Positions 1 to 31,146 of a DNA stretch of 31,146 nt are shown here, piece by piece. Below the pieces are notes generated by a model. The model saw only the letters and a program-made list of their open reading frames with translations. It was not told where the DNA came from and ran no database searches. Location of the stretch: the IMG/VR virus record IMGVR_UViG_3300030106_005107, positions 9,599 through 40,744 of that record; one strand, written 5' to 3'. Position numbers and translations under genes: made by a program. Source of the DNA: a virus. Each line of letters begins with the position of its first letter. The stretch's first letter is position 1.

Positions 1-213
1 TGCTCCATCCACATACTCACTCTTTTGTTTTTTAGTCTGCGGAGACATTGAGCTGAGTATTTTCAAGAAAGGTATAGCCATGCTTTCCATATCTACGGAA
101 GCTAAACCTTGACCTTGATCTTGTGCAACTACAGATAAATCTATTGTAGGTGCAGCAACAGCAGAAGATTCTTTTTTTGCAACTGCTTGTTCATTTTTCT
201 TTGGTTGATTCAT
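1..213 (-). CDS. Conserved phage protein, N-terminal part only
   Basis: The first 71 residues are present; the gene continues past the left edge. It starts with ATG at 213, directly after the TAA (216-214) of the preceding gene, so the two are probably translated together. The N-terminus is Lys/Gln/Ala-rich and low in complexity, followed by a segment AIPFLKILSSMSPQ. Short segments of this IPFLK-type occur in phage proteins of the replication/early region, some of them suspected single-strand DNA binders, but that is recollection and not shown here. No catalytic motif is visible in the part present. It pairs with the 191-residue protein encoded upstream. Function unknown. Confidence 0.75.
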   Translation of the reverse strand, partial: MNQPKKNEQAVAKKESSAVAAPTIDLSVVAQDQGQGLASVDMESMAIPFLKILSSMSPQTKKQKSEYVDGA

Positions 214-789
214 TTATTTTTTTCCTTTTGTTATTTTGGTTTCTGGACGGATGAAGATCCCAAAAAGATCATCAGGGTCCGTTAGTCCCTCTTCGTGACG
301 CTTTTTTAGAGTCGCCTTCAGTGTCGAGGGGTGCACTGATTTTTTCACGTCTGGGGTGATGCCGAAGTTTGATTCAATATATCCAGCTAAATCTCCAGCC
401 ATATTGTCTTCACCCGTTCCGAAACTTGTTGATACTTGGTTCTTTATAATGTCACCCAAGCCTTCTTGTTTTAAATACTGCAGAGCTTCATCTTCTCGAG
501 CTTTAGGTATTCTACAATGAAATCCTTCCTTGACAGTAACTTTACTGCCATCTTTCATTGTAGTTTCATTAATACCTAGTTCCTGCATTTTTGTAGGAAT
601 TGTTTCTGAGGAAAGTAAATCTCTTTCTCTCTTTAATTCTTTTATTGTCTCCTCCATATTTTCAATTTCAGAGTCTAAATTTAATTGTCGTTGAATAAGT
701 TTTGATAATCCAGATAAGTCATCATCTTGAAGATTTCTTAAATCCCCCGCATCTTGTTTGAGGTCTTCAAAATCTATTATGTTAGCCAT
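214..789 (-). CDS. Conserved phage protein with N-terminal coiled coil
   Basis: 191 residues from ATG 789, chosen because AGGAGG (800-795) sits at ideal distance; an in-frame extension to ATG 867 exists but would read through this ribosome site. Residues about 25-60 are Leu/Glu/Lys-rich with heptad spacing and look like a coiled coil. The centre has DGSKVTVKEGF and later GDIIKN, FGTGEDN and VHPSTLKA, a pattern I associate with a conserved protein of marine phages with no proven role. The N-terminus is acidic, the C-terminus Lys-rich (TKITKGKK). It is the first gene of a leftward unit that diverges from the helicase, so a replication or early role is more likely than a virion role. This is inference from position only. 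Confidence 0.8.
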   Translation of the reverse strand: MANIIDFEDLKQDAGDLRNLQDDDLSGLSKLIQRQLNLDSEIENMEETIKELKRERDLLSSETIPTKMQELGINETTMKDGSKVTVKEGFHCRIPKAREDEALQYLKQEGLGDIIKNQVSTSFGTGEDNMAGDLAGYIESNFGITPDVKKSVHPSTLKATLKKRHEEGLTDPDDLFGIFIRPETKITKGKK

Positions 790-794
790 GTTTG

Positions 795-838
795 CCTCCT
801 TTGTAGAACAGCTTGGGAGGATTAGTTGTTTCACCTCC
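795..838 (-). promoter_or_regulatory. Possible Shine-Dalgarno switch in the leader of the 191-residue gene
   Basis: Read on the minus strand, the leader has GGAGG (838-834), then CCTCC (820-816), then the ribosome site AGGAGG (800-795), then ATG 789. The central CCTCC can pair with the first GGAGG (7 bp including the flanking TTGG/CCAA with one bulged C) or with the ribosome site (5 bp), but not with both. The first pairing leaves the ribosome site open and the second hides it. Pairing potential is seen directly; regulation is inference. Confidence 0.35.
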
Positions 839-970
839 AACTTTCGGGACACAGATAAACTGTTCATCTACCCTACTCGAACCTACTCATGATAGTCTCA
901 GCCAGTTGGCCCTACTCTATCACCCCTGTGCGTTACGCCTCTGTTAGAAACGTTGTTCCGCCACAAGCCA

Positions 971-991
971 TAAGTGTCAGCTAAACACTTA
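971..991. repeat. Perfect 7-bp inverted repeat, possible operator or hairpin
   Basis: TAAGTGT (971-977) and ACACTTA (985-991) flank a 7-base loop CAGCTAA. It lies just beside the candidate promoter elements at 1008-1036. It could be a binding site for a dimeric regulator or an RNA hairpin. It has no T-run and so is not a typical terminator. Confidence 0.4.
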
Positions 992-1007
992 ATTGTTCAA
1001 TACAAAT

Positions 1008-1036
1008 CTTATACTTGAAATCCTAACAAAATGCAA
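1008..1036 (-). promoter_or_regulatory. Candidate leftward promoter
   Basis: On the minus strand TTGCAT (1036-1031) and TATAAG (1013-1008) are separated by 17 bp. The -10 matches the sigma70 consensus at five of six positions; the -35 only at three. It would transcribe the 191-residue gene with a leader of about 210 bases. The -35 overlaps the first possible helicase start codon at 1031. Confidence 0.3.
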
Positions 1037-1051
1037 TATATTATTTTCTAT

Positions 1052-2512
1052 ATGGCTAACTTTTTTTTGAAGGAACCTTTTCTTCATCAACTAAAGGCAA
1101 GAAGAATTTGTCATGATACAAACATCAACAATTTCGCCTATTTGATGGAAATGGGAACAGGTAAAACTATTACAGCAATCATGGATTTGATGACATTGCA
1201 TCATGAAAAAGGTGTGGATAACTGTGTAATCTTTGCACCGAAGTCTGTGTATCGTAATTGGTATAGAGAAATAACAGAATTTGTTGCACCTGAAAAAACA
1301 AAATATGCAATTAGTACGTGGGACCCTAGTCTTAAAGATCCTGTTACTAAAGCGAAGTTAACAGATTTATTAGAAAAAAGTGTTGTGCCACTTAATGTTT
1401 TTTTAATGAACATAGAATCTATCTCATCACCAAAGGGTGTAAAGTTTTTAGAAAAATATTTAGAGGTACAAGATAAAAATAAAACAATGATGATTGTTGA
1501 TGAAAGTACAGTTATCAAAACACACAATGCTAAACGTACAAAAAATTTATTGAAACTATCAAAAGACATAGCTTACAAAAGAATTCTTACAGGCACACCT
1601 GTCACGAAATCACCTTTGGATATCTACACACAGTTTGCTTTTCTTGATCCTAAGATACTTGGCCAGACAAACTATTATGCTTTTCGTGCACGATATGCCA
1701 AGATTATCAATCGTCCGACATCTGGTGGTCGTCACTTTCCTTTAATTACAGGCTATCAACGTTTAGATGAATTAGAAAAAAAGATTTACTCTGCTGCATT
1801 TCGTGTCAAAAAAGAGGAATGTGTCGATCTACCTGAAAAAATATATATGAAGAGGTTCATACCTATGAGTGAGAAACAACTCGTAGCTTATGAATCATTG
1901 AGAAGAAACGCAATGTTTATTTTCAATGACAAAACAACGACAACTGTGAACCGGCTCTCACAGATTGTAAAGTTGCATCAGGTATGTTGTGGGTTCACCA
2001 TTAATGATCAAGGTGAAACTCACGACGTGCCTAACAAACGTTACGATGAATTGCTGGATGTCTTAGAGGAAGTCGATGGTAAAGTTATCATCTGGGCTAC
2101 CTATCGACATAACATCGAAACTATTACAAATAAACTAAAGGAGAAATACGGTGATACTAAAGCTGCAGCTTTTTATGGTGATACTGAAAATCAGGTACGC
2201 TTGGATCTGGTTCGAGATTTTCAATCTTCAACGAGCGATCTCACGTATCTTATTGCGAACCCTAAGACTGGTGGATATGGAATCACTCTTACTGCCAGCC
2301 ACACTGTTGTGTACTTTTCAAACAATTATGATCTTGAGATAAGACTACAAAGCGAAGATCGTGCTCACAGGATTGGTCAGAAGAATAAAGTGACGTATGT
2401 TGACTTTGTTTGTCAGGGAACCGTTGATGAAAAAATATTAACTGCCTTGAAGAACAAGGTTGACATAGCCAGTCAAGTTATGGGTGATGAGTTGAAGAGC
2501 TGGATTAGTTAA
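1052..2512 (+). CDS. SNF2-family DNA helicase/translocase
   Basis: 486 residues from ATG 1052; an in-frame ATG at 1031 would add seven. Neither has a Shine-Dalgarno site. I prefer 1052 because MAN followed by FFLKEP resembles usual starts and the 1031 ATG overlaps a candidate promoter element. Superfamily 2 motifs are in order: Walker A MGTGKT (34-39), DEST in the Walker B/motif II place (150-153), LTGTP motif III (179-183), IIWATYRHNIE (about 346-356), GGYGITLTA motif V (407-415) and QSEDRAHRIGQ motif VI (433-443). DEST replaces the common DExH. Such SNF2-like enzymes are usual in marine phage replication modules and probably remodel or unwind DNA using ATP. It is the only plus-strand gene, and its 3' end overlaps the opposing 72-residue gene by 8 bp. 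Confidence 0.93.
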   Translation: MANFFLKEPFLHQLKARRICHDTNINNFAYLMEMGTGKTITAIMDLMTLHHEKGVDNCVIFAPKSVYRNWYREITEFVAPEKTKYAISTWDPSLKDPVTKAKLTDLLEKSVVPLNVFLMNIESISSPKGVKFLEKYLEVQDKNKTMMIVDESTVIKTHNAKRTKNLLKLSKDIAYKRILTGTPVTKSPLDIYTQFAFLDPKILGQTNYYAFRARYAKIINRPTSGGRHFPLITGYQRLDELEKKIYSAAFRVKKEECVDLPEKIYMKRFIPMSEKQLVAYESLRRNAMFIFNDKTTTTVNRLSQIVKLHQVCCGFTINDQGETHDVPNKRYDELLDVLEEVDGKVIIWATYRHNIETITNKLKEKYGDTKAAAFYGDTENQVRLDLVRDFQSSTSDLTYLIANPKTGGYGITLTASHTVVYFSNNYDLEIRLQSEDRAHRIGQKNKVTYVDFVCQGTVDEKILTALKNKVDIASQVMGDELKSWIS

Positions 2513-2723
2513 GACGTTGTCGTGATAGGCTATCATAATCACCACGTTGATCTTTTAATCTATCTAAATCTGATTTTAAAATCTCGTAGGCATCGCTATC
2601 GGGATCCATATTATCTAAATCAATTTCTATTTTTCTTATTTGTGCGTCCAAAGCAGAGCCACCGCTATTCATACGAATAGCTTTTCCAAGACCACGTTTT
2701 TGAATACCAAATTTTTTTTTCAT
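2505..2723 (-). CDS. Small conserved phage protein, basic N-terminus and helical C-terminus
   Basis: 72 residues from ATG 2723. The first 17 residues are Lys/Arg-rich; residues about 25-68 alternate acidic and hydrophobic residues (LDAQIRKIEIDLD, DLDRLKDQ) and probably form a helical hairpin or coiled coil. It follows the 57-residue gene directly: that gene's TAA (2726-2724) abuts this ATG. It is the last gene of the leftward late unit, and its end overlaps the 3' end of the helicase gene by 8 bp. Convergent overlap implies that both messages read into each other unless terminated, and no terminator hairpin is visible. Function unknown; I do not recognise a named family. Confidence 0.7.
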   Translation of the reverse strand: MKKKFGIQKRGLGKAIRMNSGGSALDAQIRKIEIDLDNMDPDSDAYEILKSDLDRLKDQRGDYDSLSRQRLN

Positions 2724-2897
2724 TTAGTTTGGTCTTACGTTATAACCTAAGCCTTTAGTAGCTGCTCCGCCACCTCTAGCTTTACCTCTAACAATTCCAC
2801 CGTCTTTCATGTAGCCCATTCTATTACGAACTTTTTGTGGTAGCTTTGCTAGACCTGGATTTTTCTTCTTATCCACTGGTTTCAGATTCTTTTTCAT
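2724..2897 (-). CDS. Small basic Gly-rich phage protein
   Basis: 57 residues from ATG 2897 to TAA 2724. It is rich in Lys, Arg and Gly, with LAKLPQKVRNRMGYMKDGG near the middle and a Gly/Ala-rich tail (RGGGAATKG). The start overlaps the stop of the preceding gene (TAATG arrangement at 2899-2895), and its own stop abuts the next start, which strongly supports translation. The RNRMGYMKDGG type of segment recurs in small proteins of uncultured marine phages, as far as I recall. It could bind nucleic acid or be a minor virion part; nothing shown here decides this. Confidence 0.75.
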   Translation of the reverse strand: MKKNLKPVDKKKNPGLAKLPQKVRNRMGYMKDGGIVRGKARGGGAATKGLGYNVRPN

Positions 2898-3079
2898 TAT
2901 TTTTTCTTTCTTAGAATTGATGGTGTTTCTATTTCTTTCATATCTATCTCTACAATAGTTGAAAGATCTTCTACTTGAACATCGGCTTTTCCGATTCTTG
3001 ACTTAGTAAAAGGGTTGACGCCCTTAAAAGTTACAGGACCTGTTCTTTTTAATTGTTGTTTTCCGCCTTTTACTGCCAT
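2897..3079 (-). CDS. Small conserved phage protein
   Basis: 60 residues from ATG 3079 to TAA 2897. The basic N-terminal half (VKGGKQQLKRTGPVTFKG) is followed by an acidic, beta-like half (VEDLSTIVEIDMKEIETP) and a basic end (LRKKK). The stop overlaps the next ATG and the start lies nine bases after the stop of the lysozyme gene, so it belongs to the same unit. No catalytic or metal-binding motif is visible. The position between the lysozyme and other tiny genes gives no firm hint. Function unknown. Confidence 0.75.
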   Translation of the reverse strand: MAVKGGKQQLKRTGPVTFKGVNPFTKSRIGKADVQVEDLSTIVEIDMKEIETPSILRKKK

Positions 3080-3088
3080 GACACTATC

Positions 3089-3550
3089 CTATGCTAAATC
3101 CGTGGTGTTTGCAACGATTTCTGCAAGACTTTCACATCTTTTTGTGGTCTGTGCATGCCACCTCGAGTCCTTCATTTCTTCAGCGGCCTTCTTCCAATCC
3201 TTGACTCTCATAGCTTTCCACATGTTTTTAAACTTGCGGACACCATTTGTGCCTAATTGAAACACCATTTCTAGTATAACTTCTGAGACGTTTTGTGGTA
3301 GATCGTGTCCAACACATTCATCTATCAATAAATCAGCCCCCGCAGCAGCTCTATTCAAGTCTATATCAAATAGTTCTTCGACTTCTTCCATAGAGATTTC
3401 TACTCCTTCTGAGTATCTTTCTCGTTCGTGAGGCTGAATAAGGTGGCCTATACCGATCGTGGCTTTGCCTAACGAATCCAAGTACATTTGAGTGCGCACG
3501 CCTTCATGGATACGTACCCTATCTTTTAGTTCATCTGTTAAATCAATCAT
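3089..3550 (-). CDS. Endolysin, T4-type lysozyme (GH24)
   Basis: 153 residues from ATG 3550, which has GGGGA eight bases upstream; a TTG at 3565 would add five residues. It cleaves the glycan strands of peptidoglycan at the end of infection. The Glu-8-Asp-5-Thr catalytic triad of the T4 lysozyme family is present: E16 in RIHEGVR, D25 in YLDSLG, T31 in ATIGIGH. Later segments NVSEVILEMVFQLGTNGV and KAAEEMKDSRWHAQTTKR match the helical C-terminal domain of this family; total length is near the family norm of about 160. No signal peptide or membrane anchor is visible, so a holin or similar release route is expected; candidates are the membrane peptides at 25874-25981 and 26681-27409. Confidence 0.93.
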   Translation of the reverse strand: MIDLTDELKDRVRIHEGVRTQMYLDSLGKATIGIGHLIQPHERERYSEGVEISMEEVEELFDIDLNRAAAGADLLIDECVGHDLPQNVSEVILEMVFQLGTNGVRKFKNMWKAMRVKDWKKAAEEMKDSRWHAQTTKRCESLAEIVANTTDLA

Positions 3551-3613
3551 GATCCTATTCCCCAATGTTCTTGATGTTCATCGGGTTCTCCTTTCTTAAA
3601 TAAATTTTTAATT

Positions 3614-4174
3614 TTAAATGTTATAACTGCCCACAGGTTTTTCATTGTCTAATTTTCCTAATAAATCAAAAATACCATTGTTCCCAATATTTTGCAAGTT
3701 GGCTTGTAATAATTGTGGTATGTTACTCATTTGCACATTAGGGTTTGGCATCATGCCCATGATCCCTGGATCTGGATCTCTTGGATATACTTCTTGTGGT
3801 GGAATGACAGGGCCGTAAAAAAATCTATCTTCTATAGTTACTTCTGGTCTTACTGTTCCCATATCAGTGTCGAAAAAAGGTTCACTGGACATGGGTTTAT
3901 CAGGAACAGCATAACCACCAAAGCCGCCTCTTTGAGGCAAAATTAATTCTTGAACATTAGGTTCACTAGGTATTACTGTCTCTTCTTCTGGTAACATGAA
4001 TTGATTAGGTCCTGGTTCAAAGCCCTCGAATCTAGGTAACATATCAATGTTTTCTGGTGGACCCTCAGCTAGTTTTTTTACTGCCTCAGTATCACCACCA
4101 TTTTGCATTCTAATAACTTTTCTTGGTTGTTTAGGTATCTGACTTAAGGGTGTAACTGCATCTAAAGCGATCAT
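3614..4174 (-). CDS. Pro-rich protein of unknown function, probably virion-associated
   Basis: 186 residues from ATG 4174, overlapping the end of the 952-residue gene by four bases (ATGA type). It is rich in Pro, Gly, Glu and Asn, mostly without predicted order. Near the N-terminus is KVIRMQNGGDTEAVKKLAEG; the middle has acidic-Pro segments (LPEEETVIPSEPNVQ) and the C-terminal third is Asn/Gln/Leu-rich (IPQLLQANLQNIGNNG). Close coupling to a row of long virion-type genes suggests a minor structural or chaperone role. I do not recognise the family. Downstream, 3551-3613 holds only an A+T-rich spacer before the lysozyme start. Confidence 0.75.
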   Translation of the reverse strand: MIALDAVTPLSQIPKQPRKVIRMQNGGDTEAVKKLAEGPPENIDMLPRFEGFEPGPNQFMLPEEETVIPSEPNVQELILPQRGGFGGYAVPDKPMSSEPFFDTDMGTVRPEVTIEDRFFYGPVIPPQEVYPRDPDPGIMGMMPNPNVQMSNIPQLLQANLQNIGNNGIFDLLGKLDNEKPVGSYNI

Positions 4175-7029
4175 AATGTACCTATTCCTCTATTCATCAT
4201 TTGTGTTTCTAATGCGTCATCTAAAGTTCCAAATGCTAAATCACTTCTGGTTTGTGGATTAAGCTGAACTCCAGGTATGTTTGGTTGTAATGAAACATCT
4301 GGTTGAAAAGTTGTATCATAAAAACGTTGCTCATCAGTATCTGGTGTTATTCTTCTATCAATATCACGTAATGTTTCTAAATCACGACCTGTTGGTTGTT
4401 CTGTCATCAATTCTATTTGTTTATCTCTTGCAGCGTTTTGTTCAAGTTTACCAGCTGGATTTTGTATCAAGCTAATAATTGATTGATCAATATCTTTTAT
4501 AAAGTCTTGTTGATCTAACTCTTCGTCCGTTGGTAAAAATTCACTTGCCCAAGCTAAGATGTCATTTCTCCTTGACTTTGTAAGAGGATCTTTTGTCGGG
4601 AACTTAACAGCATCAATATACACATCAGTGAATGCTTTAAGAGCTTTAGGATCAGTTAAAAGTTTAGATCCATATTTTAACATTAAAGCAGTCATCACAG
4701 GATTCATAGCAACAAAGCCACCTGCACCTGTTCCAATCGCAGAACCTAACATAATACCCTTAAAACCACTCAAGGTAATTCTTCTGGTTACAAATGTAGA
4801 GGGATCATTAACAATAAATGCACCTGCGGCATCCGCTGCTGATAAAAAGTTCTTTATACCATCAACAGTGACTCCTGTGCCTTTTAATGCTTGTTCTAAA
4901 ACTTCAATTCCATCTTCACTATCTAAACCTAATTTTTTGGCAAACATTTGCGGACTAAATTCTACTTGACCAAACTCCAACATTTCTGGAGCTGCACCTT
5001 TCAATCCTTTTTTCTGTATTAGTTCTGGACTAGCAGAGGTAACATTAAGGTATTGATTTGGTGTAACACCAACAGGAAGACCTGCTAATGAATCATTAAG
5101 AGCATCATCTAATAATCTTCTTACAACTCTTAATTGTCCTGCATTTGGAGCAACACTTGTTACTGGAATTTTCTTTTTGATAGTTTGATTATAGGTAGGA
5201 CTATTTTTATTTGTGTCCTTAACTAAAGCTTCAATTTCAACAACGACACCTGATTTGTTACCTGCTTTTTTATAAGCTTGAATTTGCTCTGGTGTTGCTT
5301 TGGATAGTTCTAATAAATGTTTCATTGCATCAGGATCATTTTTAGCTCTTTGTAAAATCACATCAAAAACCTCTTTCGTATACATCATGCCATATCGTGT
5401 ATCAGGACCAGGGCCAAAAATATTAGCATTAACTTGTTTTACGTTTGATGCAACACCTCCTGTGTAATCAGGTATAGTTGCTGCAAAATAATCATTAGCG
5501 GCAGAAAGTTTTTTTAACGCAGTGTTAAATACAACGTCATCTATTTCATTGCCAATATTTTTAAGATTACTGATGTCCATTTCTAACATGACTGCTAAAT
5601 TACTTAATGATTGTGCTTGATTTTCTGGTATCTTTCCTTTGAATTCAGTTTTAAAATTTACAGCAAAATCATTAAACATTTGACGAAGTGTAATAGCTTG
5701 TTCCATCGTAATGTTTGGTTGAAGTTTACTTAACGTGTCATATAATTTGCCAAATGATTCTTGAGAAGCAGAACCAGGAAATCTAAAGGGCTCACCAGTT
5801 GTTAAACCAGGGACTCCCTCTTGATAAGCTTTTCTTGTTTCTTCTGCTAAATTTCTAAAATTATCAATGTTTATTACTTTTTTACCTTTTAATTTTACTG
5901 CATACTGTTCAAAGTTTTCGTATAAATATCGCTGTGCAGCTCTTACAGACTCATAGTTATCTTGCATCATCTTTGATAAATCTTTTCCTAACATCGACAC
6001 AGTTTGTAAAGGAGCCACAGAATTCATCAGCTTACTTAAATATTGTCTCGAACCTTCTTGCACTGCTTGTTGTTGTCTACCAAATTCTTTACCAACCCAT
6101 GGTAAAACACCAATAACTTTACTGTAAGCTCTCCAGAAAGGCATATTTGTTGCTTGAATAATTCCAAGAGGCATACCATAAGTGTCAGATATCTCTGCTA
6201 GTTTTTGTAAATTCTTTTTTGTAGGATCAATACCAAAAATGTTTTTGCCAATAAATCCTTTAGTATGATTAAAGACTGGCCCTAATGCTGCAGCACCACC
6301 TGTAAACATTGTATTTAACATTGTGTCGTATAAAAACTGCGAACCTTGATCTTTTAAATTTTCTTCAGGTAAATCTAATAAAGTTCTTAAAATATTATTA
6401 CCTAATACATATGCTGCATTACCTGCAGAAGTTCCTAAAAGTTCAGATCCGTATAACTCTTGAGGTGTTAATAAAGCAAAAGGATTTCGTGTGCCAAGAA
6501 TCTTTGCGGTTTGCGCTGCCGTTACACCAGTCATACCACCTATCATTTCAAACGAAGGTTTAGAAACTAAATCTTGTGGTAGTCTTATATCATCAGGTAA
6601 ATACTGACCTAAAAAAGGTATGTAAGAACCTGGGTTAGGTATTGAAAACTCTTTTGCGGCTTGATTGTAGTAAAAGTTCATTGGATCTTTTATTAATTGA
6701 TCTCTTGCAATTGCATCAGCAGTCTTACCAGTAAGCTCTCCATAATATTCTGGTGAGCCTTTTTCAAAAATATCAATAGGTGCTAAAAGCCTTTCTCGAT
6801 CGCTAGCTTCAATTTTTTTTAAAAGATCTTGTGTTTGTTGAAAATTTATATCAGCAGGTAAGCCATATGCTTTTTTTATAGTCTGTAAATCTTGAGCAGA
6901 CATCTTGCCACCAGGCAATTCTAACATTAATGTTTTTTGATTTGGTGTGCCTTTCATTAAAGTAATTGGCTTACCTTTTTTAGCTCCTGGTAAAAAAGGA
7001 TCTATTTGTACAATATTATCTTCTTCCAT
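4171..7029 (-). CDS. Large putative internal virion protein
   Basis: 952 residues, the longest gene here, from ATG 7029 with GAGGGAG upstream. It begins one base into the stop of the 622-residue gene. Much of it looks alpha-helical with no enzymatic motif that I can name. Several Gly/Ala-rich hydrophobic stretches (MIGGMTGVTAAQTAKIL near residue 165; GIMLGSAIGTGAGGFVAMNP near 780) could insert in membranes. The C-terminus is polar with many Asp, Gln and Pro. Length, position among virion genes and helix-rich character fit internal core or ejection proteins of podoviruses (T7 gp15/gp16-like by position only). A transglycosylase motif, common in such proteins, was not found. The assignment is inference. 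Confidence 0.8.
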   Translation of the reverse strand: MEEDNIVQIDPFLPGAKKGKPITLMKGTPNQKTLMLELPGGKMSAQDLQTIKKAYGLPADINFQQTQDLLKKIEASDRERLLAPIDIFEKGSPEYYGELTGKTADAIARDQLIKDPMNFYYNQAAKEFSIPNPGSYIPFLGQYLPDDIRLPQDLVSKPSFEMIGGMTGVTAAQTAKILGTRNPFALLTPQELYGSELLGTSAGNAAYVLGNNILRTLLDLPEENLKDQGSQFLYDTMLNTMFTGGAAALGPVFNHTKGFIGKNIFGIDPTKKNLQKLAEISDTYGMPLGIIQATNMPFWRAYSKVIGVLPWVGKEFGRQQQAVQEGSRQYLSKLMNSVAPLQTVSMLGKDLSKMMQDNYESVRAAQRYLYENFEQYAVKLKGKKVINIDNFRNLAEETRKAYQEGVPGLTTGEPFRFPGSASQESFGKLYDTLSKLQPNITMEQAITLRQMFNDFAVNFKTEFKGKIPENQAQSLSNLAVMLEMDISNLKNIGNEIDDVVFNTALKKLSAANDYFAATIPDYTGGVASNVKQVNANIFGPGPDTRYGMMYTKEVFDVILQRAKNDPDAMKHLLELSKATPEQIQAYKKAGNKSGVVVEIEALVKDTNKNSPTYNQTIKKKIPVTSVAPNAGQLRVVRRLLDDALNDSLAGLPVGVTPNQYLNVTSASPELIQKKGLKGAAPEMLEFGQVEFSPQMFAKKLGLDSEDGIEVLEQALKGTGVTVDGIKNFLSAADAAGAFIVNDPSTFVTRRITLSGFKGIMLGSAIGTGAGGFVAMNPVMTALMLKYGSKLLTDPKALKAFTDVYIDAVKFPTKDPLTKSRRNDILAWASEFLPTDEELDQQDFIKDIDQSIISLIQNPAGKLEQNAARDKQIELMTEQPTGRDLETLRDIDRRITPDTDEQRFYDTTFQPDVSLQPNIPGVQLNPQTRSDLAFGTLDDALETQMMNRGIGTL

Positions 7030-8897
7030 TAAATTACTCCCTCAATAGATATACTAAATAGGTCATCAATATCTACAGCTTCACCTTCATTATCAAACTC
7101 ATTAGGCACTGTTCTTTGTTGTTCATTTTGTGGTTGTTCACTTTGAATTGCATTAGCATCAGAACTTGTTCCTGATTGTGCTAATTGATTTAAATATACT
7201 GCAAAATCATTAGGATCTAATCCTAAGCCTCTTAAAATTTTATCTGTTTTTTCTGGATTAGAAAACGTAGGATCTCGAAGTATGATCTCAGGATAAGCAC
7301 GTATTAGACCTTGTTGAGCTTGTCTAATCTTACGATCAACCTCTTTCAACGCTGTAATCACATCTTGAGGAGCTTTTGCACCATAAATAGATATAGCATC
7401 ACTCGCACGTTTAATATCATCCACGTTTAAACGACCCGTTGGTTTGTTTGCTCTTGCTAAACCGTAAATGATAAAGTTCTCACGAACTTTGTTTTCTGCA
7501 TAACTGGTGTCATATCCTTGTTCTTTAAACCACTCCTCACTAAATAAATCATTCATAGACACTGACACATCTTTTGTTGTGCTTGCAAAAGGATTATCAC
7601 CTTTTGGTAGATCTGTTAAAGTAATGGTTGTTTCCTCACGATCGTAATCATCAAATTTTAATTGATCCCTGTTAAAAAACAGCTCACCCTTGTTAGTCGC
7701 AGTTGTACCAACATTACCACTACCACCAGAATTTTTAGATATTTCGTTTAAGATTGATTCAATGTTTTTACCTACAGTTTGAATAACACTTTGTATATTA
7801 CCTGGCAAACCTAACTTGTTTATGTCATTAGAAGCAGTGATTAAGATACTTGAAATATCTGATCTAATGCCATCAAGAGATGCAAAGTCTTGAACACCCT
7901 CCACAACTTTTTGTGCAGAAGGAGTCATACTCGCTAATGTTGCGGCCTCAGTGCCTGGTTGACTTTTACCAATGATAGTTGCGTTACTTACATCAATCGG
8001 AATATCATATATTTGTACCTTTCTACCATCAGGTAAATCCATAAGACGACCTAACATTAATTGTGGACCGACATCAGAGGCAACCATCTTTGCCATACCC
8101 GTTTGTCTTGCACCTGTATTATCTATATAGCTTACATTGAGAGGTGCATCTAAATCGTTTAGCATTGCTAAAGAAGATTTAAGTCTTTCTTTTTGCACAT
8201 CTAAATTATGCTCTGACACATCTTTTAAAACATCTGCACCAAAACTCATAAACTTAGTCATGTCCTCATTGTCATAACCCATCATTTTTAAAAAGAAGTC
8301 AGCTTCTTTTTCCATAATAATTTTATTAGCATCTTGTGCTTGTTGAACAGCGAGTTCACCAACTTTCATTTGATAGTTAATTCTGTTTAAACGATCTTGT
8401 TCTGCTCGACTTAGCGCTTTACCAGTAGCTTGTGCTAATACATCAAGTGCACCTGCAACACCTTTAAACTGTGTTCTGCCATTTAAAGCATCGATAACAA
8501 AGTTCAAAGTAGAATCTAAACCACTTCTTTTTGGTAGCTCACCTAAAGATTGTCTGATCTCAGCTTCAAAATCAGCAGGATTATATCGACTGCCTAGACC
8601 TAAAGCTTTGTAGTATTGATCAGCGTAAGCTCTTCTTTGATCTCTAACTGGTAAGTATTGACCAGCAAACTGATTTGCCATTGCATTCATGTAAGATGTA
8701 ATGTCAACGTCTTGAGCAGCTTGTTGTATACTTGTAGCGGCGTTAGCTTCCATTTCTGGAGTTGGTGTCTCCATCTGATCGGAAATAGTAAACTTACCAC
8801 CACCTTGATGTGGTCTAATAGCGTTTATTGGTTGAATAGGATCAACTGTAAGGTCGATTTTAAAATCGCTAAGAGTGTCATATCCTGTTGAACTCAT
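7029..8897 (-). CDS. Large putative virion protein
   Basis: 622 residues from ATG 8897, preceded by GGGAGGG at good spacing. The N-terminal 60 residues are polar and probably disordered. Residues about 65-240 are helical, with Gln/Ala-rich runs (TSIQQAAQDVD, LAVQQAQDANKI). The middle has mixed beta-type sequence, and the C-terminal 50 residues are Gln/Asn/Glu-rich. No catalytic motif is recognised. It sits between the gp14-like protein and the 952-residue protein with one- to nine-base spacing, so these are probably expressed in fixed ratio. Role as internal core or ejection protein is inferred from position and size. Confidence 0.8.
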   Translation of the reverse strand: MSSTGYDTLSDFKIDLTVDPIQPINAIRPHQGGGKFTISDQMETPTPEMEANAATSIQQAAQDVDITSYMNAMANQFAGQYLPVRDQRRAYADQYYKALGLGSRYNPADFEAEIRQSLGELPKRSGLDSTLNFVIDALNGRTQFKGVAGALDVLAQATGKALSRAEQDRLNRINYQMKVGELAVQQAQDANKIIMEKEADFFLKMMGYDNEDMTKFMSFGADVLKDVSEHNLDVQKERLKSSLAMLNDLDAPLNVSYIDNTGARQTGMAKMVASDVGPQLMLGRLMDLPDGRKVQIYDIPIDVSNATIIGKSQPGTEAATLASMTPSAQKVVEGVQDFASLDGIRSDISSILITASNDINKLGLPGNIQSVIQTVGKNIESILNEISKNSGGSGNVGTTATNKGELFFNRDQLKFDDYDREETTITLTDLPKGDNPFASTTKDVSVSMNDLFSEEWFKEQGYDTSYAENKVRENFIIYGLARANKPTGRLNVDDIKRASDAISIYGAKAPQDVITALKEVDRKIRQAQQGLIRAYPEIILRDPTFSNPEKTDKILRGLGLDPNDFAVYLNQLAQSGTSSDANAIQSEQPQNEQQRTVPNEFDNEGEAVDIDDLFSISIEGVI

Positions 8898-8906
8898 TGA
8901 CCCTCC

Positions 8907-9791
8907 CTATCTAGCGTACCCTGCTAATGCATTTATTCCTTGTAAAAGAGGGTTGCCCATACCTGGTGTGCTTGGCGACATAAAAGATGGTGCCGCACCA
9001 CCAAGTAAACCAGCTTGAAATGTTAATTGATCATACGGTTGTCTAAACTGAGCCATTTGATTCTGAAATGCTTGTTGTGCTGCTTGTTGCTGCGCAGCAG
9101 TTTCTGTTACACCTAATTGACTTAGTTGTGTTGCTAAGTTTGCTTGTGTTGTTGGTGCTTGTACACCAAATGTTCCAAAGAGCTGACCAATACCCGTGCC
9201 TAATTCACCACCAGCAAGTTGTAATCCAGCTGCCTGTTGTTGCGCTCTTCTTTGATTTTCAAATGCATTTTGAGCTTGTTGCTGTGCAGTTTGAAAACCT
9301 GATGATAAAAGACCAGCGATGCCAGTTCCTAATTGTTGTTGAAAACCTCTTTGTGCCTCTGCTTCTAGCACACCCTCACGATCACCGCCAAAAGCACCTG
9401 CACTAATAGCATCTGCTTTTCTTTTTTGACCAGTGATGTCAAACTGTCTTTGCATTTCTTGTGTATATCTGTCAATCACTTCTTGTTGAAAAGGATTCAT
9501 GAAAGCTTGATAAGACTGTGGATCGTAGGCCCCGGTTGTTTGAGCCGACATTGCTGCTGCATTACCAATGGTTGATTGTGCATCTTGTAATGCACCGACA
9601 CCCATACCAAAGTAATCAGGTCCTGATGTTGCGGCCGTTGATGCTAAGTTAGTTGCTTGACCGATTGCAGCAGAAGGTTGAACAACCTCTTGAGTTGGAA
9701 TTTTTTTTGGCTTTGATGTTAGCTTTTGACCAGCGGTTAGCACATTACCGTATTGTTGTGCAATTAATTCTTGTAATTCTTGTGGTGTCAT
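8907..9791 (-). CDS. Gln/Ala-rich virion protein, T7 gp14-like by position
   Basis: 294 residues from ATG 9791, with AGGTAGGG just upstream. The centre has FMNPFQQEVIDRYTQEMQRQ followed by KRKADAISAGAFGG and DREGVLEAEAQR. A NPF/NPY...VID...AGAFGG.R pattern of this sort recurs, from memory, in virion proteins of many podoviruses and siphoviruses. The C-terminal half is extremely Gln/Ala-rich and helical (AQQQAQNAFENQRRAQQQAA) and ends in a Gly/Pro/Leu segment. It is probably an internal or ejected virion protein. The A of its start codon region overlaps the stop of the 291-residue gene, indicating coupling. Confidence 0.82.
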   Translation of the reverse strand: MTPQELQELIAQQYGNVLTAGQKLTSKPKKIPTQEVVQPSAAIGQATNLASTAATSGPDYFGMGVGALQDAQSTIGNAAAMSAQTTGAYDPQSYQAFMNPFQQEVIDRYTQEMQRQFDITGQKRKADAISAGAFGGDREGVLEAEAQRGFQQQLGTGIAGLLSSGFQTAQQQAQNAFENQRRAQQQAAGLQLAGGELGTGIGQLFGTFGVQAPTTQANLATQLSQLGVTETAAQQQAAQQAFQNQMAQFRQPYDQLTFQAGLLGGAAPSFMSPSTPGMGNPLLQGINALAGYAR

Positions 9792-10666
9792 TAGACCCTA
9801 CCTATCCCCATGTTTCTTGCTTTATCTTCTAATGAATACATCATGTCATACATTTTCTTTGTGCCTTCATTTCTGTTACCGTTGCCAGCAGCCATTACTG
9901 CTTGCTTAGTCATTACAAATTCGCCGTCGGAGAGCATTGCAGGGATATCGTCAGATTGACCGTCACCTGGACCATTAATCATACCGTCTTTTTCAGGAAA
10001 GTCCATCACTCCCCCACCTTTGTTCATTGCGTAATAAGGGTTGATATCTTCAAAAAAGTCTTTATCAGCACTACCTGTTTTTAAGTAAGGGTTTTTATTC
10101 GGGTCATAAAAAAATTCTTTTTCTTCATCAGACATTGCTGCTGCCGCAACTGTTGCTCCAACAGAACCTAATTTTAATAAGGTGCCATATTTTTCAAAGA
10201 AGTCTGTAACTGGAACGATCGATTGTGAACCATCTGCATTTGTAATAACTTTTGTTTTTTTAATTAACCCTTCTAAAATTCCTGGCTTCTTTACATCTGG
10301 AGGAGGCACAACTGTATCTCTAACAGTTTGACTAACTGGATCATAAACTTTAGGATCTGTAGCACCAGCAGGAGTCATACCAAAACCTCTTTTAACACCG
10401 CCCATGAATCCTTCAGGTGTACCCATCGCACCAATACCTCTGGCCAGTGATCCGTAGGCCACGTTTCTTAGAACATTTTCAGGTTTATCACCACCAAGTA
10501 AACCTGCAGCGGCTTGCGTTAACATAGGATTTGCTTTTGCAAATGATCCTATACCACCGAGAATGCCTTGTGCACCAGCAAATTGAGGTAAAAGTAAACC
10601 AATACCGATCTGCCCAACAGGACTTCGTAATAAATTTTTAGCAGCTTTGAATATCTTCTTAAACAT
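9791..10666 (-). CDS. Virion protein with C-terminal SDGEFV-type motif
   Basis: 291 residues from ATG 10666. The N-terminus is basic (MFKKIFKAAKNLLRS) then Gly/Leu/Ala-rich and hydrophobic up to about residue 60. A second hydrophobic stretch lies near 163-177. The C-terminal 80 residues carry MNKGGGV, NGPGDGQSDDIPAMLSDGEF (231-250), VMTKQAV and a NGNRNEGTKKMY end. This (I/L)PAMLSDGEFV signature is, as far as I know, widespread at the C-terminus of phage tail and structural proteins, where its role is unclear. Coupling to the gp14-like gene supports a virion role. Confidence 0.82.
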   Translation of the reverse strand: MFKKIFKAAKNLLRSPVGQIGIGLLLPQFAGAQGILGGIGSFAKANPMLTQAAAGLLGGDKPENVLRNVAYGSLARGIGAMGTPEGFMGGVKRGFGMTPAGATDPKVYDPVSQTVRDTVVPPPDVKKPGILEGLIKKTKVITNADGSQSIVPVTDFFEKYGTLLKLGSVGATVAAAAMSDEEKEFFYDPNKNPYLKTGSADKDFFEDINPYYAMNKGGGVMDFPEKDGMINGPGDGQSDDIPAMLSDGEFVMTKQAVMAAGNGNRNEGTKKMYDMMYSLEDKARNMGIGRV

Positions 10667-10668
10667 TT

Positions 10669-10920
10669 TTACTCCGGTAGTGTATGTGCTCCAGCAAATA
10701 CATTTGGAGCTGTTACGTGAACATCTCTTCTTATATCTGCTTCAGTTGTTTCAGTTTCTGGATTGTCTATATCAGCCTGACACTCCTCGTGTGAATTATA
10801 CTCTTGACCTGTTTTAGTGTTTGTGATGGTGGTTTCTACTTTAGCACTGTAAACAGGGACTTTTTCACCATCAATCATGTCATAACGCAAGATTTTTGGT
10901 TCATCTACAATTTTCGCCAT
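10669..10920 (-). CDS. Small conserved phage protein
   Basis: 83 residues from ATG 10920, ending two bases before the next start. It is acidic, with YDMIDGEKVPVYSAKVETTI, a TGQEYNSHEECQADIDNP segment and a final VHVTAPNVFAGAHTLPE. The composition suggests a small beta-rich soluble protein. A candidate near-leaderless promoter lies immediately upstream (10955-10929), so this may be the first gene of a sub-operon that reads into the internal virion genes. No family could be named with confidence. Confidence 0.75.
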   Translation of the reverse strand: MAKIVDEPKILRYDMIDGEKVPVYSAKVETTITNTKTGQEYNSHEECQADIDNPETETTEADIRRDVHVTAPNVFAGAHTLPE

Positions 10921-10928
10921 ACTATAGT

Positions 10929-10955
10929 TTTATAGACGAAAAGCTAAGAAATCAA
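10929..10955 (-). promoter_or_regulatory. Weak candidate promoter before the 83-residue gene
   Basis: On the minus strand TTGATT (10955-10950) and TATAAA (10934-10929) are 15 bp apart, shorter than the usual 17. The -10 lies within the palindrome CTATA-GTTT-TATAG (10922-10935). Transcription would begin almost at ATG 10920, so the message would be near-leaderless. The 51-bp gap is one of the few in this tightly packed region, which is the main reason to suspect a signal here. Confidence 0.25.
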
Positions 10956-10971
10956 CCGATTATTGGACTTT

Positions 10972-11673
10972 TCACTTATAGGATTTTTTTGACCAAAATT
11001 TTGACTTATAACTACCTGTTAATTTTTTAAAATAATCAAAATACATCAAATTCTTTTTTTCAATGGATAAATTACATACTTTTGTTTCCATTTTCCAAGA
11101 CTCTCTTTTAAATGGAAAAACCATAGCCATAGGACTTCCTTCTTTAATTATGAATGTATCATCAAATCCACGTGTCCAATAAAAAGGAAAATGTATATTT
11201 AAGGGGTGCGTATCTGTATCGACCACTCCTGTGATTAAATTAAATGGAAGTACATGATTAAAGGGTGTAGTGAATAAACAACTGTATCCTATGGGAGTTT
11301 TTATTTGCCAAGGATTTAAAAATTTAAAAACAGCATTAACAGTTCTATTAGGATGCATCATTTCTTTGCTTATTTGATTTAAATTGTGCTCATCTACTCC
11401 AATCAAATTAAAAAAGTTAGGAGGAATATTACTGTTTATATTAAATTTTACCTGATTTTCATCTAATAAAACTTCAATATCTGTTGGAAAAGGAATTATG
11501 TAACCTGTTGTTAAAGCATCTAAAAAAGGTGGACATTTTTTTACTGTAGGTTTGGTTATTGTTTTATTAAATGTGTGCAAATCTTTATATGATCTAGGTA
11601 TGTAAACCTGTGACGGTTTAGGTTCTGATACAAAACCTTTTAAAGGAGAAGTAAAAGTAATTTTTTTATTCAA
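10972..11673 (-). CDS. Conserved marine-phage protein of unknown function
   Basis: 233 residues from ATG 11673, without a visible Shine-Dalgarno site. It contains KKCPPFLDALTTGYIIPFP (about 46-64), FKFLNPWQIKTPIGYSCLF (about 116-134), a GVVDTDTHPLNIHFPFYWT segment (about 149-167) and IIKEGSPMAMVFPFKRESW (about 175-193). I associate this arrangement with an unassigned protein family common in marine phages; its GSPMAMVFPF part recalls beta-sandwich or cupin-like folds, but no metal-ligand set is clear. It is A+T-rich and without a ribosome site, as are the oxygenase genes further upstream, and may belong to the same accessory cassette. Function unknown. Confidence 0.8.
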   Translation of the reverse strand: MNKKITFTSPLKGFVSEPKPSQVYIPRSYKDLHTFNKTITKPTVKKCPPFLDALTTGYIIPFPTDIEVLLDENQVKFNINSNIPPNFFNLIGVDEHNLNQISKEMMHPNRTVNAVFKFLNPWQIKTPIGYSCLFTTPFNHVLPFNLITGVVDTDTHPLNIHFPFYWTRGFDDTFIIKEGSPMAMVFPFKRESWKMETKVCNLSIEKKNLMYFDYFKKLTGSYKSKFWSKKSYK

Positions 11674-12030
11674 TTATTGTTGTTGTTTTACTTCTAATAC
11701 TGATACTTCAACCATTGCTCTAGAAGCTGCGTTTGCTTGTAGTTTCATAGCATCGCCTTCTTGATAGACCATAGAAGTCGAAATAGTGTTTGTGTCTGAC
11801 GCTGATACATCTACTTGAAAAACTTGTAGATCATTACTTCCGTCATTGTGATCAATGTTAACTGTCACTGCGCTTGATCCATCATAATTGTGTGTATTTA
11901 TAGTTTTTACAATAAATGTCGACACCGGTGTAGGTGGAGTAGCTGCTACGTTTGCGGTGGGCACAGTAAAAATTGTGGTTAAATCAGTAGTAGTTAAGTT
12001 TGCTATAAATCTTTTAAATACGTCTGCCAT
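11674..12030 (-). CDS. Small virion-type beta protein
   Basis: 118 residues from ATG 12030, overlapping the stop of the 55-residue gene by one base. The sequence is Thr/Ala/Val-rich and beta-like: MADVFKRFIANLTTTD, FTVPTANVAA, FIVKTINTHN, then SMVYQEGDAMKLQANA and a final VEVSVLEVKQQQ. Small proteins with a TVP...VK/V...GD...L.A pattern ending in SVLEV are common among phage tail or capsid accessory proteins, from memory. Placement next to accessory enzymes but with virion-like composition suggests a small fibre-, knob- or decoration-type protein. Exact role is not determined. Confidence 0.7.
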   Translation of the reverse strand: MADVFKRFIANLTTTDLTTIFTVPTANVAATPPTPVSTFIVKTINTHNYDGSSAVTVNIDHNDGSNDLQVFQVDVSASDTNTISTSMVYQEGDAMKLQANAASRAMVEVSVLEVKQQQ

Positions 12031-12197
12031 TAATTAAAAAACCACGCCCTTCTTGTGGCCTCCTCTTGTGTGTCTTGAGTATATTGTGTATTTAACTGTT
12101 GTATCATCTCTTCTAACTGTCTGATCAATTCAGCGGATTGCTGAGCATCATACTCAGGTCTAGGATCAGGAAATCTTTGTAATGTTAATTTTGCCAT
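12030..12197 (-). CDS. Small conserved coiled-coil protein
   Basis: 55 residues from ATG 12197 to TAA 12030. The stop of the oxygenase-like gene at 12197 overlaps the ATG (TAATG), and its own stop overlaps the next start, so it is held in a tight chain. The sequence begins MAKLTLQRFPDPRPEYD and continues with an Ile/Leu/Gln heptad-like helix (SAELIRQLEEMIQQLN), ending in RRAWFFN. A similar PRPEYD...IRxLExxxxQLN pattern is familiar to me from small proteins of marine cyanophages and pelagiphages near tail genes. It probably forms a short coiled-coil oligomer. Role unknown. Confidence 0.78.
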   Translation of the reverse strand: MAKLTLQRFPDPRPEYDAQQSAELIRQLEEMIQQLNTQYTQDTQEEATRRAWFFN

Positions 12198-12850
12198 TAT
12201 TTATCCTCGTAAAGAAAATATACTGTATTATATCTCCAATTTCCATTTGAATATTTAGAGTGATCTTCTATGTGTCCTCCGTGATAAATTTGACCGTCAA
12301 AAATAACACACCTATTAAATTTTGAAGGTATAACGTGATACTTTAAATTATCCTTTTGTTTATCATATTTAATATCTAAAGACTCGTCTTGTAAAATTGT
12401 TGGCTTTCCTTCATAAAGAGCTGTCCCGCCTGAGTTAATTTTATCTAAATAAACTAAAATATTTATTGAATTGTCCTGATGAGGTTGAAATTGAAAATTT
12501 GAAGTAGGAGGTAAAATCCATGAAAATATATTACTACTTATTTGAAAGTAAGAATGATTCTCTAATCGCAAAATACTTTTCAGAAAAAGCATAGTTTTAT
12601 CTTTATTTTTTAATCCATATTTTCTGTTTGGAAAAGACAATCTACAGTCGTAATACTCATGAAAGTTTTTTCCATGTTCATTAACCTTCCAATTCTGCAC
12701 CCAAGAAGTTTGAAATAGGGAGTAAATATCTTCTGCATTTTTATAAAAATTATCTATTGATAGATAACGATAAGGTCCAAGGTTAATTAGTTCAGGTTTT
12801 AAATCATCATTAATTTCAAATAAATTACTATCAATAAAAGGACGAGTCAT
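12197..12850 (-). CDS. 2OG-Fe(II) oxygenase-like protein 6
   Basis: 217 residues from ATG 12850; no Shine-Dalgarno site. The double-stranded beta-helix signature is visible: HQD (124-126) followed by SINILVYLDKINSGGTALY, then CVIFDGQIYHGG with distal H190, and R206 in WRYNTVYF as the probable 2-oxoglutarate-binding basic residue. It resembles the DUF6445-type branch as I recall it. Such enzymes hydroxylate proteins, small molecules or nucleic-acid bases using O2 and 2-oxoglutarate; the substrate here is unknown. It overlaps oxygenase-like gene 5 by four bases (ATGA) and closes the enzyme cassette at its downstream side. Confidence 0.8.
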   Translation of the reverse strand: MTRPFIDSNLFEINDDLKPELINLGPYRYLSIDNFYKNAEDIYSLFQTSWVQNWKVNEHGKNFHEYYDCRLSFPNRKYGLKNKDKTMLFLKSILRLENHSYFQISSNIFSWILPPTSNFQFQPHQDNSINILVYLDKINSGGTALYEGKPTILQDESLDIKYDKQKDNLKYHVIPSKFNRCVIFDGQIYHGGHIEDHSKYSNGNWRYNTVYFLYEDK

Positions 12851-13353
12851 TTGTTTTCGACTATATTAAAATCAGTGTTAAATGCGATAATAGTTTTTCT
12901 ATTATTACCTTTGATTGGTGGCGACATGTGAGGTAAAAAAGCTGGAAAACTTAAAATGTCCCCTTCTTCACACTCTTCTGTAAAATCTTTAAATTTAGTG
13001 CTCATACCCTTTGGACACTCTAAAAAGTAAACATTAGCAAAATTTGAATAAGGGTGAGTATGCCATCCATGATTATTATTTTCTCCATATTGTTGAAACC
13101 AAAAATTACCTATGAGGTAATTATTAAGTTTTAACTCATTACACATATTTACTAAATGATCACTGATCGTTTTTATAAATAAACTTTTGTACTCTCGATG
13201 CATTGCTGCTGGAAGATTCCAATCAGTATGTTGAATATTATTAGTTTCTATTTTAAAAGGATTTGGTGGTATTAAAGCTATTTGTTGTAAAAGTTTTTCT
13301 TTTATTTCATAATGATTTTTCACTTTACTTTTAAATATATATTTATTTTTCAT
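12847..13353 (-). CDS. 2OG-Fe(II) oxygenase-like protein 5
   Basis: 168 residues from ATG 13353; an in-frame ATG at 13368 would add five residues and lengthen the overlap with the carbamoyltransferase gene from 11 to 26 bp. Key residues: H98-T-H100 in HGWHTHPYSNFANVYFL, distal H142 in SFPAFLPHMSPP, and R152 in NRKTIIAFN. The HxHP..S...VY pattern fits the PF13759-type putative 2OG-Fe(II) oxygenases, which I recall as having HxH in place of HxD. The gene is translationally linked to the carbamoyltransferase on one side and to oxygenase-like gene 6 on the other, suggesting action in one pathway. Confidence 0.8.
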   Translation of the reverse strand: MKNKYIFKSKVKNHYEIKEKLLQQIALIPPNPFKIETNNIQHTDWNLPAAMHREYKSLFIKTISDHLVNMCNELKLNNYLIGNFWFQQYGENNNHGWHTHPYSNFANVYFLECPKGMSTKFKDFTEECEEGDILSFPAFLPHMSPPIKGNNRKTIIAFNTDFNIVENK

Positions 13354-14788
13354 AAAGTTCATTTCCATAGACTAAAACATCCATACTTGATTGTTTAAAT
13401 AAATTGAAAGCATCTTTAAAATCAGGCGCTAAAGGTTTTCCATTTATGTTTAAACTTGTATTTAACAAAGTTTTACAATTAGTTTTATAAAAAAATTCTT
13501 TAATAAGGTTTTCAAATAAAAAATTATTTTGAACAGTATGATGTCTACATGTGTTGTCTACATGTGCAATAGAGGGGTATTTTTTTTCATCAATTATGTG
13601 TGTAAACAACATAAACTTACTCACACTAAAATTGTTATCTATTGTAGAGCAACCAAAAGGTCTAAAATATTCTCTTTTTTTTATGTCATTTACTCTTTTT
13701 TTCATGTTTGAATCTCTAGGATCAGCTAAAATTGATCTGTTTCCTAGAGCTCTTGGACCTATTTCTCCATTACCTTGGTACCATCCTATAATTTTCTGTT
13801 CTTGTAACAATTGAGCCACTTTTTTTAATAAATTTCTATCAGGAGATTTTTTTGGTTTGTTGTCGCTTTGACAATATGGAAAATTGTTCAAGGTAAAATG
13901 AGGAAGATTATGTTTAATTCTTAAATATTCTAAAGCTCCTAAGCTTAATCCCTCATCTGAAGAATGTGGAGGAATTACAATATTTTTAAATTTTTTTCTT
14001 ATTTGAGTATTCCAACAAACATTTAGGGCAACACCTCCTGTGTAACAAAAAGTTTCATCAGGATGAAAGTGTTTTTCTAAAAAATCTAATAGTAGATCAT
14101 TAACATACAGGTGAATTGTTCTTATCCAATTTAATTTTAATTCAGGCTTGTCGAAATAATTTTTTACGTCAAATACACTACCTATTTGATAGAAATCATA
14201 TTTTTTTAAAAATTCAAAAAACTCTTTGTCAAGGCTTCCAAAACTTTGAAGTCCCATAATTTTTCCAGGAAAGTCTAATTTAAAGCCTTTAAAATCAAAC
14301 CATTGCCCTAAAGAAGCATACTCTGCTCCAATTGAACCATTGTTTCTAAATCCTCTTTCTTTTATTTTTCCATTTGTAAAAACAGTCCACACTTGATTGT
14401 AATCACCATAACCATCTATGGAAAATCCATTAAGATTACTTGGATTTTTAACGATAGGCCAACAGCTTAAATGATGAGCGTAATGATGATTAACTCGTGT
14501 TACGGTACACTTTGATGAAAAATCATCCAATTGTATTGAAGGAAAAAAATCATCATTTCTAACGTGTCTACCATATAACCAAGGATCAAACACAATTGCT
14601 ATTTCATTTAAATCGCTTTCTTTTAATCCCCATTGATCATAAATTATATCTTTCCATAAATTTAAATCATTTACTGCATGATGTTTAATATTAAATTTTC
14701 TTTCAGTTTTTAAATAATGAACTTTTTCACCATCAAAGTAAGAAAAATTACTATTGTGCTCACATATTCTAAGTCCCAGTAATTTCAT
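13343..14788 (-). CDS. O-carbamoyltransferase, NodU/CmcH family
   Basis: 481 residues from ATG 14788, directly abutting the stop of oxygenase-like gene 4. The family transfers a carbamoyl group from carbamoyl phosphate, via carbamoyl-AMP, to a hydroxyl group. Motifs: metal-binding HHYAHH (101-106), DGYGD (125-129), GGVALN (251-256), and the family hallmark GNGEIGPRALGNRSILADPR (339-358), then REYFRPFG (372-379) and LLNTSLNINGKPLA (441-454). The two-domain order (Kae1-like then the C-terminal domain) appears complete, though at 481 residues it is shorter than many homologues. Known substrates in this family include Nod factors and antibiotics; a phage-type relative has been reported to carbamoylate 5-hydroxymethylcytosine. 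Substrate here unknown. Confidence 0.93.
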   Translation of the reverse strand: MKLLGLRICEHNSNFSYFDGEKVHYLKTERKFNIKHHAVNDLNLWKDIIYDQWGLKESDLNEIAIVFDPWLYGRHVRNDDFFPSIQLDDFSSKCTVTRVNHHYAHHLSCWPIVKNPSNLNGFSIDGYGDYNQVWTVFTNGKIKERGFRNNGSIGAEYASLGQWFDFKGFKLDFPGKIMGLQSFGSLDKEFFEFLKKYDFYQIGSVFDVKNYFDKPELKLNWIRTIHLYVNDLLLDFLEKHFHPDETFCYTGGVALNVCWNTQIRKKFKNIVIPPHSSDEGLSLGALEYLRIKHNLPHFTLNNFPYCQSDNKPKKSPDRNLLKKVAQLLQEQKIIGWYQGNGEIGPRALGNRSILADPRDSNMKKRVNDIKKREYFRPFGCSTIDNNFSVSKFMLFTHIIDEKKYPSIAHVDNTCRHHTVQNNFLFENLIKEFFYKTNCKTLLNTSLNINGKPLAPDFKDAFNLFKQSSMDVLVYGNELYEK

Positions 14789-15262
14789 TTACTTTATTTT
14801 GGATAATGCTCCTACTGCAATTTTTTTGTTACCTGAGCTAGGTTCTCCCCAATGCCATATATCTGAAGCAAAAAAAATTATTTTTCCTCTCTCTGGTTTA
14901 ACTTTATAAATATCTTTTCCAAATTTAAAACACGTGTTTCCATCTTCTGAATCAGATAAATATAAAATAAAAGAAAAGTCCTCCGTATTTTTATGATCAT
15001 GAGCCTCTTCATAACCACTTTGATAAAAATGAATTAGATGAACATGATGTAAAATACAGTCTTCATAAGGAATCTTATTTAATATTTCACCACAAACTTC
15101 ATGAGTTGATTTAAAGTTAAGTATATTTCCTGTATGATATCCGTTTATACAACAAGAATCTGAACGTAGTGAAGAATTTAAATCTGGTCTTAAATTTTTA
15201 AACATTTCTAATGTCTGTAAAAATTTGTCAACAGTGTTGTCAGCTATTTTATCTTCTACCAT
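14789..15262 (-). CDS. 2OG-Fe(II) oxygenase-like protein 4
   Basis: 157 residues from ATG 15262, overlapping the end of the tail nozzle gene by 14 bp; longer readings would run far into that gene. The signature is H88-D-H90 in EEAHDHKN, a strand with ILYLSDSEDGNTCF, then VKPERGKIIFFASDIWHWGE with distal H137, and K146/K147 before IAVGAL as possible 2-oxoglutarate contacts. Its core (YLSDS, VKPE.GKIIFF) is visibly similar to oxygenase-like protein 3, so the two may descend from a duplication, but here HDH stands where protein 3 has HLD. Whether this retains iron binding is uncertain. It abuts the carbamoyltransferase gene (TAA then ATG). Confidence 0.75.
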   Translation of the reverse strand: MVEDKIADNTVDKFLQTLEMFKNLRPDLNSSLRSDSCCINGYHTGNILNFKSTHEVCGEILNKIPYEDCILHHVHLIHFYQSGYEEAHDHKNTEDFSFILYLSDSEDGNTCFKFGKDIYKVKPERGKIIFFASDIWHWGEPSSGNKKIAVGALSKIK

Positions 15263-17075
15263 CAGGTTGAATGTCAAAACGTTGTGTTCCAAGTCTCCAT
15301 GCGGTACCTGTAGTATTTGAAACGACATTAACAGTAAACTCTCTCCCTCTTCCACGTAAGCTTACAAATTCTGTAGCATCAGTAAAGGTGGCTGTTTTTG
15401 TGGTGCTAGTGCTATTGTTTGGATAATATTTAAATTCTAATTTCATATTTAGTGTTCCTGATTGATTTTGAATATCAGGAATCAATTTTTGTACAAAAAG
15501 AATATCGTTTCCTTCTCCTATTTCAACAGATCCAGATTTAACAAATGCAGTCATTGCTTCTCCATCAGCATCGTTACCTGTCTCATGTAAAAACATTTGT
15601 GTAGCACCGTCAGTCAAACCAGAAATAGTCTCATTATTAGCCGTGGTTGTTGGTAAATAATCCGACGCTACAGGATTGTCGTACACTTCTCGATCAATCC
15701 AAGTTGTTCTGTCCAAAGTTCCTGTCCACCAAGTTTGTTCTAAATAATTATAAGCAACAACAGCATTGATTGTGTCCGATCCTGTTCTAGGATAGAACCA
15801 CATTATTTCATTAAACTCACCATTGTGCCCTGCAAAAGCGTTTTCAGATCCTGTAATATTTATATTGTCAAAAACAAATTGTTCCACGGTGCATGGTAGT
15901 TTTTTAACCGTACCATCAAATAAATAAAAAGAATCTTGAGACATCCAATATGCAACACCATTTAAATCAAGTCCTGCGTGCATGCCTATAATACCACAAT
16001 TTTGACCTAGCTGTCTTAAACCGAAAGTAAAAGGAGGACCAATAAATTGCATTCCATGAAGTGAAGTGTCAGTCCAAACAAGTATCTGACCTCTTGATCT
16101 TTCTGCAGCCACAATTCGAGATCCATCGGCAATACGTAAAGAACCCGCAGTATTTTCTGCGGTGGGTTGATACGTGGTAATATCTTCTTGATCTGAAAAT
16201 CTAATAAGTAAATCATCTTGTGAGTCAGTTGTTCCAATCGTGTTTTCTGTTCCCATAAACACTAAATGTCTATCAGGTGTGGATACTAAACTTAGTCTTG
16301 ATGCGGTGGGAGCATTTGTTATAGCAGTGGCTCTCGTGCTTACACCCAATGAAGTATCCCATTTAAAAGCACCACCATTTAAAACGGTTGCAATTAAATC
16401 TTCACCAAAATTATCAAGTGACCATTGTCTTGCCTCTAAAGTTACGTTTGAGACTGTTGAAGGAGTGCCCCATGTACCCGAACCCCAACTGTCCGTGCCC
16501 CAACCAAAAGCAGAAGTAGATATCTCAGGACCTATTGATATTTGATATTTTGCATTACCTGAACCACCACCACCAGATGTAGATCCAGAGGCTGCAGCCG
16601 TTGTCGTTACTACATAAGCATCACTGTTTGCTACGGATGTTACTTCAAACTCTTTATTCATATCTAAACCATCTATTGCAGAAAAAGAATCAAATGTCAC
16701 AAAGTCTCCCGCTTGAGCACCATGTGAAGTATCTGTGACAACTACGGATGTTGTTGCATTTGTGGTAAATGGATTAGTTAAAGCTTGTGTTTCTCTTATA
16801 GGGGTAATGTCGTAAGCTAAACCCTCTTCTATTACATAAAGCTTTCTGTCCGTACCTACAGCATTGTATCTTGTGCCATCTAAAGCTACCCATGCGTGCA
16901 TATCACGTGCTACACCCACTAAAGTGGTAGAGATAAACTTCTCCCATCCTTTGATTTTTTGTGGCAATCCTTGAAAAAAGCGTACATTATCACCGTCCGT
17001 CCACTTGCCTTCGCCTGTGTAGTCGGTCACTTCTTTATTGATGCCTGGTGCTGGTCTAAAATTTACGAGTGGCAT
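15249..17075 (-). CDS. Tail nozzle/hub protein, P22 gp10-like
   Basis: 608 residues from ATG 17075. The N-terminus MPLVNFRPAPGINKEVTDYT, then GKWTDGDNVRFFQGLPQKI (23-41) and the C-terminal WRLGTQRFDIQPDGRR are hallmarks of the podovirus tail-stabilisation or nozzle proteins (P22 gp10, T7 gp12-like). The middle has beta-propeller-like repeats (DRHLVFMGT, GQILVWTDTSLHGMQ, GVAYWMSQDSFYLFDG, NEIMWFYPR). A Gly/Ser-rich linker (163-173) and a Trp-Gly stretch GWGTDSWGSGTWG (191-203) lie in front. The protein would form the distal tail tube. The gene stands inside the modification cassette, between the glycosyltransferase and oxygenase-like gene 4, making the tail a candidate substrate. Confidence 0.9.
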   Translation of the reverse strand: MPLVNFRPAPGINKEVTDYTGEGKWTDGDNVRFFQGLPQKIKGWEKFISTTLVGVARDMHAWVALDGTRYNAVGTDRKLYVIEEGLAYDITPIRETQALTNPFTTNATTSVVVTDTSHGAQAGDFVTFDSFSAIDGLDMNKEFEVTSVANSDAYVVTTTAAASGSTSGGGGSGNAKYQISIGPEISTSAFGWGTDSWGSGTWGTPSTVSNVTLEARQWSLDNFGEDLIATVLNGGAFKWDTSLGVSTRATAITNAPTASRLSLVSTPDRHLVFMGTENTIGTTDSQDDLLIRFSDQEDITTYQPTAENTAGSLRIADGSRIVAAERSRGQILVWTDTSLHGMQFIGPPFTFGLRQLGQNCGIIGMHAGLDLNGVAYWMSQDSFYLFDGTVKKLPCTVEQFVFDNINITGSENAFAGHNGEFNEIMWFYPRTGSDTINAVVAYNYLEQTWWTGTLDRTTWIDREVYDNPVASDYLPTTTANNETISGLTDGATQMFLHETGNDADGEAMTAFVKSGSVEIGEGNDILFVQKLIPDIQNQSGTLNMKLEFKYYPNNSTSTTKTATFTDATEFVSLRGRGREFTVNVVSNTTGTAWRLGTQRFDIQPDGRR

Positions 17076-17093
17076 TGTGCCAATATATATAAA

Positions 17094-17906
17094 TTACTCT
17101 TTTTTAGCAACTAAAGACCCTACATGACCTTTAAAAGCTCGATTACCGAAATGTGTTAATGGCATCGCTAAATCTGCCCAAATTTTGCCACCACATTCTT
17201 GCCATAATCGTGAAAAATAATAATCCTCTGATAAGTACCTGATTTGTGATTTTCCATCTTTAGGAGTATTGTAAGGACCTACTGCAAACAAATCATAACA
17301 ATTATCTGATTTATAAGGGCCACCATTTACTATTTGATCAGACTCGTATTTTCTTTCAGGAAACTTTTTAAACATGGTTCTAAAGACTTCTCGTTTTACC
17401 AACATCATTCCTGTTGCAGCTTCATTAACAGGAAAAAAACCATCATGACCTTGTAAATTATCAGGATTATCAAAATTAAGATTATAGCCCAAAGCACGGG
17501 CTTCTATTTCATCGGGCTGTGCACTAGGGTTTTCTTCTAATATTTTTTTTATTTTTTCTAAATACAAATGTTTTCTAGGATAAATACCACAAACGATATC
17601 TTTATCTGCGCATAATAATCTCTCTATATTTTGCCACCTAAAACCTATATCAGCATCTATAAATAAAAGATGCGTAGCAACGTAATCTTTTTCATCCATC
17701 ATCATAGAGACAATGGTGTTACGAGCTCTGGTGATCAAGCTTTCATTGCCCATTGTTTGTATTCTCATTCCAATTTTGTTTGCTTGAGTCCAAGATTGTA
17801 ATTCTAATAAACCATGTAAAGTAGGTTCTGTAAGCATCCCACCATACATGGGCATTCCTAAATATATTTTAAAATTCTTATCTTTTAGTTCTTCTGGTTT
17901 AATCAT
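17094..17906 (-). CDS. GT-A-type glycosyltransferase
   Basis: 270 residues from ATG 17906. The N-terminal Rossmann-like start KIYLGMPMYGG (13-23) and RARNTIV (60-66) lead to LFIDADIGF with the D84-A-D86 nucleotide-sugar/metal motif. VNEAATGMMLVKREVF and YLSEDYYFSRLWQECGG follow, the latter fitting the ED acceptor-side motif of GT-A enzymes, and MPLTHFGNRAFKGH ends the domain. It should transfer a sugar from a nucleotide donor to an acceptor; the acceptor (virion protein, surface glycan or base) cannot be read. No membrane segment is visible, so it is cytoplasmic. It sits 10 bp after oxygenase-like gene 3 and 18 bp before the nozzle gene. Confidence 0.88.
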   Translation of the reverse strand: MIKPEELKDKNFKIYLGMPMYGGMLTEPTLHGLLELQSWTQANKIGMRIQTMGNESLITRARNTIVSMMMDEKDYVATHLLFIDADIGFRWQNIERLLCADKDIVCGIYPRKHLYLEKIKKILEENPSAQPDEIEARALGYNLNFDNPDNLQGHDGFFPVNEAATGMMLVKREVFRTMFKKFPERKYESDQIVNGGPYKSDNCYDLFAVGPYNTPKDGKSQIRYLSEDYYFSRLWQECGGKIWADLAMPLTHFGNRAFKGHVGSLVAKKE

Positions 17907-17916
17907 TATTTTCTCT

Positions 17917-18462
17917 TTAATTCAATATCTGCCATTGTTGACACTTTCTATAGTTAAATGCAAGTGTAGTTCTTTTTTGCTCACTATCGTTTGGTGCTAC
18001 TCGGTGTTCTACTGAATCTGGAAAAATAATAATTTTTCCAACTTCTGGCTTTACAGCTATGCGATCATGTAAATAAAATTCTGTTACTGCATCTGAGTCA
18101 GACAAGTAAACTATACCACAGATGTGTCTATATATTGAATCTAAATGTGAGTGAAACTCTTGATTATATTCTTTTAAATATATGTTAATCCAAGAATGAC
18201 TTATAAATCCTTGATAAAAAGAATTAGATAAGATCATATAATTGTGTAAATGACTTAATATATTTAAATATAGGGCTTGTAAGTTATTTATATTTAAAAT
18301 ATTAGAGGTAACTGCATTGGTTGTTAAACATTGAGATTTATAAGTAGGTTGAAAAATTTTTGAATCAAGTTTTTCAACATAATTAATAGTGTTATTAATT
18401 ACTTCTTTATCAATAAAATTTTCATATATGTTATTTATTTTTGGTCTTTGAAGAAAAGACAT
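17917..18462 (-). CDS. 2OG-Fe(II) oxygenase-like protein 3
   Basis: 181 residues from ATG 18462, directly abutting the stop of oxygenase-like gene 2 and lacking a Shine-Dalgarno site. Metal ligands are H106 and D108 (HSHLDS; H104 is an alternative ligand), distal H153 in IIIFPDSVEHRVAP, and R164 in KRTTLAFN as the 2-oxoglutarate contact. Strand GIVYLSDSDAVTEF and VKPEVGKIIIFP match oxygenase-like protein 4. The pattern fits PF13759-type putative oxygenases. The gene is strongly A+T-rich, and the N-terminal 90 residues are Asn/Ile-rich. Substrate unknown; the glycosyltransferase follows. Confidence 0.82.
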   Translation of the reverse strand: MSFLQRPKINNIYENFIDKEVINNTINYVEKLDSKIFQPTYKSQCLTTNAVTSNILNINNLQALYLNILSHLHNYMILSNSFYQGFISHSWINIYLKEYNQEFHSHLDSIYRHICGIVYLSDSDAVTEFYLHDRIAVKPEVGKIIIFPDSVEHRVAPNDSEQKRTTLAFNYRKCQQWQILN

Positions 18463-19059
18463 TTAATTTTTATATCCTAATGAAGGTCTTTTATCAAATT
18501 TGTATTCTTTATAAGAACCATCTTTATCAACATAATGTAAAAAGACAGTAATAAAATGATCGTGATTGCATATTTCTCTCCAATGAATTTTTTTCATTCC
18601 TTTAAATATTACTGCATTGTTAGGCACCATAGGAAACTTGTGTTCAATTTTGCACCTCGTAAGTTTTCCTTTTTTATTGTAATATTTATAATCAGAATTC
18701 TTATCTTCCTCACCAACAAATATTTCATAAGGTTCATCTACTGGATCTGCTCCAAGACATAAAGCAACCGTATATTCACAAGACTCTCGATCTGTGTGAA
18801 TTTTGAGGTCTGAACCTTTATCATATATTCGAAAGAAAGAATAAGTTGGCCATAATTTTTTACCTACATTTTGTTCAACAACAGGAGTGCTCATGTCCAT
18901 TAAGGTTTCCATCAAAAAATCACCATGTTCAGATATTAATGATTTTGTTTGATTATCTATTTTAAATGTTTTTTGATTTGAATATTTTATTACTGAGTAA
19001 GAGTAAGCTAAGTTTAAAATTTGTTTCGGTAAAAATTCTTTTATAAAAATTGGTTCCAT
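18463..19059 (-). CDS. 2OG-Fe(II) oxygenase-like protein 2
   Basis: 198 residues from ATG 19059, abutting the stop of oxygenase-like gene 1. The iron-binding motif is H88-T-D90 (DLKIHTDRES), followed by the strand EYTVALCLG. VPNNAVIFKGMKKIHWRE carries distal H159, and the final strand HFITVFLHYVD completes the fold. A FFRIYDKGSDL stretch (75-85) immediately before the HTD is typical of these enzymes. The C-terminus is Lys-rich. It belongs to the 2OG-Fe(II) superfamily by motif order; the subfamily is not certain. The 2-oxoglutarate-binding Arg/Lys is less obvious than in proteins 1 and 3. Confidence 0.82.
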   Translation of the reverse strand: MEPIFIKEFLPKQILNLAYSYSVIKYSNQKTFKIDNQTKSLISEHGDFLMETLMDMSTPVVEQNVGKKLWPTYSFFRIYDKGSDLKIHTDRESCEYTVALCLGADPVDEPYEIFVGEEDKNSDYKYYNKKGKLTRCKIEHKFPMVPNNAVIFKGMKKIHWREICNHDHFITVFLHYVDKDGSYKEYKFDKRPSLGYKN

Positions 19060-19605
19060 TTAAATTACCCAACCTATTAAGGCATAACGTGTACCTTTTG
19101 TTATTTTGTTTACCTGATGTGGAAACATAAAATTAGAAGGAAATATAACTGCGTCTCCAACGTTTTGTGGGACAATGTAGTGTCCACTTGGTATATCAAA
19201 AACAAATTCTCCACCTTCATACTCGTTATTTAAACAAATAGAGATAGAAAGGTGTCTTTCTGTTACTTTAGCACCAAAATCTTTATGAAAATCATAACCT
19301 GCCTTATGTTCGTTTGCATCGTATTTAAGTAAATCTAATTGAGATATTTTTTCAATAGCAATATTGTTATTTTTTTTGTAATGATCAACACATTGAAATA
19401 TTTTTTCTTTTATTGCATTTGTGCAAATTTTTTCACCAAAAGATTTTGGGTCCAATAAAGAACGAGTTACACAATTTCTTACGTCTTTATTTACCCCTAA
19501 TCCAATAGTGCCTGCATCAACATAATCTTTATCAAAATAAGAAATAATTTTTTTACAAAAAACTTGAGGTATTATTTTTTTAACTTCTAAAATATATTCT
19601 TTCAT
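19060..19605 (-). CDS. Prolyl-4-hydroxylase-type 2OG-Fe(II) oxygenase (oxygenase 1)
   Basis: 181 residues from ATG 19605. It is the clearest oxygenase of the set: H107-K-D109 in YDFHKDFG, RHLSISICLNNEYEGGEF (117-134), NVGDAVIFPSNFMFPHQV with distal H163, and R173 in KGTRYALIGWVI as the 2-oxoglutarate-binding residue. This is the full P4Hc pattern found in prolyl hydroxylases and their phage relatives. It would hydroxylate a side chain, probably of a protein, consuming O2 and 2-oxoglutarate. It begins a run of three abutting oxygenase genes immediately after the fibre region. No Shine-Dalgarno site; the upstream bases are a plain A+T-rich stretch. Confidence 0.9.
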   Translation of the reverse strand: MKEYILEVKKIIPQVFCKKIISYFDKDYVDAGTIGLGVNKDVRNCVTRSLLDPKSFGEKICTNAIKEKIFQCVDHYKKNNNIAIEKISQLDLLKYDANEHKAGYDFHKDFGAKVTERHLSISICLNNEYEGGEFVFDIPSGHYIVPQNVGDAVIFPSNFMFPHQVNKITKGTRYALIGWVI

Positions 19606-19628
19606 TTTTTATTTGTGCACAAAACTAC

Positions 19629-20057
19629 TTAGTAAGTAATATTGTGTGCAGAAAGGTAATTATCCCTTGCTGTATTTGCAGTTGTATCAGCGTTTGCTTG
19701 AGAGTCTGCATCTCCCGCCATGGCATTTGCATGAGCTATTTGCCAAGAATCTTGAGCCTCACATCTTATGACAACATTAGTTGCCCATTGAGGAAATGAA
19801 GATATAGACAGATTTTCTCTGTTATCAATGTATTCAAGTTCTCCTGTGTTAGTGGTAGCGTCCCACTGTAAAGCGTGAACATTAGAATCAATTTCGGTGT
19901 GTGAACGAAGATTTAAATAAATTTTATCGTCGAGGTAAACATCTGATTCAGTATTGCCTGTGCCTTTTGCAGGTCCATCACCATTCAAAGCACCAGCGGC
20001 ATCAAAAATAATAGTAATTCTAGTATTGACTGTTGTGTTATTTACTGTTGTTGCCAT
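19629..20057 (-). CDS. Small tail-region protein of unknown function
   Basis: 142 residues from ATG 20057, overlapping the end of the Cys-containing protein gene by 20 bp. The N-terminal half is Thr/Asn/Asp-rich and beta-like (TVNTRITIIFDAAGAL). The C-terminal part is Ala/Asp/Asn-rich and helical (SWQIAHANAMAGDADS, TARDNYLSAHNITY). The middle holds LQWDATTNTGELEYID. The layout recalls small tail-fibre assembly or accessory proteins, which often follow the fibre gene, but the motif set is not clear. It is the last virion-type gene before the oxygenase run. Confidence 0.65.
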   Translation of the reverse strand: MATTVNNTTVNTRITIIFDAAGALNGDGPAKGTGNTESDVYLDDKIYLNLRSHTEIDSNVHALQWDATTNTGELEYIDNRENLSISSFPQWATNVVIRCEAQDSWQIAHANAMAGDADSQANADTTANTARDNYLSAHNITY

Positions 20058-20475
20058 CTTTTTTTCCTTTCTTTACTTTTACCTTATTATTACTTAATTG
20101 TCTAATAGTTTCGTCCTCTAAGTCTGGATTGTTTGTTTCGATTGCTCTTTGATGTCTGCCTATTTTTCCAAATAAACTCGATATATTTTTAATTTCATTT
20201 CTTTTTTTAGGGTCAGCAGCTAAAATCTGATTCATTACATTTTGCCCTTTGACCATTTCATTTCTAAATGATTCAGTGGCAGAAGTAATTCCGTTTATTT
20301 TTGAAGAGTTTTCCACTAAAAGTAAAGGGAGCCAAGCAATAGAACAGCCCCATTCTTGAACATCTAAACCTGTTTGAGGATGTTTACCTTGAAGCATGTT
20401 ATACCAAACACATTGATGTTTTATACATTTTTTATTGAGTAACGGACATTTACCGTCAGGGTCAAATATGGGCAT
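20038..20475 (-). CDS. Conserved Cys-motif protein (CPLL-KC-C-WGC)
   Basis: 145 residues from ATG 20475, overlapping the tail fibre stop by one base. The N-terminus carries C10 (CPLLNKKC), C17, C22 (HQCVWYNML) and C44 (EWGCSIAWLPLLLVENS), a spacing that could hold a zinc ion or iron-sulfur cluster. The rest is helical, and the C-terminus is Lys-rich (VKVKKGKK). I recall this CPLL...KC...WGCxIAWLP family as common next to tail fibre genes in marine phages, with no known function. Partnership with the fibre or with the downstream oxygenases is possible. Confidence 0.78.
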   Translation of the reverse strand: MPIFDPDGKCPLLNKKCIKHQCVWYNMLQGKHPQTGLDVQEWGCSIAWLPLLLVENSSKINGITSATESFRNEMVKGQNVMNQILAADPKKRNEIKNISSLFGKIGRHQRAIETNNPDLEDETIRQLSNNKVKVKKGKKDGNNSK

Positions 20476-21545
20476 TAATCTTTTGCAGCGATAATAACGT
20501 TTGCGTATTTCACGTCTGCAGCAGGTACAGTTACAGAAACATCTGCGGTTGCTCCTGATAAACTACCAGAAAATGGGTGAGAGTGTGCTCCACCTCCACC
20601 TGCTGGAGTTACTGCATTTGGACCACCACTAGCATTCTGAGCCGCGTTCCAACGATCAGGATTGCCTATATCTGTAAGACGATCTTGTGGTTCCGTTCTA
20701 TCTGGGTCCGAATTTGCAAAACTAAGAGGGTGATTATGACTAGCAATTGTTGGAGTGGAAAGTGTTGTTGGTCCCACTGTACCACTAACTGAGCCTGTAA
20801 CAGGAGCGGATGGTTGAGCTCCTGACTTATCAGTTGTGGCTAAGAAAGATGAAAAGTAAGCTGTTGAACCACCTGTGCCTCCACCAGTTCCTGTAACCAC
20901 TGACATGACTGCTTCTGATAAACCAGAAGCCGTATCTTGTGTCCATCCTGTTGGAGCAGATGCCTGGTAAAAAACTTGCTTTGTTCCAGAAGGAAAAGGT
21001 TCAACACCTGTTAAGTTAGATCCATCACCTGTATAAGTTGTAGCTGAGACTGCACCGTTTGTTCTCAAAAGAATGTTACCACCACCTGCTGTGACAGTAT
21101 CTTTAAAAGTAGTTGTTCCTAATAATGAAGTTGAAACTTCGACATTAAAGTTGGATGCACCATCACAATACACTCTTGAATAAGCTCCTTGTGTTATTAC
21201 GGTTCCATTAGCTTGATGTCCTGTAGCTGCTATGGTTAAGGTTTGAGAACCTGATGTGTTATTAAAAAATAGATACTCACTTTCAACTGCTGGTATAAAA
21301 ACAACAATATCGCCTGTTAAAGCACCTGTAAGTTCAATAACTTTATTTGAAGACTCAGCGGTATCCGAAGCATTTGCAGTAGAAAGAGTTATATTAGCAG
21401 AACCCGCTACAGATTTAGATAAGTATCCTGCCGCAAAAGCGTCTAAAACTTCTAGATTATTATTAGTATTTGTGCCCCATGTATTGGCATTAGCGCCAGT
21501 TGCCATAAGTTCTAGTTTGAGTCTATCTGAATATGTACTTGCCAT
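20475..21545 (-). CDS. Tail fibre/collar-type protein
   Basis: 356 residues from ATG 21545 with GAGAGG upstream. The N-terminus (YSDRLKLELMATGANANTWG, 5-24) is the common start of phage fibre proteins; residues about 30-180 are Thr/Ser/Gly-rich beta repeats, including TTYTGDGSNLTGV. The C-terminal part begins PFPSGTKQVFYQASAPTGWT, the typical entry to a tail-collar-like receptor-binding domain, followed by Gly-rich loops and two His-x-His segments (SHNHP, AHSHP) that resemble metal-binding fibre tips. It probably contacts the host surface. The oxygenase and glycosyl/carbamoyl genes follow closely, so this protein is a candidate target for modification. Confidence 0.88.
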   Translation of the reverse strand: MASTYSDRLKLELMATGANANTWGTNTNNNLEVLDAFAAGYLSKSVAGSANITLSTANASDTAESSNKVIELTGALTGDIVVFIPAVESEYLFFNNTSGSQTLTIAATGHQANGTVITQGAYSRVYCDGASNFNVEVSTSLLGTTTFKDTVTAGGGNILLRTNGAVSATTYTGDGSNLTGVEPFPSGTKQVFYQASAPTGWTQDTASGLSEAVMSVVTGTGGGTGGSTAYFSSFLATTDKSGAQPSAPVTGSVSGTVGPTTLSTPTIASHNHPLSFANSDPDRTEPQDRLTDIGNPDRWNAAQNASGGPNAVTPAGGGGAHSHPFSGSLSGATADVSVTVPAADVKYANVIIAAKD

Positions 21546-21596
21546 GTTTAAACCTCTCTAAAATATATCTTTTTTTGTTATTCAAGCAACACATTT

Positions 21597-22580
21597 TTAT
21601 GCTGCATCTACCTCTGTCCAAGTATTACTTGCTCCTGTTACCACGTTTGCCCATGGTGTAGAGAAAGGATTACCTGTTACTATTGTTAAATCTAGTCCTG
21701 TTACGTTTACCAAAGAACTAGCTTCAACAGTTTCTGTTCCTGTAGCAAAACTCATTGCAACGGTGGAAACGCTTACAATTACACCAGTTCCCACCTCAAC
21801 AGTTTCTGTTCCTGTAGCAAATGATGAAGATAAGCTACCGAGAGTAACTAATGCATCAGCTTCTGCAACTGCGGTTCCTAAGGCTGCAGTCATGGTGACT
21901 GGCACAGGATCTACCTGTGTGAAAATATCAATGACAGGAGTTCCTATGGTAAAGTCTAATTGATCAGAAGGTGCTATAACAGCAACACTGCCCTCACCTG
22001 ATACTGTCGCTCCAGAAAGAGCAACACCTACAGAAAGACTATCAAGAGTTTCTACTGCCGTTCCTGTTTGTGATGTGGTGCCTAAAGCACCTGTTATCGC
22101 AAGACCTGTTAGTGAAACAATAACACCAGTTCCTACTTCTTGAGTTGTGGTCCCTAGCGTGGTAGCCATCGTCACTCCTGTGACGCTTACCTCCTGTGTT
22201 ATGTTTTCATTCCAAGCGAAAGATCCCCATGTGGATCTTCCCCAACCTGCATCGACTGTGCCTGATGCACTTTCAGTTCCTGTAGCGAATGATGTAGTTA
22301 AACTCGAAAGAGTAACATCAGTTCCCTCCTCGATACTTGTAGTGCCTAAGTTAAATGAAGAAGTAACGCCTGTTAGAGGATAAATTGATTCTGCTTCGCC
22401 GGTAGCTGCACCTAAAGCTGAAGTGGTTTCAAGAGAACCTAATGTGACTAAACTATCAGCAACAACTGACTCTGTGCCTAACGCTGCTGTTGTCGATAAC
22501 CCAGTAACAGATACTGTGATCGAACTTTGTTGGCCCCAAAAGCCTTCGCCCCAGTTATTTTCACCCCAAGCATCCGCCAT
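21597..22580 (-). CDS. Repeat-rich virion protein with Trp-Gly motifs
   Basis: 327 residues from ATG 22580 with GGAG upstream. Two Trp/Gly segments, AWGENNWGEGFWG (4-16) and GWGRSTWGSFAW (about 111-122), separate blocks of imperfect repeats of about 24 to 30 residues built on V(T/S)GL...ALGT or SFATGTE. One pair is nearly exact at DNA level: the same 26 bases occur at 21724-21749 and 21796-21821, 72 bp apart. Composition is Thr/Ser/Val/Gly with almost no Lys or Arg, typical of extended beta virion proteins. A Trp-Gly segment of the same type occurs in the tail nozzle protein. It may be a fibre-, spike- or decoration-type protein. Confidence 0.8.
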   Translation of the reverse strand: MADAWGENNWGEGFWGQQSSITVSVTGLSTTAALGTESVVADSLVTLGSLETTSALGAATGEAESIYPLTGVTSSFNLGTTSIEEGTDVTLSSLTTSFATGTESASGTVDAGWGRSTWGSFAWNENITQEVSVTGVTMATTLGTTTQEVGTGVIVSLTGLAITGALGTTSQTGTAVETLDSLSVGVALSGATVSGEGSVAVIAPSDQLDFTIGTPVIDIFTQVDPVPVTMTAALGTAVAEADALVTLGSLSSSFATGTETVEVGTGVIVSVSTVAMSFATGTETVEASSLVNVTGLDLTIVTGNPFSTPWANVVTGASNTWTEVDAA

Positions 22581-22597
22581 GGTAATGCTCCACTAAA

Positions 22598-23041
22598 TTA
22601 AGATAGTCTTAATATAGCACTGTCTTTATCATTAGTTGGGAATGCGATTGTGAATGTACCGTTTGTTGATGTCTTTACACTTCCGAAATCAAGAACTGCA
22701 ATAGCCGCATTAGTAGCACTTGATGATCTATTGTAAATCAATGCTGCTTGTGCAGAAATTGTTGCTGATGTGAAACTTGCGTTTGCAAAATCAACAAATG
22801 CTGTTGATGCTGTAACGCTAGTCGCTGTTAATCCAACAGTAGCACCTGTTAAGGTTACACCACCTGCTGCATATGTTCCTGAATTACCTACTTCATTTGT
22901 TGCAGAGTAGGCTGTTGTGTTTCCGTTTAAAGTTGCAGAACTTGTATAGAGAGCAAGATTGATAGTGTCGTTATCAATGTCATGATCCCCTTGAAGCAAT
23001 TGCTGTTTAAAGGAAGCACAGACTGCTTGGTTTATTGCCAT
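22598..23041 (-). CDS. Conserved virion protein (ALYTS family)
   Basis: 147 residues from ATG 23041, with AAGGAGGG ideally placed. The segments FKQQLLQGDHD, INLALYTSSATLNGNTTAYS, TNEVGNSGTYAAGGVTL and later AAIAVLDFGSVKTSTNGTFT match a family of small beta-rich virion proteins seen, from memory, in many tailed phages and prophages near tail genes. It is Ala/Thr/Ser-rich and probably forms a beta sandwich. It lies between the repeat-rich protein and the tail adaptor. Exact position in the particle is unknown. Confidence 0.82.
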   Translation of the reverse strand: MAINQAVCASFKQQLLQGDHDIDNDTINLALYTSSATLNGNTTAYSATNEVGNSGTYAAGGVTLTGATVGLTATSVTASTAFVDFANASFTSATISAQAALIYNRSSSATNAAIAVLDFGSVKTSTNGTFTIAFPTNDKDSAILRLS

Positions 23042-23055
23042 GTTTTATGCCCTCC

Positions 23056-23748
23056 TTAGGCTTTAGGGTCTGCAGAAGGAAGTGGTACTCTTAGCACTCC
23101 GTCTACATACTCATCTCTTCGTTTACGTCCCATCTGCTCATTAGCAAAAGCTTGTAGAGCTGTCTGGAACTTCTGGGTGTATAATTGCATATCTTGTACG
23201 TTTTTCAAGTATGAAAAAGTTTCGGATAATACTCCATACAATAAAACCTCTGGTGCGTTATTTGAAACAAAAGTTGTGGTGGATGTCGTTCCAGAACCAT
23301 TTCCCAAACGTTCAGGAGTCTCATCGTACCACATTTCAACTGTATAGGCTAAGTTAGGAGTTGGAGCTACAATCAATGTAGTTGCATCCCAATTTGCCCA
23401 ATATTTTGGCTGACCTGTATAGTCAGTATCTGTTGTAGATCTTTCTTTTGCATATTCATCTATAAATGTAGCATCCCTTTGCTCCATCCAAGATATAGTT
23501 CCGTCAGAACCGTGTATTTGTAAACCTCTTGCAAATCTAAATCCTCCCTCTGGTCCTGATACATCTAAAAAACTATTATTAGCTTCAAAAGTGGATGTTG
23601 CGTATCTTCTTTGAGCATCAGTATCTATGAGTCTATCAATTTGATTTTCAATATTTGTAAGGAAAACATTAATAACAGAGTTAGATAAAACATCAGATGT
23701 AACCTCAGTATAGTTTCTTACATTATCTAAAAGTTCAGAATAGTTCAT
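23056..23748 (-). CDS. Tail adaptor protein, T7 gp11-like
   Basis: 230 residues from ATG 23748, overlapping the zinc-ribbon protein stop by four bases. Helical N-terminus (MNYSELLDNVRNYTEV...VFLTNIENQIDRL), then GQPKYWANWDATTLIVAPTP, YTVEMWYDETPERL, APEVLLYGVLSETFSYLKN and QDMQLYTQKFQTALQAF. This order, two beta segments followed by a helical bundle, is characteristic of the gatekeeper/adaptor proteins that join the portal to the nozzle in podoviruses. The C-terminus is Arg- and Pro-rich. It is consistent with the P22 gp4-like and gp10-like proteins elsewhere in the window. Confidence 0.85.
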   Translation of the reverse strand: MNYSELLDNVRNYTEVTSDVLSNSVINVFLTNIENQIDRLIDTDAQRRYATSTFEANNSFLDVSGPEGGFRFARGLQIHGSDGTISWMEQRDATFIDEYAKERSTTDTDYTGQPKYWANWDATTLIVAPTPNLAYTVEMWYDETPERLGNGSGTTSTTTFVSNNAPEVLLYGVLSETFSYLKNVQDMQLYTQKFQTALQAFANEQMGRKRRDEYVDGVLRVPLPSADPKA

Positions 23749-24188
23749 GATATTACCACTGTCACATTACCAACCACTGATACAAGTGTCAATTTCTGAT
23801 GTGGTATTTGAGGCAACATACTAGATGAGGTTGTTGGTGCTGATCCATCACTAGGTGAGGTTCCTTGTACTGTAGTCATAAAAGCACTATCTCCTGGATC
23901 TCCAACAAACACAGTAACAGGCATTGGCTGTCCAAACGTATTCGTCGTTGCATCATCAGGACCTAATGGTGAGTTGGCTTTTAAAATTTTATTAGATTCT
24001 GGTCTTGGATCTCTAAGAGCAACAGGATCTGCTGGATGATAACCTGGATCTAATTGTGGATGTTTTGGTTCAAAACATGAGGGGCAGGTAAATAGTCCAT
24101 TCCATTCCTGTCTTAATTGGAGGTATTTATATCGTTGTCCACATCTATCACAGATAGCTAAGGAACGATTACCATTTGCAAAGGTCAT
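23745..24188 (-). CDS. Zinc-ribbon virion-region protein
   Basis: 147 residues from ATG 24188 with AGGTTAAT upstream. The N-terminus carries a clear zinc ribbon: C13-x2-C16 (ICDRCGQRY) and C35-x2-C38 (FTCPSCFEPKHP). After it come Pro/Asp-rich segments and a Thr/Ser/Val-rich C-terminus that resembles virion proteins. Such a fusion of a small zinc ribbon to a low-complexity beta tail is known to me from marine phage adaptor regions, without a defined role. The gene lies between the gp4-like and gp11-like adaptors and overlaps the latter by four bases, which suggests a function in head-tail joining or assembly. Confidence 0.82.
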   Translation of the reverse strand: MTFANGNRSLAICDRCGQRYKYLQLRQEWNGLFTCPSCFEPKHPQLDPGYHPADPVALRDPRPESNKILKANSPLGPDDATTNTFGQPMPVTVFVGDPGDSAFMTTVQGTSPSDGSAPTTSSSMLPQIPHQKLTLVSVVGNVTVVIS

Positions 24189-24189
24189 A

Positions 24190-24867
24190 TTAACCTACAT
24201 AGAAACTACGAGGCACAATATTAACAGAGGTTGATTGACTGTCTTCAGTTAACGCTCTTTGTAATTCTGCTTCATATCTTCTTTCTAATTCTTGTGATCT
24301 TTCTGGTGCAACTTCTTGACCAAGATAGTAAGCTAGTCCTGAAACTGTGCACGGTAAAAATCTAAAAGGGGCATCAGGATCATTAGTATATTCTCCTACA
24401 TCTTCAATTCTTGCTACATAAAAATAATTAATCTGTGTGTCTGTTGTATCAGGTGTTTGATATAGATTAATTTCTACATTAGATAAGTTTCTTCTTACGT
24501 AATATTGACTAGGTGTACCAGTTTGAAATTTGTTAGGTATATTTTCATATTCTGATCGTGATATTTTAGTCATGCTTGTGTCAGTTGTAGTGCTACCACT
24601 TACATCTCTAAACACTAATTCTAAAACATCAGATGCATCACTTGGTGCAGTGTATGTTGTTGTGCTTGCAGTTAAATTTTGTGTGTGATTTTTTACTTTC
24701 CATAAATGAATACCTCGGTTTCCCCACTCAGAAAAAAGCAAATTAAGATTATCTCTTGCTGCTTGTAATTCATAACCAGTTCTTAAAGACTTACCACAAC
24801 GAGCATATGCTCGTTCAATAATTCTATCAAAACTTAAATTAAAAGTAGTGGTCCCCGAGGTAGCCAT
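24190..24867 (-). CDS. Head-tail adaptor, P22 gp4-like
   Basis: 225 residues from ATG 24867, overlapping the stop of the basic repeat gene. FNLSFDRIIERAYARCGKS and YELQAARDNLNLLFSEWGNR (32-51) at the N-terminus, then YTAPSDASDVLELVFRD, SRSEYENIPNKFQTGTPSQY, INLYQTPDTTDTQINYFY and a helical AYYLGQEVAPERSQELERRY, with ALTEDSQST near the end. This is the pattern of the P22 gp4-like tail accessory factors that bind the portal. Some gp4 relatives also have lytic activity, for which I see no motif. Conserved context: the gp11-like adaptor and nozzle genes follow in order. Confidence 0.87.
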   Translation of the reverse strand: MATSGTTTFNLSFDRIIERAYARCGKSLRTGYELQAARDNLNLLFSEWGNRGIHLWKVKNHTQNLTASTTTYTAPSDASDVLELVFRDVSGSTTTDTSMTKISRSEYENIPNKFQTGTPSQYYVRRNLSNVEINLYQTPDTTDTQINYFYVARIEDVGEYTNDPDAPFRFLPCTVSGLAYYLGQEVAPERSQELERRYEAELQRALTEDSQSTSVNIVPRSFYVG

Positions 24868-25055
24868 TACATACCTCTTCTTGATTTATGTGGATTTGCA
24901 GCTCCGCCGCCACGCATTTTCTGCATCATACCGCCGCCACGTTTCTTAACGACATTTTTCTTTTTCATACTGCCGCCGCCACGTTTCTTGACTACGCTCT
25001 TTTTTTTAGCTCCGCCGCCTTTTTTCATTCCGACGACATTTTTCTTTTTCATCAT
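24867..25055 (-). CDS. Tiny basic protein made of 14-residue repeats
   Basis: 62 residues from ATG 25055 with AAGGAG eight bases upstream; the next codon is also ATG. It consists of three 14-residue repeats of the type KKK(N/S)VVKKRGGG followed by MQKMRGGG and a His/Arg end. More than a third of its residues are Lys or Arg, and there are no acidic residues, so it should bind nucleic acid or an acidic surface. It overlaps the genes on both sides by a few bases. It may be a DNA-condensing virion component or bind packaging RNA/DNA; that is inference. Confidence 0.78.
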   Translation of the reverse strand: MMKKKNVVGMKKGGGAKKKSVVKKRGGGSMKKKNVVKKRGGGMMQKMRGGGAANPHKSRRGM

Positions 25056-25056
25056 G
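24931..25056 (-). repeat. 42-bp tandem repeat, three units
   Basis: Units are 24931-24972, 24973-25014 and 25015-25056. Each starts, on the plus strand, with CCGCC and contains an ACGTTTCTT or related stretch; the first two are most alike. The period of 42 is a multiple of three and so encodes the 14-residue repeats of the basic protein. Confidence 0.85.
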
Positions 25057-25636
25057 ATGTACGCTCCTTTTTAAATATACGTTCATATTCGTCTTGCCTT
25101 GTTTTTACGACTTCATCGTAATACTCGGCTGGCCATTTTTCATAATAACCTATCTTATGTAGTTTGCAACTTGCTTCATATAGCTGTTTAAATTTCTGTA
25201 TCAACATCATAGAATAAGCTAAGTCAGTCTCATATTCGCAGTCATCCGTAGGCTCTACCAAAAACTCTTGCTCTTCAACTGATGCTGGATTACTAGGATG
25301 AAAACCCATAAAGTAAACATCTCGTCTATTATAAGTCTTATTATAAAAATCTATCTTATCCTGAAATTGTTCAGGTGTATATTGTTCCCAAAAAGGATCA
25401 CAAAAGATAATTATATCATGTTTCTTTTTGTTCCAATCTTTGAGTAATGTTGTTAGATGTTTTTCATATTTTGATTTGTCAGATCTAACTTCTATCCTAA
25501 GCTTACCATCCTTTCTCCACTTTGCAGCAAAAGGACACGCAGGATAACCTAGGTGTTTATTCATTGGTTCTAAGACATTCTTAGACCAATCAATTACATC
25601 ATCTTTTATTTTTTCTGCGAGTTTTCTTCTTGACAA
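25052..25636 (-). CDS. Conserved protein of unknown function with CPFA motif
   Basis: 194 residues if read from TTG 25636, which lies within the preceding gene (38-bp overlap); an in-frame stop lies just upstream, so no ATG start fits except M25. Features: KLAEKIKDDVIDWSKNVLEP, YPACPFAAKWRKDGKLRIEV (about 32-51), HDIIIFCDPFWEQYTPEQF (about 73-91), RRDVYFMGFHPSNPA and a helical C-terminus. The segment order resembles a soluble alpha/beta enzyme-like domain with an ACPFA element early on, but I cannot assign a reaction. It stands out among tiny basic proteins by its size and near-neutral composition. Ending TGA overlaps the next ATG. Confidence 0.75.
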   Translation of the reverse strand: MSRRKLAEKIKDDVIDWSKNVLEPMNKHLGYPACPFAAKWRKDGKLRIEVRSDKSKYEKHLTTLLKDWNKKKHDIIIFCDPFWEQYTPEQFQDKIDFYNKTYNRRDVYFMGFHPSNPASVEEQEFLVEPTDDCEYETDLAYSMMLIQKFKQLYEASCKLHKIGYYEKWPAEYYDEVVKTRQDEYERIFKKERTS

Positions 25637-25874
25637 TTGTTTTTACCATGGTTGGTTTACCACCAGGATTACCAGCTTGTTGTTTACGCCGAACGGCACT
25701 TGATTTTTGACCTTTTGACATAGCTCTTGCTTTTGCTATGGGCACGCACTTAGGATAGTTTTTTCTTTTCTCTCCACCGCTTCTACCACATTTAGGATAA
25801 GATCCATCAGATTTTTTATTGGCTATGTCAACCCAATTTTCTTTTACCCAAGCACGTAAACCCTTTTTTGCCAT
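25599..25874 (-). CDS. Small basic Cys-containing protein (DUF5872-like)
   Basis: 91 residues from ATG 25874. GLRAWVKENWVDIANKK (5-21) followed by YPKCGRSGGEKRKNYPKCVP (26-45) and AKARAMSKGQ is the pattern I know as DUF5872, a family present in phages and, as I recall, in giant viruses. Two Cys (29 and 43) with flanking basic residues could form part of a metal site. The C-terminus is Lys/Arg-rich (TIVKKKTRRKNKR). The gene overlaps the TTG-started 194-residue gene by 38 bp, and its ATG overlaps the stop of the 35-residue peptide gene. Confidence 0.82.
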   Translation of the reverse strand: MAKKGLRAWVKENWVDIANKKSDGSYPKCGRSGGEKRKNYPKCVPIAKARAMSKGQKSSAVRRKQQAGNPGGKPTMVKTIVKKKTRRKNKR

Positions 25875-25981
25875 TACCAGATTTGATTATAAATGGCCCA
25901 TAAAACAACTACAATAAAAACGGCAGCAATTGCTTTACCTTTTTTATTTAAGTTATTCCACTTGCTCCATAACTTATTCAT
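25874..25981 (-). CDS. 35-residue single-span membrane peptide
   Basis: ATG 25981 to TAA 25874, with the perfect ribosome site AGGAGG seven bases upstream. The N-terminus is basic (WSKWNNLNKKGK), then AIAAVFIVVVLWAIYNQIW forms one hydrophobic segment to the C-terminus. The stop overlaps the next ATG (TAATG). A strong ribosome site, a charged start and one transmembrane span suit a pinholin-like or antiholin-like peptide, but a structural membrane peptide is equally possible. It is 22 kb upstream of the lysozyme gene in transcription order. Confidence 0.72.
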   Translation of the reverse strand: MNKLWSKWNNLNKKGKAIAAVFIVVVLWAIYNQIW

Positions 25982-25992
25982 GATTTACCTCC

Positions 25993-26271
25993 TTAGACGT
26001 AGAGTTTGGTTTTTTTGCGTCTACTTGAATCAACCATGCCACAACCTGCTGCAACAATTGATCCACCTTTAGCCATTCTTTTGAAAGATACGGCTTTTCT
26101 ATCTTGAGAAATAGAACCACCCATGGCTTTTTTCTTGCCTTTATTTTTTTTACCACCTGGTGTTATTTTTCCACTACATACAGCACTAGCATACATATTT
26201 GCATATGCGCTAGGGTATACTTTAAATCTAGCTTTTGCTGCTGCTTTACCTCTTGGACATAGTTTTCCCAT
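25993..26271 (-). CDS. Small basic conserved phage protein (CPRGKAAAK type)
   Basis: 92 residues from ATG 26271, overlapping the preceding gene by 26 bp. The N-terminal half is KLCPRGKAAAKARFKVYPSA followed by YANMYASAVCSGKITPGGKK, a pattern I recall as very common in small proteins of marine phages. The middle is Gly/Lys-rich; the C-terminus contains VAAGCGMVDSSRRKKTKL. Three Cys and many Lys/Arg suggest nucleic-acid binding, perhaps with a metal. A second reading frame here (26156-25974) is a shadow. It shares style with the DUF5872-like protein and the 93-residue protein at 29306. Confidence 0.82.
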   Translation of the reverse strand: MGKLCPRGKAAAKARFKVYPSAYANMYASAVCSGKITPGGKKNKGKKKAMGGSISQDRKAVSFKRMAKGGSIVAAGCGMVDSSRRKKTKLYV

Positions 26272-26542
26272 TTCTACTTCTCCTTAAACTTATTTTACCT
26301 TTTTTGAATATATTAGCAACTTGTGTTTTACCCATAACTTTAGCACGTTGTTCACCAACAGTAAGTATTTGAATTTTTCTTGCATATGGTTTTTTAATTT
26401 TACGCACTTTTGCAACTGTGCTTCGTGCGTCAGTCGGAGTAGCGAATTTAATGCTGACAGTGTCTTTTGGGTTTTCATCTGTGTATAACCTTCTTCCAGA
26501 ACCTTTAGGTTTTTTTCCTGTTCCTTTTTTTGGGTCTGCCAT
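26246..26542 (-). CDS. Small basic conserved phage protein
   Basis: 98 residues from ATG 26542 with AAGGAG upstream. After a Lys/Gly-rich start (KKGTGKKPKGSGRR) it has DENPKDTVSIKFATPTDARS (24-43), then VAKVRKIKKPYARKIQILTV and GEQRAKVMGK, and a basic end. This DENPKDTV...IKFATP...KIQILTVGEQR pattern is familiar from uncultured marine phages but has no assigned function that I know. Placement in the string of tiny basic genes suggests a shared role in the particle or in DNA condensation. The start lies inside the end of the 57-residue gene (38-bp overlap). Confidence 0.8.
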   Translation of the reverse strand: MADPKKGTGKKPKGSGRRLYTDENPKDTVSIKFATPTDARSTVAKVRKIKKPYARKIQILTVGEQRAKVMGKTQVANIFKKGKISLRRSRNGKTMSKR

Positions 26543-26678
26543 TTAATACTCCTTGTAATTTTTTAGCTTGAGCTGCGTGTTTTTTTGAGGCTTTACGTAA
26601 GGCACTTGCTACTTTTTTTATTTTTTTCATACCAGGTTTAGATACCTGTTGTTTCATTTGTGATCTGGATATAGCCAT
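26505..26678 (-). CDS. Very basic 57-residue protein
   Basis: ATG 26678 to TAA 26505. The sequence is nearly half Lys, Arg and Gln: ISRSQMKQQVSKPGMKKIKK, VASALRKASKKHAAQAKKLQ and an end of NGRPKKRNRKKT. It is probably a single amphipathic helix with basic tails. The ATG lies two bases before the stop side of the membrane-coiled-coil gene, and the last 38 bp overlap the start of the 98-residue gene in another frame. The gene is too short for usual calling thresholds but fits the chain perfectly. Nucleic-acid binding is an inference from charge. Confidence 0.72.
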   Translation of the reverse strand: MAISRSQMKQQVSKPGMKKIKKVASALRKASKKHAAQAKKLQGVLNGRPKKRNRKKT

Positions 26679-26680
26679 TA

Positions 26681-26905
26681 CTACTCAATAGTTTTAATTA
26701 AAAACTCTTCTATCCACATGATTCTATCATCCATTTGCATAATTTTTTCTTTAATGACAGCAATATCTTGTTGCATTTTTGCAACACTATCAGCTTTTTT
26801 TTCGACTGCATTAAGTCTTTCTGACCACATACCCCATGTCATGGCTAATGTACCAAATAAGACCAAATATGGTAAAACTGTTTTAATTTCTATCTTAAAC
26901 GACAT
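26681..26905 (-). CDS. Membrane-anchored coiled-coil protein, holin- or spanin-like
   Basis: 74 residues from ATG 26905 with GGA six bases upstream; a TTG at 26911 would add two residues. A short cytoplasmic start (MSFKIEIK) leads into one hydrophobic span TVLPYLVLFGTLAMTWGMW, followed by a heptad-rich region (LNAVEKKADSVAKMQQDIAV and IKEKIMQMDDRIMWIEE). This single-span plus coiled-coil form is found in phage holin-like and inner-membrane spanin proteins. It sits immediately after a larger protein of the same build (26948-27409), so the two may interact. Lysis role is inference. Confidence 0.75.
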   Translation of the reverse strand: MSFKIEIKTVLPYLVLFGTLAMTWGMWSERLNAVEKKADSVAKMQQDIAVIKEKIMQMDDRIMWIEEFLIKTIE

Positions 26906-26937
26906 ATACAATCCGCATCTGTTTTACAATTACACAT
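26890..26937 (-). CDS. Possible 15-residue Cys-rich micropeptide or leader
   Basis: ATG 26937 follows GAGGAGATAACC, one of the better ribosome sites in this region, and reads MCNCKTDADCICRLR to TAG 26890. The four Cys form a CxC-x5-CxC arrangement, suited to bind a metal ion. The reading frame ends 16 bases inside the next gene, whose own ribosome site is weak, so the peptide could serve mainly to load ribosomes for it. It might also be chance. No homolog can be recalled. Confidence 0.4.
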   Translation of the reverse strand: MCNCKTDADCICRLR

Positions 26938-26947
26938 GGTTATCTCC

Positions 26948-27409
26948 TCATTTTGATTTAGCGGACATGCCGCTTAATGGATTATTTAAAGCCTTATCTA
27001 TCTTTAAGTCAAGACTTTCTTCTAGTAATTTCATCTCGTTAATAAGTTCCCTGTTATCTTCTTTTTGTCTGTCTTCCACGTCATTTACGACCTCAGTTAT
27101 ATGACGAATATCTGAACTTTGTTGTCGTAAATCCGCCTTCATATCTGAACGCATATCACGTGCCACATCAGATATTATAGTTATTTCCTGCAATATCATG
27201 TCTATCTCAGACTTCAATACAGCCATGCCTTCATCATATTGAGATAGGTCTGGCTCGGTATAAAGCAAAATCCTCTCCTTCATTGAAAGATAATCGGAGT
27301 AAAAATTAAATACGGCCCAAGCTCCCGATCCAAGTGCACCTAGAAGTGTAAGTATAGCAAATACCTTACCTCCAGATACCTTCATCCCAGCGTACTCAAT
27401 ACTGGGCAT
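26948..27409 (-). CDS. Membrane-anchored coiled-coil protein
   Basis: 153 residues from ATG 27409, which has AGGAGATG seven bases upstream and overlaps the end of the exported acidic protein by 14 bp. One hydrophobic segment VFAILTLLGALGSGAWAVFN (17-36) is followed by a long charged helix (about 60-140) with heptad spacing, such as ISDVARDMRSDMKADLRQQS and ELINEMKLLEESLDLKIDKA. Topology would be N-in with a long extramembrane coiled coil. Together with the 74-residue protein and the two exported proteins it forms an envelope-directed group. It could be a spanin-like lysis factor or an adsorption/exclusion factor. No family recognised. Confidence 0.78.
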   Translation of the reverse strand: MPSIEYAGMKVSGGKVFAILTLLGALGSGAWAVFNFYSDYLSMKERILLYTEPDLSQYDEGMAVLKSEIDMILQEITIISDVARDMRSDMKADLRQQSSDIRHITEVVNDVEDRQKEDNRELINEMKLLEESLDLKIDKALNNPLSGMSAKSK

Positions 27410-28811
27410 TTATCATCTCCTGAATTGTGTTGTCTTGAGCCATGTTAAATAACATACCATACTGATCATCTATTGTCTTGTTTAAATACTCTGTAACATT
27501 CGTATCAACTATTGTGGACTGTGCATCAAAAAAAGTTTTTGTATTACCTAATATTTGCATAACAATTAGAGTCTTAGTTTGAGCAGCGTCATCATATCTC
27601 GATTTATCATCAATCTTTTTTACAATTTTAGTAGCGGCCTTTTCTTTCTTTGATATTTTAGGTTCAGATGATTTCTCTTCTTCTACCGTTTCTTCTAGAT
27701 CTTCTTCTTTTTGTGGTGTTTGCGGTTGTTTTTGTTCTGATTCCTGTGATTCTTCTTGAGATTCTTCGATAGGTTCATCCATCTCCATTTCGATTTCCAT
27801 CTCAACCTCTGTTTCAACCTCGACAATTTCAGGTTCGGGATCAGGTAAATTAATTTCAATCTCAGCTATTTCTAATTCTACACTTGCAAGAGTTACGTCT
27901 TCAATCTCAGGTTCAATCGGAGTAAAAGATATTTCTCCATCTTCCATACTAACATCGTTGTATTCAAAAACTTCTTCAACAAAATCTAATTCAACAGGAT
28001 CAAAAATGTTTAGATAATAAATCTCTTCCATAGTGGTAATGTGTTGAGTAACGATAGTATTAATTACATTATAGAAAACATTAACAGTAACATCATCAAA
28101 CATCGGACCAACGGCCATGTTTATATCTCTACCACCAACCTCAACAATAATTTTATTTAATACACCACTGAAATCGAAAGACCCAGTGTATGATTGATAG
28201 CTTGATGCCACTCCAGACTCAGACAATACGTCAGTGCCTGAAAAGACTGAAGTAGTTCCGTTATATCCTGAAACGTGCATGTATATTCTATCTTGAGCAT
28301 CTTGTTTATCTACTTTTATTGAGTATCTAACTTCTCCACCGTTATCTATTTGTAGATCTGATATGTCAATAGTGTTGATAAACGTTGTACCCATGCCTGA
28401 TACACCCATAGTCGAAGTGTTATTACCGCTTCCTGTAATCATGGCACATTTATCTGTGCCCAACTGACCACAGCTATTACCACTAGGCAAACTTGCAGGA
28501 CCTTGACCGCCCCAATCTTGATCCATATCTCCTTCATACTTTGAGGTTACATAATCATTATCACCATCAAGAATGTCTCCAGAGTCTTCGTTTGTGACTG
28601 TGGTTGTAGTAGTGGTTACGGTGGTTATCGTTGTCGTAACAATCTCTGTTCCTAAATCTTCTTCAGTAACATCTATTTCTGTTTCCTCTGTGATAGTCAC
28701 GCCTGGTGTGCAAAGTCCTAGCACATCAGGTAAGCAATCTGCTTTAGAATAAGAGGAGGCCAGTAGTAAGAATAAACAAAGTTTTAAATAAAACAGCACT
28801 TTGTGCATCAC
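27396..28811 (-). CDS. Exported acidic protein with Sec signal peptide
   Basis: 471 residues from ATG 28811. A signal peptide is clear: K4 then VLFYLKLCLFLLLASSYSKA with likely cleavage before DC. Mature parts: a Thr-rich stretch (about 58-73), a beta-rich domain (about 110-260) with DISDLQIDNGGEVRYSIKVD and SGYNGTTSVFSGTD, an acidic and Glu/Pro-rich region (about 290-385) with repeats such as EVEMEIEMEMDE, a Lys-rich turn (KISKKEKAATKIVKKI), and a helical C-terminus. The beta domain recalls carbohydrate-binding or jelly-roll folds, without firm ligand residues. A long exported protein is unusual in a phage late region. The first 68 bp overlap the upstream gene in another frame. Confidence 0.85.
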   Translation of the reverse strand: MMHKVLFYLKLCLFLLLASSYSKADCLPDVLGLCTPGVTITEETEIDVTEEDLGTEIVTTTITTVTTTTTTVTNEDSGDILDGDNDYVTSKYEGDMDQDWGGQGPASLPSGNSCGQLGTDKCAMITGSGNNTSTMGVSGMGTTFINTIDISDLQIDNGGEVRYSIKVDKQDAQDRIYMHVSGYNGTTSVFSGTDVLSESGVASSYQSYTGSFDFSGVLNKIIVEVGGRDINMAVGPMFDDVTVNVFYNVINTIVTQHITTMEEIYYLNIFDPVELDFVEEVFEYNDVSMEDGEISFTPIEPEIEDVTLASVELEIAEIEINLPDPEPEIVEVETEVEMEIEMEMDEPIEESQEESQESEQKQPQTPQKEEDLEETVEEEKSSEPKISKKEKAATKIVKKIDDKSRYDDAAQTKTLIVMQILGNTKTFFDAQSTIVDTNVTEYLNKTIDDQYGMLFNMAQDNTIQEMINAQY

Positions 28812-29304
28812 TAAACTCCTTTGGTTCTGGTTTATTTGCTACAATATATTCTGCTTTGTATCTACTACCGTCTGGAATCTTATCTGGATTTGCTTTCCAA
28901 TATGCAGCAGCTTCAGCTCCGATCAAACCTGATACAGGGCACGGAGTTCCAGCATCCATCATGCTCGTCCAGACACGATGATCTTGACAAAGTAAAGCAA
29001 CAGCCGACACTTTCATGCCAAAAGCGTACTGAGAGCGAGATAGCTTAAGAAGCTGACACAGCTCGTCGTCTATGAGAACGCCTGTAGCGATACCTAACAC
29101 ATTATTTTGAACTGCTCCTCCCACACCAACTTTACAAATATCACTATTGGAATTAGGCAGAACGGGTGCGTTTGCTGTTGGGGGTGTATTGTTTACTACC
29201 GTGCTCGACACGGTATTGGTCTCAGCAAAAGAGTTTGAAATAGACAAGTACATAAATATTAAAGATAAGAATGCACAAAAAAGATAAAAATACCCTTTTA
29301 ACAT
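28744..29304 (-). CDS. Exported Cys-containing protein with C-terminal hydrophobic tail
   Basis: 186 residues from ATG 29304. The N-terminus YFYLFCAFLSLIFMYLSISN is a signal peptide with probable cleavage after SFA. The mature part contains ICKVGVGGAVQNNVLGIATG, DELCQLLKLSRSQYAFGMKV, VALLCQDHRVWTSMMDAGTP and CPVSGLIGAEAAAYW; the four Cys could form disulfides in the periplasm. The C-terminus AVLFKTLFILTTGLLLF is a second hydrophobic segment. The GGAVQ...GMKV..V..LCQD.RVW..M..AGTPCP pattern is one I recall from unassigned marine viral proteins. It may stay in the inner membrane and act with the acidic exported protein, whose start it overlaps by 68 bp. Confidence 0.83.
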   Translation of the reverse strand: MLKGYFYLFCAFLSLIFMYLSISNSFAETNTVSSTVVNNTPPTANAPVLPNSNSDICKVGVGGAVQNNVLGIATGVLIDDELCQLLKLSRSQYAFGMKVSAVALLCQDHRVWTSMMDAGTPCPVSGLIGAEAAAYWKANPDKIPDGSRYKAEYIVANKPEPKEFSDAQSAVLFKTLFILTTGLLLF

Positions 29305-29305
29305 T

Positions 29306-29587
29306 CTAACATCTCCAACGTTTACGTGCTTGTCTTAGTCTTGAGTTTGGATCTTTTGCTGCTTTAGGAAACTTTTTCATTTGTCCTGCACTTCTAGCGC
29401 AGAATGATTTTCTTCTTTTCGCTGCTTTACTACCAGGTTTTACTTTTCCTGTTACTGCAGTTTTTAATTTAGAACCAGGGTTATCACGTCTATACTTGGC
29501 AACACCAGCCTTGGTCATTCCCGCTCCAGATTTAGTGGAGCGGAAATACTTTTTAGTTTTAGGGGGTTGTTTGTCCCGTTTTCTCAT
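29306..29587 (-). CDS. Small basic Cys-containing protein (DUF6321-like)
   Basis: 93 residues from ATG 29587. It has YFRSTKSGAGMTKAGVAKYR (14-33), RDNPGSKLKTAV, KPGSKAAKRRKSFCARSAGQ (50-69) and a final PNSRLRQARKRWRC. This KSGxGMT..GV..YR..NPGSKL.TAV...PGSKAAKRRKSFC arrangement is, as I recall, DUF6321, present in many marine phages. It is strongly basic with Cys at 63 and at the C-terminus. Probably binds DNA or RNA in the particle. Its start overlaps the stop of the next upstream gene by one base. Confidence 0.84.
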   Translation of the reverse strand: MRKRDKQPPKTKKYFRSTKSGAGMTKAGVAKYRRDNPGSKLKTAVTGKVKPGSKAAKRRKSFCARSAGQMKKFPKAAKDPNSRLRQARKRWRC

Positions 29588-29859
29588 TATGCAAAGAAGC
29601 AGGTTAATGATGTTACATTAGTGAGTGTAGCATGAATATTTGTTGGAAATCTCATACCTTCATCACCAATGTAAGTTTCTATAACTGCGGTAGCACTACC
29701 TGGAGTATCAATATCGAATAAGGTACTTCCAGTGCTAGAGTCTTTAAGCACTATGCTTCCTGCAGATCCTGCGCAAACAGCATGAATAGCAATAAGTCTT
29801 GCTGGTCGTGTAGTTACATTACCCGTTGCAGTAACTTTTGCCGAACTTGTACCTATCAT
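29587..29859 (-). CDS. Small conserved virion-type protein
   Basis: 90 residues from ATG 29859. Segments MIGTSSAKVTATGNVTTRPA, RLIAIHAVCAGSAGSIVLKD, STLFDIDTPGSATAVIETYI and GMRFPTNIHATLTNVTSLTC form a beta-rich sequence with a regular pattern. Proteins of this size and pattern follow capsid genes in many uncultured marine phages, from memory, and may decorate the capsid or close the tail. It is 9 bp downstream of the 168-residue gene. No enzymatic motif. Confidence 0.8.
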   Translation of the reverse strand: MIGTSSAKVTATGNVTTRPARLIAIHAVCAGSAGSIVLKDSSTGSTLFDIDTPGSATAVIETYIGDEGMRFPTNIHATLTNVTSLTCFFA

Positions 29860-29868
29860 AATTTACTC

Positions 29869-30375
29869 CTATCTGCCTTCGCTTGCTTTACCGTCGTCTA
29901 CCACGAAATAGTAAAGTATACCTGTGATTGTACCACCTGTTGCAGCAGATGAACCTTGACCACCGACAATTTTAATTCTTTCAGTTGATGGTGTATCTAA
30001 ATCACCGAGAACAGCACCAGAGCCTGAGTCACCACCCCAAATAGTTGTAACGCCTCCTGCATCTGCATCACCTTCGTTAATTAATCCGTCAACGTCTACA
30101 AAATTAGTGCCACCATCAAAATCGGTAAATCCAATATCAATAGTAGGATTTGTTCCACCTGTTGCGTCTGGATTAAATGCTACACCTGTAATAACACAGT
30201 TTTTTGGTAAAACTACTTTTCTTGTGTCTGTTGCTGATACCTGAACGTCAGTTCCTTGTGCTGCTGATGGATCAAAATAAAATTGAGCCGACATCAACAT
30301 AGAACCAGCATAGGTACCTCTTTTATCGTCGCCGCCGTTAGATCTAACGACACCTGCGAATGTTGTTGTTGCCAT
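29869..30375 (-). CDS. Virion-type protein after the major capsid gene
   Basis: 168 residues from ATG 30375 with the strong ribosome site AAGGAGG seven bases upstream. It is Gly/Asp/Thr-rich and beta-like: VVRSNGGDDKRGTYAGSMLM, SAQFYFDPSAAQGTDVQVSA, VVLPKNCVITGVAFNPDATG, PTIDIGFTDFDGG and TGGTITGILYYFVVDDG. The NCVITGVxFxxDAT..NPTxDIG part recalls small capsid-decoration or head proteins that follow the capsid gene in marine phages. It is separated from that gene by the terminator at 30475-30510 and 100 bp more, so it may have its own promoter; TTGATG and TACACA 16 bp apart on the minus strand, about 30445-30472, are a weak candidate. Confidence 0.78.
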   Translation of the reverse strand: MATTTFAGVVRSNGGDDKRGTYAGSMLMSAQFYFDPSAAQGTDVQVSATDTRKVVLPKNCVITGVAFNPDATGGTNPTIDIGFTDFDGGTNFVDVDGLINEGDADAGGVTTIWGGDSGSGAVLGDLDTPSTERIKIVGGQGSSAATGGTITGILYYFVVDDGKASEGR

Positions 30376-30474
30376 AATAAACCTCCTTGGTTATATAGAC
30401 CTTAATCACACAATCTCTATATCGTCTGCTAGCTCAGTTTGTGTAATTTGTCATGCTAGACCATCAATATGGCA

Positions 30475-30510
30475 TAAAAAAAGGGCGCAGTCAAAGACAT
30501 ACGCCCTTTC
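30475..30510 (-). terminator. Rho-independent terminator after the major capsid gene
   Basis: On the minus strand AAAGGGCG (30509-30502) pairs perfectly with CGCCCTTT (30487-30480) across a 14-base loop and is followed by a T-run (30482-30476). It lies 23 bp after the stop codon of the capsid gene. It may end or reduce the very abundant capsid message before the genes that follow, or stabilise its 3' end. Confidence 0.85.
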
Positions 30511-30532
30511 AAAGATTTGATTTTGGTTATGC

Positions 30533-31146
30533 TTATGCAGCACCTGGTGAACCGAATACACATCTAGGATCAGAGAAACCAAATGAGTATCTCTCTCTAG
30601 CTTTGTATCTTACATTTCCTGTGTCGAAATCACCTTCCATTGAAGTTCTAATTGGACTTCTTTGGAATAATTTGAATCCGTTAGGAATGTCGGTTTTAAT
30701 GAAGAATGCATCTGGATCAGTTAAGTAGTTGTTTACTGTATATCCCTCAGGAATCATACCCATGTTTCTTGATGCGTTTACATCATTGTCAGCAGTTCCT
30801 GGTCTGAATGCAGACTCAGTCAATCTGTCAGCAACGAATTGTAACTCAGAAGGAACAATAAGTTTTCTTCCTTGAGTAGAGATTAATAAACCTCTCTCAT
30901 CTACAAATGCAGCAATGTCAATTAGAGATTGCTCTAATGATGCTTCATTAAGGTCAGCAGCCACAGCAAGTTCATTTCTTAATGTACCTGCTACAAGCGG
31001 GTGTGCGTCAGAAAGAAGAGCAACACCGTCACCACCAGGGAAGTTGTTATCAAAACCATTATTTAAAATGTTTGCAGCTTTCACCTGTTTTGTGTTTGCC
31101 ATGGAACGTGCAAGTGCTCTTGTGTATCTTGCTGAGATTCTGTCAT
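30533..31146 (-). CDS. Major capsid protein (HK97-type), C-terminal part
   Basis: About 204 residues are present; the reading frame is open to the right edge, with RISARYTRALARS preceding an internal Met at 31102, so the start lies outside the window. Segments GVALLSDAHPLVAGTLRNEL, DLNEASLEQSLIDIAAFVDE, RGLLISTQGRKLIVPSELQF and the closing ARERYSFGFSDPRCVFGSPG fit the C-terminal half of HK97-fold capsid proteins in marine phages: the P-domain helix region, a typical LIVPSEL strand, then the DxxGF..FQR and ERYSFGFxDPR parts. It forms the icosahedral shell. The terminator follows directly. Confidence 0.9.
   Translation of the reverse strand, partial: DRISARYTRALARSMANTKQVKAANILNNGFDNNFPGGDGVALLSDAHPLVAGTLRNELAVAADLNEASLEQSLIDIAAFVDERGLLISTQGRKLIVPSELQFVADRLTESAFRPGTADNDVNASRNMGMIPEGYTVNNYLTDPDAFFIKTDIPNGFKLFQRSPIRTSMEGDFDTGNVRYKARERYSFGFSDPRCVFGSPGAA

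Follow-up and report, generated by a model that had tools for sequence, protein, structure and literature searches.

The window, a 31,146-nt stretch of viral DNA, carries eight enzyme genes at positions 12197–19605 flanking a tail nozzle gene. They encode six iron-oxygenase-type proteins (OX1–OX6), a NodU/TobZ-type carbamoyltransferase (CT) and a probable GT-A glycosyltransferase (GT). Nine minus-strand open reading frames were confirmed at the coordinates given in the initial annotation, whose description of oxygenase-like genes, a carbamoyltransferase and a glycosyltransferase around the nozzle gene agrees with reading frames, profiles and nozzle homology, the glycosyltransferase being only likely. 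The locus is laid out as follows, with slots denoting positions that hold interchangeable genes in related viruses:

19629..21545, minus strand: adsorption/tail-fibre module, upstream; genes of 142 aa, 145 aa and 356 aa
19060..19605, minus strand: OX1, PF13640/PKHD-type (YbiX/PiuC-like) 2OG-Fe(II) oxygenase; core gene
18463..19059, minus strand: OX2, phrog_2954, predicted 2OG-Fe(II) oxygenase; core gene
17917..18462, minus strand: OX3, PF13759 oxygenase; slot A cassette
17094..17906, minus strand: GT, probable GT-A glycosyltransferase, phrog_1574; core gene
15249..17075, minus strand: tail nozzle, the structural anchor separating slots B and C
14789..15262, minus strand: OX4, PF13640 oxygenase; slot C cassette (listed reading frame 14789–15355)
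13343..14788, minus strand: CT, predicted NodU/TobZ-type O-carbamoyltransferase; slot C cassette
12847..13368, minus strand: OX5, PF13759 oxygenase; slot C cassette
12197..12850, minus strand: OX6, DUF6445/2OG-like oxygenase; slot C cassette
11674..12197, minus strand: d3 and d4, invariant gene pair closing slot C
10972..11673, minus strand: DUF6065-like protein, slot D (PF19541 at 2.2e-4, below the cut-off)

Stop/start abutment or short overlap, reported earlier for most joints, was found at 19060/19059, 18463/18462 and 14789/14788 (abutting), at 13343–13368 (26 nt) and at 12847–12850 (4 nt); two further joints in the run have gaps of 10 and 18 nt. The more probable start of OX4 is the ATG at 15262 rather than the GTG at 15355, giving a 14-nt overlap with the nozzle gene. 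Homology confirms the nozzle label: the gene matches phrog_3287 (7.6e-88), and a nozzle profile matches solved nozzle proteins (8zkk/8zkm at about 6e-13, 9nwi at 6e-27).

Assignment of the enzymes

By profile or fold, OX1–OX6 belong to the 2OG-Fe(II) oxygenase superfamily, and turnover of 2-oxoglutarate is predicted. Oxygenase matches above the Pfam cut-off were obtained for OX1 (PF13640, 1.1e-12), OX3 (PF13759, 2.4e-12), OX4 (PF13640, 8.9e-7) and OX5 (PF13759, 3.7e-8). OX1 also matched the NCBIfam PKHD-type model at 1.8e-13, yet under that model's cut-off, and OX4 aligned to the 2OG cluster c8 (hhalign, 97%). The assignment of OX6 is weaker, comprising DUF6445 (6.1e-9), a weak PF13640 match, sub-threshold 2OG matches and an hhalign value of 64% to the 2OG cluster c38; tblastn found no match to it in the phage collection. 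The expected families (PF13640, PF13759, DUF6445 and PF02543/PF16861) were thus recovered, while OX2, which matched no Pfam family above the cut-off, was assigned via its structure. Metal motifs of the HxD and HxH types, as initially noticed, are kept in at least 85% of the members of each window oxygenase cluster. OX1 (HxD..H, cluster c1), OX2 and OX6 (HxD..H, cluster c36, nine members) carry the HxD form; HxH..H is conserved in the OX3, OX4 and OX5 clusters, where the acidic iron ligand is uncertain, and some of this half of the window oxygenases may be three-histidine or non-2OG enzymes.

OX2 falls in PHROG 2954 (phrog_2954), a family labelled "ferrochelatase". Its AlphaFold2 model (pLDDT 93.9) gave 478 Foldseek matches at E ≤ 0.001, the best being prolyl-4-hydroxylases (E 2.8e-8), and the 50 matches listed were all 2OG oxygenases or annotated oxygenases. 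The TM-scores to prolyl hydroxylases are just 0.5–0.6 at about 12% identity, which supports the fold of OX2 and not a particular substrate. His88-x-Asp90 and His159 are invariant across all homologues aligned, and no Pfam ferrochelatase match was found at E ≤ 1 in OX2 or in nine relatives, most of them annotated as ferrochelatases. With an oxygenase-like model, an invariant iron motif and no Pfam ferrochelatase match, ferrochelatase identity was rejected for OX2; the phrog_2954 label is predicted to be wrong and the family to consist of 2OG-Fe(II) oxygenases. Two published studies build on this label, one treating the gene as a pelagiphage haem/iron gene and the other as a seasonal marker, and the predicted re-annotation as another oxygenase would undercut conclusions resting on it. 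The latter study, from the Western English Channel, used phrog_61 and phrog_2954, to which OX1 and OX2 respectively belong, and described seasonal "ferrochelatase" and 2OG auxiliary metabolic genes (AMGs) (PMC11561400); the ferrochelatases it reports would move to the 2OG oxygenases under our analysis.

The GT-A label for GT is plausible and probable, and weaker than the nozzle label. Its profile matches STIV A197 (2c0n, E 0.011), a viral GT-A enzyme with a presumed role in virion glycosylation, and its homologues match Anp1 (2.7e-4) and GT2/GT21 (about 2e-3), weak but concordant values; the IDxDI and ED motifs are invariant. The AlphaFold2 model was poor (pLDDT 52) and Foldseek uninformative. 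A homologue in ACG-2014f lies among tail-collar fibre genes, and those of phiM12, Cr30, OC and DLP6 adjoin replication genes (near gp45–gp47), not tail genes. CT, in turn, is predicted from its domains to be a real NodU/TobZ-type O-carbamoyltransferase: both carbamoyltransferase domains were found (PF16861, 5.3e-45; PF02543, 1.1e-14), together with matches to phrog_1601 (3.4e-124), NodU (2.8e-29), TobZ structures (3.6e-25) and GdmN structures. The enzyme is 39% identical to the carbamoyltransferase of HTVC008M. Short exact peptide patterns retrieved no relatives of CT from viral contigs, but tblastn in phages did find some.

Cassette exchange among the tail genes

Across 80 IMG/VR relatives of the locus, near-constancy is confined to OX1, OX2, the glycosyltransferase and the nozzle; OX1 and OX2 are separate in 43 of 51 complete loci and fused in three. 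The remaining genes are interchangeable cassettes occupying up to five slots, and 243 of the 356 cassette genes in slots A–D come from 24 oxygenase/cupin families. Carbamoyl-, sulfo-, methyl- and glycosyltransferases are among the other cassettes, most annotated non-oxygenases being group-transfer enzymes, and one locus (L056) carries a superoxide dismutase; no hidden oxygenase homology was found in clusters c14, c20, c21, c27, c60 and c72. The four slots are filled in 45/58, 50/78, 47/68 and 48/59 loci, whereas the control junctions u13–u10, d3–d4 and d9–d12 are interrupted in 0/32, 0/67 and 0/36, an arrangement far from chance. Chance and assembly chimeras were rejected on the grounds of these closed junctions and of identical arrangements recurring in different metagenomes (L049, L050, L053, L074). 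The region is a hotspot of gene exchange within the tail block of podoviruses related to HTVC023P: between the members of a conserved core (OX1, OX2, glycosyltransferase, nozzle, d3 and d4) lie interchangeable cassettes, most of which encode small oxygenases of the 2OG-Fe(II)/cupin type.

OX3–OX6 are exchangeable one by one. The cluster of OX3 (c8) has members in all of slots A–D among relatives, the best relatives of OX4 occupy other slots, an 81% identical relative of OX5 sits in slot A of another locus (L007), and the DUF6065-like gene, here in slot D, is mostly found in slot A. Of the 81 loci, many of which are incomplete, 13 have the carbamoyltransferase, and its position varies between slots. 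Turnover is fast: 36 arrangements occur among 49 complete loci, and viruses with 95–98% identical nozzles share cassettes at a mean Jaccard index of 0.14. The d6..d12 segment is identical in 57 of 57 pairs, against 7–25% for slots A–D, and d4 is up to 99% identical in relatives. The initial annotation had proposed a stepwise hydroxylation-decoration pathway. The enzyme types and the recurring tail-region location speak for that idea, but a single pathway of this exact composition was rejected, as the cassettes exchange independently and the core comprises just OX1, OX2, the glycosyltransferase and the nozzle. Independent carriage in related phages, anticipated as a counterargument, is seen in part: the genes are exchanged independently, yet they stay in the same neighbourhood.

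Values of dN/dS of about 0.05–0.2, those for cassettes coming from few pairs, indicate purifying selection on the nozzle, GT, OX1, OX2, OX3/5 and CT; the set held no OX6 pairs. The cassette sets of slots A, B and C track the type of the upstream adsorption module and slot D does not (0, 32, 34 and 652 of 2000 permutations reaching the observed value, respectively), in a test covering oxygenases only and corrected for nozzle and GT identity, from which shared ancestry is not fully removed. Linkage could carry slot A along with the adsorption module.

Possible substrates of the encoded enzymes

The reading we favour, at a probability of roughly 0.4, is that the locus encodes a combinatorial kit, expressed late, for hydroxylating and capping some exposed polymer, with tail or adsorption proteins as the best candidates. 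The kit would be made late, together with the tail; OX1 and OX2 would hydroxylate a common substrate to be capped by the core glycosyltransferase, and the cassettes would contribute further hydroxyl groups and caps peculiar to each phage (a carbamoyl group in this one) at the same or neighbouring sites. The likeliest substrate would be the exposed tail and adsorption apparatus, followed by a host surface glycan. A changed cassette set might then change virus binding or recognition, which would explain the fast turnover. A tail substrate is favoured by the resemblance of OX2 to peptidyl-prolyl hydroxylases, by the match of the GT profile to STIV A197 and by the tail-collar setting of the ACG-2014f homologue. 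In cultured HTVC023P and HTVC033P, too, the tail region includes 2OG and OX2-type genes. Against this, sugars or small molecules are the usual substrates of enzymes like the carbamoyltransferase, sulfotransferase and GT9-like cassettes, and the replication-gene setting of the other GT homologues points away from the tail. A bolder version, which we regard as rather doubtful, is a combinatorial phage "surface code", whereby the fixed slots next to the nozzle would contain, in each phage, a small individual selection of hydroxylases and capping transferases, recruited from a common gene pool; tail-protein (or host-surface) chemistry would then differ between near-identical phages and be re-set by cassette exchange.

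Among the alternatives, modification of host LPS or another surface glycan towards the end of infection, by which the enzymes would prevent superinfection or keep progeny from re-adsorbing to debris, is unlikely. The sulfo-, carbamoyl-, GT9-like and methyltransferase cassettes do resemble glycan-decorating enzymes, the nearest relatives of CT, NodU/TobZ, have sugar-containing molecules as substrates, and the cassettes co-vary with the adsorption module; however, oxygenases make up most of the cassettes and do not commonly act on glycans, no genes for sugar nucleotides or O-antigen adjoin them in the window, and the position in the tail block fits tail substrates equally well. Separate AMGs altering the 2-oxoglutarate, nitrogen or iron state of the host, gathered in a hotspot with no common substrate, are the published reading for cyanophages (PMC9602691) and pelagiphages (PMC9599517; PMC12753301) and would accommodate the superoxide dismutase cassette. 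We consider this quite improbable here, since it predicts neither co-location with group-transfer enzymes and a core glycosyltransferase nor adsorption-type co-variation, and the "ferrochelatase" leg of the iron/haem argument falls.

DNA had also been put forward as a target, with the oxygenases hydroxylating bases (cf. TET/JBP) and GT and CT capping them, as in base J or 5-carbamoyloxymethylcytosine. A metagenomic, probably phage, carbamoyltransferase co-occurring with a thymidylate-synthase-family hydroxymethylase indeed makes 5cmdC (PMC8670742), some GT homologues lie near gp45–gp47, and the P-RSM6 carbamoyltransferase is near a 2OG gene and DNA methyltransferases. This target is nevertheless disfavoured in the present genome and has little to recommend it: the genes lie within the tail block, the hypermodification genes published for this lineage are separate and near PolA, and neither a thymidylate-synthase-family hydroxymethylase nor a C5 or N6/N4 methyltransferase was found in the 52 kb record, which may be incomplete (PF00303 and PF00145 absent with working controls, PF01555 likewise absent). 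PF12851 (TET_JBP) gave no match, but its control was equally silent. That small oxygenase genes merely accumulate, devoid of function, in slots tolerant of insertions would fit the very high turnover; it is scarcely credible given purifying selection, metal motifs that stay intact from family to family, a strong excess of one fold and the near-constancy of OX1 and OX2.

Comparison with known phage systems

The 2OG oxygenases rank with the commonest marine phage genes that lack an explanation, and a role in host metabolism is usually ascribed to them. Their slots beside tail genes, the accompanying group-transfer enzymes and the link to the adsorption module lead to a testable proposal of chemical tailoring of the virion or host surface, suggesting, for an abundant group of ocean viruses infecting bacteria, individual customisation of the tail or of the host's surface by each virus. 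In the related HTVC023P-type pelagiphages, the available part of the published description gives eight non-orthologous 2OG oxygenases, often beside "ferrochelatases" (Wittmers et al. 2022, PMC9599517); there, the former were interpreted as "partner AMGs" and the latter as haem enzymes, and that part holds no mapping to nozzle/GT slots, cassette turnover, co-variation or carbamoyltransferase cassettes. Cyanophage S-SCSM1, with 24 2OG-Fe(II) oxygenases, shows a similarly large expansion of PF13640/PF13759 in a single marine phage, but is a T4-like myovirus, was given a host-metabolism reading and was not described as having a tail-linked cassette island (PMC9602691). The 5-hydroxymethylcytosine carbamoyltransferase found by MetaGPA shares PF02543 and PF16861 with CT and occurs on phage-like contigs, where it accompanies a thymidylate-synthase-family hydroxymethylase of the kind missing from the 52 kb record (PMC8670742). 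In HTVC008M, S-CAM8 and S-MS29, 2OG genes are again clustered with OX2-type and/or carbamoyltransferase genes: a carbamoyltransferase adjoins 2OG genes in all three, as here, and an OX2-type "ferrochelatase" is nearby in S-CAM8 and S-MS29, but these clusters do not surround a nozzle gene, belong to other phage families and encode distantly related enzymes. Oxygenase-rich marine phages were already known; the slot architecture, its turnover, the co-variation and the re-annotation of phrog_2954 are, as far as we could find, new.

Gene block around the tail nozzle

Positions 12197–19605 comprise nine minus-strand ORFs with intergenic gaps of at most 18 nt, listed here in order of transcription (OX, iron-oxygenase-type gene; GT, probable GT-A glycosyltransferase gene; CT, NodU/TobZ-type carbamoyltransferase gene).

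19060–19605, minus: OX1, Pfam 2OG-Fe(II) family above cut-off
18463–19059, minus: OX2, no Pfam family above cut-off, member of phrog_2954
17917–18462, minus: OX3, Pfam 2OG-Fe(II) family above cut-off
17094–17906, minus: GT, no Pfam family above cut-off
15249–17075, minus: tail nozzle, no Pfam family above cut-off
14789–15262, minus: OX4, Pfam 2OG-Fe(II) family above cut-off
13343–14788, minus: CT, both carbamoyltransferase domains by Pfam
12847–13368, minus: OX5, Pfam 2OG-Fe(II) family above cut-off
12197–12850, minus: OX6, DUF6445 and a weak 2OG match by Pfam

The initial annotation of enzyme-like genes around a tail nozzle gene was borne out by Pfam for OX1, OX3–OX5 and CT and more weakly for OX6; the nozzle label is correct, as a six-sequence profile matched solved nozzle proteins. 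The ATG at 15262 is the more likely start of OX4 than the listed GTG at 15355, which falls within the nozzle gene. Of the solved structures whose function is named, TobZ and GdmN are closest to CT; of the NCBI families, NodU is. GT homologues retain IDxDI and ED and show weak, concordant matches to Anp1, GT2 and GT21.

The window belongs to a virus record 52,336 bases long, and its nozzle is 40–48% identical to those of phages DSL-LC04, HTVC023P and HTVC027P, the latter two being cultured relatives that infect Pelagibacter. In HTVC027P, oxygenase genes in inverted orientation adjoin the nozzle gene. Towards its C-terminal end, the tail-fibre/collar protein at 20475–21545 carries the HxH motifs SHNHP and AHSHP, a pair recalling metal-binding fibre tips, and at least one HxH is present in this protein in 25 of 55 relatives. 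Beyond the window, the same record encodes a Methyltransf_24/TylF-like methyltransferase amid packaging/head genes (L087:2828–3451).

Cassette turnover and the adsorption module

A nozzle search retrieved 304 relatives. From these, 80 loci were retained and their ORFs called, clustered and compared by script. The loci share a constant frame consisting of a tail-fibre module, OX1, OX2, slot A, GT, slot B, nozzle, slot C, d3, d4, slot D and d6 (u and d, genes upstream and downstream in the frame), with an extra slot between u10 and u7. Slots A–D were occupied in 45/58, 50/78, 47/68 and 48/59 loci, respectively, by 17–30 gene families each, whereas the control junctions u13–u10, d3–d4 and d9–d12 were never interrupted and d6–d9 was interrupted in 4 of 49 loci. 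In two loci (L051, L052), OX1 and OX2 lie in the opposite orientation to the tail operon.

The initial annotation had proposed a single stepwise hydroxylation-decoration pathway. Against this, the 49 loci with complete slots A–C display 36 arrangements, near-identical nozzles are accompanied by different cassettes, and families move between slots. The window and locus L001, with 98% identical nozzles, have only the cassette families c8 (OX3/OX5) and c36 (OX6) in common, mostly in different slots; among pairs at 94–98% nozzle identity, gene content was identical from d6 to d12 in 57/57 but in slots A–D in only 7–25%. Cassette families are free of any fixed slot: c8 occurs in each of slots A–D, CT in u10–u7, A and C, and c22 in all five. 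Gene order in related phages largely preserves OX1, OX2, GT and the nozzle, the other genes of the block exchange among slots, and the region is a cassette island rather than one pathway. Chimeric assembly was ruled out as the cause since identical arrangements recur in contigs of different metagenomes.

Oxygenase or cupin families, 24 in all, account for 243 of the 356 cassette genes in slots A–D. The other genes include seven carbamoyltransferases, eight sulfotransferase-type, six GT9-like and four methyltransferase genes, 32 DUF6065-like proteins, some unknowns and one complete Fe/Mn-type superoxide dismutase (Fe-superoxide dismutase; slot A, L056:3824–4492). In nearly all oxygenase clusters, 85% or more of the members keep an HxD/E/H motif and a distal His, the exception being the cupin-like c33, the least secure oxygenase family. 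In profile-profile comparison, c22, c29, c30, c51 and c65 link to Pfam-supported clusters at ≥92%, c5 (OX2) at 75%, and c34, c35, c36, c73 and c89 at 49–73%, compared with ≤3.5% for eight control clusters. In related pairs, which were few for the cassettes, core genes and most cassettes had a dN/dS of 0.05–0.2; the exception was c42 (0.5, three pairs).

Three upstream adsorption-module types were distinguished (c16/c17; c26; c28-c20-c29). Following regression on nozzle and GT identity (a first version used all cassette families), loci of the same type had more oxygenase cassettes in common in slots A, B and C, with 0, 32 and 34 of 2000 label permutations reaching the observed value; slot D, the internal control, showed no such excess (652/2000). 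This is moderate evidence that the cassette sets of slots A–C co-vary with adsorption-module type, though the permutations leave some shared ancestry. Slot A may be physically linked to the module.

The ferrochelatase label of OX2

OX2 falls within phrog_2954, named ferrochelatase, a label adopted by Wittmers et al., who tied it to haem and iron regulation (PMC9599517), and also by a time-series study that found phrog_2954 enriched in seasonal viruses (PMC11561400). An AF2 model of OX2 built from 40 sequences (pLDDT 93.9) gave 478 Foldseek matches in the PDB at E ≤ 0.001, the best 50 all being 2OG oxygenases or oxygenase-annotated proteins, with prolyl-4-hydroxylase of Pseudomonas putida at the top (E 2.8e-8). 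H88, D90 and H159 are invariant across 40 podoviral sequences, and also when ferrochelatase-annotated proteins of HTVC023P, HTVC033P, HTVC008M, S-CAM8, S-RIM32, S-RIM44, EXVC030M and S-MS29 are added to the alignment; a ferrochelatase model matched neither OX2 nor any of these. OX2 is accordingly predicted to be a 2OG oxygenase and not a ferrochelatase, and the name of PHROG 2954 and 3531 is predicted to be wrong. By tblastn, homologues occur in 134 phage records, many bearing the label, and no published correction for phrog_2954 was found in the open-access literature. In four loci (L016, L018, L023, L033), OX2-like and OX1-like halves are fused into a protein of ~378 aa with two metal motifs (c59).

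PHROG 274 and 2297 ('DNA endonuclease V' and 'DNA endonuclease') match OX1, OX3, OX4 and OX6, and have members within 2OG clusters of cyanophages and EXVC030M; they are probably further mislabelled oxygenases.

Possible substrate and relation to known systems

2OG oxygenases commonly produce hydroxyl groups, which glycosyl-, carbamoyl-, sulfo- and methyltransferases are able to cap. From position, composition, turnover and co-variation we infer a tailoring kit that, expressed late, would alter the chemistry of an exposed polymer through a core step of hydroxylation and glycosylation, with exchangeable cassettes supplying further hydroxylation and capping. Tail/adsorption proteins would be the most likely polymer, the host surface being less likely. 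The loci themselves show composition, architecture, turnover and motifs, whereas timing, substrate and benefit belong to the proposed reading.

DNA was a further substrate to consider. GT relatives adjoin replication genes in the T4-type phages phiM12, Cr30, OC and DLP6, with the gp46/gp47 region on one side and sliding-clamp genes on the other, possibly a DNA-glycosylation setting; in ACG-2014f a relative lies within a tail-collar fibre module, so position alone leaves the substrate unfixed. The GT profile matches STIV A197 (E 0.011), a GT-A enzyme essential for STIV that possibly glycosylates coat protein (PMC10551542). The characterised 5-hydroxymethylcytosine carbamoyltransferase co-occurs with a thymidylate-synthase-family hydroxymethylase (PMC8670742). 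Neither this partner nor C5 or N6/N4 methyltransferases were found in the 52,336-base record, which makes DNA modification less likely here.

Marine phages with an enlarged set of 2OG oxygenases are already known (PMC9599517, PMC9602691), including one cyanophage with 24 (PMC9602691), and carbamoyltransferase-2OG neighbourhoods occur in HTVC008M, S-CAM8 and S-MS29. No earlier description was found of cassettes exchanging within slots beside the nozzle, of cassette co-variation with the adsorption module, or of the ferrochelatase correction.
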